From Lachnospiraceae bacterium (lineage in GTDB: Bacteria > Bacillota > Clostridia > Lachnospirales > Lachnospiraceae), in the NCBI GenBank assembly GCA_017462755.1, contig JAFTQM010000055.1, forward strand, positions 1 to 55,214: 55,214 bases of DNA, read 5' to 3'. The translations under genes and the position numbers were made by a program. Of the stretch, positions 1 to 55,214 are shown piece after piece. The notes below the pieces were generated by a model, which searched no databases, was not told where the DNA came from, and saw only the letters and a program-made list of their open reading frames with translations. Position 1 is the stretch's first letter. Each line of letters starts with the position of its first letter.

Positions 1-620
1 ATCGACCAGAAGGTACGGAACTCGGATGCACCATCCAGTCGGGAGGATTCCAAAAGCGAATCCGGACTCTGCTCCATGAACTGCTTCATCAGGTAGAGAC
101 CCATACCGTACTGCCATGCCGGCAAAATCAATGCAAGATATGTATTATTGAGTCCCAACCAGGTAATAATCAGATAGTTCGGAATCTGAGTAACGTTGTA
201 GGAGAACATCATGGAAAGGACTACCAAACCGAAGATAATCTTCTTTCCTGGGAAGTTGTGCTTTGCCAACGGATATGCCGCAAGAGAAGCACAGATAACG
301 TGACCCAGTGTACCGCCTACCGTAATAATAATCGTGTTAAAAATGTATCTGGAGAATGGTACCCACGAATCGTTCATCAACACGAACAAATCCGAGAAGT
401 TTTCCAGCGTCGGATTCTTTACAAAGATTGCCGGCGGATACTGGAAGATTTCATCCAGAGGCTTTAATGCATTGTTGGCAATCATGACAAGCGGTAATGC
501 CATGAAGATACCACAGATGAACATCAAGAAGAAGAGTATGCCGTTACCAGCCTTGGAACGGTTCAGCTGCTTCTGCTTCTTGTAATTTTTCTTTTTCGGC
601 TTCTTATATTCAGCTGACAA
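1..620 (-). CDS. ABC sugar transporter permease, MalG type (partial, C-terminus beyond window)
   Basis: Inner-membrane permease of a CUT1-type carbohydrate ABC importer. The reading frame is open from a TTG codon at 620 down to the window edge (about 206 codons). The start is chosen because the TTG directly follows the stop codon of the upstream permease and has a purine-rich site (AAGGGTGGGAG) in front. The protein begins with a short Lys/Gln-rich cytoplasmic tail, then a hydrophobic segment (ILFFLMFICGIFMALPLVMI), and near the cut end shows ESSRLDGASEF, a good match to the EAA loop that contacts the ATPase subunit. It is the second permease after the MalF-like gene; the ATPase is not in the window and may be a shared MsmK-type protein, as is common in Firmicutes (inference). 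Confidence 0.88.
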   Translation of the reverse strand, partial: MSAEYKKPKKKNYKKQKQLNRSKAGNGILFFLMFICGIFMALPLVMIANNALKPLDEIFQYPPAIFVKNPTLENFSDLFVLMNDSWVPFSRYIFNTIIITVGGTLGHVICASLAAYPLAKHNFPGKKIIFGLVVLSMMFSYNVTQIPNYLIITWLGLNNTYLALILPAWQYGMGLYLMKQFMEQSPDSLLESSRLDGASEFRTFWS

Positions 621-1559
621 TTACTCTCCCACCCTTCCTAAAATTTTCTGTACAAGCTTATTCGATCCTACCATGAGTAAGAACAGAATCGTTGCAATCG
701 CGGATGCGTAACCCATCTCAAAACGGGTTGTACCATAATCGAGAAGGTGTGTTACTACGGTTGCTCCGGCATAGTTTACCGAAGGATTACCTGCTAACTG
801 AATCGAAATATCCGCTACTGCAAAGGACTGTGTAATCTGCATTACGGCACCGAACATGAGCTGTGGCTTCATTGCCGGAAGAGTTACATACCATAACTCC
901 TGCCAACGGTTCTTTACACCATCCATCGCTGCCGCCTCGTAAAGCGACTTATCTACGGTCTGGAGACCTGCGATGAAGGAAAGGAAGCCGGTACCAAGAC
1001 TGAGCCATAACTGTACGATAATCAGTACCGGTAAAACGTAGCTCTCGGTCTGCATCCAGAGAATCGGCTCATCAATAAAGCCCATCTTGATTAACATACC
1101 GTTTAACCAACCGGTCTTACCAGGATTTAAGATGATGTTCCATACCAGATATGCCTGACCACAAATGGACGGTGCATAGAAAATCAGTGTAAGGAACGCT
1201 CTTAACTTACCCTTGAACTCATTGATAATCCATGCGAACAACAGACAGAGCATATAACTGATCGGTCCGGTGATAACCGCGAAAATCAATGTGTTCTTTA
1301 ATGCAATCATGAAAATATCATCATCCAGGAAGAGCTTGATGTAATTTTTCCAGCCTACAAACGTAGGTGCTTCCAGCATGTTGAAATAAGTGAAACTAAA
1401 GCCCATGGACACCAATACCGGTGCAATCGTAAAGAATGCAAACAAAATCAGATATGGTGCAAGCATGATATAAGAAATTTTATTTTTCTTTATCTGGTAA
1501 AGTAACTTACCCTGCTTTTTGGCTTTTTCCAAATTAGCGTCTTTCGTTGGTTCTGCCAC
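621..1559 (-). CDS. ABC sugar transporter permease, MalF type
   Basis: Integral membrane subunit of a carbohydrate ABC importer, 312 residues with about six hydrophobic segments. The EAA loop is clear near residues 205-230 (LYEAAAMDGVKNRWQEL). It starts at a GTG with AGGAGGAG upstream, 16 bp after the solute-binding protein gene, and its stop touches the start of the MalG-like gene, so the two are translationally coupled. Together with the large binding protein and the GH26 mannanase upstream, the likely substrate is a mannan- or glucomannan-derived oligosaccharide; that substrate is inferred from context only. Confidence 0.93.
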   Translation of the reverse strand: MAEPTKDANLEKAKKQGKLLYQIKKNKISYIMLAPYLILFAFFTIAPVLVSMGFSFTYFNMLEAPTFVGWKNYIKLFLDDDIFMIALKNTLIFAVITGPISYMLCLLFAWIINEFKGKLRAFLTLIFYAPSICGQAYLVWNIILNPGKTGWLNGMLIKMGFIDEPILWMQTESYVLPVLIIVQLWLSLGTGFLSFIAGLQTVDKSLYEAAAMDGVKNRWQELWYVTLPAMKPQLMFGAVMQITQSFAVADISIQLAGNPSVNYAGATVVTHLLDYGTTRFEMGYASAIATILFLLMVGSNKLVQKILGRVGE

Positions 1560-1575
1560 CGCAAACTCCTCCTTT

Positions 1576-4545
1576 CTATTCTTCTTCTACATACAACGGA
1601 AGGTCAAACTCTTCACGCTTGTAATCAATCTCTGCATCAATCAGAATTACCTTATCCATCAGCTCTTCTCTCGGAGAGGTGCTGTCACTCTCGGTGGTAA
1701 CCTTGTAGAATGCATTGTTAACGTTACGCCAGGAGAAATATCCGCCCGGTACCTGCGGAATACCCTTTACCTTCTCAAACTGCTCCATCAGAGCTTCACG
1801 CTCTGCATTTGGCCAAGGAAGTGCTTCAAATGCCTTGATGTTTGCAGTCGCAATACGAGCTGCCGAACCCATCAGGGACTCCATTTCCTTACCATATGCA
1901 ATCTGAGTTTCAGCAGAGGTCCACCACTTTAAGAACTCCCAGGATGCTTCCGGATCTTCGGTATCCTTCATAACTACACAAGCCTGACCGCTGCTTCCTA
2001 CAACATTGTTCAGCTCGTCAGCCTCTTCGTTGTATGTACCCGGAACCGGAGCAATTCCCCAAAGACCCTTGATATCCGGTGCAGATACCTGCAGGTTGTT
2101 GTACAGGGTGTAGTCTGCGATAATAATCGGAGCCTCACCGGTACGGAAACGCTCTTCTACGTTAGTAGACTGGTCAATCTTATAATCGGTATAGAATTCA
2201 CAGTACTCCTTGAATGCATTTACTGCCTGGTCGCTGTTCAGTGCGGAACGGGAACCGTCTGCATTGTAGTACTCGCCGCCGTTCTGATACAGAAGCATTG
2301 CAAAAATATTCTCGCCCGGAAGCATACCGATTTCCATTTGGTTCTTACTTAATACAGTCATTACGACCTTAACCTCTTCCCATGTAGTAGGAATGTCCAG
2401 ATTCAGCTCCTTTAAGATATCCTTACGATAGAACATCATCGGGAAGGTCTGGGTCTCCGGTAATGCGTAGGTTGCGCCGTCAAACTCAAACGGTACCATC
2501 GCACTGTCGTAGAAACGCTCGGTTACCTCACCTAAATCTGCGAACTGACTCAAATCAAGCACCGCATCTCTCAAACCGTAATTCATCGGCAGGTCGTTTC
2601 CTACTTGTATCGCAACATCCGGTCCCTGTCCGGCGAGTGTCGCCTGCAGCAACGTACCCATATCTACAATCATTACGTTAACACTGATACCACTCTTGTT
2701 GGTAAAGGTCTTATCTACCAGCGCCTTGATAACATTTGCCTGATCACGACCGGAACCTACCCACAGGGTAATCGCACGGTCGCTTGCTGCTGCTACGTTA
2801 CCAATCTGGTTGTAATCAATTACGAAGGAATAATACAGTCTGGTCAACTCATAAAGGAGTCTGCTCCAGAAATTGCTGTTCTCCACTTCTACTTCTACAT
2901 CAGCAGAATGTACATAGATGGTATCCAACTGCATCGGCTGCTCCAATGCGGAAGTAACCCAGGTACCAAGCGCACGCACATTGGTCTTATAAGAGGAAAT
3001 AACCTTTACGAAGTACTCGCCATCCTCAATTAACTCATCTAACTGGTCGCGCATGGTAATCAATGCAGTTTCCTTATCACTCTTCTTGCCGGTTGCGGCA
3101 CGAAGATCCTTAATAACATTGTTCAACTGGTCTCTTACTGCCACCAGCTCACCGTTTAACTCCGGCAGACTCGACTCAATCTGATAGTCACGGTAGGAGT
3201 CCGGGGATACACCGGTAATACGGATAATCTTACGATAAATCGCATTCAGCTGTGCCATACAGTCCTCAACCTCACTGATGATGTCCGAGAACTCACCCAG
3301 TACCGTCTGCATACGAAGAGTATGCTTACCTGCCTCTAAATAAATCATGAAGTCATTTCCTTCCGAGTCAGCCAGTGTTTCCATTCTCCAGGTCTGCTCA
3401 TAGGAAAAACCATAATCCTCTAATTCTTCAAAAGGTACTTCGCCGTCAATCGTAATCTTTCTGGACACATAGAAGCCCTTTACAAAGTTCTGTCTGGTGT
3501 GCATGGAGATATTGTAATATCCGCTCTCCGGCACCTCAAAATCCCATTCAATCCACTGGTTTACCAATCTCCAGGAGTTACCGCCGATTGCATTGTTTAA
3601 CAGCTCCTTTGCGCTGGACGGATACAATGCAGGAGAAGACTGATCCTGTGTCGGATAAAGCATCTGGGAAGAGGTTCTTGCTGCATTCTCTGCCTCGATA
3701 CGAATGGACTTGCCGCTGGTAGCTGTAGCACCTGCTGCATCCCACTCACTCTTCTTATCCGCATAGCTCTTTACCTCTTCCGGATTGTCCAGACGTACTC
3801 TGCGGAGCAGCATCGGCTCACGCAGGGAAACCATCGTAACCGTATGCTCACCGGCTGTCAGATACATGGACAGACGGCTGGTGATATAACCCTCGGAATC
3901 ATACAGATAAGAGGTCATCCATCTAGGTGCTTCCTCCATCGATGGCTTTAAATCATTGTTCTGATTATCCTTAACCCAGTTCTTTACCTGAATACCATCC
4001 TCATTTTCAACCAAATCAAGAACCGTATTCTGCCATACTCTCTGGAACTCAACCATCGCTAACTCGTTATATAACAACTTACCGTCTACAAAGAACGCTC
4101 TCTGAATATCCGAACTGTTTCCTGCTACCGGAAAATAGTCCAGAGACATATCGTAAAAGCCCTCTTCTGTGACCGTAATGTCGAATTCAATCATACCGTT
4201 CTCCGCAATCAGTACGGAATCTCCGGTCTCACCCTCATAGTCGGTATAGACTTCCGGCTTAGAGTAAACCTCATTACCGCTCTCATCCACCGAGCCATCC
4301 GTATAACGCGCATAATCGGCCGCATCTACTACGATTTCTGCGTCCGGTCTGACATCATTATACTGAGCCAAATACTCTTCGTAACTTAACATGGAATCAT
4401 CAATCGAATAAGTACCTACGATATCTTCGTATTCTTCGAGTGATACATCCGTCTGGGCGTAGGAAGGCGTTGCCGGCTGACCGGTTACAATCATCGCTGT
4501 CAGCGCCAGAAACGCGGTAAATCTGTTCTTCGTCTTCTTACCCAT
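1576..4545 (-). CDS. Giant extracellular solute-binding protein with carbohydrate-binding-like modules
   Basis: 989 residues, more than twice the usual 420-550 for family 1 sugar-binding proteins. A signal peptide (residues about 1-30, ending PSYAQ) is present but there is no lipobox cysteine. Residues about 74-258 and 284-430 look like two beta-sandwich modules similar in style to CBM6/35 (each has a segment like FYDMSLDYFPV or YYNISMHTRQN, and a later AGEHTV / AGKHTLRM strand). A helical stretch follows (about 430-560), then a standard solute-binding domain from about residue 610 (ITLWVGSGRDQANVIKALV, then GQGPDVAI) to about 960 (PEASWEFLKWWTS). It lies between YesL and the two permeases and should be their binding protein. 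The start has AAAGGAGGAG upstream. Membrane attachment without a lipid anchor is unexplained. Confidence 0.9.
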   Translation of the reverse strand: MGKKTKNRFTAFLALTAMIVTGQPATPSYAQTDVSLEEYEDIVGTYSIDDSMLSYEEYLAQYNDVRPDAEIVVDAADYARYTDGSVDESGNEVYSKPEVYTDYEGETGDSVLIAENGMIEFDITVTEEGFYDMSLDYFPVAGNSSDIQRAFFVDGKLLYNELAMVEFQRVWQNTVLDLVENEDGIQVKNWVKDNQNNDLKPSMEEAPRWMTSYLYDSEGYITSRLSMYLTAGEHTVTMVSLREPMLLRRVRLDNPEEVKSYADKKSEWDAAGATATSGKSIRIEAENAARTSSQMLYPTQDQSSPALYPSSAKELLNNAIGGNSWRLVNQWIEWDFEVPESGYYNISMHTRQNFVKGFYVSRKITIDGEVPFEELEDYGFSYEQTWRMETLADSEGNDFMIYLEAGKHTLRMQTVLGEFSDIISEVEDCMAQLNAIYRKIIRITGVSPDSYRDYQIESSLPELNGELVAVRDQLNNVIKDLRAATGKKSDKETALITMRDQLDELIEDGEYFVKVISSYKTNVRALGTWVTSALEQPMQLDTIYVHSADVEVEVENSNFWSRLLYELTRLYYSFVIDYNQIGNVAAASDRAITLWVGSGRDQANVIKALVDKTFTNKSGISVNVMIVDMGTLLQATLAGQGPDVAIQVGNDLPMNYGLRDAVLDLSQFADLGEVTERFYDSAMVPFEFDGATYALPETQTFPMMFYRKDILKELNLDIPTTWEEVKVVMTVLSKNQMEIGMLPGENIFAMLLYQNGGEYYNADGSRSALNSDQAVNAFKEYCEFYTDYKIDQSTNVEERFRTGEAPIIIADYTLYNNLQVSAPDIKGLWGIAPVPGTYNEEADELNNVVGSSGQACVVMKDTEDPEASWEFLKWWTSAETQIAYGKEMESLMGSAARIATANIKAFEALPWPNAEREALMEQFEKVKGIPQVPGGYFSWRNVNNAFYKVTTESDSTSPREELMDKVILIDAEIDYKREEFDLPLYVEEE

Positions 4546-4559
4546 TTTCTTCTCCTCCT

Positions 4560-5234
4560 TTATTCATAATACCAGGCTTTCTCGCCCTCTTCCGGCTTCG
4601 GCATGTATTTTTTCAGCACCGGCTCTACCAAATAAGTAGACAGATAACACCAGGCGCCCGGAAGCAGCAAAAGGATGGCAAGCACCAAAAACATTTCCTC
4701 TTCCGCTTCTACAATGCTGATTGCTCTCTGGATAATCCAAACCACTCCAGCACTTCCCGCCGAAAGCAATATTGTAACAGGCAGATGCCTGAACACCATA
4801 GCGGAGGTCATCGTAAGAAGCCTGCCCATCCGTATGGAAAATCTGGAAAGCACCGGACAAAGCCAAACTGCAAAGCCGATGCAGAAGAATATCAGAATCA
4901 CATATACCAGCAAAAATACCAACGACTCCTTTGTGCCGGCATCCTGTGTAACTCTGATATTAAAAAGTAACAAAGCACCCATCGCAATCATCAGAATACT
5001 CAATGGAATGCCACGGACTAAATTACTTTTTAAAGAGTGTAAGAACTCCTTTGTGGGGTATCCGTGTCCCCTTCGTATGGATTTTATGACCGTATAGTAA
5101 AAGGCTGTTGTCGCCGGCACGATGGTAACCACCGGCAGACAACACAAAATCCATAACAAATTTAACAGAATCAGACGCCCTACCTTATCCAAAAACTGAT
5201 ATATCGGTCCGTCCGAAGAAAAAAAACTTCCCAT
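4560..5234 (-). CDS. YesL family membrane protein (DUF624)
   Basis: 224-residue membrane protein with five or six hydrophobic segments. The N-terminus (FFSSDGPIYQFLDKVGRLI) followed by LLWILCCLPVVTIVPATTAF is characteristic of the YesL/DUF624 family, which is regularly found inside polysaccharide-uptake operons of Firmicutes next to ABC transporter genes. The molecular role of the family is not established. The gene lies 11 bp after the GH26 gene and 14 bp before the binding-protein gene, with GGAGGG upstream of its ATG, so it is part of the same operon. Confidence 0.88.
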   Translation of the reverse strand: MGSFFSSDGPIYQFLDKVGRLILLNLLWILCCLPVVTIVPATTAFYYTVIKSIRRGHGYPTKEFLHSLKSNLVRGIPLSILMIAMGALLLFNIRVTQDAGTKESLVFLLVYVILIFFCIGFAVWLCPVLSRFSIRMGRLLTMTSAMVFRHLPVTILLSAGSAGVVWIIQRAISIVEAEEEMFLVLAILLLLPGAWCYLSTYLVEPVLKKYMPKPEEGEKAWYYE

Positions 5235-5245
5235 GTTCCCTCCAA

Positions 5246-6853
5246 TTATTCATGAATTGGATAGGTCTTCAGATCCGGTAATTCCGAAAAGTTAATCGCC
5301 GCTTCATGACTGTATACCTTCTTTACCATCTCTGCCTCCGTATACTGCTCTGACAATATATTCAGACTCGCATCCTTCAGTACACACTCGCCGCCCCAGG
5401 TCGTGTAGTAGCCCCACATCGCACCATCGCGGATTGCCAGATCCGGGTCAAACAGACAACCGTTCTCCGACATTACTACCATCTTGCGCTCTACCGAGTA
5501 GCCCGCTGCTTCCAAAAACTTCTTTACCTGAGAGGTATATACCTTTTCGCCCGGATAAATATCCTCACCGATGATATCTACATATTCATCACCCGGATAC
5601 CAGTCTGCCGACTGTCCGTTCCATACCCAAATCAGGTTGTTCAAGCCATGGTGATTGGTCAGGCGGTCATACAGCAGCTTATACAATTCCTTGTATGCCT
5701 CCGCACCGGATGCACCCCACCAGAACCAGCCGCCGCTTGCCTCATGCAATGGTCTCCACAGCACCGGCACATCTGCATCCTGCAGCTTTTTCAACTGCTC
5801 CGCAATCGCATCAATATCGCGAATCAGCAGGTCATAACCTGCGGTATCCTCTCCTGACATAATCTTTGCCAGATTGATATTGGTATGTTCCTTATAGAAT
5901 CCACTGTACCAAACACCCGTCAGATATTCCTCCGGTGCATTCCAGTGCCAGCAGAAGGTCACGATACCGCCTGCATCCCAATAATCAATCGCATATTCGA
6001 CTGCTTTCGAGGTAGAGCCGTTCGCCACACGCGAAGGAGTGTACTCAATCAAATCCAGTCCGAGAATCGCCGGGAACTCTCCGCCGGTCGTCTTCCAAAT
6101 CGCCGAACGTTCCATGCCGTACATACCGGCATCGCTGCTCTGACCGGTCAGATACTGTTTTCCGTAAATGTCCGTCAGGTAGCTCATCAGACGCTTGGCA
6201 TTATCAGTGGCATTCTCGTTAATCAGCTTTGCACTGACCTCATAAAGATCCTCCGGAAGTGCTGCCGAGCCCTTTAAGGTAATCGAGTCTACACCAATCC
6301 ATCCCCAATATTTCGATATTGTAATTTCATGCTGCCCTTCTTCCAAATAAACCCGCTCCACAACTACGTTTTCGAAGCTGCTCTTGGTATTTTTGAAGGT
6401 ACCGAACTGTTCCCCGTCAATATGAATATAATTTTCCTTCGTATCGCCGGTACTGAACGAAACAATATGTAAATCATAGAATCCGGTCTGCTCTGCATTG
6501 ACCGTAATCGTACAGGCATCTCCGTCCGCTTCAAAGCCGGTCACATAACCCTCACCGCGAAAGCCGTTCTTGCTGCTTTCTATCCGGGCATTTCCGGTCA
6601 GTGTTCCCTTCTCAGCCTCGTAAATTACCGGCTCCGCCGTAACAACCGGTATCGCCGTCGGTGCAGCATCCTCGCCTCCTGTCGAAGCCTCCGGTGTCGG
6701 CTCTGCTTCTTCCGCTCCGGAAGGTGTTACCTCTGCATTTGCCGCCTCGGTCGGTGTCGGTTCCACCTTCGAATCCGAACCCTTTCCGCACGCTGCAAGC
6801 CCCAAAGTGCACAATGCCATGCCAATTGCCAATGCTCTCTTGTTTTTTCTCAT
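5246..6853 (-). CDS. GH26 endo-beta-mannanase lipoprotein with CBM35-like module
   Basis: Secreted enzyme predicted to hydrolyse internal beta-1,4-mannosidic bonds of mannans at the cell surface. The 535-residue protein has a lipoprotein signal (LGLAAC, Cys22), a Glu/Pro/Thr-rich linker (about 26-72), a CBM35-like beta-sandwich (about 74-196, starting VIYEAEKGTL), and a GH26 catalytic domain (about 202-530). Visible catalytic residues are Glu371 in WRPLHE (acid/base) and Glu463 in VVMSENG (nucleophile). The start has GAGGATAGCT in front of ATG. It is the first structural gene after the LacI regulator and precedes yesL and the transporter. GH26 also contains a few other activities, but the mannan-binding-like module favours mannanase. 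Confidence 0.93.
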   Translation of the reverse strand: MRKNKRALAIGMALCTLGLAACGKGSDSKVEPTPTEAANAEVTPSGAEEAEPTPEASTGGEDAAPTAIPVVTAEPVIYEAEKGTLTGNARIESSKNGFRGEGYVTGFEADGDACTITVNAEQTGFYDLHIVSFSTGDTKENYIHIDGEQFGTFKNTKSSFENVVVERVYLEEGQHEITISKYWGWIGVDSITLKGSAALPEDLYEVSAKLINENATDNAKRLMSYLTDIYGKQYLTGQSSDAGMYGMERSAIWKTTGGEFPAILGLDLIEYTPSRVANGSTSKAVEYAIDYWDAGGIVTFCWHWNAPEEYLTGVWYSGFYKEHTNINLAKIMSGEDTAGYDLLIRDIDAIAEQLKKLQDADVPVLWRPLHEASGGWFWWGASGAEAYKELYKLLYDRLTNHHGLNNLIWVWNGQSADWYPGDEYVDIIGEDIYPGEKVYTSQVKKFLEAAGYSVERKMVVMSENGCLFDPDLAIRDGAMWGYYTTWGGECVLKDASLNILSEQYTEAEMVKKVYSHEAAINFSELPDLKTYPIHE

Positions 6854-7094
6854 AGCTATCCTCGCTTCTTTCTTACATAACCAATATTAACACACTATAA
6901 CGTTTTCGTCAATCTTTTCTTTGTGCAAATTATACAACAGGTTTTGAACATTCCATTGTTTTCTGTGCAACCATCTATGTTTTTCATAGTTTTTTGCCCA
7001 CTTTTTTGGTAATATTTTTGCACAATATGAACCTTTTTCCACTTTTTTAACCCATTATCACTGAGTCGTCCTAAAGTCCGTTACACTTACCTGC
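6854..7094. promoter_or_regulatory. AT-rich intergenic region between lacI-type gene and mannan operon, with TGTGCAA motifs
   Basis: This 241 bp stretch contains no gene. It is the promoter region of the GH26-transporter operon (minus strand). The word TGTGCAA or its complement occurs three times: TTGTGCAAA at 6921-6929, TGTGCAA at 6964-6970, and TTTTGCACA at 7016-7024. Similar words recur upstream of the regulator gene, so they may be its operators (inference). No clear intrinsic terminator for the regulator gene is seen. Confidence 0.4.
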
Positions 7095-8126
7095 TTATTT
7101 TCCGGAGGATTCCCGATAAATAACCATCGAATCCACAACTACGGTTTCTCTCGGCAAATCCGGATTCTGCATACGGAACAAAAGCTGCGCCACCAGACGT
7201 CTGCCCAGACGCTGATTTCCGACCTTAACCGTCGTTAAGAACGGTTCTCCTCTCGACAACTCCTCCTCGTTGTCAAATCCGGTTACTGCGACATCCTCCG
7301 GCACTCTTAAGCCTCGTGCCTTCAAGGTCCGAATTACCAGAAACGCAATCGCATCATTCGCACACACTACCGCGTCCGGAAGCTCTGCCAATCCGTCAAT
7401 GTATCGCTCCACCTCCTGCGGCCAGTAATATCTGCCCTCGGTATGAGCCACTGCCATCAGTTCCTCACTCTGTTCCATGCCTGCCTCTCTGAGTGCGGTC
7501 AGATAGCCCTGAAAACGCTCCTTCATCGTCCGGCAGTAAGTAATATCTCCGATAAAACCAATGCGTTTTCTTCCCTGCTTAATGAGCGTATTGGTAATTC
7601 TTCGCACACTTTCCTGACCTTCCATCAGAAGAATATCCACATTGCGCACCTTTTCATCACGCCACTCCGGCGCATCCAGACAAACAATCGGCAGCTTCTT
7701 CTTCAAAATCTCATCCATATATGCATCCGAAAATACCGTTATCATAATGATACCATCGATACCCTCTTCAAATTCCTTCGGAAGCACCAGATTCTTTTCA
7801 TCCTCTTCATTTACAAAATTGATTCTGAGCCGACAGCCGTTTTTGTTTACCGCATCCGAAATACCGATTACTACGCTGTTCCAAAATACCGTAACTTCCT
7901 TGCGCCCCATTACCAGAATTGTCTTCTGCTCCGTCTGTGCATTTTTTATTTTGAACTCATTCAGCGCCGCTGGCGAAACCTTCTGATACCCCATCTCGCA
8001 CGCCTTCTCAATCACCATGTATCTGGTTTCGTACGCCACGGTATCACTATTGTTCAGTGCTTTCGCCACTGTATTTCTGGACAGGTTCAGCTCCCTCGCC
8101 ACATCCTGAATTGTTACCTTTTTCAT
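7095..8126 (-). CDS. LacI family transcriptional regulator
   Basis: 343-residue regulator, probably controlling the adjacent mannan operon. The N-terminal helix-turn-helix (residues 1-50) reads VTIQDVARELNLSRNTVAKA, a LacI-type fold, but the recognition helix has NTVAKALN where the family usually has TVSRVLN, and the hinge helix lacks the usual ARSLR-like sequence. The sugar-binding core follows (about 65-340; GIDGIIMITVFSD, PDAVVCANDAIAF, VAVTGFDNEEELS). The ATG has GGGAGG upstream. The gene lies directly upstream of the GH26 gene in the same orientation. The effector is unknown; a manno-oligosaccharide is the obvious guess. Confidence 0.92.
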   Translation of the reverse strand: MKKVTIQDVARELNLSRNTVAKALNNSDTVAYETRYMVIEKACEMGYQKVSPAALNEFKIKNAQTEQKTILVMGRKEVTVFWNSVVIGISDAVNKNGCRLRINFVNEEDEKNLVLPKEFEEGIDGIIMITVFSDAYMDEILKKKLPIVCLDAPEWRDEKVRNVDILLMEGQESVRRITNTLIKQGRKRIGFIGDITYCRTMKERFQGYLTALREAGMEQSEELMAVAHTEGRYYWPQEVERYIDGLAELPDAVVCANDAIAFLVIRTLKARGLRVPEDVAVTGFDNEEELSRGEPFLTTVKVGNQRLGRRLVAQLLFRMQNPDLPRETVVVDSMVIYRESSGK

Positions 8127-8189
8127 GACAGCCTCCCTTTTCTTTTACCTTCCGACCAATCGTGCATCCTTTCGCATTGCACATTATGC

Positions 8190-8375
8190 ATCACTTTGCA
8201 AAAGTACCATTTCGTCATTTTCCCCTATCACGTCTACTTTGCAATCCATCTTATCTGTATTTTACCACAAACAAACCCGCTTTTCAAGCTTTTTATTATG
8301 CTTTTTTCACAATTTTGCAAAATCAAGCATTTGTTTTGCATCATTTTGCACAATCTCATTTTCTTCATTTGCATC
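8190..8375. promoter_or_regulatory. Cluster of six TTTGCA words upstream of the lacI-type gene
   Basis: TTTGCA occurs on the plus strand at 8195, 8238, 8314, 8335, 8345 and 8368; the 8314 copy sits in the perfect palindrome ATTTTGCAAAAT (8312-8323). Spacings of 21, 10 and 23 bp among the last four are close to whole helical turns. Related words occur in the promoter of the mannan operon. A multi-site operator of the LacI-type protein is plausible but is inference. Confidence 0.4.
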
Positions 8376-8386
8376 ATACTTTATAA

Positions 8387-8399
8387 GGAAGCGCTTACA
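8387..8399. promoter_or_regulatory. cre / LacI-family operator-like palindrome
   Basis: The sequence GGAAGCGCTTACA contains AAGCGCTT, the core shared by CcpA cre sites and many LacI-family operators. It lies about 265 bp upstream of the LacI-type gene, so it could mediate catabolite control or autoregulation. Only the sequence match supports it. Confidence 0.35.
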
Positions 8400-8407
8400 T
8401 AGAACAA

Positions 8408-8609
8408 AGAGTTTGCAACGCAAACTCTCGCGCTGACGCGCGGTCACAAAGTGACATCTACTGTTCGCGCGTATAAAACGGATTTCATCCGTTTAACCAG
8501 TTTGCGTCTTACGCAAACTGTGCAAGCGAACTTAGTTCGCTTTGCATCCACCCGTAGGGTTTTGTATGAAAGGAAATAGTCGCTTTGCGACTACTTCCTT
8601 TCATACAAA
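8408..8609. repeat. Mosaic of seven short palindromes (long copy of a modular repeat)
   Basis: Back-to-back hairpins with 3-4 nt loops fill this stretch: 8408-8428 (9 bp stem), 8429-8442 (5 bp), 8443-8455 (5 bp), 8476-8494 (8 bp), 8498-8520 (10 bp), 8521-8546 (9 bp plus bulge), a weak ACCC/GGGT pair at 8550-8560, and 8561-8609 (23 bp stem, one mismatch, loop TTT). The first 64 bp (8409-8472) match 35349-35412 with about five differences. The later words GCATCC and GGGTTTTGT correspond to the tail of that second copy, which lacks the three middle hairpins. No reading frame is apparent. Confidence 0.8.
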
Positions 8610-8640
8610 AAAGGCCGCCCATCATACTTCACGGGCAGCC
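8607..8640 (-). terminator. Intrinsic terminator of queA
   Basis: Read on the minus strand: GGCTGCCC, a 12-nt loop, GGGCGGCC, then six T. It lies about 20 bp after the queA stop codon. The stem has one G-T pair. Confidence 0.8.
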
Positions 8641-8659
8641 CTACAGCCAATTCCTTTTC

Positions 8660-9751
8660 TTATTTCAAAAACATCGCATCCCCAAACGAGAAGAACCGAT
8701 ATCTCTCCTTTACCGCTTCCTCATACGCTTCAAGCACATGCTCCCTGCCAGCCAGTGCAGACACCAGCATCAGCAGTGTCGATTCCGGAAGATGAAAATT
8801 CGTAATCAGACAATCCAACACCTTAAAGTGATAGCCCGGATAAATAAAAATCTCCGTATCTCCTTCGCACGCTTTTACAAAACCATTCTCATCCGCAGCC
8901 GATTCCACCGTCCGACAGCTGGTGGTGCCGACACAGATTACCCTGCCGCCTTCCCGCTTCGTCCGATTAATCTTCTCTGCCTCCTCCGGCAAAATCCGAT
9001 ACGTTTCCGAATGCATATGATGCTCTAAAATATTTTCCTCCTTTACCGGACGGAAGGTACCGAGACCCACATGAAGTGTCACATGCGCTATCGTAATTCC
9101 CTTCGCCTCAATGTCCGCAAGCAGCTCCGGTGTAAAATGCAGTCCCGCCGTCGGTGCCGCAGCCGAGCCTTCATATTTCGCATATACCGTCTGATAGCGA
9201 TTCTTATCCTGTAACGCATGAGTAATATAAGGCGGTAACGGCATCTGACCCAGCTTATCCAGAATCTCCTCAAAAATTCCTTCATAATGGAACTTTACCA
9301 GTCGATTTCCTTCTTCTACAATATCTAAAATCTCCGCCTTTAAAATACCGTCTCCAAACGAAACCCAGGTACCCGGTCTTGCCTTTTTGCCCGGCTTAAC
9401 GAGCGTCTCCCAGACATCATTTTCTCTGCGCTTTAACAGCAGGAGTTCAATCTTCGCTCCCGGCTGCAGGTTCTCGTCACTTTCCGCAGTCTCTCCTGCC
9501 ACAGAATAATCCGCTGCACCGTTCGCAAGCTTATTTCCGATCAATCGCGCCGGAATTACCTTTGTGTCATTGATTACCAGACAATCTCCCGGCTGCAGAT
9601 AATTCACAATTTCCCGAAACACCGTATGCTTCCGTTCTCCGGTTTCCTTATCCACCACCAGCAGACGCGAAGAGGAACGATCCTCCAGCGGATCCTGCGC
9701 AATCAGCTCCTGCGGCAAATCAAAATAAAAATCCTGTTTTTTCAATTCCAT
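8660..9751 (-). CDS. queA: S-adenosylmethionine:tRNA ribosyltransferase-isomerase QueA
   Basis: Transfers and isomerises the ribosyl moiety of S-adenosylmethionine onto preQ1 in tRNA to form epoxyqueuosine, a step of queuosine synthesis. The start is set at 9751 because GGAGGATAAC precedes that ATG; a start four codons upstream would place GGAGG inside the gene. The 363-residue product starts [19 protein letters not shown], typical of QueA, and contains [14 protein letters not shown] and [18 protein letters not shown], both highly conserved in the family. Length is slightly above the usual 340-350. Other queuosine genes are not nearby. It may be cotranscribed with the SpoIID-like gene 23 bp upstream. 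Confidence 0.96.
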
Positions 9752-9774
9752 GTTATCCTCCATTTCACGAACGC

Positions 9775-11457
9775 CTAATCCGTCAATGCGCTCCGCTGCT
9801 TTATCTCACAGCCCGTATAATAATATTCAATGATTTCACGATAGGTATAGCCAGCCTTCGCCATTCCCTTTGCACCGGACTGGCTCATTCCTACACCGTG
9901 ACCATAGCCGCTTCCGTAAAAATACCAGACATCCTCCTCCGTCGGTGCTTCTGCCCCGAAGCCCGTCCGATTGGTCGCAGATAATACCTGATACTGTTCT
10001 AACTCCTCCGGCATCGGACTCGTCGTACCGCCCGCCGAAATCACATAGGCATCCCGAAGCCGCATTGCCGCACTGCCATTTGCACCGCTTACCGTCACAC
10101 GATCCGGCACATCCTTTTTCGTTACCACCTGAAATTTGGTGTCCGGCAAATCCAATACCTCCCGAATGGTTCCTGCCTGCAAGGTAGTACTCTTTTTATC
10201 TCCACGCATTTTCAGCAAATACACCCTTCCGGACAAGGTCGTAATCGACGGTATTACCGTCTGAAGCGTTCCCACATCGAGACCATACTCCGACAGCTTC
10301 TTCTCAAGCTCTGCCCGCGTATACTTTATCAGCCACGGTGCCTTCTCCGGCTCCGATTCATACAAATCCGGTACCGCCTGCAAGTACGCAATATCCCAGC
10401 CCCAGACATCACCGACATTCTCCGTACTGCCGCCACTGGTTGAAAAATAATACGCCGCTACCATTTCATTTTCATAAGTAAGTACTTCTCCTACCGTCGC
10501 CTGCACTGCCGCCGTCGTATTGGCATATTCTCTTTGATATCCGCGATACACCTGACAGCTTGCGGTATCATCCAGATAATATGCACGACTGATATTCGAA
10601 TCCGCGCGATAGCCAACCCGCATCAGTGCGTAGCTTCTCGCACAGACCGCCTGTGCCTTCAGTGCCTCCGCCGGCCAGGTATAAAGCATCTCACTCGGTA
10701 CCACACTATACAGGTACGATTCAATATTGATAATATTGACTGCTGTCACACTCGCCGCGCCATAGCAGCCAATCTCGATTCTCCCCCGATAACTCCGCTC
10801 CCCCAGCGAAATCACATAATTCCCGGCTCCATCCGGCTGCATTGCCTTAAACTGCGGATATGCTTCCTTCCACTTTCCGTCAATCAGAAACCGATAGCCC
10901 TCCGCCTGCACCAGCACCCGGTGCTGATTGTCCTTTTGAAGTGCTGAATAGGTGTATCCGAAACGTCCCTTCAGATTGGCATAAACCTCCTCTGCCTCCG
11001 CTTCGCTTTCCCAGCCTCCGACATACACCCGCCAATAATTCCGATAAATTGCCGTCGGATATGCTGCAATCTCAAGTCCCTCAATTACCTCTGCCACCTT
11101 CTTCGCCTTCTCATACGACGAAAAGGTCTGGTTCAGTACATAATAACAGCCCGTTGCCGGAAGAAAGGTAAAACCGCTTGCACTCTTAAACTCTTCCTCA
11201 CAAAGATAGCTGTCCTTGATACAATACCCCAGACCCAGACTTTCATTCTCTATCGTAATCGACTTCTGCTTGCCATACAATGCCTTCAAGCCCACCCGGA
11301 TATCCGTCATCTCAGCCTGCACGCCTGCATACAGCCGGACACCCGACGCCGAATCGGTAAAAAGACACAGCACCATAACCAACAGCAGCAAAAGCCCTGT
11401 TTTTCGCTTATTCCAGAACCTCAAAGGACGGAGCATAGCGCAACCACGCCTTTCCAA
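9775..11457 (-). CDS. SpoIID/LytB domain protein
   Basis: Secreted peptidoglycan-associated protein of the SpoIID/LytB family, whose sporulation member SpoIID is a lytic transglycosylase. A hydrophobic signal lies near residues 15-45. A SPOR-like stretch appears around 100-160 ([20 protein letters not shown]). The SpoIID core follows, with [30 protein letters not shown] (the glutamate before ALKAQA is catalytic in SpoIID) and [19 protein letters not shown] near the end. Start choice is uncertain: TTG at 11457 with AAGGA 8 nt upstream, or ATG at 11436. The gene overlaps the end of the signal peptidase gene by up to 50 bp. Whether it acts in sporulation or vegetative growth cannot be told. Confidence 0.88.
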
Positions 11458-11926
11458 GTATTTTTTCCTTCTTTACGAAGGTATTCTCCCAGTATCTCGA
11501 ATCCCACGAATGATTCCGATTATCTCCCATCATAAAATAGCAGTCCTCCGGCACCTTATACGGACCGAACGAGCCCACTACCTTTTCCCTGACATAATCC
11601 TCTGCATACAGCTTATCGTCAATGTACAGCAATCCATCCACAATCTCAACCGTCTCTCCCGGTAAACCTATCACACGCTTAATATAGATTTCTTCCTCGT
11701 TGTCCGGAAATTCAAAAATCACAATATCGCCGCGCTCCGGGTCAGAAAACAGATATGCCAATCGAAATCCAATCAAACGATCATCAATCTGAATCGTATC
11801 CTTCATCGAACCGGTCGGCACCTCCGCCTTAATTATCACAAAATGGGTTACGATAAATGCCAGGGCAAACGCCACAGCCACCACCATAATCCAACTGAAT
11901 ACTTCCTTTATTACCTTGCCTTTCAT
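11408..11926 (-). CDS. Signal peptidase I (copy 1)
   Basis: 172-residue type I signal peptidase that removes secretory signal peptides at the outer face of the membrane. It has one N-terminal membrane anchor (about 10-32), the nucleophile Ser40 in VPTGSM, the general base Lys83 in YIKRVIGLPGE, and the family box GDNRNHSWDSRYW. It is closely related to the gene at 11995-12528, and the two form a tandem pair. Its 3' end overlaps the SpoIID-like gene. Confidence 0.94.
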   Translation of the reverse strand: MKGKVIKEVFSWIMVVAVAFALAFIVTHFVIIKAEVPTGSMKDTIQIDDRLIGFRLAYLFSDPERGDIVIFEFPDNEEEIYIKRVIGLPGETVEIVDGLLYIDDKLYAEDYVREKVVGSFGPYKVPEDCYFMMGDNRNHSWDSRYWENTFVKKEKILGKAWLRYAPSFEVLE

Positions 11927-11994
11927 TCTTTATCCCCTTTTCTCTTTCCTGCTCTTATTAGTTTAGTAAATCCCCCTCCATCTGTCAAGTCCGC

Positions 11995-12528
11995 TTATTT
12001 TACAAACCCTATCGTCGGCTTATAGCGCAGCCATGCCTTTGCCAAAATCTTCTCCTCCGATACAAAGGTATTCTTCCATGCTCTCGAATCCTCAGAACCG
12101 TTTCGGTTATCCCCCATCACAAAATAACTATCCTCCGGTACCTCATACGGACCAAAGGAGCCACGCATCGGTTCTCTGATATAATCCTCCTCATACAGCA
12201 CATCATCAATATACAGCTGTCCGTCTACAATCTCAATCGTCTCTCCCGGCAAGCCAATGACACGCTTAATATAAATTTCTTCTTCATTGTCCGGCCAAGG
12301 AAAAATAATGATATCTCCGCGTTCCGGCTCCGAAAACAAATATGCCAGACGCAGACCTATCAACTGGTCCTCCCTTTGAATCGTCTCTAACATCGAACCG
12401 GTCGGTACCTTCACCTTAATAATCACACAGCGCGCCACAAACAAGGATGCTGCAAGCGCCACAACCAGTATGATAATATAACTGAGTATTTCTTTTTTTA
12501 TATTCTTTATTTTCTCATTCTGTTCCAT
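11995..12528 (-). CDS. Signal peptidase I (copy 2)
   Basis: 177-residue paralogue of the downstream signal peptidase, with long shared blocks such as RLAYLFS-PERGD and NEEEIYIKRVIGLPGE. A membrane anchor covers about residues 14-36. Catalytic residues are Ser45 (VPTGSM) and Lys88 (YIKRVIG), and GDNRNGSEDSR is the C-terminal box. It lies 68 bp upstream of copy 1 with no terminator between. The differences cluster in the anchor and the substrate-facing region, so different preferences are possible but unproven. Confidence 0.94.
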   Translation of the reverse strand: MEQNEKIKNIKKEILSYIIILVVALAASLFVARCVIIKVKVPTGSMLETIQREDQLIGLRLAYLFSEPERGDIIIFPWPDNEEEIYIKRVIGLPGETIEIVDGQLYIDDVLYEEDYIREPMRGSFGPYEVPEDSYFVMGDNRNGSEDSRAWKNTFVSEEKILAKAWLRYKPTIGFVK

Positions 12529-12602
12529 TTTACCCCTCCGTTCTCAGAAGGCTTTTCGCTCACAGAACACGCCGAATTTTTTTCACATTCTCCGACAACA
12601 AA

Positions 12603-12650
12603 GCAGAACCGCCCTCACGTTATTACTTTAGTGAATGACGGTTCTCTTGT
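12603..12650 (-). terminator. Possible terminator of galK-galE
   Basis: On the minus strand AGAACCG pairs with CGGTTCT around a 30-nt loop that can itself fold (TTCAC/GTGAG), followed by the modest T-containing tail GCTTTGTTG. It lies shortly after the galE stop codon. The long loop and poor U-tract make it uncertain. Confidence 0.4.
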
Positions 12651-12681
12651 CAAGTATTTCTTTCTACATCAGTCTAACAAA

Positions 12682-13671
12682 TTACTTCGCAAATCCGTTC
12701 GGATGATTCTTGTGCCAGTTCCATGCGGAAGAAATAATCTTCTCCAAATCATCATGCTGCGGATTCCAGCCAAGCACTGCTCTCGCCTTGTCACTGGATG
12801 CAATCAGCTGTGCCGGGTCACCTGCACGGCGCTCTGTCACAACCGCAGGAATCGGATGACCGGTTACCTGTCTTGCCACCTCGATAACTTCCTTTACCGT
12901 AAAGCCGACACCGTTTCCAAGATTGAAAATATTACTTGAATTACCCTGACGCAGATAATCTACTGCCAAAATATGTGCCATAGCAAGATCGGTTACATGA
13001 ATATAGTCACGCACACAGGTACCATCCTTGGTCGGGTAGTCATCACCGTAAATCATAATCGACTCGCGCTTTCCGTTCGGCACCTGCAAAATCAACGGAA
13101 TCAAATGGGTCTCCGGATTATGTGCCTCACCGATTTCTCCGCTCTGATGCGCACCGCAGGCATTGAAATAACGCAGGGATACATAACGCAGACCATGCGC
13201 CAGACCGGTCCACTTAAACATCTTCTCCATCGAAAGCTTGGTCTCGCCGTATGCATTGGTCGGATTGGTTGTATCAGTCTCCAAAATCGGAATATTCTCC
13301 GGCTCACCATAGGTCGCAGCCGTCGAAGAAAATACAATCTTATCCACCTTATGTGCTACCATCGACTCTAACAGCACCTTCGTACCGCAGATATTATTGT
13401 CATAATACTTCAGCGGATTGGTCATACTCTCGCCAACCAGCGAATTCGCTGCAAAATGAATTACCGCTTCAATCTTCTGCTCATCGAACACCTTATCAAT
13501 AAACGCGCGGTTGCGGATATCGCCCTGATAAAACTTTGCCTTCGGATGCACCGCTTCAATGTGACCGGTCTCCAGATTATCCGCAATTACTACCTCTTCA
13601 CCACGGTCAATCAGCTCATAAACCGTGTGAGAACCAATATATCCTGCTCCACCTAATACCAAGATTGCCAT
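12682..13671 (-). CDS. galE: UDP-glucose 4-epimerase GalE
   Basis: Interconverts UDP-galactose and UDP-glucose in the Leloir pathway. The 329-residue protein has the NAD-binding glycine motif [10 protein letters not shown] near the N-terminus, catalytic Ser-Thr around FSSTAATYG, the YxxxK pair in YGETKLSME, and a conserved RYFNACGA block. Length is normal for the family. It lies 20 bp downstream of galK on the same strand, forming a galKE operon. Galactose could come from the GH27 and GH2 enzymes encoded elsewhere in the window. Confidence 0.97.
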
Positions 13672-13691
13672 AATTTATCTTCCATCCTTTC

Positions 13692-14852
13692 TTACAACGT
13701 GCATGGACCGGAGCCTGCTTCTACCACATAGAAATCAGCTGCATATCCAATCGTCTCCAGATACTCTTTGCCCACCTCGCGAATGAACGCGTCAACACAC
13801 TCGTTCTTTACAATGCTTACCGTGCAGCCGCCAAAGCCTGCTCCGGTCATTCTCGAACCGATGACACCCTCCTGCTTTAACGCCGATGCTACCAGCGTAT
13901 CCAGCTCCTTGCCGGTCACCTCATAATCATCTCTCAGAGAATCATGGGACTGAATCATCAGCTGTCCGAACAATGCAATATCATTTTCCTTCAGTGCCTT
14001 TACCGCCTGAATGGTTCGCTGATTCTCATATACCGCATGCTTTGCGCGCTTCTCCTTAATTGGGTCTGCAATCACACTCTTAATCTCCTCAAACTCTGCC
14101 TCCGTCAGCTCACCAAGCGATGCAATGCTCTTTACCGTCTGCAGCTTTGCCAGTGCAGCCTCGCACTCACTTCTGCGCTCATTGTACTTCGAGTCGCCAA
14201 GTCCGCGCTTCTTATTACTGCAGGCAATGACAATCTTCGCATCCTCCAGACGAATCGGTGCATACTCATAGGATAAATCCGCAGTATCCAAGAAAATCGC
14301 ATGCTCCGTCTTCCCCATCGCAATCGCAAACTGATCCATAATACCGCAGTTTACTCCGATAAATTCATTCTCTGCCTTCTGACCCAGCTTTGCAATCTCT
14401 ACAAAATCTACTTCAAATCCAAACAGTTCTCTTGCTACATAAGCAGTCAGCACCTCAATCGATGCAGAAGAAGACAAACCGGAGGAATTCGGAATATTAC
14501 CAAAGTACAGAATATCCATACCGGAGGTTACCGGATAACCGGCATCCATCAACACCTGCAATACTCCCTTCGGATAGTTCGCCCAATTATGCTCTGCTAC
14601 CTTTACCATATTCTCCAGACTGGTTTCGATGACACCGAGCTTTTCAAAATTCATGGAATAAAAACGTAAGGTCTTATCGTCATTCTTCGCCGCCGCTGCG
14701 TAAGTACCGATGGTCAGCGCACATGGGAATACATGACCTCCGTTATAATCCGTATGCTCTCCAATCAGATTTACCCGACCCGGTGCAAAATATACACCCT
14801 CAGCAGCTCTTCCAAATACCTTTTGAAATTCCTGTAACAATTTCTCCTTCAT
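13692..14852 (-). CDS. galK: Galactokinase GalK
   Basis: Phosphorylates galactose to galactose 1-phosphate using ATP. The 386-residue protein has the galactokinase signature GRVNLIGEHTDYNGGHVFPC, the GHMP ATP-binding motif PNSSGLSSSAS, and the C-terminal GSRMTGAGFGGC. The start is placed at ATG 14852, since AAGGAAG lies six to seven bases before it; a TTG two codons earlier is less likely. galT is absent from the window, so uridylylation must be encoded elsewhere. Confidence 0.97.
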   Translation of the reverse strand: MKEKLLQEFQKVFGRAAEGVYFAPGRVNLIGEHTDYNGGHVFPCALTIGTYAAAAKNDDKTLRFYSMNFEKLGVIETSLENMVKVAEHNWANYPKGVLQVLMDAGYPVTSGMDILYFGNIPNSSGLSSSASIEVLTAYVARELFGFEVDFVEIAKLGQKAENEFIGVNCGIMDQFAIAMGKTEHAIFLDTADLSYEYAPIRLEDAKIVIACSNKKRGLGDSKYNERRSECEAALAKLQTVKSIASLGELTEAEFEEIKSVIADPIKEKRAKHAVYENQRTIQAVKALKENDIALFGQLMIQSHDSLRDDYEVTGKELDTLVASALKQEGVIGSRMTGAGFGGCTVSIVKNECVDAFIREVGKEYLETIGYAADFYVVEAGSGPCTL

Positions 14853-14926
14853 CGTCAACTTCCTTTCGTAGCATTGTTATTTTGTTTGCAACAGAATTTT
14901 TGTTTTTAATTATGTTTTCTGTTTTA

Positions 14927-14955
14927 ATCATATCATCTTTTTTTCGCCTTGTAAA
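14927..14955 (-). promoter_or_regulatory. Sigma-A type promoter of galK-galE
   Basis: Minus strand TTTACA, 17 bp spacer, TATGAT. The -10 box is about 75 bp upstream of the galK start. The interval holds ACAGAA and TTCTGT arms that could be an operator (weak). Confidence 0.7.
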
Positions 14956-14969
14956 GAGGTATTTTACAC

Positions 14970-15010
14970 AAAAAAACTACCATACCTATCATTCCTTTCG
15001 GTATGGCAGT
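14970..15010 (-). terminator. Intrinsic terminator of the chemoreceptor gene
   Basis: Minus strand ACTGCCATAC, 15-nt loop, GTATGGTAGT, followed by a run of T. One mismatch in a 10 bp stem. It lies just after the chemoreceptor stop codon at 15022. Confidence 0.8.
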
Positions 15011-15021
15011 TTCTCTTCCTT

Positions 15022-16755
15022 CTACAAGCGGAACTTATTTACATTTTCATCCATCATATCTGCAATACTTACCAAATTCTGCGTTGCAACATTACATTCG
15101 TTCACAATCTGTCCCAATTCAATCATTGCTGCCGAAGTTTCTTCTGTACTTGCCGCATTCTCTTCTGCAATCGCAGCAAGACTCTCCGCACTTTCTTGAA
15201 CATCATTCTTTGCTGCATTAATCGCATCTACCTCAGTAGAAATATTTCCAATTGCAACAACAACATTGCTCACTTCCGAATTCAACGCATGGAACACTTC
15301 TCTGGTCGTATTCAGCTTATCATTCTGCTGTTCAATTTCCTTCAAAACATCATTCATAGCTTCTACACTAATGTTAGAATTATGAATCAGAGCTTCAACA
15401 ATCTGTGCAATCTTTCCGGCCGATTCACTGGATTGATCCGCAAGCTGACGAATCTCATCTGCTACCACTGCAAAACCTCTTCCATGTTCTCCGGCACGCG
15501 CCGCTTCAATGCTGGCATTCAAAGACAACAGATTCGTCTGGCTTGCAATATCCGTAATCATATCTACCGCACTACCGATTTCCATAACCGAACGATTCGT
15601 ATCATTTGTCTTCTCATACACTTCATCCACGGAAGCTTTTGTTCTTTCACTGATTGCCGTCAGTTCATCCAACGTACTGCCAAGCTTCTGATTGTTTCCC
15701 TTCATCTCTTCTGTGCTTCCCAACAAAGTCTCTACATTCTTTGTTGTTTCAGCAACCGACTCACCCATTGCACTAATCTGCATCGTTACTTTCTGCGCTT
15801 CATTTGCCTGATTCGTTGCTCCTTGGGCAATCTCGTCTACTGCAATATTTACATTATTAATCGATTCATTGATTGTTTCAAAATTCTCTCGGAATTTTCC
15901 CGTGAAACCGCCCAAATCCTCCGATGACTTACGAATATTCACAACAATCGATGCCACTCCTGTAATCAACGAATGAATCGAACGTGCAATCCTACCAACT
16001 TCATCGCTTCGTTGCAGCAATTTTCCGCCAACCACTTCATCAAGCCCTCCGGCTGCCACCTCATCAAGATGTCCGGTAACATAAAATATTGCTTTACAAA
16101 TGCGAGATACAACATACGCAATCACGGCGCAGGATACTGCAGCAATTGCCAGCATAAAAATAATATTGCTTCTAAGCAAGCTATTGTATATTCCCTTAAC
16201 CTCCATGGAAGGTCTACCGGCAAAAATAATACCTACCTGCTTACCATCATTATTATGTAAGCACACATAGTATCCAAAATACTCTTCCCCTTCAATCATA
16301 ACACTCGGCGAAAAAAAGCTGTCATCTTTCGATACCTTATCATACAGCTCCTTCGTTACCGTCGTACCAAGAATACGCTTGCCCGAACGATCAAAAATAC
16401 TGGTAACCACTCGGGTATCTCCCCAGAAGAGTGTAACATCTACACCTGTCGTTTCCTGAAATTTATCCAAAATCGACTGATTTTCCGTAATATTATAATC
16501 TCCCTTATAAAGTGTTGTACCATCATAGCTATAATTACCGGAATCCAACGTATTGAGCATCAAATCCAATGCATATTCCGCTGTCTTTAGCTCATGTTGT
16601 ACCTGTCGCTCTGATACGTCAACGCCGACCGCCCGAATCGACAACGCCGCAAATACCAACAGAATCACAAGAGGAAGCGTTACTGCCAGCATAATTTTCC
16701 CCATTAACTTTAAACCTCTTTTTCTCTTCAAGCCAAATACCTCATTTTCATCCAT
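15022..16755 (-). CDS. Methyl-accepting chemotaxis protein with periplasmic sensor
   Basis: 577-residue chemoreceptor. The start at 16755 is chosen because GGAGGAAGTG lies upstream of that ATG. A first membrane segment (about residues 20-45, [18 protein letters not shown]) is followed by an extracellular single-Cache-like sensor (about 46-180; [15 protein letters not shown] and [14 protein letters not shown]), a second membrane segment ([19 protein letters not shown]), a HAMP-like linker and the long cytoplasmic coiled coil. The signalling hairpin is [20 protein letters not shown]. The Cache features suggest a small-molecule ligand; none can be named. An AT-rich promoter region of 285 bp lies between it and pyrE, with no other gene. 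Confidence 0.94.
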
Positions 16756-16972
16756 AAACACTTCCTCCATTCTCAGCCTTTTGTGCCATTCATAGAATTG
16801 CACATATATTCCTCTCTTTTTTCGCATTATTTGTCGTACAATTCTACATTATATATCTAATTGTAACACTTTTTTACAAAAAATCAATATAAAATTATCC
16901 TTTTTTTTCCATTTTGAAACTCCATTGCAAAAGCATATCAAATAAAACAGTTAGAGATAACAAATTCGCCGA

Positions 16973-17001
16973 TTGAAAACAGACACCGGATGTGTTAAAA
17001 T
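16973..17001 (+). promoter_or_regulatory. Sigma-A type promoter of pyrE
   Basis: TTGAAA at 16973-16978, 17 bp spacer, TAAAAT at 16996-17001. The pyrE ribosome binding site AAGGAGG follows shortly before the ATG at 17041, leaving a short leader without a visible attenuator. Confidence 0.75.
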
Positions 17002-17040
17002 AAAAAAAACATTGAACAAGCATAAGGAGGATTTATCATA

Positions 17041-17715
17041 ATGGAACAGTATAAGCAGGAATTTATCGACTTTATGGTAGAAGCAAATGTATTGAAATTC
17101 GGTGATTTCACCTTAAAGAGCGGCAGAAAGTCCCCATTCTTCATGAATGCAGGCGCTTATGTAACCGGCAGTCAGTTAAGAAAGCTTGGCGAATATTATG
17201 CCAAGGCTATTCACGACCACTACGGCTTGGATTTTGACATTCTGTTCGGACCGGCATACAAGGGCATTCCGCTCAGTGTAGCTACCACCATGGCATTTAG
17301 CGAGCTGTATGGCGTTGACATCAAATATTGCTCGAACCGCAAGGAAGTTAAGGATCACGGTGATACCGGTATTTTACTCGGCAGCCCGATTAAGGACGGT
17401 GACCGCGTTGTTATCATCGAGGATGTAACCACCTCCGGTAAGTCCATCGAAGAAACCTTCCCTATCTTAAAGGCACAGGGCAACATCGAAATCAAGGGTC
17501 TGATGGTTTCCTTAAACCGCATGGAGCGTGGTAAGGGCGAAAAGAGCGCATTGGCTGAAATCACTGATTTGTACGGTATCCCTGCAAACGCCATCGTTTC
17601 CATGGCAGATGTAGTTGAGCATCTGTACAATCAGGAGCGTGGCGGCAAGGTCGTAATCGACGACACCATCAAGCAGGCCATCGATGCATATTATGAGCAG
17701 TACGGTGCAAAATAA
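17041..17715 (+). CDS. pyrE: Orotate phosphoribosyltransferase PyrE
   Basis: Converts orotate and PRPP to orotidine 5'-monophosphate in pyrimidine synthesis. The 224-residue protein shows the substrate-loop start FTLKSGRKSPFFMN, the conserved FGPAYKGIPL, and the PRPP-binding motif VVIIEDVTTSGKSIEE. It has an ideal AAGGAGG site. It faces pyrD-pyrK, which lie on the opposite strand 340 bp downstream, so the pathway genes are adjacent but convergent rather than in one operon. Confidence 0.97.
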   Translation: MEQYKQEFIDFMVEANVLKFGDFTLKSGRKSPFFMNAGAYVTGSQLRKLGEYYAKAIHDHYGLDFDILFGPAYKGIPLSVATTMAFSELYGVDIKYCSNRKEVKDHGDTGILLGSPIKDGDRVVIIEDVTTSGKSIEETFPILKAQGNIEIKGLMVSLNRMERGKGEKSALAEITDLYGIPANAIVSMADVVEHLYNQERGGKVVIDDTIKQAIDAYYEQYGAK

Positions 17716-17721
17716 TATCAA

Positions 17722-17747
17722 AGAAGCACTGAACGAATCAGTGCTTC
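17722..17747 (+). repeat. Hairpin after pyrE
   Basis: GAAGCACTGA and TCAGTGCTTC form a 10 bp stem around a short loop, immediately downstream of pyrE. It is followed by CCCC rather than T, so it is more likely an RNA-stability hairpin or weak terminator than a strong intrinsic terminator. Confidence 0.5.
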
Positions 17748-17841
17748 CCCAAATACTAGCAAAACCCAAAACACATCCGTCTGCACACTTAGTGCAGCAC
17801 CAGATCAATGCGCATATAACTGCGCAGGAATGAGGCAGAAC

Positions 17842-17991
17842 ATGGAAAAGCTCTACAAAACACTCCGTTCCGTTGGCGTATTTAATATCGTTATCGGCAT
17901 TGTTACCATCATCCTTGGTGCTCTGACCGGTGCCTTTCTCATCGTAAACGGCGGCAGATTAATGACGCGCAAAAACGACATTATGTTTTAA
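17842..17991 (+). CDS. Small membrane protein, 49 residues
   Basis: A short frame with an AGGAATGAGG-type site upstream encodes MEKLYKTLRSVGVFNIVIGI, then a second hydrophobic part VTIILGALTGAFLIVNGG, and a basic tail with RLMTRKND. It predicts one long or two short membrane segments. It follows pyrE on the same strand and ends 17 bp before a strong bidirectional terminator, which supports it as a transcribed unit. Function is unknown. It was found by direct translation and has no recognisable domain. Confidence 0.65.
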   Translation: MEKLYKTLRSVGVFNIVIGIVTIILGALTGAFLIVNGGRLMTRKNDIMF

Positions 17992-18007
17992 GCTCTTGCT
18001 TAAAGCT

Positions 18008-18050
18008 CAAATAAAAAAAGAGTTTGCTTCGCAAACTCTTTTTTTATTTG
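18008..18050. terminator. Bidirectional terminator between the small membrane protein gene and pyrD
   Basis: A perfect 20 bp stem (18008-18027 with 18031-18050) with loop TTC; the core is GAGTTTGC/GCAAACTC flanked by A-runs and T-runs, so it terminates both strands. The core is the same word as hairpin 1 of the palindrome elements at 8408 and 35347. Confidence 0.9.
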
Positions 18051-18056
18051 GCTCTT

Positions 18057-18959
18057 TTATTTTACACAGCCAATCAGTTCCTTGATATCCTCTACCTGAT
18101 TACGACGCATATAATCCTCAATCCCCTCTATTACATCCAGTGTTGCTCTCGGATTTACAAAATTCGCCGTTCCGATGGCTACCATCGTCGCACCTGCCAT
18201 CAAAAACTCCAGCGCATCCTCTGCCGTCGCAATACCGCCCATACCAACGACCGGAATCGACACCGCATTTACCGTCTGATATACCATCCGCAACGCTACC
18301 GGCTTGATTGCAGGACCGGACATACCACCGGTCTTGTTTGCCAGCAGGAACTTTCTGCGATTGATATCAATCTTCATACCGGTCAGCGTATTAATCAGCG
18401 AGAGTGCGTCCGCACCGCCTGCCTCTGCCGCCTTTGCCGTCTGCGTAATATCCGTTACATTCGGACTCAGCTTCATCATTACCGGCTGCTTCGCAACCTT
18501 CTTAATCTCTTTCGTAATCTCTTCCACCATCTTTGGATTTTGGCCAAATGCAATACCGCCCTCCTTGACATTCGGACAGGAAATATTGATTTCCAGCAAA
18601 TCCACCGGTGCATCCGACAGACGCTCTACTACCGCCAAATAATCCTCCGTCGTTTTACCGCACACATTGACAATAATCTTTGTATCATATTGCTTCAAAA
18701 ACGGGATGTCCCGCTCCAAAAACACATCAATTCCCGGATTCTGAAGCCCGATGGCATTCAGCATACCACCGTAGGTCTCTGCAACACGCGGAGTCGGATT
18801 CCCCGGCCACGGTACATTCGCTACTCCCTTGGTCGTTACCGCACCAAGTCGGTTCAAATCCACCAAATCACTATACTCCATACCGGAGCCAAAGGTTCCG
18901 GAAGCCGTCGTTACCGGATTTTTAAACTCAATTCCTGCCAATGATACCTTTGTATTCAT
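18057..18959 (-). CDS. pyrD: Dihydroorotate dehydrogenase B, catalytic subunit PyrD
   Basis: FMN enzyme oxidising dihydroorotate to orotate with NAD via PyrK. The start is set at ATG 18959 (GGAG six bases upstream), giving 300 residues, the usual length; an earlier TTG at 19010 is less likely. Recognisable blocks are NTKVSLAGIEFKNPVTTASG at the N-terminus, the active-site cysteine in INISCPNVKEGG, MMKLSPNVTDI, and VVGMGGIATAEDALEFLMAGA for FMN phosphate binding. It follows pyrK closely, as usual for the class 1B enzyme. Confidence 0.96.
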   Translation of the reverse strand: MNTKVSLAGIEFKNPVTTASGTFGSGMEYSDLVDLNRLGAVTTKGVANVPWPGNPTPRVAETYGGMLNAIGLQNPGIDVFLERDIPFLKQYDTKIIVNVCGKTTEDYLAVVERLSDAPVDLLEINISCPNVKEGGIAFGQNPKMVEEITKEIKKVAKQPVMMKLSPNVTDITQTAKAAEAGGADALSLINTLTGMKIDINRRKFLLANKTGGMSGPAIKPVALRMVYQTVNAVSIPVVGMGGIATAEDALEFLMAGATMVAIGTANFVNPRATLDVIEGIEDYMRRNQVEDIKELIGCVK

Positions 18960-19025
18960 TCTATTCTCCATTCCGAAGCTGTTCTGCTCCTGATTCTTTG
19001 TTATTTTCAAATAGTTGTCTTAATG

Positions 19026-19799
19026 CTACAGTTCGATTTCCTCTGCCCAAAAGACCGGACCATCCTTGCAGACACGCTTATTGTGTACATGTGTATGATG
19101 GTCAACCTCCTTCGACTGACACACACATGCCAGACAGGCACCGATACCGCATGCCATACGCTCCTCTAAGGAAAGCTGCGCCGCAATCCCCTGCTCTGTA
19201 GCAAAAGCCTTGACTCCCTTCAACATCGGAGTCGGACCACAGGAAAAAATCATATCTCCGGTCACTCCATTAGCACGAATCGCATCCAATGCATTTCCCT
19301 TGGTACCCAAACTGCCGTCGTCGGTCGAAATCACAACCTTACCACAGGCTTCAAACTCATCCAACAGGAAAGTCTTCGCATCACGATAGCCCAGCACAAT
19401 CGTCTTTTCACAAGAAAGTGCCTTTGCCAGCGCTAACATCGGCGGAATACCGATACCTCCGCCAATCAATACCGCCTGCTTTACCTCAGACAAATCATAT
19501 CCGTTTCCGAGCGGTCCCATTACCTCAATACTGTCCCCTGCCTGCTTTTGCGAAATCTCCTTCGTACCGGCTCCTGCCACACGATATACCATGCGCAGTC
19601 TGCCCTGCTCCTTATCAATATCACAAATACTAATCGGTCTCGGCAACAGCTTCGCACCATCCGTACAATACACCGAAATAAACTGTCCCGGCTTTGCCTG
19701 CACAGCCATCTCCTTATGCTCTATCCACATGCTGTAGATTCCTTCCGACAGCTGCTCTGCCGAAACAATCTTTGCACTCACTTTTCCTACGTTTGCCAT
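19026..19799 (-). CDS. pyrK: Dihydroorotate dehydrogenase B, electron-transfer subunit PyrK
   Basis: 257-residue FAD and [2Fe-2S] subunit that passes electrons from PyrD to NAD. Visible are the FAD-binding RPISICDI, the nucleotide-binding loop VLIGGGIGIPPMLALAKAL, and the iron-sulfur cysteines in CGIGACLACVC plus a later Cys in NKRVCKDGP. The ATG has AGGAGGATACT directly upstream. It is the first gene of the pyrK-pyrD unit. Confidence 0.95.
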   Translation of the reverse strand: MANVGKVSAKIVSAEQLSEGIYSMWIEHKEMAVQAKPGQFISVYCTDGAKLLPRPISICDIDKEQGRLRMVYRVAGAGTKEISQKQAGDSIEVMGPLGNGYDLSEVKQAVLIGGGIGIPPMLALAKALSCEKTIVLGYRDAKTFLLDEFEACGKVVISTDDGSLGTKGNALDAIRANGVTGDMIFSCGPTPMLKGVKAFATEQGIAAQLSLEERMACGIGACLACVCQSKEVDHHTHVHNKRVCKDGPVFWAEEIEL

Positions 19800-19844
19800 A
19801 GTATCCTCCTGTCCTTTCTTTTCCTTGCGTACTAATATGACTCT

Positions 19845-19873
19845 ATTATATGCTTTTTTTCTATCTCGCGCAA
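19845..19873 (-). promoter_or_regulatory. Probable promoter of pyrK-pyrD
   Basis: Minus strand TTGCGC, 17 bp spacer, perfect TATAAT. The -10 box is 46 bp upstream of the pyrK start. The -35 box is weak. Confidence 0.55.
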
Positions 19874-19987
19874 GGGATAACCTTCCGGAATGCTAATAAA
19901 AACCAATGCAGGTAAAAAATGCGGAAAGGCACTTTCCCCTTTCCTCCTGCATAAAGTAATATAAAACCGACGCGCCGAGGTGCTTAC

Positions 19988-20611
19988 GTGCAATCCTTTT
20001 TGAAACCACTGGACGCAGAGGAAGAAGACAGACAATTACAGCTGTTACAGCAAGGCGACCCGGATGCTCGCCGGACTCTGATTGAACACAATCTGCGTCT
20101 GGTCGCCCATATTGTAAAAAAATATAATCTGCCGGAAAAAGATTTGGACGATTGCATCTCCATCGGAACCATCGGACTAATCAAAGCCATTGATACCTTC
20201 CAGCCAAACAAAGGCATTCGTCTGGCCACCTACGCCTCCCGCTGCATCGACAACGAAATCCTCATGATGCTGCGCGGCAATCGCAAGCAGTCACGCGAAA
20301 TTTCCCTCTCTGAGCCCATCGGCTCCGATAAAGAGGGCAACGAAATCACCTTATTGGATATTATCGAGGTCGAGAACAAGGACTTGGACGAAAAACTGTT
20401 TTTAAACGAGGATATAAGCCGGCTCAAGGAATGTCTTTCCCACTGTCTTACCACCCGCGAACGCGAAATCCTCTGTTACCGTTACGGACTGTTTGGTTAT
20501 CAGGAAATTACCCAAAGGGAAATCGCCGATTATTTTCAAATTTCCCGCAGCTATGTTTCCCGCATCGAAAAAAAAGCACTGCGCAAGCTACGCGAGTGCT
20601 TTTCCGATTAA
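19988..20611 (+). CDS. sigK: Sporulation sigma factor SigK-like
   Basis: 207-residue RNA polymerase sigma factor of the SigE/SigK group, probably the late mother-cell factor. Region 2 reads LIEHNLRLVAHIVKKY and ISIGTIGLIKAIDTF; PIGSDKEGNEITLLDII is a close match to SigK; region 4 is TQREIADYFQISRSYVSRIE. Start is GTG with GAGGTG upstream. The N-terminus begins at the FLKPLDAEEE segment and lacks the hydrophobic pro-sequence of Bacillus pro-SigK. The gene is unsplit. Its stop codon directly abuts the convergent stop of the U32 gene. Confidence 0.82.
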   Translation: MQSFLKPLDAEEEDRQLQLLQQGDPDARRTLIEHNLRLVAHIVKKYNLPEKDLDDCISIGTIGLIKAIDTFQPNKGIRLATYASRCIDNEILMMLRGNRKQSREISLSEPIGSDKEGNEITLLDIIEVENKDLDEKLFLNEDISRLKECLSHCLTTREREILCYRYGLFGYQEITQREIADYFQISRSYVSRIEKKALRKLRECFSD

Positions 20612-21844
20612 CTATTTACAACGAATCAGGTCATATTGTTTCGCCGGCTGACTGAACTTTACAAAGATTTTCTGCTGCGGATGCGGGCAGCTCTCCTGCT
20701 CGCGTCCCTCTTCATCCAGTATCTTTTCCACCACTGCCATCGTGTCCTCACCCGACGGCGTCATGATTTCCACTTCATCTCCGACACAGAACTTATTTCT
20801 CTGCTCCATCTCACAGAAGCCGTCCTTTACCTCGCGCACAATACCCAGATAGGTATATTCCTTCACATAGACATTGTTATCATAAATCTGTGCATCCGTC
20901 TTTGGCTTGTGGAAGAAAAAACCTGTCGTAAACTGACGATAGGTACACTTTGCAATCTCCTCCCGATAATACGGCAGATTCTTGCGATACAATTCCTCCG
21001 ACTCATAGTAATCATCGATTGCTTTACGATAGGTTCTTGCCACAACCGCCACATAAAGCGCCGTCTTCATACGTCCCTCAATCTTAAAGGAATCGATTCC
21101 GGCATCTACCAATTCCGGCACATATTCAATCATACACAAATCCTTGGAATTGAAAATATAGGTGCCACGCTCATTTTCAAACACCGGCAGATATTCTCCC
21201 GGACGACTCTCCTCCATCAGATAATATTTCCAACGGCACGGATGCGTACAGGCACCCAGATTTGCATCTCTTCCGGTAAAATAATTACTCAAAAGACAAC
21301 GTCCCGAATAGGAAATGCACATTGCACCATGTACAAAGGTCTCAATCTCCAAATCCTCCGGAATATTCGCACGCAGCGTCTTAATCTCCTCTAACGAAAG
21401 CTCTCTGCCCGATACCACGCGCGCAGCTCCCTGCTTCTGCCAGAACCGATAGGTACGGTAATTTACATTGTTCGCCTGCGTACTGATATGCACCTCCAGC
21501 TCCGGTGCCACCTCTCTGGCAATTTCAAACACGCCCGGGTCCGAAATAATCAGAGCATCCGGCTTCATTTCCTTTAATTCCTTGAAATATTCCTCTACTC
21601 CTGCCAAATCCCGGTTGTGTGCCGTGATATTTGCCGTTACATAGACCTTTTTGCCATACCGGTGTGCAAACTCAATACCCGCCTTCATATCTTCCATCGA
21701 AAAATTCTTCGCTCTGGCGCGCAAGCCATACATCTCACCACCGATATAGATTGCATCCGCACCAAACATCACTGCAGTCTTGAGTACCTCCAGACTGCTG
21801 GCAGGAATCAGAAGCTCCGGTTTTTTTCGTAAATTTCTTTCCAT
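20612..21844 (-). CDS. U32 family protein, tRNA uridine hydroxylase TrhP-like
   Basis: 410-residue member of peptidase family U32, whose bacterial YegQ/YrrO branch (TrhP) is needed for prephenate-dependent 5-hydroxyuridine at position 34 of tRNA. Conserved blocks are AVMFGADAIYIGGEMYGLRA, FVHGAMCISYSGRCLLSNYF, GACTHPCRWKY and a late GIVREV segment. The cysteines in SGRC, ACTHPC and the later AKCTYRQF are probably the cluster ligands. It lies immediately downstream of the trmR-like gene, matching the Bacillus yrrM-yrrN-yrrO order. Bacillus has two U32 genes here and this locus has one. Confidence 0.88.
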   Translation of the reverse strand: MERNLRKKPELLIPASSLEVLKTAVMFGADAIYIGGEMYGLRARAKNFSMEDMKAGIEFAHRYGKKVYVTANITAHNRDLAGVEEYFKELKEMKPDALIISDPGVFEIAREVAPELEVHISTQANNVNYRTYRFWQKQGAARVVSGRELSLEEIKTLRANIPEDLEIETFVHGAMCISYSGRCLLSNYFTGRDANLGACTHPCRWKYYLMEESRPGEYLPVFENERGTYIFNSKDLCMIEYVPELVDAGIDSFKIEGRMKTALYVAVVARTYRKAIDDYYESEELYRKNLPYYREEIAKCTYRQFTTGFFFHKPKTDAQIYDNNVYVKEYTYLGIVREVKDGFCEMEQRNKFCVGDEVEIMTPSGEDTMAVVEKILDEEGREQESCPHPQQKIFVKFSQPAKQYDLIRCK

Positions 21845-21856
21845 CGTATCAACCTT

Positions 21857-22600
21857 TCAATTTGTCTTAAATGTCGTTAATGCCATGCCATCTCCTACCG
21901 GCAATACCGTCGTATTCAATGCATCGTTGTGCGTCAGCTCATACAGATACTCCCGCATTCGCATATGAATCGTGCGGTCACGTCTGGTAATTGAAAACTT
22001 CGAATCAGCAATACTGCCCTCCTGCAGCACATTGTCCGTTACAAACAAGCCATCCGGTGCCAGCAATTTCAAGAGATACGGCAGAAAATTCATATATTGT
22101 CCCTTCGCCGCATCCATGAAAATAAAATCATATTTTTCCGTAAAGCTTGCCTGTTGCCATACCGAACACGCTCCTGCCGGAAGATAAATCTCCCGAAGTC
22201 CTTCTTCCGTTCCGGTTGCTTTGACCTCATCCGCCTCACACAACACACGCAGCACCTCTGCAGCATCTCCGATGAGCAATGCAATCCGCTCTGCACGCGG
22301 CGCACCTGCAAAGTTCTCCTTCGCCGGTACAATCCGCATCTGCACCTTCTCTATCGTTGCAATTTTCGCGTCCGCCGGCATATACTCGCTCATATACATG
22401 CATGAAAAGCCCACCGCCGTTCCGACCTCCAAAATTCGTTTTGGCCGCTTCATCTGTAGCAGGAAACGCAAAAGTGCCTGAGCATCCTTGCGGATAATCG
22501 GCACCTCCTCGCGCAACGCTCTTTTTTCCAACTGCTCCAAATATTCCGGCATATCCCTTTCCAGGGAACGCAGATATTCCGAAATACGTTCATCTATCAT
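21857..22600 (-). CDS. trmR: O-methyltransferase, TrmR-like (tRNA 5-hydroxyuridine methyltransferase)
   Basis: 247-residue class I SAM methyltransferase like Bacillus YrrM/TrmR, which methylates 5-hydroxyuridine-34 to 5-methoxyuridine. The start is ATG 22600 with GGGAGG upstream; the longer frame would overlap the upstream gene. SAM-binding motif I is RILEVGTAVGFSCMYMS; FIFMDAAKGQYMNFLP is the second motif with a metal-binding aspartate; VTDNVLQEG follows. The sequence has an insertion around residues 135-160 compared with the usual 210-225 residue family members. Neighbours upstream (MltG-like) and downstream (U32) are conserved in Bacillus. Confidence 0.87.
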   Translation of the reverse strand: MIDERISEYLRSLERDMPEYLEQLEKRALREEVPIIRKDAQALLRFLLQMKRPKRILEVGTAVGFSCMYMSEYMPADAKIATIEKVQMRIVPAKENFAGAPRAERIALLIGDAAEVLRVLCEADEVKATGTEEGLREIYLPAGACSVWQQASFTEKYDFIFMDAAKGQYMNFLPYLLKLLAPDGLFVTDNVLQEGSIADSKFSITRRDRTIHMRMREYLYELTHNDALNTTVLPVGDGMALTTFKTN

Positions 22601-22628
22601 TGGTTTTGCCTCCCTATTAGCTTCGTCC

Positions 22629-23075
22629 TCAATCCGCGGGCTTCGGTACATCCGAATTCTCTTCCAGACTCTCCTCCGCGGCAATCGAATTTGCCTGATT
22701 TGTAATTACCTCCAATATCTCATTATAATCCATCGAGGTATTGAGTACATAGGTTCCCGGCATAATACTATAATCCTTCAGCTGCGTTTTTACATAGAAC
22801 GAATATTTGTCCACAATCAAAAGGCTGGTCTCCAGCTTCGATGCGATATTCATCGTCGTTTCACCTCGGAAAATCTGCACCGTCACATCCGTTCCCGGCT
22901 CTGGTGCTTTTGCCACCGAACCGAAGACCTGATAGGAAAAATGGTACACATAGGTTCCGCCACGCACGACCACAAAGACCACCAGCGTATAGAAAATAAT
23001 ATTCATTATAAACCGTATGATTGCTCCGGTAAACCGCAATGCCAGCTTTCCCGATGTCGATTTCTTCATTGCCAT
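22629..23075 (-). CDS. Short MltG-like membrane protein lacking the catalytic domain
   Basis: 148 residues: a basic N-terminus, one membrane segment (about 20-40, IIFYTLVVFVVVRGGTYVYH), and an extracellular domain with VTVQIFRGETTMNIASKLE and IMPGTYVLNTSMDYNEILEV. This resembles the N-terminal LysM-like subdomain of MltG/YceG, the endolytic transglycosylase. It ends there, without the roughly 200-residue catalytic part. The position between rnjA/DUF1292/yqgF and trmR matches Bacillus yrrL (mltG). ATG 23075 is chosen because GGAGG would otherwise abut the first ATG. It could be a natural short family member or a regulatory remnant. Confidence 0.75.
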   Translation of the reverse strand: MAMKKSTSGKLALRFTGAIIRFIMNIIFYTLVVFVVVRGGTYVYHFSYQVFGSVAKAPEPGTDVTVQIFRGETTMNIASKLETSLLIVDKYSFYVKTQLKDYSIMPGTYVLNTSMDYNEILEVITNQANSIAAEESLEENSDVPKPAD

Positions 23076-23112
23076 TTTCCTATCCATCCTCCGTCAAACG
23101 TCTCTTCTAAGA

Positions 23113-25119
23113 CTATACTTCCATAATAATCGGCAGAATCATCGGATTTCTCTTCATCTTCTTCCAAAGGAAATCACTTAGAGAATCCTTGATTTCATTC
23201 TTAATCTTGCCCCAATCCGACATATTGCGGTTCATACAGCGGTCTACTGCTGCATTGACCACTTCCTCTGCCTCTTCCATCAGGTTTTCCGACTCTCTCA
23301 CATAGACAAAGCCACGGGACACAATATCCGGTCCTGCCAAAATCTGATTGGTATACTTCTCCAACGTCAGCACTACAATAATCAAACCATTTTCGGACAA
23401 ATACTGACGATCTCTTAACACAATATTGCCGACATCTCCGACACCAAGTCCATCCACCAGAATGCCCTGTGCCGGCACGCGGTCAACCACCTTCGCGCTA
23501 TCCTCTGACAGCTCTAATACATCACCCGACGATAACAGAAGTACATTTTCCTTCTCCACGCCCATCTGGCACGCCAAATCTCCATGACATACCAAATGTC
23601 GGTACTCACCATGCACCGGAATCGCATACTTCGGTCTGGTCAGTGCATAAATCAGCTTGATTTCCTCCTGACAGGCATGACCGGATACATGCGTATCCTG
23701 GAATATTACCTGTGCGCCCTTCATTGCAAGCTCATTCATGACCTTCGACACGCTCTTCTCATTGCCAGGAATCGGAGTCGAGCTGAAAATTACAGTATCT
23801 CCCGGCTTAATCGATACCTTCTTGTGAATGGATGCTGCCATTCTGGACAACGCCGCCATTGCCTCACCCTGACTGCCGGTGGTAATCAATACCAGCTGGT
23901 CGTCGGTATAATTCTTCATACTATCAATATCAATCAGAAGATTCTCCGGCATCTGGATATATCCCAGCTCTCTCGCCGTCGTAATGATATTTACCATACT
24001 ACGGCCTTCGACCACTACCTTTCTGCCAAACTTCTGCGCGGAATTGATAATCTGCTGTACACGGTCTACATTGGACGCAAAGGTCGCAATGATGATACGA
24101 TTCTTTTTGTGCTCTGCAAAAATATTATCAAAGGTCTTGCCTACCGTGCGCTCCGACATCGTAAAGCCCGGACGCAGTGCATTCGTACTATCGCACATCA
24201 ATGCCAGCACGCCCTTCTTGCCCAGCTCGCCGAATCGCTGCAAATCAATTACATCACCAAAGACCGGTGTATAATCCACCTTAAAGTCACCGGTATGAAT
24301 AATCAAGCCCGCCGGGCTGAAAATCGCCAGTGCTGCCGCATCAGAAATACTGTGATTGGTCCGGATGAACTCAATGCGGAATTCTCCCAGATTAATCGTC
24401 TGTCCGTATTTTACAATCTTACGCTTTGTGGACTTTAGCAGATTGTGCTCCTTCAGCTTATTCTCAATGATACCAATCGTCAGCTTGGTTGCATAGACCG
24501 GTACATTGATTTCTCTTAATACATACGGCAGCGAACCGATATGATCCTCATGTCCGTGAGTGATTACAAAGCCCTTGACCTTATCAATATTATCCTTCAA
24601 ATAGCTGATGTCCGGAATAACCAAATCAATACCTAACATCTCATCCTCCGGAAATGCCAGACCGCAATCCACTACTACGATACTGTCCTCGTATTCAAAG
24701 GCTGTAATATTCATACCTATCTGCTCTAAGCCACCGAGCGGTATAATCTTTATCTTCTTTGCAGGCTCTGCTCCTGCCTGCTTTCCGGCCGCTTTAGCCG
24801 TTTTTCTCGGTTGCTTTGTTACCTTCTTTACCGGCTCTACTCTCTCTTCTGCAACAATCTCTGCCTCCTTGGTCACATTCGGCAGATTTTCATTTTTACT
24901 CTTTGCGCGTGCTACCGGCTTTCTTCTGCGCACAACGCGCGTTTCTTTTTTATTTTCTACAGTCTCTGCTGTCTCTTCTTTTTTCTTTGTGCCTTCTGTC
25001 TTTGCAGTACTCTTACGAGCCGTATTGGTACGACGTCTTACCACCTTTTTCTCTTGTTTTGCCGGAGCATTTTCCTTAGTTACTATTGCTTCCTCCGGCA
25101 TTTCTTTCTTTTCCTTCAA
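23113..25119 (-). CDS. rnjA: Ribonuclease J with long basic N-terminal extension
   Basis: Metallo-beta-lactamase endonuclease and 5' exonuclease of mRNA decay. The catalytic core begins about residue 122 (IKIIPLGGLEQIGMNITAFE) and has the zinc motif THGHEDHIGSLPYVL, then GDFKVDYTP, MCDSTNA, and HVSGHACQEE. The first 120 residues are low-complexity Lys/Arg/Glu/Ala, including the repeated VVRRR-x-x-x-AR words, probably a disordered RNA-binding tail. It starts at TTG with GGAGGTGTAAAT upstream. Total 668 residues versus about 555 for the Bacillus enzyme. It sits in the ireB-yqgF-DUF1292 cluster. Confidence 0.95.
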   Translation of the reverse strand: MKEKKEMPEEAIVTKENAPAKQEKKVVRRRTNTARKSTAKTEGTKKKEETAETVENKKETRVVRRRKPVARAKSKNENLPNVTKEAEIVAEERVEPVKKVTKQPRKTAKAAGKQAGAEPAKKIKIIPLGGLEQIGMNITAFEYEDSIVVVDCGLAFPEDEMLGIDLVIPDISYLKDNIDKVKGFVITHGHEDHIGSLPYVLREINVPVYATKLTIGIIENKLKEHNLLKSTKRKIVKYGQTINLGEFRIEFIRTNHSISDAAALAIFSPAGLIIHTGDFKVDYTPVFGDVIDLQRFGELGKKGVLALMCDSTNALRPGFTMSERTVGKTFDNIFAEHKKNRIIIATFASNVDRVQQIINSAQKFGRKVVVEGRSMVNIITTARELGYIQMPENLLIDIDSMKNYTDDQLVLITTGSQGEAMAALSRMAASIHKKVSIKPGDTVIFSSTPIPGNEKSVSKVMNELAMKGAQVIFQDTHVSGHACQEEIKLIYALTRPKYAIPVHGEYRHLVCHGDLACQMGVEKENVLLLSSGDVLELSEDSAKVVDRVPAQGILVDGLGVGDVGNIVLRDRQYLSENGLIIVVLTLEKYTNQILAGPDIVSRGFVYVRESENLMEEAEEVVNAAVDRCMNRNMSDWGKIKNEIKDSLSDFLWKKMKRNPMILPIIMEV

Positions 25120-25213
25120 ATTTACACCTCCAAAATAAAAATATGTATCCGCACTACCGCGTCTGCCTTCCGCGCAAACCGGCTAATTATCTTTTCATTA
25201 ACGGTCTTTCCCG

Positions 25214-25492
25214 TTAGTCTACGATATCTGCATCCTCTAACAGCTCGCCAAATACCTCAGCCAATGCATCCAGCTCTTCCTCGTCTTCGACAAACTCATA
25301 CACTGCCTCTGCACTGCTTTCCTCGGAAAGATCCTTTAAAATATAGACCTCTGCATCCTCATCTCCTGCATTTTCTGTTACCAGCAGATAGTTGATTCCA
25401 TAAAATCTGGTCTGCTCCAGCACATAAAAATCCAGACGACTTCCGTCCTCTGCCTCTAAGGATACCATACCATTTTTATTGTTTTCACTCAT
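25214..25492 (-). CDS. DUF1292 protein (YrzB-like)
   Basis: 92-residue acidic protein starting [20 protein letters not shown] and with YFILKDL-like text [11 protein letters not shown], typical of the small DUF1292/YrzB family of unknown function. The start at 25492 has AGGAG upstream and overlaps the yqgF stop by 8 bp, so translation is coupled. The order ireB, yqgF, DUF1292 is conserved across Firmicutes. The C-terminus is very rich in Glu and Asp. Confidence 0.85.
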
Positions 25493-25925
25493 TCTGATTC
25501 TCCTGATTTCTACGCCAATCAAGATAGCTCTGCAATATCACACTTGCCGCTACCTTATCTACTACTTCCATCTTTTTCTTCAGACCAACCTCGCCCAAAT
25601 CCAGCACCCGATGCGCCGAAACAGTCGTCAGTCGCTCATCCCAGAGCACAACCTCAAGACCGGTTCTTCTGCGGACATCCTCCGCAAAAGCTTCCGATTT
25701 CATGGCACGCTCTCCTATCGTATTATTCATGTTTTTCGGATACCCTATGACTACTAAGGAAACCTCATATTCTTCAATCAGCTGCTCAATCCGGGCATAC
25801 GTCTGCCGCAGCTTATTTTCCTGTTTCCTCCGGATTACCTCGATCCCCTGCGCCGTCAAAAGCAACGGGTCACTGATGGCAACTCCTACCGTCATGGCAC
25901 CGACATCCAGCCCCATAATTCTCAT
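25485..25925 (-). CDS. yqgF: Putative pre-16S rRNA nuclease YqgF (RuvX)
   Basis: 146-residue RNase H-like nuclease; family members process the 5' end of 16S rRNA. It begins [20 protein letters not shown], with the first catalytic aspartate in LDVG, then [17 protein letters not shown] and [15 protein letters not shown]. Length is normal. It lies one base after the ireB stop and overlaps the following DUF1292 gene. Confidence 0.95.
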
Positions 25926-25926
25926 G

Positions 25927-26202
25927 TTATTCCGCCTTTTTTTCGTTAAAATGAGTCCGGATATAATCCTTTAGTAATTCCTCGATAATCTCGTCCCGCT
26001 CTACTTTCATAATCAGACTGCGCGCTCCGCGATGACTGGTAATATACGTCGGGTCTCCCGACATCACATAGCCGACAATCTGACTTACCGGATTGTATCC
26101 CTTTTCTGTTAACGCAAGATATACCGTATCTATAATTTCCTTTACGCCCTGCTCCTGATCCTTCTGTGCTTTAAAAAACTGCGTATTGTATATCTCTTGC
26201 AT
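25927..26202 (-). CDS. IreB family regulatory phosphoprotein (UPF0297)
   Basis: 91-residue protein beginning [20 protein letters not shown] and containing [20 protein letters not shown], the family hallmark. In Enterococcus, IreB is a substrate of the kinase IreK and affects cephalosporin resistance. The start at 26202 is preferred over upstream options because a good promoter lies at 26249-26277, inside the longer frame. It is the first gene of the cluster leading to rnjA and trmR. Confidence 0.92.
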
Positions 26203-26248
26203 CCTCTTCACATCCTTTGCTGTACTGCATCCTAAACCGCTTACTCTA

Positions 26249-26277
26249 ATCATAATACAAATGACTGAAAATTTCAA
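26249..26277 (-). promoter_or_regulatory. Promoter of the ireB-yqgF-DUF1292-rnjA cluster
   Basis: Minus strand TTGAAA, 17 bp spacer, TATGAT, 47 bp upstream of the chosen ireB start. Confidence 0.7.
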
Positions 26278-26347
26278 TCTGTTTCTCAGCGCATTTCCGT
26301 CTTTTTCCAACCTTTGTGGCTCATCTGTCTGATTTTTCTCTTATTTC

Positions 26348-27736
26348 TCAAGCCTTTTCGTTCAAAAGCATACAATCTTTGACATACTGATTCACTGCAC
26401 ACCCGGTTACCATCTGATTCGCCAGATTCTCCTCGGTTCTTATTGCAAACCGTACATAACGCTCATTGTGACCGGTCATATAGGTAACTCCGTCCTCGGT
26501 TATCTGTTCTTCCAACAGCACCTTTTCTTCCTTGTTCACAAAATAATCGACATATTCTCTGCGCAGCCTTGCTTCAACCTCTAACAACGCATCACTTCTG
26601 CGGGTCTTTATTTCCTCCGGCACCTGATTCGGCATTTTGTCCGCCTTGGTTCCGTGTCGTCTCGAATATTTGAAAATATGCATCTGTGCAAACGCCACCT
26701 GCTGTACAAATGCCAGCGTTTCTGCAAATTCCTCCTCGGTTTCTCCCGGAAAACCGGCGATTACATCCGTTGTGATTGCCGGATGTTCAAAATATAACCG
26801 AATTAAATCACATTTATTCTTATATTCTTCCGTCGTATAACGCCGATTCATCCGCTGCAGGGTCGCATCACAGCCGCTCTGCAACGAAAGATGAAAATGC
26901 GGACACACCTTCGTCGTCGTCAAGGTCTTTACAAAGTCCTCAGTAATAATCCGCGGCTCCAGCGAACCCAGTCGGATACGCGCCAGCCCCGGTATTTTAT
27001 CCAGCTTTAGTATCAGCTCCAGAAGCGGTACCCGCTGCCCCGGTATTTCCAGTGCAAACTGCTCTTTCTCACTGTATTGCTCAAACCCATAGGAGGACAG
27101 ATGAATTCCGGTCAGTACGATTTCCTGATACCCCTGCGCTACCAGATCACGCACCTCCTCCAGCACATCCTCTTCCTTTCTGCTGCGAATTCTTCCGCGT
27201 GCAAACGGAATAATACAATAGGTGCAGAATTGATTACAGCCATCCTGAATCTTAATATATGCCCTGGTTTTCTCGGTTACGGTTTTCAACCGAAGCGGCT
27301 CGTACTCCTTGTTTTTGCGCACATCTACCAGCTCCGCTTCCTGCTTCTTTCCTTCCATATACGCAGCAACCAGATGCACAATCTCGTTTTTTTGATTGTT
27401 GCCGACCAGCACATCCACCGCATAATCCTTTTTTACTTCCTCCGCAGATGCCTGCACATAGCAGCCCGCAGCCACAACAATGCCATCCGGGTTATTCTTT
27501 TTCGCCTTGTGTAACATCTGTCTGGACTTTCGATCTGCCATATTGGTAACGGTACAGGTATTGACCAGATAAATATCCGCTTTCTCCGAAAAATCGACCA
27601 CCTCTGCCCCTGCTTCTTCAAACAGCTGCTGCATTACTTCGGTCTCATAGGAATTTACCTTACAACCCAGCGAAAGAAATGCCGCCTTTTTTCCGGTCAA
27701 CAACGCTCTTTCCTCGGGCAATATATTCTGATTCAT
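26348..27736 (-). CDS. mtaB: tRNA t6A37 methylthiotransferase MtaB
   Basis: 462-residue radical SAM enzyme that methylthiolates N6-threonylcarbamoyladenosine at tRNA position 37. The N-terminal MTTase domain starts AAFLSLGCKVNSYETEVM; the radical SAM cysteines are in GCNQFCTYCIIPFARG; LQSGCDATLQRMNRRYTTEE and FPGETEEEFAET follow; a TRAM-like end is present. NSYETE rather than NVYDTE-type text separates MtaB from MiaB. It lies upstream of ireB on the same strand, separated by a promoter. Confidence 0.95.
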   Translation of the reverse strand: MNQNILPEERALLTGKKAAFLSLGCKVNSYETEVMQQLFEEAGAEVVDFSEKADIYLVNTCTVTNMADRKSRQMLHKAKKNNPDGIVVAAGCYVQASAEEVKKDYAVDVLVGNNQKNEIVHLVAAYMEGKKQEAELVDVRKNKEYEPLRLKTVTEKTRAYIKIQDGCNQFCTYCIIPFARGRIRSRKEEDVLEEVRDLVAQGYQEIVLTGIHLSSYGFEQYSEKEQFALEIPGQRVPLLELILKLDKIPGLARIRLGSLEPRIITEDFVKTLTTTKVCPHFHLSLQSGCDATLQRMNRRYTTEEYKNKCDLIRLYFEHPAITTDVIAGFPGETEEEFAETLAFVQQVAFAQMHIFKYSRRHGTKADKMPNQVPEEIKTRRSDALLEVEARLRREYVDYFVNKEEKVLLEEQITEDGVTYMTGHNERYVRFAIRTEENLANQMVTGCAVNQYVKDCMLLNEKA

Positions 27737-27792
27737 CTTACTTTCCTTTCAAACTGTAAAAACTATCTCGCATTTTTTATTGACTTTGCATA

Positions 27793-27821
27793 TTGACATT
27801 TAATTGTTCAAATTGTACTAT
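27793..27821 (+). promoter_or_regulatory. Sigma-A promoter of the HPr-like gene
   Basis: Perfect TTGACA at 27793-27798, 17 bp spacer, TACTAT at 27816-27821. The gene's AAGGAGGAG site follows before ATG 27878. This is among the strongest promoters in the window. Confidence 0.85.
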
Positions 27822-27877
27822 ATTATTATTGAAAGCAAAAAGCTTTCACATCTAATCAATGAAGGAGGAGTTATATC

Positions 27878-28111
27878 ATGAAAACCGTAAAGATTTCTTT
27901 AAATTCCATCGATAAAGTAAAGGCATTCGTAAACGATATTACGAAGTTCGATACCGATTTTGATTTGGTTTCCGGCAGATATGTTATCGATGCAAAGTCC
28001 ATCATGGGTATTTTCAGTTTAGATTTATCCAAGCCGATTGACTTAAATGTTCACTGTGAAGACGGTATCGAGAACGTTCTCGATGTTCTTAAGCCTTACA
28101 TCGTTGAATAA
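27878..28111 (+). CDS. HPr-fold protein lacking the active-site histidine
   Basis: 77 residues aligning with HPr of the sugar phosphotransferase system. The C-terminal half is well conserved: YVIDAKSIMGIFSLDL corresponds to the regulatory serine region (Ser41 here matching Ser46). The GLHARPA segment with phosphorylated His15 is replaced by NSIDKVKAF; the aligned residue is Ser10 and the only histidine in the protein is His59. It therefore cannot act as a phosphocarrier but could be a Crh-like regulator if Ser41 is phosphorylated (inference). It is monocistronic, with a strong promoter and terminator. Confidence 0.85.
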   Translation: MKTVKISLNSIDKVKAFVNDITKFDTDFDLVSGRYVIDAKSIMGIFSLDLSKPIDLNVHCEDGIENVLDVLKPYIVE

Positions 28112-28129
28112 AGGTATTTACTTTATGGG

Positions 28130-28158
28130 GAGGATACAAAACTGTATCCTCTTTTTTT
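28130..28158 (+). terminator. Intrinsic terminator of the HPr-like gene
   Basis: GAGGATAC, 6-nt loop, GTATCCTC, then seven T. Confidence 0.92.
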
Positions 28159-28160
28159 AT

Positions 28161-28189
28161 GATAAAGGAAATTTGCCATTTCCTTTATC
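28161..28189. repeat. Perfect 12 bp palindrome after the terminator
   Basis: GATAAAGGAAAT and ATTTCCTTTATC separated by TTGCC. It directly follows the HPr-like terminator and precedes the 3' end of thiI. It resembles in style the GAAAGGAAAT hairpin at 8561-8609. It may be the thiI terminator or another mini-palindrome. Confidence 0.6.
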
Positions 28190-28226
28190 ACAAAAATCTC
28201 TGAACGAATGCGCACCAAAAGCCGCA

Positions 28227-29402
28227 TTACCCGATTTCGATTACTTCTACCGTATCTATCGCAGTCTTGATTAATTCATCAATCTTCTCTGCCAGATTTT
28301 CCTCTGACTTCTCAATTACCGAAAGAATCGGTCTGGTAACCGGATGCTTTGCTACAAATATCGTACAGCAATCCTCATACGGCTCAATCGAAGTCTCAAA
28401 AGTCTTAATTTTCTGCGAAATTTCTACAATTTCCTGCTTATCAAAGCCAATCAGCGGACGGTAAACCGGCATCTTACACACTGCGTTGGTTGCCGCTAAA
28501 CTATACATAGTCTGACTTGCTACCTGACCAATACTCTCTCCGGTAATCATACCCAGACATTTGTGCTTTTCCGCAAAATGCTCTGCAATCTTCATCATAT
28601 AACGGCGCATGATAATCGTTAATTCCTCATGCGGACACTTCTCATAGATATAAAGCTGAATATCCGTAAAATTTACCACATGCAGCTTAATCGGTCCGGT
28701 GTATGCCGAGATAATCTTCGCCAAATCCACTACCTTCTGCTTTGCACGCTCACTGGTATATGGCGGTGCATGGAAGTAGGTCGCTTCAATCGTAACACCG
28801 CGCTTTGCAATCATATAACCTGCCACCGGACTGTCAATACCGCCCGAAAGCAACAGCATCGCTTTACCGCCCGTACCTACCGGCATACCGCCCGGTCCCG
28901 GAATGATATGCGAATAAACATAGGTCTTATTGCGCACTTCAACATTGATTCGCACCTGCGGCTCATGCACATCTACCTTCAAGCCCTCAAAATGCTCTAA
29001 AAGACAGGAGCCCATCTCCACGCAAATCTCCGGCGAAGTCATCGGATACTGCTTATTTGCACGCTTTGCCTCTACCTTAAAGGTGAAATTCTTCTCCGGA
29101 TAGAATTTGTCCACATAATCAATCACACCTGCCGTAATCTGTTCCCATTCTGTGGATTCAATCACAACAACCGGGCAAATTCCCCAGACACCAAATACCT
29201 TCTTGAGCGCTTCTACGGTTTCCTCATAGTCGTACTCCTCCGGACATTCTACAAAAATTCTGCCCTGCTCGCGCAGTACATGATACTTTCCGAGCTTATC
29301 CAGATTGAACTGCACTTGATCCCGCAATGCATTCTCAAACACACCACGATTCTTTCCCTTTAGTCCAATCTCCGCATATTTCAACAAAAATGCTTTGTAC
29401 AT
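28227..29402 (-). CDS. thiI: tRNA 4-thiouridine synthase ThiI
   Basis: 391-residue enzyme adenylating and thiolating U8 of tRNA; family members also donate sulfur for thiazole synthesis. An N-terminal ferredoxin-like and THUMP region (LKYAEIGLKGKNRGVFE) precedes the PP-loop ATP site LLLSGGIDSPVAGYMIAKRG. Length shows it lacks the C-terminal rhodanese domain of the E. coli enzyme, as usual in Firmicutes. Start ATG 29402 gives MYKAFLLKY. It follows the desulfurase gene by 19 bp, the usual pairing for sulfur delivery. Confidence 0.95.
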   Translation of the reverse strand: MYKAFLLKYAEIGLKGKNRGVFENALRDQVQFNLDKLGKYHVLREQGRIFVECPEEYDYEETVEALKKVFGVWGICPVVVIESTEWEQITAGVIDYVDKFYPEKNFTFKVEAKRANKQYPMTSPEICVEMGSCLLEHFEGLKVDVHEPQVRINVEVRNKTYVYSHIIPGPGGMPVGTGGKAMLLLSGGIDSPVAGYMIAKRGVTIEATYFHAPPYTSERAKQKVVDLAKIISAYTGPIKLHVVNFTDIQLYIYEKCPHEELTIIMRRYMMKIAEHFAEKHKCLGMITGESIGQVASQTMYSLAATNAVCKMPVYRPLIGFDKQEIVEISQKIKTFETSIEPYEDCCTIFVAKHPVTRPILSVIEKSEENLAEKIDELIKTAIDTVEVIEIG

Positions 29403-29421
29403 AGTTCTCTCTCTTTCTATT

Positions 29422-30582
29422 CTACCTTCGGGTATATTTCTGCAGCATCGGCACAATTACCTTCAGCTGTTCGATTGCATAATCTATTTCTTCAACGGTC
29501 GTATAAACCGAAAAGCTAAAACGAAGCGTCGAATCCAGCAATTCCTTCTTTACTCCGATTGCCTGCAAACTTCCGCTGATGCCCGGATGATTTGAGGAGC
29601 ATGCCGAACCACTGGACACATAAACTCCCTTATCCTCTAACGCATGCAGCAGCACCTCACTGCGCACCTTTGCAAAGCTTGCACTGACAATATGCGGCGC
29701 ACACTCTGTAAGCTCCTCCGGCACTGCATTGACGGTCACATCCTCCATCTCTTGCAGCCCTGTAAGCAAGCGCGCCTTTAACATATACAGATGCTCCCGT
29801 TTTACCTCGTGACCGGAATAAATCTCCTGCACTGCCTTACCAAGCCCTGCAATTCCCGGAACATTTTCCGTACCGGAACGCATTCCCTTCTGCTGTCCAC
29901 CGCCGAAAATGAGTGGTTTTACCTTTACCTTATCCCGGACATACAAAAATCCACTGCCCTTTGGCCCGTGAAACTTGTGACCGCTGACACTTAACAGGTC
30001 AATGCCTTCCTTTTTCGGACAAATCCGATACTTTCCGTATGCCTGAATCGCATCCACATGAAACAGTACATCCGGCTTCTTTGCCTTGACCGCCGTCGAA
30101 ATTGCCGCAATATCCTGCACTGCACCAACCTCATTGTTCACATACATAATTGATACCAAAATGGTATCCTCCCGTATCAAATCCAAAAGCTCCGGAAGCT
30201 TTACATGGCCGTATTCATCCACCGGCGCAAAATCAATCGAGAATCCAAGCTCCTCTAAGAACAACAACGGATTGTGTACCGATGCATGCTCAAACTGCGT
30301 CGTGATGATATGCATGCCCGCACGACGATTGGCATATGCGGCTCCAATCAATGCCATATTGTTCGCCTCCGTACCACCGGAGGTAAAAATAATCTCCTTC
30401 GGCTCCGCCTTTAGGCTCGCTGCGATGCACTCTCGCGCTTCCTTGACGTACCGTTCTGCTTCCATTCCCTTCCGGTGCATGGAGGATGGATTACCAAAAT
30501 CCGCCAGCATCGTCTGACTCATAATCTGCTGTACTCCATCGGATACCCGGGTAGTCGCAGCATTATCCAAATATGCTTCCAT
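29422..30582 (-). CDS. Cysteine desulfurase (NifS/IscS-like), partner of ThiI
   Basis: 386-residue PLP enzyme that takes sulfur from cysteine. It starts MEAYLDNAATTRVSD; the PLP lysine is in SVSGHKFHGPKGSGF, and the catalytic cysteine is in SSGSACSSNHPG. Location directly upstream of thiI suggests the NifZ-type role of supplying sulfur for 4-thiouridine. Its start codon overlaps the rsmE stop by one base (TAATG), showing translational coupling. Confidence 0.95.
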   Translation of the reverse strand: MEAYLDNAATTRVSDGVQQIMSQTMLADFGNPSSMHRKGMEAERYVKEARECIAASLKAEPKEIIFTSGGTEANNMALIGAAYANRRAGMHIITTQFEHASVHNPLLFLEELGFSIDFAPVDEYGHVKLPELLDLIREDTILVSIMYVNNEVGAVQDIAAISTAVKAKKPDVLFHVDAIQAYGKYRICPKKEGIDLLSVSGHKFHGPKGSGFLYVRDKVKVKPLIFGGGQQKGMRSGTENVPGIAGLGKAVQEIYSGHEVKREHLYMLKARLLTGLQEMEDVTVNAVPEELTECAPHIVSASFAKVRSEVLLHALEDKGVYVSSGSACSSNHPGISGSLQAIGVKKELLDSTLRFSFSVYTTVEEIDYAIEQLKVIVPMLQKYTRR

Positions 30583-31346
30583 TATGCCTGTTCCTTTCCC
30601 TCAGCTCCCTGCTCCAGTTCAAACATCAGGATTGATAAAATCGCCAAGCCCGCCGTCTCCGTCCGCAATATCCGCTTTCCAAGCGTCATCGGCCAAATCC
30701 CTGCCTCTCTTGCCTTCTCTACCTCAGCATCCTCAAAGCCACCCTCCGGTCCGATGAAAATACCGATTTCCTGCTTGCCCTTTAAGCTCTGCACCAGCCG
30801 TCTGCTGCCCTCAATTCCTTCTGCATGCTCATACGGCAGTACCGCTGCATCCATTTGCTTCGCTCTCTCAATTGCCTGCGCATAACTCATAACCGGCAAA
30901 ACCCGCGGAATTACTCCGCGCATGGACTGCTTTGCCGCTGCTTCCGCAATTGCCTGCCAGCGCTCCAGCTTTTTCGCTTCCTTCTTCGGATCCTCCAGCT
31001 TCACTACCGTCCGATGCATCATGACCGGCACAATCTCTGCCGCACCAAGCTCTACCGCCTTTTGCACAATCAGCTCCATCTTATCCTTTTTCGGAAGTCC
31101 CTGAAACAAAACCAGACGTACCGGAAGCTCCGTATCGGAAGGCCTGTCCTCTAAAACCTCTGCCTGCACAACATCGGATGCCAGCTCCAAAATCCTGCAA
31201 TGGTATTCCATTCCGGCACCGTCACAAACCGTAAGCTCCTCTCCGATTCGCATACGAAGCACATTCTTAATATGATTCACATCCGCACCGGTAATCGAAA
31301 TAACCGGCTTCGTTATCTTCTCTGCTTCTACATAAAAACGATACAT
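30582..31346 (-). CDS. rsmE: 16S rRNA m3U1498 methyltransferase RsmE
   Basis: 254-residue SPOUT methyltransferase acting on U1498 of 16S rRNA. It has the N-terminal PUA-like domain (DVNHIKNVLRMRIGEELTVC), then KMELIVQKAVELGAAEIVPV, and the knotted SAM site IFIGPEGGFEDAEVE with LGKRILRTETAGLAILSI. It lies 12 bp after the SseB-domain gene in one operon with the desulfurase and thiI. Confidence 0.95.
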   Translation of the reverse strand: MYRFYVEAEKITKPVISITGADVNHIKNVLRMRIGEELTVCDGAGMEYHCRILELASDVVQAEVLEDRPSDTELPVRLVLFQGLPKKDKMELIVQKAVELGAAEIVPVMMHRTVVKLEDPKKEAKKLERWQAIAEAAAKQSMRGVIPRVLPVMSYAQAIERAKQMDAAVLPYEHAEGIEGSRRLVQSLKGKQEIGIFIGPEGGFEDAEVEKAREAGIWPMTLGKRILRTETAGLAILSILMFELEQGAEGKEQA

Positions 31347-31358
31347 ATCCTGCCCGCC

Positions 31359-32837
31359 TTACTGCTCTGTCTCTTCGCCGTCCTCGTTGCTTTCCTTGGC
31401 TGCTTCCTCTGCTTTTTTCACGCACTCGCGTACTCCGTCGATTGCCTTTTCGTTCAATACCAGATTCTCGCCTACCGGATTGATAACCAGACCCTTGCCG
31501 CGTGAAATGCGCACTGCCTCCTCAAACGGTATCACAATCGCTGCCCACTCACCATTCGGATACATTTTTCCAAACTCCGGCATATCTGTAAAAATCGGCG
31601 TATAGGACTCACCTGCCGGATTTTTAATCGCCGCAAACATCAGCTGGGTATCCGGCTTAATCTTAATCTGATTTTCCCCCGCCTTCAGCTGCATTCCATC
31701 GTATTTCATCGGAATCATAAAACGTCCCTTGGAAACCTCCAAAAGCATCGCTTCTTCCTTTGCCTTTAAGACCTCTGCACGCTTTTCATAATTTACCTGC
31801 CAACGTGCCTCCTGGAAGAAATCCAGCATATGCAGACGCAATGCCTGATTCTCTGCCGGTCTCTGTGCCGGCTGCAGCTTCGAATAATCCGGCGGCGGCA
31901 ACAGCGCATCTCTGGAAATCAGAGCGCGGCTCTGACCGTTGTCCACCATAATGCGTCCCATACCCAGATAATACATCAGTACATACGCCGGTGCCTCCTT
32001 GCTTTCCTTCGTCGGCATCGGCTTTAATGCACGCACCTCCAGCTGACGGAATTGCTCTGCATAATACATAACTGCCAGCTCTGCATATTCTCTCTTCGTA
32101 TAAATATCCACCAAGCCCTGATTTAAGAACGGGAAGTTCGTTGCCTTATCAAAGGTCATATAAACCTCGTCCTGCTTTCTCAGACACTCTAACAGATTCT
32201 CATATACCTGCTTTTCCTTCTTTTTCAGCGGATGCTCCTCATCCTCTGCCACATTTGCCTGCTTTGCATTCATGCTGTTTAAATAAAGCACATAAATAAT
32301 ATCCTGAATCGAAATCGATGCAATCTCTTCTGCCGTCAGCTCTTCCTTTTCGGCAAGTACAGTAAGCTCTGCCTTTCGTTCTCTCGTAAGACGGTTCGCC
32401 TCATATGCCTTCTGCAGCTCGGTCAACTCCTTGTCCTCCGGTGCCTGCTGATAAAGATAATTTCCCTTTTGGAATGCATTCGGCGCAAATTCTTTGATTA
32501 TAAAGGCAAACACCGGTCCGATAGTGCCCATAAAGCAAGCCGCTGCTTTTTTTACCCGCATTCCTGCCTGCTCAATCGCTTCCACCGTACAATTCAATAT
32601 CGCACGTCCGTTTTCTCCGGTATACGCAACCTTACTGTCCGGTGTCAGCTCGCCGTGCAGTACCTCACCGATAATCATGCTGCCCTGCTCCTTTAACGGC
32701 AGTACATCCTTAATCTCACATACAAAATCGGCAGGATTTTCAAAAATACCCTTGCTTACTTTTTCCTCCGAAGCGGTCTCGAAAACCTCTTCCGTCTCCT
32801 GTCTATTTTTTTTCTTCCACGAATCAAATAATCCCAT
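31359..32837 (-). CDS. SseB-domain protein with N-terminal EF-Tu domain 2-like barrel
   Basis: 492 residues. Near residues 40-95, EQGSMIIGEVLHGELTPDSK followed by VEAIEQAGMRVKKA resembles the second domain of translation GTPases. The middle (about 115-330) is helical and charged. The C-terminal part (about 355-475; FMIPMKYDG, TPIFTDMPEFGKMYPNGEW, GLVINPVGENLVL) matches the SseB N-terminal domain. No catalytic motif is visible. It is the first gene of the rsmE-desulfurase-thiI unit and has its own promoter. Function unknown. Confidence 0.75.
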   Translation of the reverse strand: MGLFDSWKKKNRQETEEVFETASEEKVSKGIFENPADFVCEIKDVLPLKEQGSMIIGEVLHGELTPDSKVAYTGENGRAILNCTVEAIEQAGMRVKKAAACFMGTIGPVFAFIIKEFAPNAFQKGNYLYQQAPEDKELTELQKAYEANRLTRERKAELTVLAEKEELTAEEIASISIQDIIYVLYLNSMNAKQANVAEDEEHPLKKKEKQVYENLLECLRKQDEVYMTFDKATNFPFLNQGLVDIYTKREYAELAVMYYAEQFRQLEVRALKPMPTKESKEAPAYVLMYYLGMGRIMVDNGQSRALISRDALLPPPDYSKLQPAQRPAENQALRLHMLDFFQEARWQVNYEKRAEVLKAKEEAMLLEVSKGRFMIPMKYDGMQLKAGENQIKIKPDTQLMFAAIKNPAGESYTPIFTDMPEFGKMYPNGEWAAIVIPFEEAVRISRGKGLVINPVGENLVLNEKAIDGVRECVKKAEEAAKESNEDGEETEQ

Positions 32838-32886
32838 CTGTATTTACCCACTTTCTTTGTTTGTAGACCCAAACACTTATCTTATT

Positions 32887-32915
32887 ATTATATGGAATTC
32901 TCTCCGGAAAGTCAA
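32887..32915 (-). promoter_or_regulatory. Promoter of the SseB-rsmE-desulfurase-thiI operon
   Basis: Minus strand TTGACT, 17 bp spacer, perfect TATAAT. The -35 box overlaps the stop codon of the upstream dihydrouridine synthase gene. Confidence 0.75.
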
Positions 32916-33865
32916 TCATTGAGTTCCACGCCCGCTCTGTCTGTTTCACTCTTTGCTAACAGCCTCCGGATTGCCTGTTTCATCTCCTTTGCATCTCCGG
33001 CTTTTTTTAACGGCTTTATCTCCTTTTCCGAAGCTGCAAAATACGTCCCCAAATACAACCAAAGCTCCTTCATTTTGAACATTGCATTATGCTCTCCCAT
33101 AACCTCGGTATAATCCTCAAACAAACGGTCCGAAAACTCCTGCACCCGTCCGGTACCGCCCCAATCCTTTCCTGCATATTCTGCCAAAAGTCCCGGATGC
33201 CTTAACAAACCGCGCCCAAGCATCAGTGCCTCTACCTTACTCTCTTTTACCACCTCATCTATGTCCTTACACGTCCACAAATCTCCGTTATAGCAAAGCG
33301 GAAGCCTGCATCGTTTTGCCACCCGATAAAACATATCCCGATGCGGAGTTCCCTTATAATATTCCGTCCGGATACGCGGATGAATCGTCAGCTCTGCAAC
33401 CGGATAACGTTCAAATATCTCAAGCAGTCCTTCAAATTCCTCCGGATCCTCCATTCCCAACCGGGTTTTTATCGAAATCCTTCCTTCGACCTGTTCAAAA
33501 ATCTGCTCCAAAAAGGCATCCAACTGCCACGGCACACTCAAAAAGCCTGCTCCTTTCTTTTTGGATACCACCGTTCCGGACGGACAGCCCAGATTCAGAT
33601 TGATTTCCTCGTACCCCATCTGTCGCAATTCCTTAGCCGTCTGTACAAAATACTCCGCATTGTTTGCTAAAATCTGCGGCACCACACCCGGAATCGGATT
33701 ATTCTCCGGGCAGATATCCCGATATTCCTTCGGCGTAAAGCATCCGTTCTGCGTTGGCGAAACAAACGGTGTAAAATATTTATCCATCGGTCCAAAATAT
33801 TCATGAAATGCATTGCGAAATACATACCCGGTAATCCCCTCCATCGGGGCAAAATAATATTTCAT
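32912..33865 (-). CDS. tRNA-dihydrouridine synthase
   Basis: 317-residue flavoenzyme reducing uridine in tRNA D-loops. It begins MKYYFAPMEGITGYVFRNAF, has the active-site cysteine in NLGCPSGTVVSKKKGAGFL, SIKTRLGMEDPEEFEGLLEI, LTIHPRIRTEYYKG and VEALMLGRGLLRHPGL. Which Dus type it belongs to is unclear. RBS AGGAG precedes the ATG. It is divergent from the GH27 gene. Confidence 0.93.
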   Translation of the reverse strand: MKYYFAPMEGITGYVFRNAFHEYFGPMDKYFTPFVSPTQNGCFTPKEYRDICPENNPIPGVVPQILANNAEYFVQTAKELRQMGYEEINLNLGCPSGTVVSKKKGAGFLSVPWQLDAFLEQIFEQVEGRISIKTRLGMEDPEEFEGLLEIFERYPVAELTIHPRIRTEYYKGTPHRDMFYRVAKRCRLPLCYNGDLWTCKDIDEVVKESKVEALMLGRGLLRHPGLLAEYAGKDWGGTGRVQEFSDRLFEDYTEVMGEHNAMFKMKELWLYLGTYFAASEKEIKPLKKAGDAKEMKQAIRRLLAKSETDRAGVELND

Positions 33866-33902
33866 CCTTCTCTCACTCCTGCTGTTTTTCTCTTTTTATC
33901 TT

Positions 33903-33917
33903 TCGAAAACGATTACG
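33903..33917. promoter_or_regulatory. Possible cre / LacI-type operator upstream of GH27 gene
   Basis: TCGAAAACGATTACG fits most of the cre consensus core (A-A-CG-T-A) but both ends are mismatched. It lies 35 bp upstream of the GH27 -35 box, which would fit control by a LacI-family protein. Confidence 0.35.
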
Positions 33918-33951
33918 ATAGAAAAACACAAAAAAATAGTGCTCCGGCACG

Positions 33952-33980
33952 TTGTAAATTTTCAGTGCTTTTATTATAAT
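33952..33980 (+). promoter_or_regulatory. Sigma-A promoter of the GH27 gene
   Basis: TTGTAA at 33952-33957, 17 bp spacer, perfect TATAAT at 33975-33980. Confidence 0.8.
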
Positions 33981-34035
33981 GGTTATGCTTGTAAAGTGCA
34001 ATCAAAATGTAAAGGATAAGAGGGAGCGAATTACA

Positions 34036-35343
34036 ATGAACAAGAATGATTTTGCAAAGACCCCGCCAATGGGTTGGAACAGCTACGATTACTATGATAC
34101 CATGGTAACGGAAGCTGATGTAAAGGCAAATGCTGACTTTATGGCAGCCAATATGAAGGACTGTGGCTGGGAGTATATCATCGTCGATATCGAATGGTAC
34201 GCACACGGTGCATCCAGTATGCGTGACCAATACCAGTACATTCCGTTCAGCACCTTAGAGATGGATGAATATTCCAGATTACTGCCGGACCCGGCACGTT
34301 TTCCATCCTCCGCAAACGGTCAGGGCTTCAAGCCACTCGCTGATTATTGCCACAGCTTAGGCTTAAAGTTCGGTATCCATATTATGCGTGGTATTCCGCG
34401 TATTGCAGCACACAATCACTGCAAGCTTCTCGGTACGACTGCTACTGCAAATGAAATTGCAAATCCATCCTCCATCTGCGGCTGGAATCCGGATATGTAC
34501 GGTGTCGATGCTTCCAAGGAAGGCGCACAGGCATATTATGATTCCATCTTCCAGCTGTATGCCGACTGGGGTGTGGACTATGTCAAGTGCGACGATATCT
34601 GTAATACAAATATTTATCCGCACAATCCATACTCTGCCGCAAAGGAAATCGAAATGCTGCATGCTGCCATCATGAAGACCGGCAGACCGATTGTTTTAAG
34701 TCTTTCTCCGGGACCGGCCTTGATTGATAAAGCATGGCATTACGAAAAATACGCAAATATGTGGCGTATCACAGATGACTTCTGGGATACCTGGCCACTG
34801 CTGCTGAATATGTTCGAGCGCTGTGAGCTTTGGCAAAACCACGTATCCGAGGGCTGCTATCCGGACTGCGATATGCTTCCGCTTGGTCGTCTCAGTAAGG
34901 GCTTCAACAAAGACCATGTAGACCGTTACACCAATTTCACGCCGGAAGAACAGAAAACCATGATGACTCTGTGGTGCATTTTCCGTTCTCCTCTGATGCT
35001 TGGTGCAGAGATGACTCTTTTGGACGAGCCAACCTTGAAGCTTTTAACCAACAAGGCGGTACTTCGTCTGATGAAGCATTCTATCGGTGCAAAGCAGGTA
35101 GAGCGTGATCGTGATCATGCCGTATGGTTCAGTCGCGACACCGAGGATGGCTCTTACTATGTCGCATTGTTCAACTTCAAGGAAGAGGAAGCTTTCGTTT
35201 CCTGCTCTCTTGCAGACGAAAACATAACCGGCACCTTTGCTGCTACGGAGCTTTTGACCGATGCTTCTATCTCCTTGGATACCGAAGCAATCCGCGTAAG
35301 TGTTCCTGCACACGGAGCAGTCTTATATAAGCTGACCAAATAA
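34036..35343 (+). CDS. GH27 alpha-galactosidase (cytoplasmic)
   Basis: 435-residue glycosidase without signal peptide, predicted to remove alpha-linked galactose from imported oligosaccharides. The start is ATG 34036 with GGGAG upstream; a longer frame would begin just downstream of the promoter without a site. Family features: KTPPMGWNSYDYY at the N-terminus, nucleophile Asp186 in YVKCDDIC, acid/base Asp247 or 248 in WRITDDFWDTW, and a C-terminal beta-sandwich. GH27 also includes beta-L-arabinopyranosidases, so activity is not certain. Its product would feed GalK and GalE. It is monocistronic and is followed 4 bp later by the palindrome element. Confidence 0.93.
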   Translation: MNKNDFAKTPPMGWNSYDYYDTMVTEADVKANADFMAANMKDCGWEYIIVDIEWYAHGASSMRDQYQYIPFSTLEMDEYSRLLPDPARFPSSANGQGFKPLADYCHSLGLKFGIHIMRGIPRIAAHNHCKLLGTTATANEIANPSSICGWNPDMYGVDASKEGAQAYYDSIFQLYADWGVDYVKCDDICNTNIYPHNPYSAAKEIEMLHAAIMKTGRPIVLSLSPGPALIDKAWHYEKYANMWRITDDFWDTWPLLLNMFERCELWQNHVSEGCYPDCDMLPLGRLSKGFNKDHVDRYTNFTPEEQKTMMTLWCIFRSPLMLGAEMTLLDEPTLKLLTNKAVLRLMKHSIGAKQVERDRDHAVWFSRDTEDGSYYVALFNFKEEEAFVSCSLADENITGTFAATELLTDASISLDTEAIRVSVPAHGAVLYKLTK

Positions 35344-35346
35344 AAA

Positions 35347-35437
35347 AGGAGTTTGCAACGCAAACTCCTGCGCTGACGCGCGGTCACCAAGTGACATCTA
35401 CTACTCGCGCGTCATGCGCATCCCTTGTGGGATTTTG
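35347..35437. repeat. Second, short copy of the modular palindrome element
   Basis: Hairpins at 35347-35369 (10 bp stem, loop AAC), a GCGC/GCGC hairpin, and GTCAC/GTGAC, then a shared spacer and CGCGCG, and a tail with ATCCC/GGGAT followed by TTTTGTT. Positions 35349-35412 match 8409-8472 at about 92 percent. The three middle hairpins of the first copy are missing here. It lies 4 bp after the GH27 stop, and the first hairpin and the TTTT tail may serve as terminator. Confidence 0.8.
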
Positions 35438-35465
35438 TTCCATCTTTTCTATTGTTACAGGTGGT

Positions 35466-38189
35466 CTAATCCGTTCCTTTTACTTCTGCCTGCTCCAATG
35501 CCTTCTTCAGCACTTCATTCTTTCCCTTCGGCTGTCGACTCAAAAACTCCTGAAGCTGCGTCGTTGTCACGCGTTCTACCTCTTCCTTCAGCTCTCTGGC
35601 AGACATCCGCACCGCTCCCTGACCAATGATAATCAGCTGCTCTAACGCATCTGAGGTTGCTACCGTTACCCGGTGCTTTCTTCCGATTTCATGTGTTACC
35701 CGCTCAATATACATATCTGCCGTTTCTGCTTCCTTCGTATAGACGATATGAATATTATGATAATCAAACGCCGTCCCCGGATTTCCTTTTACGCGATACG
35801 CATCAAATACCAGAATCAGCTCTTTTTTCGTAAAGCCCTGATAATTACACAAAATGTCCATCAGACGCATTCTTGCCGATTCCAGATTTTCTTTTGCCAG
35901 CTCTTTTAACTCCTCCCATGCAAAAACCACATTATATCCATCGACCAACAGATATTCCGGCAATTTTTCGGCTTCCGGCAAATAAACACGATGAGACGAT
36001 GCCCCCTGCGCATTGCGTTTTCGATTTTCTTCTCCGAGCGCAGCCGAGGTTCCTGACAATCGGGCCTTAACCGGCCCGAAGGTACGGGCAAATATTGCTT
36101 CCAGCTCCTTATCCTCTGCGTAAGAGCCGGAGTAGCCTCTGCTTCCGGCACTTTTTACCGTGGCTACCGGTGCAGCTTTTTCCTCTGCCAAATCCTCCGG
36201 CATCTCTTCCGAAAAAGCATCCATCACATCATACCCTGCCGTATCACCCGGCACTACCGTCTGGCCCAGCCGAAGTCCGCTGTCCAAATGCATATAATTT
36301 GCTGCCACTCGCCAGGAAACCAAAAATCCGGCTCCATGCGAACAAAATACCGAATCTGCGGTATTCTCCAAATCTCCTTCTGCATCGTACTGAAGGCGTG
36401 CAATGACCTCCTCTGTATTGTGACAAGGCTCATAGCCCCGCATCTGACACACCAGTCTGCCACAGCCTCTGGTGTAAGAAATCAGCTCTGCTGCATATCC
36501 CTGCATGGTCGCTACCGGCGCACTTCCGGTTAATACCGCTTTATCTCCTTCAAATTCCGGCGGCAAAAACTTTCCATGCATTCGTTCTATATCCGACATT
36601 GCACGTCCTACATTCTCTCCAGGAAGCTCCATTCGAAAATTATAATACGGCTCCAAGAGTACACTCTTCGCCCGCATCAAACCATGCCGTACTGCCCGAT
36701 AGGTTGCCTGTCTGAAATCTCCGCCCTCAGTATGCTTCAAATGCGCTCTGCCCGCTACCAGTGTTATTTTCATATCGGTAATCGGAGAACCGGTTAGTAC
36801 ACCCAGATGCTCCTTTTCTTCCAAATGTGTAAAAATCAATCGCTGCCAGTTCCGATCCAGCACATCCTCACTGCAGCGACTCTCCAATACCAATCCGCTC
36901 CCCAGCTCTCCCGGCTCCATCAGCAAGTGTACCTCTGCATAATGACGCAACGGTTCATAATGTCCCATGCCTTCTATCGGAGCTGCAATGGTCTCGCGGT
37001 ATACGATACTACCCTCATCAAATGCAACCGTTACACCAAAACGTTCCTGTATCATACTCCGAAGGATTTCTAACTGCACATTTCCCATCAACTGTACATG
37101 AATCTCCCGAAGCGCTTCCTTCCAAGTCACATGAAGCAGCGGCTCCTCCTCCATCAATTCACGCAGCTTCTGAAGCAGCACCACCGGATCGGTACCCTCC
37201 TGCAATACCAACCGGTAATTCATTACCGGTGCCAGCATCGGAAGCTCCGAAGCCCGTTCGATTCCAAAGCCCTGTCCCGGAAAGGTTGCGCTACAGCCGG
37301 ATATTGCACACACCGTACCCGCCTCTGCGCATTCCACTGTTTGAAACTTGCTTCCACTGTACAGACGAATTTGGTCTACCTTATCCTCGCCATGCAGCTT
37401 TTCCTTTACCCGCAGACTACCACCGGTTATTTTTAGGTAAGTCAGTCTGGTACCGGCATCATCTCTGCCGATTTTATACACTCTGGCTCCAAACTCTGCC
37501 GGATATTCCTTTTGCCGCGTGTAAGCTGCCATTCCGTCGAGCAACTCTTCCACACCCAATACCTTGAGTGCAGAACCAAAATACACAGGAAATACCTTAC
37601 GCTCCGCAATCGCAGCTGCTACAGATTCCGTCGCAAGCGTTCCGGTTTCCATATATTCGTCCAGCAACGCTTCCTTACAAAGCGCCAGTGCTTCATTTTT
37701 TGCATCCTCCGGCTGTCCTGCACTAAAATCTACACATTCCTCCGACAAATGCTTCTTCAAATTTGCGAGCAGTGTCTCCGGCTCACAATCCGGCAAATCC
37801 ATTTTATTCACAAAGATAAACACCGGAATCTGATAATGTGCCAGCAGCCTCCACAAGGTCTCCGTATGTCCCTGCACTCCGTCACTTCCACTGATTACCA
37901 GCACCGCATAATCCAGCACCTGCAGTGCACGCTCCATTTCCGTTGAAAAATCCACATGCCCCGGCGTGTCCAACAGCGTGACCTCAAGCTCCTTCCATTC
38001 AAATCTCGCCTGCTTTGAGAAAATCGTAATTCCTCTTGTCCGCTCCAGCGCATAGGTATCCAAAAATGCATCCTTATGATCCACTCTGCCCAGCTTTCGT
38101 ATGCTGCCGGATAAATAAAGCATTCCCTCCGACAGGGTTGTTTTCCCGGCGTCTACATGCGCCAAAATTCCGGTTACTAATTTTCTCAT
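35466..38189 (-). CDS. TetM/EF-G-like GTPase fused to a Rae1/YacP-like NYN nuclease
   Basis: 907 residues. Residues 1 to about 660 are a ribosomal-protection or EF-G-like translational GTPase: P-loop AHVDAGKTT (10-18), switch I RGITIF, DTPGH (74-78), NKMD (128-131), then barrel and domain IV blocks (HTEGGDFRQATYRAVRHGLM, LLEPYYNFRM). Residues about 743-895 match YacP/Rae1, the Bacillus endonuclease that cuts mRNA in the ribosomal A site: YLLVDGYNVVFAW, LVFDAYRVKG, KEAETADMYIE, VATSDALEQ, GQGAVRMSARELKEEVE. The acidic residues Asp750, Asp796, Asp825 and Asp847 are all kept. A linker of about 70 residues with SAGSRGYSGSYAEDKELEAI joins them. It lies 16 bp after the hybrid kinase gene. Tetracycline resistance is possible but not implied. 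Confidence 0.9.
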   Translation of the reverse strand: MRKLVTGILAHVDAGKTTLSEGMLYLSGSIRKLGRVDHKDAFLDTYALERTRGITIFSKQARFEWKELEVTLLDTPGHVDFSTEMERALQVLDYAVLVISGSDGVQGHTETLWRLLAHYQIPVFIFVNKMDLPDCEPETLLANLKKHLSEECVDFSAGQPEDAKNEALALCKEALLDEYMETGTLATESVAAAIAERKVFPVYFGSALKVLGVEELLDGMAAYTRQKEYPAEFGARVYKIGRDDAGTRLTYLKITGGSLRVKEKLHGEDKVDQIRLYSGSKFQTVECAEAGTVCAISGCSATFPGQGFGIERASELPMLAPVMNYRLVLQEGTDPVVLLQKLRELMEEEPLLHVTWKEALREIHVQLMGNVQLEILRSMIQERFGVTVAFDEGSIVYRETIAAPIEGMGHYEPLRHYAEVHLLMEPGELGSGLVLESRCSEDVLDRNWQRLIFTHLEEKEHLGVLTGSPITDMKITLVAGRAHLKHTEGGDFRQATYRAVRHGLMRAKSVLLEPYYNFRMELPGENVGRAMSDIERMHGKFLPPEFEGDKAVLTGSAPVATMQGYAAELISYTRGCGRLVCQMRGYEPCHNTEEVIARLQYDAEGDLENTADSVFCSHGAGFLVSWRVAANYMHLDSGLRLGQTVVPGDTAGYDVMDAFSEEMPEDLAEEKAAPVATVKSAGSRGYSGSYAEDKELEAIFARTFGPVKARLSGTSAALGEENRKRNAQGASSHRVYLPEAEKLPEYLLVDGYNVVFAWEELKELAKENLESARMRLMDILCNYQGFTKKELILVFDAYRVKGNPGTAFDYHNIHIVYTKEAETADMYIERVTHEIGRKHRVTVATSDALEQLIIIGQGAVRMSARELKEEVERVTTTQLQEFLSRQPKGKNEVLKKALEQAEVKGTD

Positions 38190-38205
38190 ATCATTTCATC
38201 CATTC

Positions 38206-41049
38206 CTATTTTGTACAATTCGGATTGCATACCTCACTCAGCATTTGATACAGCAGCGCACTGTCGATTGGCTTCGCAATATATCCGCTCATGCCAACCT
38301 TTTCCGCCTGCTCCTTATCATCCTCAAACGCATTCGCCGTCATTACAATAATCGGAGTATGCCTTCCATTCTCTTTTTCTTTTTCCCGAATCCAGCTTGC
38401 AGTCTCCAAACCATCCATCACCGGCATACGGATATCCATCAAAATAACGTCATAATTTCCCTGTGCAGCCTTGTAGCATTCCATCGCCTGCTGACCGTCT
38501 TGCGCTACCTCTACCTGCATACCGACACGCTCCAGCATTCGCTTTGCAATCTCTGCATTGATTGGATGATCCTCACACAACAGCACACGTTTTCCCGCAA
38601 GAATTCCTTCCGGCAATTCCTTAGTCGCAGCCTTTTTTGCTTCCTGTCGTTCCGTTTCAAATTCATCGCACAATTCAAACGAAAGATCTACCACAAACTC
38701 CGTTCCCTCGTTCGGCTTACTTGAAACCGTAATCGAACCGCCCAATTCCTCTACCAGCTTTTCTACGATTGCCAATCCCAGTCCGCTGCCCTCTCCTCTC
38801 TGCACATCCTCTTGCACAAACGGCTCAAAAATATGCGGTAAAAACTCCGGACTGATTCCGATTCCATCGTCCACTACGCGAAAACGGTTATATACTCTGC
38901 CATTCTCCACCTTTAGCTTATACACTTCATAGCGAATATGTCCGCCCCGCGGAGTAAACTTTATTGCATTGTTCAACAGATTCAAGAAAATCTGCTTTAC
39001 TCGCACCTGCGCCGAAATTACATACTCGCGCTTATCATCATAATTGTGGATTTCAAAACTAATTCCTTTTTCCTCCGCCAAAGGTCGTATTACCGCATCA
39101 ATTTCCTGAAAAAAGCCCTCGATGCTTGCAGGATGATAATGTAACTTCAGCTTGCCGTTCTCTGCTTTTACCATATCCAGTACATCATTCAGCAGCTCCA
39201 GCAGATATTTTCCGGACATATTGATTTTCGTCAAATTTCCTATTTTTTCTTCTACAGTTGCCGTCTCATTCATTAATGGGTCAGAATAACCAATAACCGC
39301 ATTCAGCGGTGTACGCAGGTCATGGCTCATACGCGACAAAAACTCCGTCTTTGCCTGACTCGCCGTATTCGCACGACCAACGGCCAGCTTCAGTTGCTTA
39401 TTGATATGCTGGCGATAGCTTGCTATATAAGTAACAATACAGGTAATAACCAGTAAAACCACACAGACAACCACAAAAATTGATGTGTTGTAACGATAGA
39501 AAAAGTCTACCAGTGATTCGTCCGCGGAATAACTGGTCAGATTTTCAATCAAAATATTGGTACGGGTTTCCTCCGAAATATTACTAATTGCTTTATTTAA
39601 AATAGTCAATAAATGTGAATCCGTATATGCCGATACACCAATACAATAATCATAAATCGAATCCGGATAAGCAAGCGCTGTAATATTTCTATATCTCGGA
39701 TAATTTATCAGCTGGTCCATACTATAGTCCGGAATCATAGAAATATCCGCTTTTCCACGATTTACCATATCTACACATTTCTCAAAGGTCTCTGCATAAA
39801 CAATATCCGTATACCCTAACTCCTTGACCATCAATTCAAAAAACGGTGTACTGTTTACTACAACAACCCGGTTGTCTAGCTCCTTGTAATCTGCCACCGC
39901 ACTATTGATAACTACAGTAACCGAACCGTTGGAATATGCTTCCGTTATCGCTACATGCAGGCTTTCTACATTCCTGTCCGATGCAGCTACCAGACCAATC
40001 AGCTGTACCTCATCGTCTTTCATCTGTCGCTGCAATTCCTCTCTCTGCTCCTTTGCTACAAAGCGAAACTGCAGACCCGTAATCTGATGAATTGCGTCAA
40101 ACGTATCTACTACGATTCCCCGATATGTGCCGCTCTTCTCATCATAATACTCAATCGGGCTCATATCCACCGACAGTGCTACCGTAATCACTCCTGCATT
40201 CTCTATATACTGCTTCTCCTCCTCCGACATCGTTACCTGCTTTAATATGCCGGGAAAATATTTATCATCCAGCATTGCTTCATAATACGGTTCTTCCAGC
40301 CGAATCTGATACATTGCTTCGTCCAACTGTTCTTTTATTTCCGGTCTGCTTTGATTCAGCATAAAATACCAGGGCATCGATAGAATTCGTGCAATAATCT
40401 TGTAATCCTTTTCACAGCTTACGTTCGCCATCAGGACGGCATCTACTTTTCCTGCCGCCAATGCTGCCTTGGCTTCTCCATCCGATTCGTATTCTACAAA
40501 CTCTACTTCTACACCTTTTGTATCAAAAAACTCCTGTGCCTGACTATAGCTGAGTGTTCCTTTCAATACCGCAATCCGCATTCCTGCATAAGACTCAAAG
40601 TCATTGAACATATATTGGGTCTGAGCCGGAAGAGTACAAAGAACAATGGAACCCTGCCCCATCGAAAGCTCCGAAAAATCACCAATCTCTTCGCGTTCCT
40701 CCGTCATCTGACATCCCGGCAAAATATCTACCGTTCCATTCTTAATTGCTTCTATTGCTTCTTCAAAAGACATTCGGACAAATTCATATTCCCAATCCGT
40801 ATACTTCTGTATTTCTTTCAAATATTCATATGCCGCACCATAAGGTGTATCATCCTTTTGCAATGTCAAATAACACGGAAAATCATTTACCGCTACCCGG
40901 ATTTTTTCTGTTTCACTCTGCTCTGTCGCTTCCTTCGCCTCATTCGTATCCGCATATACTGTAGCCGAATCCTGTCTAAAAAATCCCCCTATTATAATAA
41001 CCAAACATGCCAGCAAAGTCATCTTTACATATCGTTGCTTTCCTTTCAT
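38206..41049 (-). CDS. Hybrid sensor histidine kinase with two periplasmic binding domains and receiver
   Basis: 947-residue membrane sensor. After a signal anchor (LLACLVIIIGGFF), two tandem family 3 solute-binding domains follow (about 45-260, with GTVDILPGCQMTEEREEIGD, and about 285-520, with GVITVALSVDMSPIEYYDE). A membrane segment lies near 550 (IFVVVCVVLLVITCIVTYIA). The kinase has the H-box FLSRMSHDLRTPLNAVIGY, the G-box GSGLGLAIVEKLVEE, and a C-terminal receiver with VILMDIRMPVMDG. The start at 41049 has GGGAGGCGGCGT in front. Amino-acid-like or small polar ligands are typical of the family, but the ligand is unknown. No separate output regulator is adjacent. Confidence 0.94.
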   Translation of the reverse strand: MKGKQRYVKMTLLACLVIIIGGFFRQDSATVYADTNEAKEATEQSETEKIRVAVNDFPCYLTLQKDDTPYGAAYEYLKEIQKYTDWEYEFVRMSFEEAIEAIKNGTVDILPGCQMTEEREEIGDFSELSMGQGSIVLCTLPAQTQYMFNDFESYAGMRIAVLKGTLSYSQAQEFFDTKGVEVEFVEYESDGEAKAALAAGKVDAVLMANVSCEKDYKIIARILSMPWYFMLNQSRPEIKEQLDEAMYQIRLEEPYYEAMLDDKYFPGILKQVTMSEEEKQYIENAGVITVALSVDMSPIEYYDEKSGTYRGIVVDTFDAIHQITGLQFRFVAKEQREELQRQMKDDEVQLIGLVAASDRNVESLHVAITEAYSNGSVTVVINSAVADYKELDNRVVVVNSTPFFELMVKELGYTDIVYAETFEKCVDMVNRGKADISMIPDYSMDQLINYPRYRNITALAYPDSIYDYCIGVSAYTDSHLLTILNKAISNISEETRTNILIENLTSYSADESLVDFFYRYNTSIFVVVCVVLLVITCIVTYIASYRQHINKQLKLAVGRANTASQAKTEFLSRMSHDLRTPLNAVIGYSDPLMNETATVEEKIGNLTKINMSGKYLLELLNDVLDMVKAENGKLKLHYHPASIEGFFQEIDAVIRPLAEEKGISFEIHNYDDKREYVISAQVRVKQIFLNLLNNAIKFTPRGGHIRYEVYKLKVENGRVYNRFRVVDDGIGISPEFLPHIFEPFVQEDVQRGEGSGLGLAIVEKLVEELGGSITVSSKPNEGTEFVVDLSFELCDEFETERQEAKKAATKELPEGILAGKRVLLCEDHPINAEIAKRMLERVGMQVEVAQDGQQAMECYKAAQGNYDVILMDIRMPVMDGLETASWIREKEKENGRHTPIIVMTANAFEDDKEQAEKVGMSGYIAKPIDSALLYQMLSEVCNPNCTK

Positions 41050-41155
41050 ACGCCGCCTCCCATTCCCCCTTATTATATAATATTTCCTCTTGAGACTCAA
41101 CTTGTTTATCACTCATATTTCGTTCGAATTTTGACACGAAACCAAAAGAATCTTT

Positions 41156-41200
41156 TACAAAAAAACGAGGGTATGCAATCCGTTCCTGCACACCCTCGTT
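41156..41200 (-). terminator. Intrinsic terminator of the second chemoreceptor gene
   Basis: Minus strand AACGAGGGT pairs with ACCCTCGTT, followed by a long T-run. It lies 31 bp after the stop codon at 41231. Confidence 0.88.
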
Positions 41201-41230
41201 CCAAAATACTCTCACTTAGTGATTCTTATA

Positions 41231-42700
41231 CTACTCTGCATTCGCAGTGCGAAGCTTGTCCGCCAACTCCAGAATCATATTCATCTCACCGTTTACCTTA
41301 TCAAGATACTGCACTGCTTCACCGGCAACTCTTACGCCCTCTTCCGACGTAGCCGCAACCTCCTGACTATTGGCAGACAACTGCGAAATATTATCGTTGA
41401 TTACTGTCGTTGCCTGCAGGATTTTCTTCATAACTGCCTCGGTCTTATCAATATTTTCAACTAAGTCCTTGACCTCGCCCTCGATAACCTCAAATTTCTT
41501 CTGAGCTTCATCAATCATACTGCCCTGTTTGCTGATTGTGTCACTGGAAAGCTTAACACTATCGGTGCTTACTTCAACATCCGCTACCAGCTCCTCGATA
41601 ATTCCGGTAATCTGATTTACCGATAATCTGGTATTCTCCGAAAGTGTACGAATCTCATCCGCTACCACTGCAAAGCCTCGTCCGGCCTCTCCGGCTCTGG
41701 CTGCCTCGATTGACGCATTCAATGCAAGGAGATTGGTCTGTGAGGAAATATTCAAAATCGTATCAATAATCTCCTTCACACTCTCTACCTTCAGTGCCAA
41801 ACGCTTCGTCGCCTCTACGGTACTGTCATTCGTCTGCCCTACTACCTCCGCCTGCTTCTTCAATTCTTCAATCAGCTCCGCGCCTTCGTTAACGGTTGCC
41901 TGTGTCTTTGCAGACGCAGCCATCATTTTCTCAATTCTATGCCCTGCAACATCCGCTTCATTATGAATCTCATTACACATCTCCGATTCTTCCTGAATCG
42001 CCTCAGCGGTCTGCACGGTACTGGAGGCAATCGCTTTCATCGCCTCATCATTTGCCGAAATCGCCGTACCCAAGGTTCCAAGCACCGCAGAAGCCACATC
42101 AAAGCTTTGCGTAATCTGTTCTGCAACCTCCTGCAGCATCAGGGCAACCTTTTCCTGCTCCTTCGCCTTTACAGAAATTGCTTCGACATTTTCATCGTTA
42201 AACTTTAACAAAAGGCCGATACAGGATACGGACGCAATCGCACACAAACCAATCGAAATTGCTCCCAACGTAACCCATTCCGAAGATGCCGTACCAAAAC
42301 GGTTCATCTGAATACAATGAATCACATATCCCAGCACGATAAAGGAATTTCCCCAAATAATCAAGCGCTTATTGAGATATGTCATTGATGCAAATAAAAT
42401 AATAAAACCATACAAAAACGTAAACTCATTTTCATTGAAAATAGATACTATAAAATACATCAATGCACCGGCACCGGCAATACCTATCATACCTATCTTG
42501 CGATCCTTTTTGGTTATATACATTACCACCGCCAGAATCATACTCAGAACAATGCCTGCAATCTGAATGTAAATGCTGGTATTATCCTCTTTGTTTCCGT
42601 TCAGAATTACCCCAATCAACGTCAATAATACAATAGCGCACGTCAATATTACACACGGAAATGCCTTTTTGCTTGACCTTGTATACTGCTCTTTCGTCAT
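41231..42700 (-). CDS. Methyl-accepting chemotaxis protein with membrane-embedded N-terminus
   Basis: 489 residues. The first 180 form about six hydrophobic segments without a large extracellular domain, so sensing is probably in or near the membrane. There is no clear HAMP domain. The cytoplasmic coiled coil carries the signalling tip [20 protein letters not shown]. Start ATG 42700 is chosen because GGGAGGATAAAG is upstream. It differs in architecture from the Cache-containing receptor at 15022. Confidence 0.92.
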
Positions 42701-42796
42701 ATCTTTATCCTCCCAGATTCTATTTTGCACTATACTAAATATGATTATATCACATTTTCTGTCAATGTTCTATATTTTTTGCAAAAAAACTCACAA

Positions 42797-43915
42797 TTAT
42801 TTATTACGATACCATCCGATTCGACCTTCTTTCTTTACAATCGCCCCTACAGAGGTCTGCACAATCACCTTCAATACATCACCCTCGCATATCTCCAGCT
42901 GCAGATTCGTAAAATCATTGCAAAAAATCTTTTCCCCGCGATGATACAGATAGCTCTCCGGCGCATCAAATACCACACCACTGCTCTTGTGTCGCAATAC
43001 TACTACATCCTCTTTTTCCTCAAGCACCTCTACCTCAGCGTCGAAGTACTTTAAACAAATCGTTTGTGTCTGCGCTGCCTGTGCCTTTTTCGCATAAATT
43101 TCCGGATAGTCATCATACGCATCCACCATAATTTCTTTCATATCAGCAAACGGCTCAGGAATCAGAAGCGCATTCAGTTGTTCTCCTATTTTCAATGCAC
43201 AGCCGCCGTCAATCGAAATGATACGCTTTTCATAATCAAACATCGGATTCATATCGTCTGCCTCCGTCTGATACAGGCATACCGGCCAGTGTCCCACTAC
43301 CACACAGCGACGGAATGCCACCGGCTGCTCCATAAATGCGTCCACCTTCATAAACCAGAAGGCATCTTCTTTTTCCAGTTCTTTCAGATTCTCCGTCGGA
43401 ATTCCCCCATGTACAAACAGATAATTTCCACAAATCAGAATGGTCGGTATCTCCCACAAAAGCTCAATTTCCTCCCGGTACGCGGTTCGGATTTTTTCCT
43501 TAACCTCTGCCACATTGTTCTCTGTTACCTCTTCCACGGTAATCCCAAGCTCGGCAAGCATATCCAAAAACAATCCTCGTTTCCAGACCTTCTTTGTCCA
43601 ACGCAGCGCCTCCAAAAAGCGTTCTTCATGTCCTTCGCTCTGATCCAGAAAGCTTCCGATTCGGTCTGCATCCACATTTCCCGCCAATACATGCACCTTC
43701 GGATTTTCCTTCTTTAGCTGCATCACATATCGAACTGTTTCCAGACTGTTGCCGCCCTTTTCAATCAAATCTCCGACAATAATCAAGGTATCATCCTGCG
43801 TATATTGTACCTTCTCCAATAATCCCTTCAAATAATGTCCGTACCCATGCACATCACTAACCACAATCATTCTGCCGTGACACTGCTCTGTAATATCGCG
43901 TATTATAGTTTTCAT
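42797..43915 (-). CDS. Calcineurin-like metallophosphoesterase
   Basis: 372-residue cytoplasmic phosphoesterase. Metal-binding motifs are VVSDVHGYGHYLKGLLEKV, VGDLIEKGGNSLETV and LAGNVDADR, then LFVHGGIPTENLK and VVGHWPVCL, the pattern of serine/threonine protein phosphatases and diadenosine tetraphosphatases. About 100 extra C-terminal residues are not assigned. The substrate is unknown; a bulk protein or nucleotide phosphatase are both possible. Confidence 0.87.
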   Translation of the reverse strand: MKTIIRDITEQCHGRMIVVSDVHGYGHYLKGLLEKVQYTQDDTLIIVGDLIEKGGNSLETVRYVMQLKKENPKVHVLAGNVDADRIGSFLDQSEGHEERFLEALRWTKKVWKRGLFLDMLAELGITVEEVTENNVAEVKEKIRTAYREEIELLWEIPTILICGNYLFVHGGIPTENLKELEKEDAFWFMKVDAFMEQPVAFRRCVVVGHWPVCLYQTEADDMNPMFDYEKRIISIDGGCALKIGEQLNALLIPEPFADMKEIMVDAYDDYPEIYAKKAQAAQTQTICLKYFDAEVEVLEEKEDVVVLRHKSSGVVFDAPESYLYHRGEKIFCNDFTNLQLEICEGDVLKVIVQTSVGAIVKKEGRIGWYRNK

Positions 43916-43995
43916 CCCATTTTTCTTCCCTTCCGGCTCTTTTCTCTCTTTTTTATCAACTATCTTTTTTCGTCGGACTTTTTTATTTTAATATC

Positions 43996-45909
43996 TTACA
44001 CCCATCCGAAGCACTCAAATTCCTTTATTTTTTCCGCAACTGCCCGCATCCGTTCCTTATCCACCTTACACACCTTTCTGTCATAGGTGTAGAATCCATT
44101 GATTTCATCTTCCACATCACTAAGCTGCGTATAAATACAACCACAGGCACCGGACGAAATCACCGGATAAAGCAGCTCCTCATAACGCGCCACAATACGC
44201 CCGGTCAGCTCCTCTTTGCTCTTGCACGCACCATAACCATAACTCTTGTACGGATTATAAACATGCCCTTCGACGGCATAAGAAAACCCACCAAACTCAG
44301 ACAGAAACAGCGGCCGCTCCTTCGGAGCCGGGCAAGGCTTGCCAAAGTATACATGATAGCTGTCAAAGTCACTCTTTGTCTGTGCAAACCAGCCGGAGGT
44401 CGCATCGTACAACCGCGTCGGGTCGGTCTGCTTTGCCAATTCATACATCCGGTCACTTTCAAACTGTCCCCAGCCTTCATTGAATATCGTATATGCCACA
44501 ATGCAAGGATGATTGTACAGCTGCTGTATTGTTTCCAGCATATGCGCCTCAAATTTTTCCCGAACCACTGTCCGCGGCAAACGCTTCGTATCATCCCGCT
44601 TCACTCTTCCGATGGTCGGCAGTGCGGTATCCCGCAAAAACGAATAGCTGCCGTTATTTACCATATCCTGCATTACCAGCATTCCGTGCAAATCACAATA
44701 GTAATAAAAGCATTCCGGCTCGATTTTGATATGCTTACGCAGCAGATTAATCCCAAGCTCCTGCATCCGGAGAATATCCCGCTCATATTCCTCTTCTTCC
44801 GCCGGCAGATATATCCCGTCACTGAAATATCCCTGGTCCAATACCCCATTTAAGAAAATCGGCTTGCCGTTTAAGCACACCCGATTCACACCATCTACTT
44901 TCGCTATCGTAATTGTGCGTAGCGCAAAATAAGTTTCTACCGTGTCCTCTCCAACCGTTATCCACGCCCGGTACAAATACGGTTCTGCGAAAGACCAAAG
45001 TCTTGGCTTGTACTGCTCTCCGGCCTTGGTTACGATATCTGCAAGGTTCAGTTCCAGTTCGCCATTCTCAAAAGGCACGGTATGAAATTCTCCGTTTGAA
45101 AGCTGTACGCGAAACTCTCCTGCGGCATTTTTTACACCAGTATTCATTTCAACGTTCACGCGAATTCCGTTTGCAAAATCTCCAGACCATTTCTGTCCCT
45201 TAGTCACTGTTCCGCTATGAGCGCTTACACCACTGTTTGCATTTCCAAGACTGTTCTCGCTCCTGAGCGTATCACACTCTGCTTCTGCAGTTTTCCCACA
45301 TACAACCGGAGTTACCCGCAATCGCTCTACATATCTCTCCGGTACTTCCTCCAGCCACACCTGCTGCCAGATGCCACTGACCGGCGTATACCACATACCA
45401 CCACGGTCTTTTCGCTGCTTTCCATATGGATAATCATGCGACAACGTATCTGTCACACGCACCTCCAAATGATTCTCGTTAGCCACATATTCCGTAACAT
45501 CAAAGGTAAACGGCAAATATCCCCCCTCATGTCTGCCAAGACACTGTCCATTCAGCCAAACCTTGGCAATCTGGTCTACTGCACCAAAATGCAGCAGCAT
45601 ACGTGCCGCCTTCCGTTCCTTTACCGTAAACTCACAGGTATAACACAATTCCTCACCTACTGCCTCAGCCTTGATTCCACTATTCTCGGCATAGTCAGAC
45701 AAACGCGCCTGCGGCGGGAACGGCACACGAATACGAACGCCGCCCAGCTTCCAGTTATCCGAAAGAATCCGATAATTGTCCCGCTTTAACTGCGGTCTCG
45801 GATAGCTTTGCCAGCTTACCTTGCCAGCCAGCACCTGCGCTCCCGCTTCCGTCAGCAGTTCACGATACTCTCGTTTTCTTTTCTCCTTTTTTCCAAAACG
45901 TTTCTGCAA
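43996..45909 (-). CDS. GH2 family glycosidase
   Basis: 637-residue enzyme without signal peptide, with the family 2 arrangement: sugar-binding sandwich (about 30-180, VWLNGQCLGRHEGGYLPFTF), a second sandwich, and TIM barrel from about 330. The acid/base glutamate is in YTIFNEGWGQFE and the nucleophile in LFLSEFGGFSY. The family contains beta-galactosidases, beta-glucuronidases and beta-mannosidases; the sequence does not decide. TTG start with AAGGAG upstream. It is far from the mannan operon but might finish imported oligosaccharides. Confidence 0.9.
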   Translation of the reverse strand: MQKRFGKKEKRKREYRELLTEAGAQVLAGKVSWQSYPRPQLKRDNYRILSDNWKLGGVRIRVPFPPQARLSDYAENSGIKAEAVGEELCYTCEFTVKERKAARMLLHFGAVDQIAKVWLNGQCLGRHEGGYLPFTFDVTEYVANENHLEVRVTDTLSHDYPYGKQRKDRGGMWYTPVSGIWQQVWLEEVPERYVERLRVTPVVCGKTAEAECDTLRSENSLGNANSGVSAHSGTVTKGQKWSGDFANGIRVNVEMNTGVKNAAGEFRVQLSNGEFHTVPFENGELELNLADIVTKAGEQYKPRLWSFAEPYLYRAWITVGEDTVETYFALRTITIAKVDGVNRVCLNGKPIFLNGVLDQGYFSDGIYLPAEEEEYERDILRMQELGINLLRKHIKIEPECFYYYCDLHGMLVMQDMVNNGSYSFLRDTALPTIGRVKRDDTKRLPRTVVREKFEAHMLETIQQLYNHPCIVAYTIFNEGWGQFESDRMYELAKQTDPTRLYDATSGWFAQTKSDFDSYHVYFGKPCPAPKERPLFLSEFGGFSYAVEGHVYNPYKSYGYGACKSKEELTGRIVARYEELLYPVISSGACGCIYTQLSDVEDEINGFYTYDRKVCKVDKERMRAVAEKIKEFECFGWV

Positions 45910-45961
45910 TTTCCCGCTCCTTCCCCGCTGCCTGTTACAGCAGAATGACTACGCAGTTCCC

Positions 45962-48373
45962 TTATATCTGCTTCTGATTTTTCTCCATCGCTTCCTCAAA
46001 GCTACCATAACCGTAAAACTGTACGGTATTCCTCATAATTTCGCGTGCAACACTCGTTCCTGCCTGTGCATGTGCGACAATATATCTTCCATATAGCTCT
46101 AACATCTTGTCCGAATATGTTCCAAGCTCACCTCTTAAATAGGTCTCATAGGAGGTATCATACGGTGTATCCTCGCCGGTATGAATCACTCTCGCATTGT
46201 CTGCCAACCCCGGATATTGCTCTGCAAATTCCTCCATCCACTGCACCTGCAGCCGAATGATTTCCTCCATAATCCTGCGTTTCTCCTCCGAAATAGCAGG
46301 CAGCGTTTGCGCAAACTCCGCATACCGCTCCGGTGCGGTGGATGCCATCATACGAGCATATTTTTCTTCCACCATATTTCTTCCCTTGGAAAAATTCACT
46401 TTAAAATCTGCAAGATACTGCAACAGCATCTCTTCCTCCCAGGTCAGATACTGACTCATCCGCATAATACGAAAGGTTCTCCAATTATTCTGACAGCTGG
46501 CACGTCCGCCCTCGTTTTGCACCTCATCAAAGGCTTCAAACTCCGCTTTGGCAATCTGCAGTGCAAGTTCCTCCACTCTGCCCTTTTCCTTCTTGCTTTC
46601 GATTGAAAGTAAGGCATCGCTCTTTATCAAAATTTCCTGCGTATTGGCATCCAGATATGCATCCGCACGACCCACGATACCAAGCAGTTCCAACGCGCCG
46701 GCAAAAATCACCGCGAGCTTTTCTACTAACAGCGTCATTTCTTCAGCATATGTCTCCTCTACTGACATAAGACTCAGACGTTCCAACAGTACCGTGACGC
46801 TCTCCTCTGTCTGTCCGACTCTGGCACAGGCGCTCGCTAACGTTCCTCCTGTCATCTCCAGCTCCTGCAAGCCCCGATACAGCCACTTATCATGCGGTGC
46901 ATAGCTGCGCTCCAGCAAAAAAGCCAGCTTCATCGCATGCTTGACACATTCTGCCCTTGCAAGCTCTGCCGCCACAAGCTGTCCCCGCTTTCTCATGCGC
47001 GGCAGATTATACTGCCCGTTTTGCGCAAACAAGGCACCTTCCTCTGCAATTCTGCGATACCAGACTGCCCTTGGATAATACGCCAAAAAATGTTTTCTCC
47101 ACTCTGTAAAGATGCCTTCGGCATCGTAAAACACCTCACCATTGACCGCGGCAGCCAAACCATATTCCGAAGCCGCAAGCCATGCTTTTGAAGAAACTGG
47201 CTTAGAAAGCTCCCCCATACCGGTCACGTTCTTATAAAAATCTTCGATTATTACTACACCGTCTCTGCCTCGTCCCGATATACTCCGTGTCCGTTCCACA
47301 CCCAAATATGCACTTGGCAGCTCTTCATACGCGCACTGCAATGCTTCTCCAATTTCCGCATAGGTCTCCTTCGTTACCCACATCACAAACCGCGGACCAA
47401 AATCATGATCCCGCGATTGCACATCATCAAAGCCAAAACAATCCGAGCCCTTTCCGACCAAGCCGACTGCAATTCGCTGCTCATACTCCGGAAATTTCTC
47501 CGCTATCATCCGTTTGCCGAATTCCTCATAATAACGTCTGCAAAGCTCCAATCCCTTGATATCTGCGCCTTCCTCTGCCTGAAATTTACTGCGAATCAAC
47601 CGGATATTCTCTGATAGTCTCTCGTATTGGATATTATTTCTTCCCAAATATCGCGCCACACACTCTCTGCTTTTTTCCACAAGTTCAATCGCACGCAGAT
47701 ACTCTCCCTCCTGATAATAAAGCGTACCAAGTGCCGACAATGCCGCACTGTAATGCGCGTCATCCACCTGCTGTTCCTCAAACATTGTAATTGCTGTCTG
47801 CGCATACTCTTTTGCTTGCTTTGACTCTCCAAGCACAATGCAGGTATTGGCAAGATTGGCATAGGTTACAGCCACCTCAAACTCCGTCCCTGCATTTACC
47901 TTTGCTATCTCAAGCGCCTTCAAAAGCATCTCCTTTGCCTTTGCATACTCCTGCATTTCCTGATACAGCAGGCTGATGTTGTTGTAAAGATTGGCATAAT
48001 ACATATCCTGCTTCCCAAGTGTTTTTTCATAGACCGGAAAGACCTGCATATAAGCATCCAAGGACTCCTGCAATCTGCCTGCGGCTCTCTTGGCATTTGC
48101 CACATTTAGCAAGGTCGTTGCATAAGCAGTACTGCCCTCCAGCTGCATTGCGGATGCCAGCTTTAGTGCCTTATCACACATCTCCATAGATTTTTGATAT
48201 TCACCCGTTTCCCGGTAAAAGCCAATCGTTTCATTATACAAAATAAGCAGTGCATTATCGTCCGCTTCCTTTTGCGCAGTTTCGCGCTGTACCTCCAGAA
48301 AATGCTCTATTGTTGCCTGATTCTGCTCTGTAAACAAAGAATCCAATTCACTTACAATCTTGTTGATATCCAT
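45962..48373 (-). CDS. TPR protein fused to DUF4037 nucleotidyltransferase-like and DUF4125 domains
   Basis: 803 residues. TPR repeats span about 50-270 (NETIGFYRETGEYQKSMEMC, NNISLLYQEMQEYAKAKEML, SALGTLYYQEGEYLRAIELV). The next part, about 285-480, resembles DUF4037: VGLVGKGSDCFGFDDVQSRD with the following DFGPRFVMW, a nucleotidyltransferase-type GS..D.D pattern. The C-terminal 200 residues match DUF4125 (NEGGRASCQNNWRTFRIMRM, TWEEEMLLQYLADF, DTSYETYLRGELGTYSDKML). ATG 48373 with GAGGT upstream. No role is known; nucleotide transfer to an unknown target is an inference. Confidence 0.8.
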   Translation of the reverse strand: MDINKIVSELDSLFTEQNQATIEHFLEVQRETAQKEADDNALLILYNETIGFYRETGEYQKSMEMCDKALKLASAMQLEGSTAYATTLLNVANAKRAAGRLQESLDAYMQVFPVYEKTLGKQDMYYANLYNNISLLYQEMQEYAKAKEMLLKALEIAKVNAGTEFEVAVTYANLANTCIVLGESKQAKEYAQTAITMFEEQQVDDAHYSAALSALGTLYYQEGEYLRAIELVEKSRECVARYLGRNNIQYERLSENIRLIRSKFQAEEGADIKGLELCRRYYEEFGKRMIAEKFPEYEQRIAVGLVGKGSDCFGFDDVQSRDHDFGPRFVMWVTKETYAEIGEALQCAYEELPSAYLGVERTRSISGRGRDGVVIIEDFYKNVTGMGELSKPVSSKAWLAASEYGLAAAVNGEVFYDAEGIFTEWRKHFLAYYPRAVWYRRIAEEGALFAQNGQYNLPRMRKRGQLVAAELARAECVKHAMKLAFLLERSYAPHDKWLYRGLQELEMTGGTLASACARVGQTEESVTVLLERLSLMSVEETYAEEMTLLVEKLAVIFAGALELLGIVGRADAYLDANTQEILIKSDALLSIESKKEKGRVEELALQIAKAEFEAFDEVQNEGGRASCQNNWRTFRIMRMSQYLTWEEEMLLQYLADFKVNFSKGRNMVEEKYARMMASTAPERYAEFAQTLPAISEEKRRIMEEIIRLQVQWMEEFAEQYPGLADNARVIHTGEDTPYDTSYETYLRGELGTYSDKMLELYGRYIVAHAQAGTSVAREIMRNTVQFYGYGSFEEAMEKNQKQI

Positions 48374-48453
48374 CAAAACCTACCTCTTTTCTCTTTGATA
48401 ATAATATACACCAGAAACGTCTCAGCGTCAATTTCCGCACTCCCGAACAAAAG

Positions 48454-48485
48454 CAAAAAAGGAGAACCGCCTCGCAGCTCTCCTT
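48454..48485 (-). terminator. Intrinsic terminator of the DUF4097 gene
   Basis: Minus strand AAGGAGA with TCTCCTT around a GC-rich loop, followed by a T-run. It lies just after the stop codon at 48493. Confidence 0.8.
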
Positions 48486-48492
48486 CCAAATA

Positions 48493-49380
48493 CTACTTTT
48501 TCTTGATTCGTACATCACCAGACACTGTATCAAACTCATAATAATTTGACGAATCTCCGCTCTGATACCGATCCTTTTTCTCACTTACTTCAAAATCACA
48601 TTTAAACTCGCCGCTGACACTATCCAGCTCTGCCGTAAAACCGGTATCCTCCGGCAAATATAAGATAATCTCACCGGATACCGTCTCTGCTTCAATGGAA
48701 GTCGGAGCTTTTTCCGCCGTCAGCTCAATATCGCCACTGGTCGATTGCGCATTCAACACACCAAGCTCTTCAACCGTTATCTTCAACCCACCGGATACAC
48801 TCTCTGTTTCAAGCTTTTCCAATCTGCCTTCCATGCTTCCGGTAACCTTGCCCGAGGTCGTTGAAATCTCCACATTCTTTGAAAACTTTACCTGACCAAG
48901 CTCCATTTCACCGGATATCGTATCAAGCATTGCCTTTTCCGCCGCAATCTCATCAATCTGCAAATCTGCCGAAACCGATTCCACCTTCAGCTCCGCAAGC
49001 TCCAATTCCTCTGGCAGCCATACAGTCAAGTTCTTCTGCAATCTTGAAAAATCCCACTTGCCGGATTTTACATATTTGATTTTCAGTGTATCACCATCCA
49101 CACGATAATACAGGCTGTTCTCTTCGTTCAAATCCTTATTTGCCGTTTCCGAAATGATTACCGTATCTTTTTCATGATACTTTACCTGTACATCTCCGCT
49201 GACCCATGCAATATCCACAGTATCAATGTCGCCCGCTTCCAGCGTGGCACCACCCATTGTATATTTTTCTGCATCATCGTACAGAAACGACGACAAACCA
49301 AACGAACCATTTCCATTACAACCGCCAAACATCGTTACCGATGCCGCGAGCAACATAGCTAATCCTATTTTTCTCTTCAT
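48493..49380 (-). CDS. DUF4097 beta-strand repeat lipoprotein
   Basis: 295-residue cell-surface lipoprotein: lipobox with the cysteine in TMFGGCNG and then repetitive strands such as VSGDVQVKYHE, SVSADLQID, TISGEMELG, STSGKVTGS, SVSGGLKIT, STSGDIELT, TVSGEIILY, SVSGEFKCD and TVSGDVRIKKK. The regular SGx-x pattern is the DUF4097 beta-solenoid-like repeat. In other Firmicutes such proteins sit near envelope-stress systems, but no regulator is adjacent here. Function unknown. Confidence 0.88.
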   Translation of the reverse strand: MKRKIGLAMLLAASVTMFGGCNGNGSFGLSSFLYDDAEKYTMGGATLEAGDIDTVDIAWVSGDVQVKYHEKDTVIISETANKDLNEENSLYYRVDGDTLKIKYVKSGKWDFSRLQKNLTVWLPEELELAELKVESVSADLQIDEIAAEKAMLDTISGEMELGQVKFSKNVEISTTSGKVTGSMEGRLEKLETESVSGGLKITVEELGVLNAQSTSGDIELTAEKAPTSIEAETVSGEIILYLPEDTGFTAELDSVSGEFKCDFEVSEKKDRYQSGDSSNYYEFDTVSGDVRIKKK

Positions 49381-49539
49381 TCCTTTTTCCTCCCAAGATG
49401 CCCTAAGATAATTGGTTTATTTTCTGATGTGCCTATCTTACCATAGAACAGACTCTCTTTCATTACAGGATTCGAAAGAAATTATTAGAATTTCATTAAA
49501 CGCCGCTTTTAGCAAGCTGTCAGAACCGCAACCAACGCC

Positions 49540-50664
49540 TTATCCGCGCTCCTTCAGCTCCTTATTGCATATCCTCGTGAAACGCTCATAAATCAGTATC
49601 CGATTACCCTGCTTTGCCCGATAAAGCATATCAATTGCCATTCCTGTCCAAGTAAGAAAGGCTGCTCCCCATGCCAATACCAGCATCGGAATCTCCGTGC
49701 CCGGAAGCATTGCGGCATCCGGCACCAAGCGATCCGGGAACATCGCCCCGCCTAAAAGCCAGCCATGTACAAACGCCGCCCTAAAAAACAAATCCAGCAT
49801 CGGCGGACGTTTCTCCGATTTGATTCTTCCGAGACGAATGCCCAGCAAACGTTTGCCCGGCGTATTTCCGTGCCAAAAATAAGGTATCAATGTAAACAAA
49901 ACCACACGCAGAGCACTGCTTACGATTTCCCAATACCGATCATAAATCCAATGCTCTACCAGTGATACCACGATGGTTCCGATCATCCAGTCAATCAGCA
50001 ATGCAATCAGACGGCGCGTATATGTATTTGCCGAAGCATTCTTATACGCATTTCGGTCGATTTCATCCCTGGTCGGCAGCAGCCACGCAAAGAGCGGAAC
50101 CACTAGCCAGCCAATGCAGCCTCCCAGCGTATTATTAAACAAGTCATTCACATCCACATAACGGTATGGTCTCGGATAGATTCCATATAAGCCCGAAAGC
50201 TGAGTTAACTCAAAAAACACCGACAATAGCAGCGAGAACAGCAAAGTCTGCCAAAAGCCCCGCTTAAAATAATAACGCAGGAAAAATCCAAACGGTATCA
50301 GCATAATTACATTGCAAACAGGCTCAAGCCCTGCCCAATTTTTCAAAAATGCCACCCAGCCCTGCCAATTCTCCGGCATAACCGGCTCTAGTGAAACTAT
50401 TTTTTCTACATCCTTAAATAATTTCAAATTCAAGTACGGTGTTGTCAGCTTCGCTACCTCTTCAATCGGCGGCAAAGGTAAAATTACAAGGAAATAGACA
50501 CAAAGCATATAAAATACAAACAAATAAATACAAAGGAAACGCATAAACGGTATCGAACCATATCTGCGATAGTTATATACCATAAATGGCAAGGTCATAA
50601 CCATTGCCAAAACCGGAAACAAATAAATGGCTGTTTCAATCGAATAAAGCCAATCTGATGCCAT
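49540..50664 (-). CDS. VanZ-RDD fusion membrane protein
   Basis: 374-residue membrane protein. The first 200 residues are VanZ-like (LVILPLPPIEEVAKL, GFFLRYYFKRGFWQTLLFSL, RYVDVNDLFNNTLGGCIGWL), and the C-terminal part is an RDD-type domain (RLIALLIDWMIGTIVV, HGNTPGKRLLGIRL). VanZ domains are linked to lipoglycopeptide susceptibility, but most chromosomal members have no proven role. Good GGAGGGAG site before ATG. It lies 54 bp upstream of the GH10 gene on the opposite side of its stop, on the same strand. Confidence 0.85.
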   Translation of the reverse strand: MASDWLYSIETAIYLFPVLAMVMTLPFMVYNYRRYGSIPFMRFLCIYLFVFYMLCVYFLVILPLPPIEEVAKLTTPYLNLKLFKDVEKIVSLEPVMPENWQGWVAFLKNWAGLEPVCNVIMLIPFGFFLRYYFKRGFWQTLLFSLLLSVFFELTQLSGLYGIYPRPYRYVDVNDLFNNTLGGCIGWLVVPLFAWLLPTRDEIDRNAYKNASANTYTRRLIALLIDWMIGTIVVSLVEHWIYDRYWEIVSSALRVVLFTLIPYFWHGNTPGKRLLGIRLGRIKSEKRPPMLDLFFRAAFVHGWLLGGAMFPDRLVPDAAMLPGTEIPMLVLAWGAAFLTWTGMAIDMLYRAKQGNRILIYERFTRICNKELKERG

Positions 50665-50718
50665 AAAACTCCCTCCTTTTCTTTCACAATGGTTACGCCC
50701 TTGCCGGACGGATTATTT

Positions 50719-52791
50719 TTACTTCACACGAAATCCAGCATCCAGATATGCCTGTAATACCTCATAATAAGCATCCTTGGGAGTATCATAATCTTCAAAC
50801 AACAGCGGCGAATGCTCTTTTAACCAAGAAGTGCTGTCACACAGTCCCCAGATGGTAATCGAAGAAATATCTCCGCCTTTTTGCTTAATTTCCAACAAGT
50901 CCTTAAATAATTGGCCATATAGCTTCCTTTGGTCATCGATACTGGTAGCAGTGGGATTTTTTATGGTAATATCAAGCTCTGTAATCTGTACTTCCAGCCC
51001 TGCATCCAAAAACTTCTGTACGGTCTGCACAAACACAGCTTCTCCCGGCCAATACACGTCGATATGGGCCTGCATGCCGATACCATCACAAATCTTTCCA
51101 TCAGAATTGATAAAATCCACAATAGAAAGCAACGCTTCCGGCGTATTTTCATGTCCATTTACGACAAATGTATTGTAATCGTTAAAAATCAAGGATACCT
51201 TATCCCGGATTCCATACTCGCAAAGTACATCATCGGCTACCTGATATGCCAGCTTTACAAAGCTAGGCATCAGGCCCTGCTCACCATATACCTTCTTCCA
51301 GTCGGAAGTATTCATCTCGGAATGATAATACTCATTCACTACATCCCACGCATACACCACATGTCCATACTTGTGGTCGTATACATGCTTCATCACATTA
51401 CGAATATAGAACTCTACCCGAGCATCCATCACTTCCGGGCTAACATAGGCACCGTCTCTCACATAGCCGTCTCTAAAAAACCAGGTTGGTGTCTGCGAAT
51501 GCCACACTAAGGTATGGGCACGCATCCCCAGACCATTTTCGGCACATATCTTAAGCGCCTCATCCACATCATCAAAATTCAAAACCGGTACTGTCTTCTC
51601 CGCATAATTTTCCGGAATGAAATATCCCTGCTTTTTTGCTTCCTCTACCGAAATAAATTTCGGATTAAATGTAAACAAGAAATCCGGTTTCATATCATTT
51701 CCCAATGTAATACTACTATACTGTGAGGTAATCAACGGCAAAATCGCAGGATGTCTCAGCTCCTGAATCGATACTGCCGCACCAAACCGCTCAAAAACAG
51801 TTCCGTAAGTGTTTAAAAAGCTCATATCCGCTGTTACATCCGGCGCAATCTGCTTCGGCACAGTCCATTCCGGCTCGGATATCATATGGAAGGTAATACT
51901 GTATACCGTTGCCTTATATTTCGAAAAATCCTCTACATTATTTAACCCCATAATACCTATGGCGGTAATGGAGGACTCCAGCTCCGGATACAGTTCAAAC
52001 TCTACGATGTCTTCTCCCTTACAGTCATACCGTACAAATACTTCCTGACACCAAGTATTCGAAAGAATGGCTTCATCAAACAATTTCACACTCATCTGAC
52101 CATAAGCGCTCTTTGCCTTTACCGTCACTTTATGACACTTCGTCATATCAATCTCTTGCGGAAGCATCCATTTAATTTCTCCGTACTGTTTGTCATACCG
52201 AATATCCATGACACCGTCCCCATTTATTTCATAGGAACAGTTATAATGAGTCAGATATTTCAGCTCCGAAAAATCAAACGTATACTCACTCTTCTGTTCC
52301 GGAGCCTTGGTTGGTACCGGTGTTGCCGTTGGCTTTGGTGTCGCAGTCGGCTTTGGCGTTGCAGTCGGCTTTGGTGTCGCAGTTGGCTCTGCCGTTGCAG
52401 TTGGCTCCGGTGTCGTAGTCGGCTCTGTCGTTGCAGTTGGCTCCGGTGTCGCAGTCGGCTTTGGTGTCGCAGTCGGCTCCGGTGTCGCAGTCGGCTCCGG
52501 CGTTGCTGTCGGCTTTGGTGTCACCGTTGGCTCAGGTGTTGCGGTCGGCTCCGGTGTCGCTGTCGGCTCCGGCGTTGCGGTCGGCTCAGGTGTCACCGTT
52601 GGCTCAGGTGTTGCGGTCGGCTCAGGCGTTGCGGTCGGCTCTGGTGTTGCAGTTGGCTCTGCCGTCGGAGTTAACACTTCATTCTGTTCGATACCCGCCG
52701 GTTGCTCTACTCTAGGTTGTTCTGCCCCACAACCGGTCATCATCACTCCCAATAACACTACACTTAACAAGGTTACAAAAGTTTTTTTCAT
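50719..52791 (-). CDS. GH10 endo-xylanase lipoprotein with Thr-Pro linker and N-terminal binding-like module
   Basis: 690-residue secreted enzyme predicted to cut beta-1,4-xylan. Lipobox cysteine is Cys21 (MMTGCG). Residues 41-163 are about twenty TPEPTA-like hexapeptides. Residues about 168-303 form a beta-sandwich of carbohydrate-binding type. The GH10 barrel spans about 320-685: RAHTLVWHSQTPTWFF, acid/base Glu487 in WDVVNEYYH, nucleophile Glu605 in VQITELDIT, and ITIWGLCDSTSWL. Start ATG 52791 has GGAGG upstream. It has no visible transporter neighbour, so it is probably a stand-alone surface enzyme. Confidence 0.95.
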   Translation of the reverse strand: MKKTFVTLLSVVLLGVMMTGCGAEQPRVEQPAGIEQNEVLTPTAEPTATPEPTATPEPTATPEPTVTPEPTATPEPTATPEPTATPEPTVTPKPTATPEPTATPEPTATPKPTATPEPTATTEPTTTPEPTATAEPTATPKPTATPKPTATPKPTATPVPTKAPEQKSEYTFDFSELKYLTHYNCSYEINGDGVMDIRYDKQYGEIKWMLPQEIDMTKCHKVTVKAKSAYGQMSVKLFDEAILSNTWCQEVFVRYDCKGEDIVEFELYPELESSITAIGIMGLNNVEDFSKYKATVYSITFHMISEPEWTVPKQIAPDVTADMSFLNTYGTVFERFGAAVSIQELRHPAILPLITSQYSSITLGNDMKPDFLFTFNPKFISVEEAKKQGYFIPENYAEKTVPVLNFDDVDEALKICAENGLGMRAHTLVWHSQTPTWFFRDGYVRDGAYVSPEVMDARVEFYIRNVMKHVYDHKYGHVVYAWDVVNEYYHSEMNTSDWKKVYGEQGLMPSFVKLAYQVADDVLCEYGIRDKVSLIFNDYNTFVVNGHENTPEALLSIVDFINSDGKICDGIGMQAHIDVYWPGEAVFVQTVQKFLDAGLEVQITELDITIKNPTATSIDDQRKLYGQLFKDLLEIKQKGGDISSITIWGLCDSTSWLKEHSPLLFEDYDTPKDAYYEVLQAYLDAGFRVK
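52303..52671 (-). repeat. 18-bp tandem repeat encoding the Thr-Pro linker of the GH10 enzyme
   Basis: About twenty imperfect 18-bp units, each coding TPEPTA or TPKPTA, with synonymous variation in the third positions. Unit number can change by slippage. The opposite strand has a long open frame of Gly/Val repeats that is a shadow of this tract. Confidence 0.92.
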
Positions 52792-53030
52792 TGTGCCTCC
52801 TTCGTTGTGTACCAAAAATATGCTCAACTATCTAGGTAATTTACAATTCATACAACATTACTTTATCCTACTTCTGAAAAAGAATCAAGAAAAAAAGAAA
52901 ATAGCATCCACTCATATCAAAACCTCATTTACTTACATTTTGGATTGTAATGGCAAAAAAAGAGAAACCAAAAGCTAATAACTGCTCTTGAAAGTATGAA
53001 CGGACTCAAGCGGACTCAGACATCATAAAA
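52792..53030. other. Intergenic, no gene seen
   Basis: About 240 bp of mostly AT-rich sequence upstream of the GH10 gene, which should contain its promoter, although no convincing -35/-10 pair is seen. A short direct repeat CGGACTCA occurs at 53001 and 53011. No reading frame is supported. Confidence 0.5.
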
Positions 53031-53054
53031 CAAAAATAGCGGAAACCGCTATTT
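53031..53054 (-). terminator. Hairpin with T tail downstream of the tRNA
   Basis: AAATAGCGG and CCGCTATTT with a 3-nt loop; the minus strand continues TTGTTTTA. The overlapping arms GCGGAAAC (53039-53046) and GTTTCCGC (53061-53068) could form an alternative hairpin instead. Confidence 0.6.
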
Positions 53055-53081
53055 ATCACAGTTTCCGCTTCTCTTACTAAG

Positions 53082-53102
53082 AGCACGAACGGGATGTCGA
53101 AC
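53082..53102 (-). other. Possible degenerate remnant of a tRNA-Gly 3' end
   Basis: The 21 bases AGCACGAACGGGATGTCGAA plus C match 53220-53240, the acceptor-T arm end of the tRNA-Gly gene, with one missing and one extra base. The similarity ends abruptly after this. It may be a duplicated tRNA end or an old integration scar. Confidence 0.4.
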
Positions 53103-53175
53103 AAAGTCTTGCTTCGCAAGCCTTCCGCACCCTCGCAGGCAATGTTCACAAAAGTACCAATCTGGTTTCCTGTAG

Positions 53176-53219
53176 TAAAATAAAAACCGAATGGCATCAG
53201 CCATTCGGTTTTTATTTTA
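53176..53219. terminator. Strong bidirectional terminator after tRNA-Gly
   Basis: Perfect 20 bp stem (core CCGAATGGC/GCCATTCGG) with loop ATCA; A-runs and T-runs on both sides. It begins directly at the 3' end of the tRNA. Confidence 0.92.
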
Positions 53220-53291
53220 AGCACGAGACGGGATTCGAACCCGCGACCCTCGCCTTGGCAAGGCGATACTCCACCACTGAGCCACTCGTGC
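53220..53291 (-). tRNA. tRNA-Gly (anticodon GCC)
   Basis: The minus strand folds as a full cloverleaf: 7 bp acceptor GCACGAG/CTCGTGC, D arm GCTC/GAGT, anticodon stem TCGCC/GGCGA with loop TTGCCAA (anticodon GCC), and T arm with GGGTTCGAATCCC. The discriminator is U, as usual for tRNA-Gly. CCA is not encoded. It has its own promoter and terminator. Confidence 0.96.
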
Positions 53292-53314
53292 GTGCCATTC
53301 ACTTGACATGGATT

Positions 53315-53343
53315 ATAATACTACAAATTGATGTGATTGTCAA
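53315..53343 (-). promoter_or_regulatory. Promoter of tRNA-Gly
   Basis: Minus strand TTGACA, 17 bp spacer, TATTAT (with overlapping TATAAT three bases later), about 24 bp before the tRNA 5' end. Confidence 0.75.
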
Positions 53344-53398
53344 GAATTTTTCAAAAATTTTTTACAATTATTTTTTAGACACCGCAAATACTTGATTT

Positions 53399-53446
53399 TC
53401 GGGATACAGAGAGCTTCTCGCCCCCTGTATCCCGGTTTTCTTTTTG
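53399..53446 (+). terminator. Plus-strand terminator-like hairpin without upstream gene
   Basis: CGGGATACAG pairs with CTGTATCCCG, holding an inner hairpin (GAGAG/CTC) in the loop, followed by GTTTTCTTTTT on the plus strand. The neighbouring genes are on the minus strand, so an unseen plus-strand RNA, or use as a minus-strand hairpin after the synthetase gene, are both possible. Confidence 0.6.
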
Positions 53447-53536
53447 ACTGACTTCCGCTCTTTTTCAAATATCTGCATTCTAAGGAAGCACTGACTCATT
53501 CAGATTTTCCCTGGATAACACTCCGTTTCTTGCCGT

Positions 53537-54865
53537 TTACGGTTCCAAACGTCCGGTGTCTCTTGGGAACAAGGTTGCCCGACGTACATTCTCCTGCCCG
53601 AGCAGCTTACTTGTAAAACGCTCCAATCCCAGACCCAGACCACCATGCGGCGGCATTCCGTATTTATGCATCATCAGATAGCTCTCAAACAGACCAAGAT
53701 TCATTCCTCGACGTTCCATCTTCTGCACCTGTTCCTGATAACTATGGATGCGCTGTCCTCCGGTCGTAATCTCCAAGCCGCGGAACAGCAAGTCAAAGCT
53801 TTCCGTTTCTTCCGGATGTCCGGCTGTCTCCATTGCATAAAACGGACGCTTCTTGCTCGGATAATGAGTTACAAACACAAACTCACTGCCGGTCTGCTTC
53901 TGAATCAGTTCACATAACAGCCGTTCCTCCTCCGGTTCAAAGTCTTCATAATCCTTGATTTCCCGATGATATTCCCGGGCTACCATTTCCTTTGCTTCAA
54001 GGAATCGAACCGCCGGAATCTCTGTTATTTCCGGCAGCGTCACTGACAACAGCTCCAGCTCCGATGCACAATATTCATTCAGATAGTTCATAACCTCCTT
54101 TAACATACCGGTTTCCATCTGCATGATTTCTTCAAAGCTTTCGATGTAACCCATTTCAAAATCCACACTAGTATACTCATTCAAATGCCGCGAGGTGTCG
54201 TGCTTCTCTGCCCGGAACACCGGAGCTATCTCAAACACACGCTCAAACACTCCTACCATCATCTGCTTGTAAAACTGAGGACTCTGCGCCAAATAAGCTT
54301 CCTTTCCAAAATAATTCAGTTTAAAGATATTTGCCCCGCCCTCTGCTCCGGAATATACAATTTTCGGCGTATGAATCTCGGTAAATCCATTCCTCTGCAA
54401 AAATCTTCGCATACCACAGGTAATTCCCTCCTGAATCTTAAAAACAGCCCGCTCCTTCTCATTGCGAAGCGTAATCGGACGATAATTCAGCAGATTTTCA
54501 ATGGACGTGTCTACCAGCTTATTGTTAATGACGATTGGACTTGCTTCCTCCGGTCTTGAAAGTATGGTTACTCCAAGTAAATGCAGCTCATAACCGGTTT
54601 TTGAACGTTCCTCCTCCTGCACTCTCGCTGTAAACCGTACGCAGCTTTCCTCCTGCAGCTCCTCCAATGCAAAGCCCGCCGTTTCCTCCGAATACACGCA
54701 CTGAATGACCTGTCTTGCCGTCCGCAGCAATACAAATGCAAAGCCTCTCATCTTTCGAATTTTATAAATACTTCCGTGAATCTGTACCTCTTTCCCGATA
54801 TGCAGCTTCAGCTCTTCCGGTGCTACCGTAATATTTTTCTTTTCTTCTTTGATTCTCTTTATCAT
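53537..54865 (-). CDS. aspS: Archaeal-type aspartate--tRNA(Asp/Asn) ligase
   Basis: 442-residue class IIb synthetase. An OB-fold anticodon domain (about 15-105, GKEVQIHGSIYKIRKMRGFA) precedes the catalytic domain with motif 2 VFRAEKHDTSRHLNEYTSVD, EIHTPKIVYSGAEGGANIF, and motif 3 GGLGLGLERFTSKLLG. The lack of the bacterial GAD insertion and the length point to the archaeal/eukaryal-like AspRS, which in Clostridia usually aspartylates tRNA-Asn. Start ATG 54865 with GAGAGGAAG upstream. AsnRS resembles it, but the text favours AspRS. Confidence 0.9.
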   Translation of the reverse strand: MIKRIKEEKKNITVAPEELKLHIGKEVQIHGSIYKIRKMRGFAFVLLRTARQVIQCVYSEETAGFALEELQEESCVRFTARVQEEERSKTGYELHLLGVTILSRPEEASPIVINNKLVDTSIENLLNYRPITLRNEKERAVFKIQEGITCGMRRFLQRNGFTEIHTPKIVYSGAEGGANIFKLNYFGKEAYLAQSPQFYKQMMVGVFERVFEIAPVFRAEKHDTSRHLNEYTSVDFEMGYIESFEEIMQMETGMLKEVMNYLNEYCASELELLSVTLPEITEIPAVRFLEAKEMVAREYHREIKDYEDFEPEEERLLCELIQKQTGSEFVFVTHYPSKKRPFYAMETAGHPEETESFDLLFRGLEITTGGQRIHSYQEQVQKMERRGMNLGLFESYLMMHKYGMPPHGGLGLGLERFTSKLLGQENVRRATLFPRDTGRLEP

Positions 54866-55075
54866 AATCTTCCTCTCCATTTCCGGCTATTTGTACATAG
54901 CTTGTTTTTTCTGTTTCATCCTGCAAACAATCATTTTACCATTCTAAATACTTGAAACCTCATATCCATAAGGACACCGTCTCTTTGTCCCATTCGATCA
55001 CATCCTCTCATATATGCCAACCGTCATAAAACGGTATGTATCCCTCTCTCCTCTAACTCCCTTAGATATAACAAA
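54866..55075. other. Leader region of the synthetase gene, no gene seen
   Basis: About 210 bp between the synthetase start and the 55076 hairpin. No reading frame with a ribosome binding site is found. The T-box antiterminator word was looked for on the minus strand and not found. Confidence 0.5.
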
Positions 55076-55152
55076 AAGAGCCACATGAGCTTATCATCGA
55101 ATATCACTCCCAACCAATCGGAAATGATTTCTTTTTACCTCATGTGGCTCTT
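55076..55152. terminator. 14 bp inverted repeat with 49-nt loop, terminator-like
   Basis: AAGAGCCACATGAG (55076-55089) and CTCATGTGGCTCTT (55139-55152) are perfectly complementary. Each strand continues into a T-rich stretch, TTTGTT on the minus strand and CTTATTTTAT on the plus strand. It may terminate a gene right of the window, or be a leader attenuator of the synthetase, or a structured RNA. Confidence 0.6.
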
Positions 55153-55179
55153 CTTATTTTATCCACATAGGCACAACAC

Positions 55180-55193
55180 AGAAAGCGCTTGCA
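55180..55193. promoter_or_regulatory. cre / LacI-family operator-like palindrome
   Basis: AGAAAGCGCTTGCA contains AAAGCGCTT and matches 12 of 14 positions of TGAAAGCGCTTTCA. It may serve a gene beyond the right edge. Confidence 0.4.
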
Positions 55194-55214
55194 CCTATGA
55201 ATTATCAAAGGATA

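Follow-up and report, generated by a model that had tools for sequence, protein, structure and literature searches.

A translational GTPase fused to a Rae1-type nuclease: a candidate mRNA-cleavage factor for ribosomes with an open A site in Clostridia

Introduction

One gene in the stretch of 55,214 nucleotides analysed here (the window) bears on how Rae1-like nucleases locate paused ribosomes, as it encodes an EF-G/Tet-like translational GTPase (trGTPase) and a Rae1-type nuclease in a single protein. Could the GTPase half bring the nuclease half to the ribosome? The eukaryotic no-go-decay factors Cue2 and Hbs1/Dom34 also pair a nuclease with a trGTPase at stalled ribosomes; this is a likeness of idea only, and we claim no homology. 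The distribution of Rae1 was reportedly treated by Condon in 2018, in a work that may already mention the fusion.

Excerpts of published work, PMC6613710 among it, describe Bacillus subtilis Rae1 as a ribosome-associated, translation-dependent endonuclease that cuts mRNA in the A site; S1025 was the first of its substrates to become known. The preliminary description of this DNA named the fusion as its strongest candidate for an undescribed system. That view has to be given up: according to excerpts of Atkinson 2015 (PMC4342817), the fusion occurs in ten clostridial species, and antibiotic resistance through RNase activity was proposed for it. Those proteins also carry a C-terminal YacP-like NYN domain on an EF-G/Tet-like GTPase; we matched them by architecture and bacterial group. 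Beyond the ten species and the resistance hypothesis given there, new here are the family-wide prevalence of the fused form and its replacement of the standalone NYN gene at the rlmB locus. Alignments and trees further show a single fusion clade in a subfamily beside the Tet-like sequences, a drug loop replaced by H-x-KHTEGGDFR, and the near absence of the C-terminal arginine element of Rae1 from the fused form.

Results

One uninterrupted frame encodes both halves

The gene lies on the minus strand. Its reading frame starts with ATG and runs through 907 codons with zero internal stops, while the other two minus-strand frames of the same interval contain 55 and 38 stops. Searches of both halves against profile models confirmed the architecture proposed in the preliminary description, and the P-loop (AHVDAGKT), DTPGH and NKMD motifs are present. 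The features are as follows.

35466..38189, minus strand: whole fused gene, 907 aa, EF-G/Tet-like GTPase, linker and Rae1-type NYN nuclease (reading frame, Pfam, alignment with 119 other distinct fused proteins)
37518..38174, minus strand: G domain, residues 6-224, with AHVDAGKT, DTPGH and NKMD (Pfam GTP_EFTU, 175.9 bits)
37284..37490, minus strand: domain II, residues 234-302 (Pfam EF-G_D2, 20.4 bits, below the cut-off of 27)
37020..37229, minus strand: domain III, residues 321-390 (Pfam EFG_III)
36666..37010, minus strand: domain IV, residues 394-508 (Pfam EFG_IV)
36924..36965, minus strand: domain IV signature GHYEPLRHYAEVHL, residues 409-422 (alignment)
36711..36743, minus strand: domain IV loop III, HLKHTEGGDFR, residues 483-493 (TetM and TetO read YYSPVSTPADFR there)
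36417..36662, minus strand: domain V, residues 510-591 (Pfam EFG_C)
36255..36416, minus strand: extension at the C-terminal end of the GTPase, residues 592-645, containing C616 and H634 (alignment)
35964..36254, minus strand: variable linker, residues 646-742 (mean conservation 0.20)
36072..36107, minus strand: short conserved linker motif ELEAIFARTFGP, residues 695-706 (loose pattern across linkers)
35481..35951, minus strand: NYN_YacP nuclease domain, residues 747-903 (Pfam PF05991, 174.1 bits, curated cut-off 24.6)
35940..35942, minus strand: catalytic Asp750, Rae1 D7 (120/120 fused proteins)
35802..35804, minus strand: catalytic Asp796, Rae1 D53 (120/120 fused proteins)
35715..35717, minus strand: catalytic Asp825, Rae1 D81 (120/120 fused proteins)
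35649..35651, minus strand: catalytic Asp847, Rae1 D104 (120/120 fused proteins)

A sequencing frameshift or misassembly joining two genes had been considered. We excluded it as a general cause because the fused frame recurs across regions, loci and genomes of few contigs. Both halves share one frame in 40 of 40 fetched regions, which had been picked for long frames already seen there, and the full-length frame is present at 79 of 80 named loci (the 80th, L216, is broken by a contig end and was removed before counting). The fused gene also occurs in genomes of one or few contigs, for example G035 and G102.

The nuclease half keeps its active site and differs from Rae1 at the C terminus

The four acidic residues named in the preliminary description align with the catalytic aspartates of B. 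subtilis Rae1 (PDB 5mq8), and the DGYN core of the NYN_YacP family is kept as well. A clade-wide loss of these residues was not seen: the tetrad is complete in all 120 distinct fused proteins. Another 21 frames, fused or carrying the nuclease, were examined and all 21 have it, a tally that omits L297 (no long frame) and those long frames of L298, L300 and L304-L306 that are unrelated. The nuclease is a clear relative of B. subtilis YacP, though not the very close one first supposed (phmmer E 4e-29 to the 5mq8 chain).

Beyond the fusion itself, sequence differences separate the fused nuclease from standalone Rae1. Some NYN positions differ, such as 798, which is Y in 99% of the fused proteins and H in 69% of the standalone ones. 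The basic C-terminal element, FEKWRR in B. subtilis Rae1, is absent from the tail of the window protein; counterparts were found in 21 of 35 standalone tails versus 1 of 120 fused tails, and looser forms in 28 of 35 versus 18 of 120. The standalone set for these comparisons omits L016, L055, L118, L119 and L125, and the use of this element as a mark of Rae1 membership is our own and unpublished. In excerpts of PMC6613710, R166P, which falls within the element, is among the loss-of-function suppressors. The NYN tree resolved too poorly to order the standalone genes of the family as ancestral or derived.

The GTPase half belongs to a subfamily beside the Tet-like proteins

The preliminary description placed the GTPase half with TetM or EF-G. 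The EF-G/Tet-like assignment stands, and among solved chains TetO and TetM come closest, but this half falls outside the Tet proteins proper. The window protein scored 405 bits with the Tet model NF012153 (curated cut-off 775) and 268.1 bits with the EF-G model TIGR00484 (cut-off 659.4). Among four Tet-like sequences scored against the Tet cut-off, L274 (852.6) and L136 (880.5) passed, and L277 and L275 failed. In a GTPase tree rooted on four EF-G sequences, the eight Tet-like sequences fell on one side (SH-aLRT 89) and the fused and unfused GTPases on the other (99); L134 and L288, unfused GTPases of G099 that are truncated, were excluded from alignment and tree. The fused GTPases form one clade (54 fused proteins and one split gene, SH-aLRT 93) within a subfamily sister to the Tet-like sequences compared.

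Like TetM and TetO, the fused form has an EF-G-like five-domain GTPase, with domain II of the window protein below the Pfam cut-off. It is ~29-32% identical to L274 and L136, and it differs in loop III, in its extension bearing Cys and His residues, and in having a linker and a nuclease. Its closer relatives are unfused Clostridia GTPases of ~650 aa (L126-L133, L261-L271), which group with it in the single clade supported at 99, share the domain IV and extension signatures and are 41-50% identical. They differ in having neither linker nor nuclease, and their loci are distant from NYN where both occur.

Conservation across the 120 fused proteins was highest in domain IV (mean 0.83; G domain 0.71, NYN domain 0.70), with the linker at 0.20. 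The domain IV signature is common to the 120 fused and 19 unfused GTPases and absent from the eight Tet-like sequences. In loop III, eight of the ten conserved residues of H-x-KHTEGGDFR are present in 120/120, K485 in 119/120 and E488 in 113/120; the tip loop is looser among divergent fused proteins. According to excerpts of published work, domain IV tip loops of Tet proteins and EF-G meet drug or tRNA in the A-site region, and loop III of TetM carries Pro509 in the drug site. The corresponding proline of an SPV motif occurs in four of the eight Tet-like sequences and is absent from the window protein. The other four read H-x-x-H(S/T)-x-P-x-DF, partly resembling the fused loop.

The C-terminal extension is present in the unfused GTPases and missing from the Tet-like sequences. 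C589 and H590 sit just ahead of it, and together with C616 and H634 (conserved in 120, 104, 120 and 117 of the 120 fused proteins, respectively) they form a possible metal site. Counted from the alignment column of residue 645 to that of residue 746, the linker measures 58-147 aa with a median of 80, a contour of ~21-53 nm at 0.36 nm per residue. A loose pattern of its motif, ELxxIFxRTYG, matched 102 of 120 linkers versus 2 of 24,000 shuffled linkers. P-loop letters are altered in three fused proteins (L272, L273, L299); domains IV and V are seemingly missing from L299, which keeps the nuclease tetrad.

The fused gene takes the place of the standalone gene

We examined 439 genomes, of which 322 had an NYN match and 150 came from one common anaerobe family. 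In this family, 122 genomes carry the fused gene, 9 a standalone NYN gene, 4 a broken gene or one at a contig end, and 15 no NYN. The fused gene was also found in 19 further family-level groups, and the deposited strains DSM 28559 (L233) and DSM 1801 (L259) are among its carriers. None of the 322 genomes with a match could be shown to have both forms, G039 being ambiguous; in G285, G350 and G390, apparent standalone copies next to the fused gene were rejected, as the second matches fell below the cut-off. The standalone gene shares one stretch with rlmB at 15 of 19 loci; of the fused genomes, 8 were checked, and NYN was missing from the mrnC-rlmB stretch in all 8. The fused gene thus lies outside the cysS-mrnC-rlmB-rae1-sigH neighbourhood, which is typical of Rae1, not defining. 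The single fusion clade, the lack of any genome shown with a standalone copy alongside, and the fusion in 122 of the 150 genomes support an old and maintained joining of the trGTPase and the Rae1-type nuclease.

Within the anaerobe family, NYN and the subfamily GTPase also tend to occur together: both were found in 130 genomes, NYN alone in 5, the GTPase alone in none and neither in 15. Where the fused gene is missing, an unfused GTPase was found in 5 of 9 standalone-NYN genomes (that of G099 truncated) versus 0 of 15 NYN-less ones, with a Fisher p of 0.003 that is overstated because related genomes are not independent. The association is weaker beyond this family: with up to 4 candidates scored per genome, at least six genomes of the class (G178, G211, G332, G183, G227, G355) have an unfused GTPase and no NYN, and 20 of 22 standalone-NYN genomes tried from other families lack a subfamily GTPase, as do G007, G016, G020, G068 (its sole match is Tet-like) and G309. 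tmRNA and MutS2 were present in 15 of 15 genomes, and lend no specific support since four of these are NYN-less.

A conserved operon was rejected, the commonest neighbour cluster occurring at just 17 of 120 loci. A mobile resistance gene was also rejected: tblastn with residues 646-907 returned 23 plasmid and 13 phage records, none at 80% query coverage or above. Nevertheless, the full fused gene is carried by two large plasmid-labelled records, L303 and L304, and by two faecal contigs, L305 and L306, whose 'phage' label is unverified. These carriers, and the mixing of families in the GTPase tree, make some horizontal movement likely.

Discussion

The explanation we favour, by slightly more than even chances, is that the GTPase guides the Rae1-type nuclease to ribosomes whose A site is open, so that mRNA would be cut there, and that most genomes of the anaerobe family have the fused protein as their normal Rae1. 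The architecture, the intact active-site residues, the one fusion clade, the lack of a standalone copy alongside and the different tip loop can be read from the sequences; from these we infer the ribosome state, the delivery, the step order and the cleavage. The EF-G-like half, with its own type of domain IV tip, would bind paused or stalled ribosomes whose A site is open, and the tethered nuclease would thereby be concentrated there and cut mRNA in or beside the A site. Because domain IV and Rae1 would fill the same space, the cut would probably follow GTP hydrolysis, once domain IV departs. The truncated mRNA would be left for tmRNA and other rescue routes to clear. A fuller version is more tentative, its chances falling somewhat short of even: the fused and unfused GTPases would form a separate trGTPase subfamily that does not expel antibiotics, whose tip senses a vacant A site; hydrolysis would hand the site to the built-in Rae1, with the linker motif docking and ordering the steps.

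Since domain IV and Rae1 are unable to share one A site, either these two steps or cleavage in trans would be forced. In the latter case, the GTPase would occupy a stalled A site and the nuclease would cut mRNA on a ribosome that is adjacent or has collided, or off the ribosome altogether. The contour of the linker would suit such reach; nevertheless, Rae1 itself is described, in excerpts of the published account, as acting in the A site, and our data hold no sign of collisions, so we consider cleavage in trans unlikely. We would give a similarly small chance to a role in ribosome biogenesis or RNA maturation, in which the nuclease would trim precursors of rRNA or tRNA and the GTPase would serve assembly or quality control. 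Standalone NYN genes often lie beside the rRNA enzyme genes mrnC and rlmB, and maturation of rRNA and tRNA was earlier proposed for NYN domains (quoted in PMC4342817); however, the fused gene lies outside that neighbourhood, and B. subtilis Rae1 is described as cutting mRNA in a translation-dependent manner.

Antibiotic resistance, with ribosome protection from tetracycline-like drugs and RNase activity as a new mechanism, seems to us quite improbable. The nearest solved chains do point that way, as do excerpts of PMC4342817, which class the fusions under Tet, and RefSeq, where the protein of Agathobacter rectalis is entered under the name of a TetM/W/O/S-family resistance protein. Against these stand the Tet score far below a cut-off that other sequences pass, the altered drug-site loop, and the presence of the fusion in most genomes of the anaerobe family, some genomes (G138, G028, G104) holding a second, Tet-like protein besides.

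If the fuller version is true, Clostridia own a one-protein, GTP-gated surveillance factor that cuts mRNA. With both halves in one gene, separating them offers a direct test of recruitment. The gene may serve quality control on stuck ribosomes and not resistance, and naming it for the latter could inflate resistance counts among gut commensals. At least one member is affected: A. rectalis WP_306784676, named a tetracycline-resistance protein, scored 389 bits against the Tet cut-off of 775.

A maintained fusion of GTPase and nuclease

Both halves of the protein are encoded without interruption, as the preliminary description had claimed. The gene and its neighbours in the window are as follows.

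35466-38189, minus strand: fused gene, a single open frame of 907 codons
38206-41112, minus strand: hybrid sensor kinase, its stop 16 bases before the start codon of the fused gene
32912-33865: tRNA-dihydrouridine synthase (Dus) gene within 5 kb of the fused gene

The Pfam search returned EF-G-like domains followed by NYN_YacP (NYN) at residues 747-903. Over the same stretch, stops number 55 and 38 in the other two frames of the minus strand. GC content at third codon positions is level along the gene (GTPase 0.50, linker 0.48, nuclease 0.48). Both halves shared one frame of 853-988 aa in 40 of 40 fetched regions, which had been chosen because a long frame there contained NYN; 20 came from the window's family and 20 from 19 other family-level groups. 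A scan of genome contigs found a full-length fused frame at 79 of the best 80 loci. The 80 are labelled as 48 Lachnospiraceae, 1 Erysipelotrichaceae (L250), 27 other or unplaced Clostridia and 4 unlabelled, and the window's family is, to judge from these labels, probably Lachnospiraceae. The four acidic active-site residues (D750, D796, D825 and D847), together with N753, were kept in all 120 distinct fused proteins aligned with the window. A further 21 frames, fused or at least nuclease-bearing and in several cases very divergent, all retain these five residues too. Among these 21 frames the GTPase half was laxer than the nuclease: P-loop letters are altered in L272, L273 and L299, T replaces the N of NKMD in L300, and the tip loop (domain IV loop III, window residues 483-493) is variable. 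One of them, the 680-aa L299 (G135, 992-3034), seemingly lacks domains IV and V as well, with the nuclease tetrad kept. At locus L119 in genome G042, the fused gene is split into overlapping frames (5513-6085 and 6063-8198), by true fission or sequencing error.

The neighbours of the fused gene are not conserved, the commonest cluster within 5 kb occurring at 17 of 120 fused loci. A Dus cluster, to which the window gene and five other loci belong, lies within 5 kb at 6 of the 120, at a median distance of 26 bases.

The system had been proposed as undescribed, which does not hold: the part of Atkinson 2015 seen here (PMC4342817) already describes a YacP-like NYN on Tet proteins of ten clostridial species and suggests RNase-based resistance. 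Literature searches aimed at the fusion each led to this paper. The consulted portion of PMC6613710 mentions no fusion, and a mention elsewhere in the main Rae1 literature is possible.

The fused form in place of a standalone nuclease

An NYN_YacP match was present in 135 of 150 genomes drawn from the window's family and in none of the other 15. The gene was fused (NYN in a frame of at least 516 aa with the GTPase half also matched) in 122, a count that includes frames cut by contig ends (e.g. in G006 and G098), standalone in nine (G059, G024, G099, G007, G020, G016, G068, G054 and G029), and broken or at contig ends in four (G095, G140, G042 and G128). The draw from the class gave a match in 189 of 291 genomes, that of G396 being below cut-off. 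As the two draws share two genomes by handle, 439 were examined in all, 322 with a match. Two matches occurred in seven: within one frame in G130, as two fused copies in G282, and as a fused copy plus a fragment at a contig end in G039 and G076; in G285, G350 and G390, a second NYN gene was rejected because the second match fell below cut-off. Since all seven resolve in these ways (G039, with its contig-end fragment, ambiguously), no genome among the 322 is shown to hold both fused and standalone NYN. The copies in G282, an incomplete genome, come from different tree branches (L290 and L291), reflecting horizontal movement or a mixed bin.

Standalone NYN shares a stretch with rlmB at 15 of 19 fetched loci (exceptions L102, L106, L109 and L111), as it does in C. 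difficile and B. subtilis. In all eight fused genomes with the rlmB locus fetched, mrnC and rlmB are present and NYN is absent, with sigH next in six. Most simply interpreted, the nuclease has moved away from its ancestral locus, and the fusion is what serves this family as Rae1.

A GTPase subfamily beside the Tet proteins

The solved chains nearest to the GTPase half are TetO and TetM. Nevertheless, the window protein scores 405 bits on a curated Tet model whose cut-off is 775, a value that two rows from the same searches exceed (L274, 852.6; L136, 880.5), and it falls outside the Tet-like rows. Three unfused GTPases (related proteins without the nuclease) score 393-450 on the Tet model and, in the NCBIfam scan, passed no cut-off among the matches listed. 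Two of four Tet-like rows tested, L277 and L275, also fail the Tet cut-off, so "Tet-like" is a loose label. A tree of 86 rows was built by a quick search; support is weak at 30 of its 83 inner branches, and L273 sits on a long branch. In it, one clade comprised every one of the 54 fused rows together with one split gene (SH-aLRT 93), a second comprised 18 of 20 rows labelled unfused (96; L271 and the split gene fell outside it), and fused and unfused rows grouped together (99); eight selected Tet-like rows were separate (89), and four EF-G rows served as outgroup. Judged by sequence, the unfused proteins of about 650 aa (L126-L133 and L261-L271), which carry the same domain IV signature as the fused ones, belong to a subfamily of translational GTPases whose sister group is the set of Tet-like rows used for comparison. 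The domain IV signature GH(F/Y)EPLRHYAEV is common to fused and unfused proteins, as is a Cys- and His-bearing C-terminal extension; the eight Tet-like rows aligned show neither.

36255-36425: Cys/His set at the GTPase end (C589, H590, C616 and H634), kept in fused and unfused proteins

All 120 fused proteins keep both C589 and C616, while H634 is found in 117 and H590 in 104; this set, weaker in divergent fused proteins, is a possible metal site.

Public names of the fused protein include "translation factor GTPase family protein" (Monoglobus) and "TetM/TetW/TetO/TetS family" (A. rectalis). Locus L303 (Agathobacter rectalis, 2811-5612; WP_306784676) is named as TetM/TetW/TetO/TetS-family tetracycline resistance, yet scores 389 against the cut-off of 775. 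Full fused genes also lie on unverified human faecal "Bacteriophage sp." contigs (L305, 5397-8024; L306, 5841-8450), which are either mislabelled bacterial DNA or real phage carriage.

The subfamily GTPase occurred in 130 of 135 NYN-bearing versus 0 of 15 NYN-lacking family genomes, a contrast due mostly to the fusion itself. Among family genomes without the fused gene, an unfused GTPase was found elsewhere in five of nine with standalone NYN (one, in G099, truncated) and in none of the 15 lacking NYN (p 0.003, kinship ignored). At least six class-sample genomes have an unfused GTPase without NYN, and of the 22 genomes from other families that were tried for it and have standalone NYN, 20 lack the GTPase. 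The link between GTPase and NYN is suggestive and not strict.

Domain IV and the decoding site

The portions of the TetM literature consulted place Pro509 of loop III in the drug site (PMC8161019) and term this loop functionally most important (PMC4750697). The tip loop reads HLKHTEGGDFR in the fused protein versus YYSPVSTPADFR in TetM and TetO. SPV occurs in four of eight Tet-like rows; in the remaining four the loop is H-x-x-H(S/T)-x-P-x-DF, with some letters as in the fused loop. H483 of the fused protein aligns with a His of EF-G. Eight of the ten loop residues never vary across the 120 fused proteins (of the other two, K485 is kept in 119 and E488 in 113), and mean conservation is highest in domain IV (0.83; G domain 0.71, NYN 0.70). 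A distinct, near-invariant loop in the best-conserved domain points to a conserved decoding-site function of the GTPase half that is distinct from removing tetracycline.

Linker, tail and a possible relay in the A site

The linker measures 58-147 aa (median 80; 120 fused proteins) and is variable apart from one motif.

36072-36107, minus strand, and homologous linkers: motif ELxxIFxRTYG, conserved within the variable linker

A loose pattern of this motif matched 102 of 120 linkers (2 of 24,000 shuffles) and a strict one 68; most of the remaining 18 carry a variant by eye. At the other end of the nuclease, B. subtilis Rae1 finishes in TFEKWRRGDLD, which includes R166, and R166P is among the loss-of-function suppressors in the part of PMC6613710 seen. 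The tail pattern LE-x-hydrophobic-R-R/K was found in 21 of 35 standalone versus 1 of 120 fused proteins, and a looser one in 28 versus 18, the rows being related; standalone tails have a median net charge of +4, fused ones of -2. Apparently the fused nuclease has lost a C-terminal element that the GTPase may make unnecessary.

Rae1 is described as a translation-dependent A-site endonuclease (PMC6613710, in part), and EF-G-like factors enter the same A site via domain IV (PMC4342817 and PMC8161019, in part), so both cannot occupy it at once. We therefore favour a relay in which the GTPase half would recognise an open A site, hydrolyse GTP and release; the tethered nuclease would then take its place and cut, and tmRNA rescue would follow. 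The main alternative is that the nuclease acts on a neighbouring ribosome, with which the linker length is compatible, as it equally is with a relay on the same ribosome. All 15 genomes tried carry tmRNA and MutS2, including four without NYN, so that for the favoured relay this context is permissive only. Besides full-length MutS2 there is a shorter MutS2-like protein, with frames of 638-659 aa, whose match to the profile covers just its first 510-550 positions.

G000:C77:26345-27907: shorter MutS2-like protein, with matches also in genomes G024, G127 and G046
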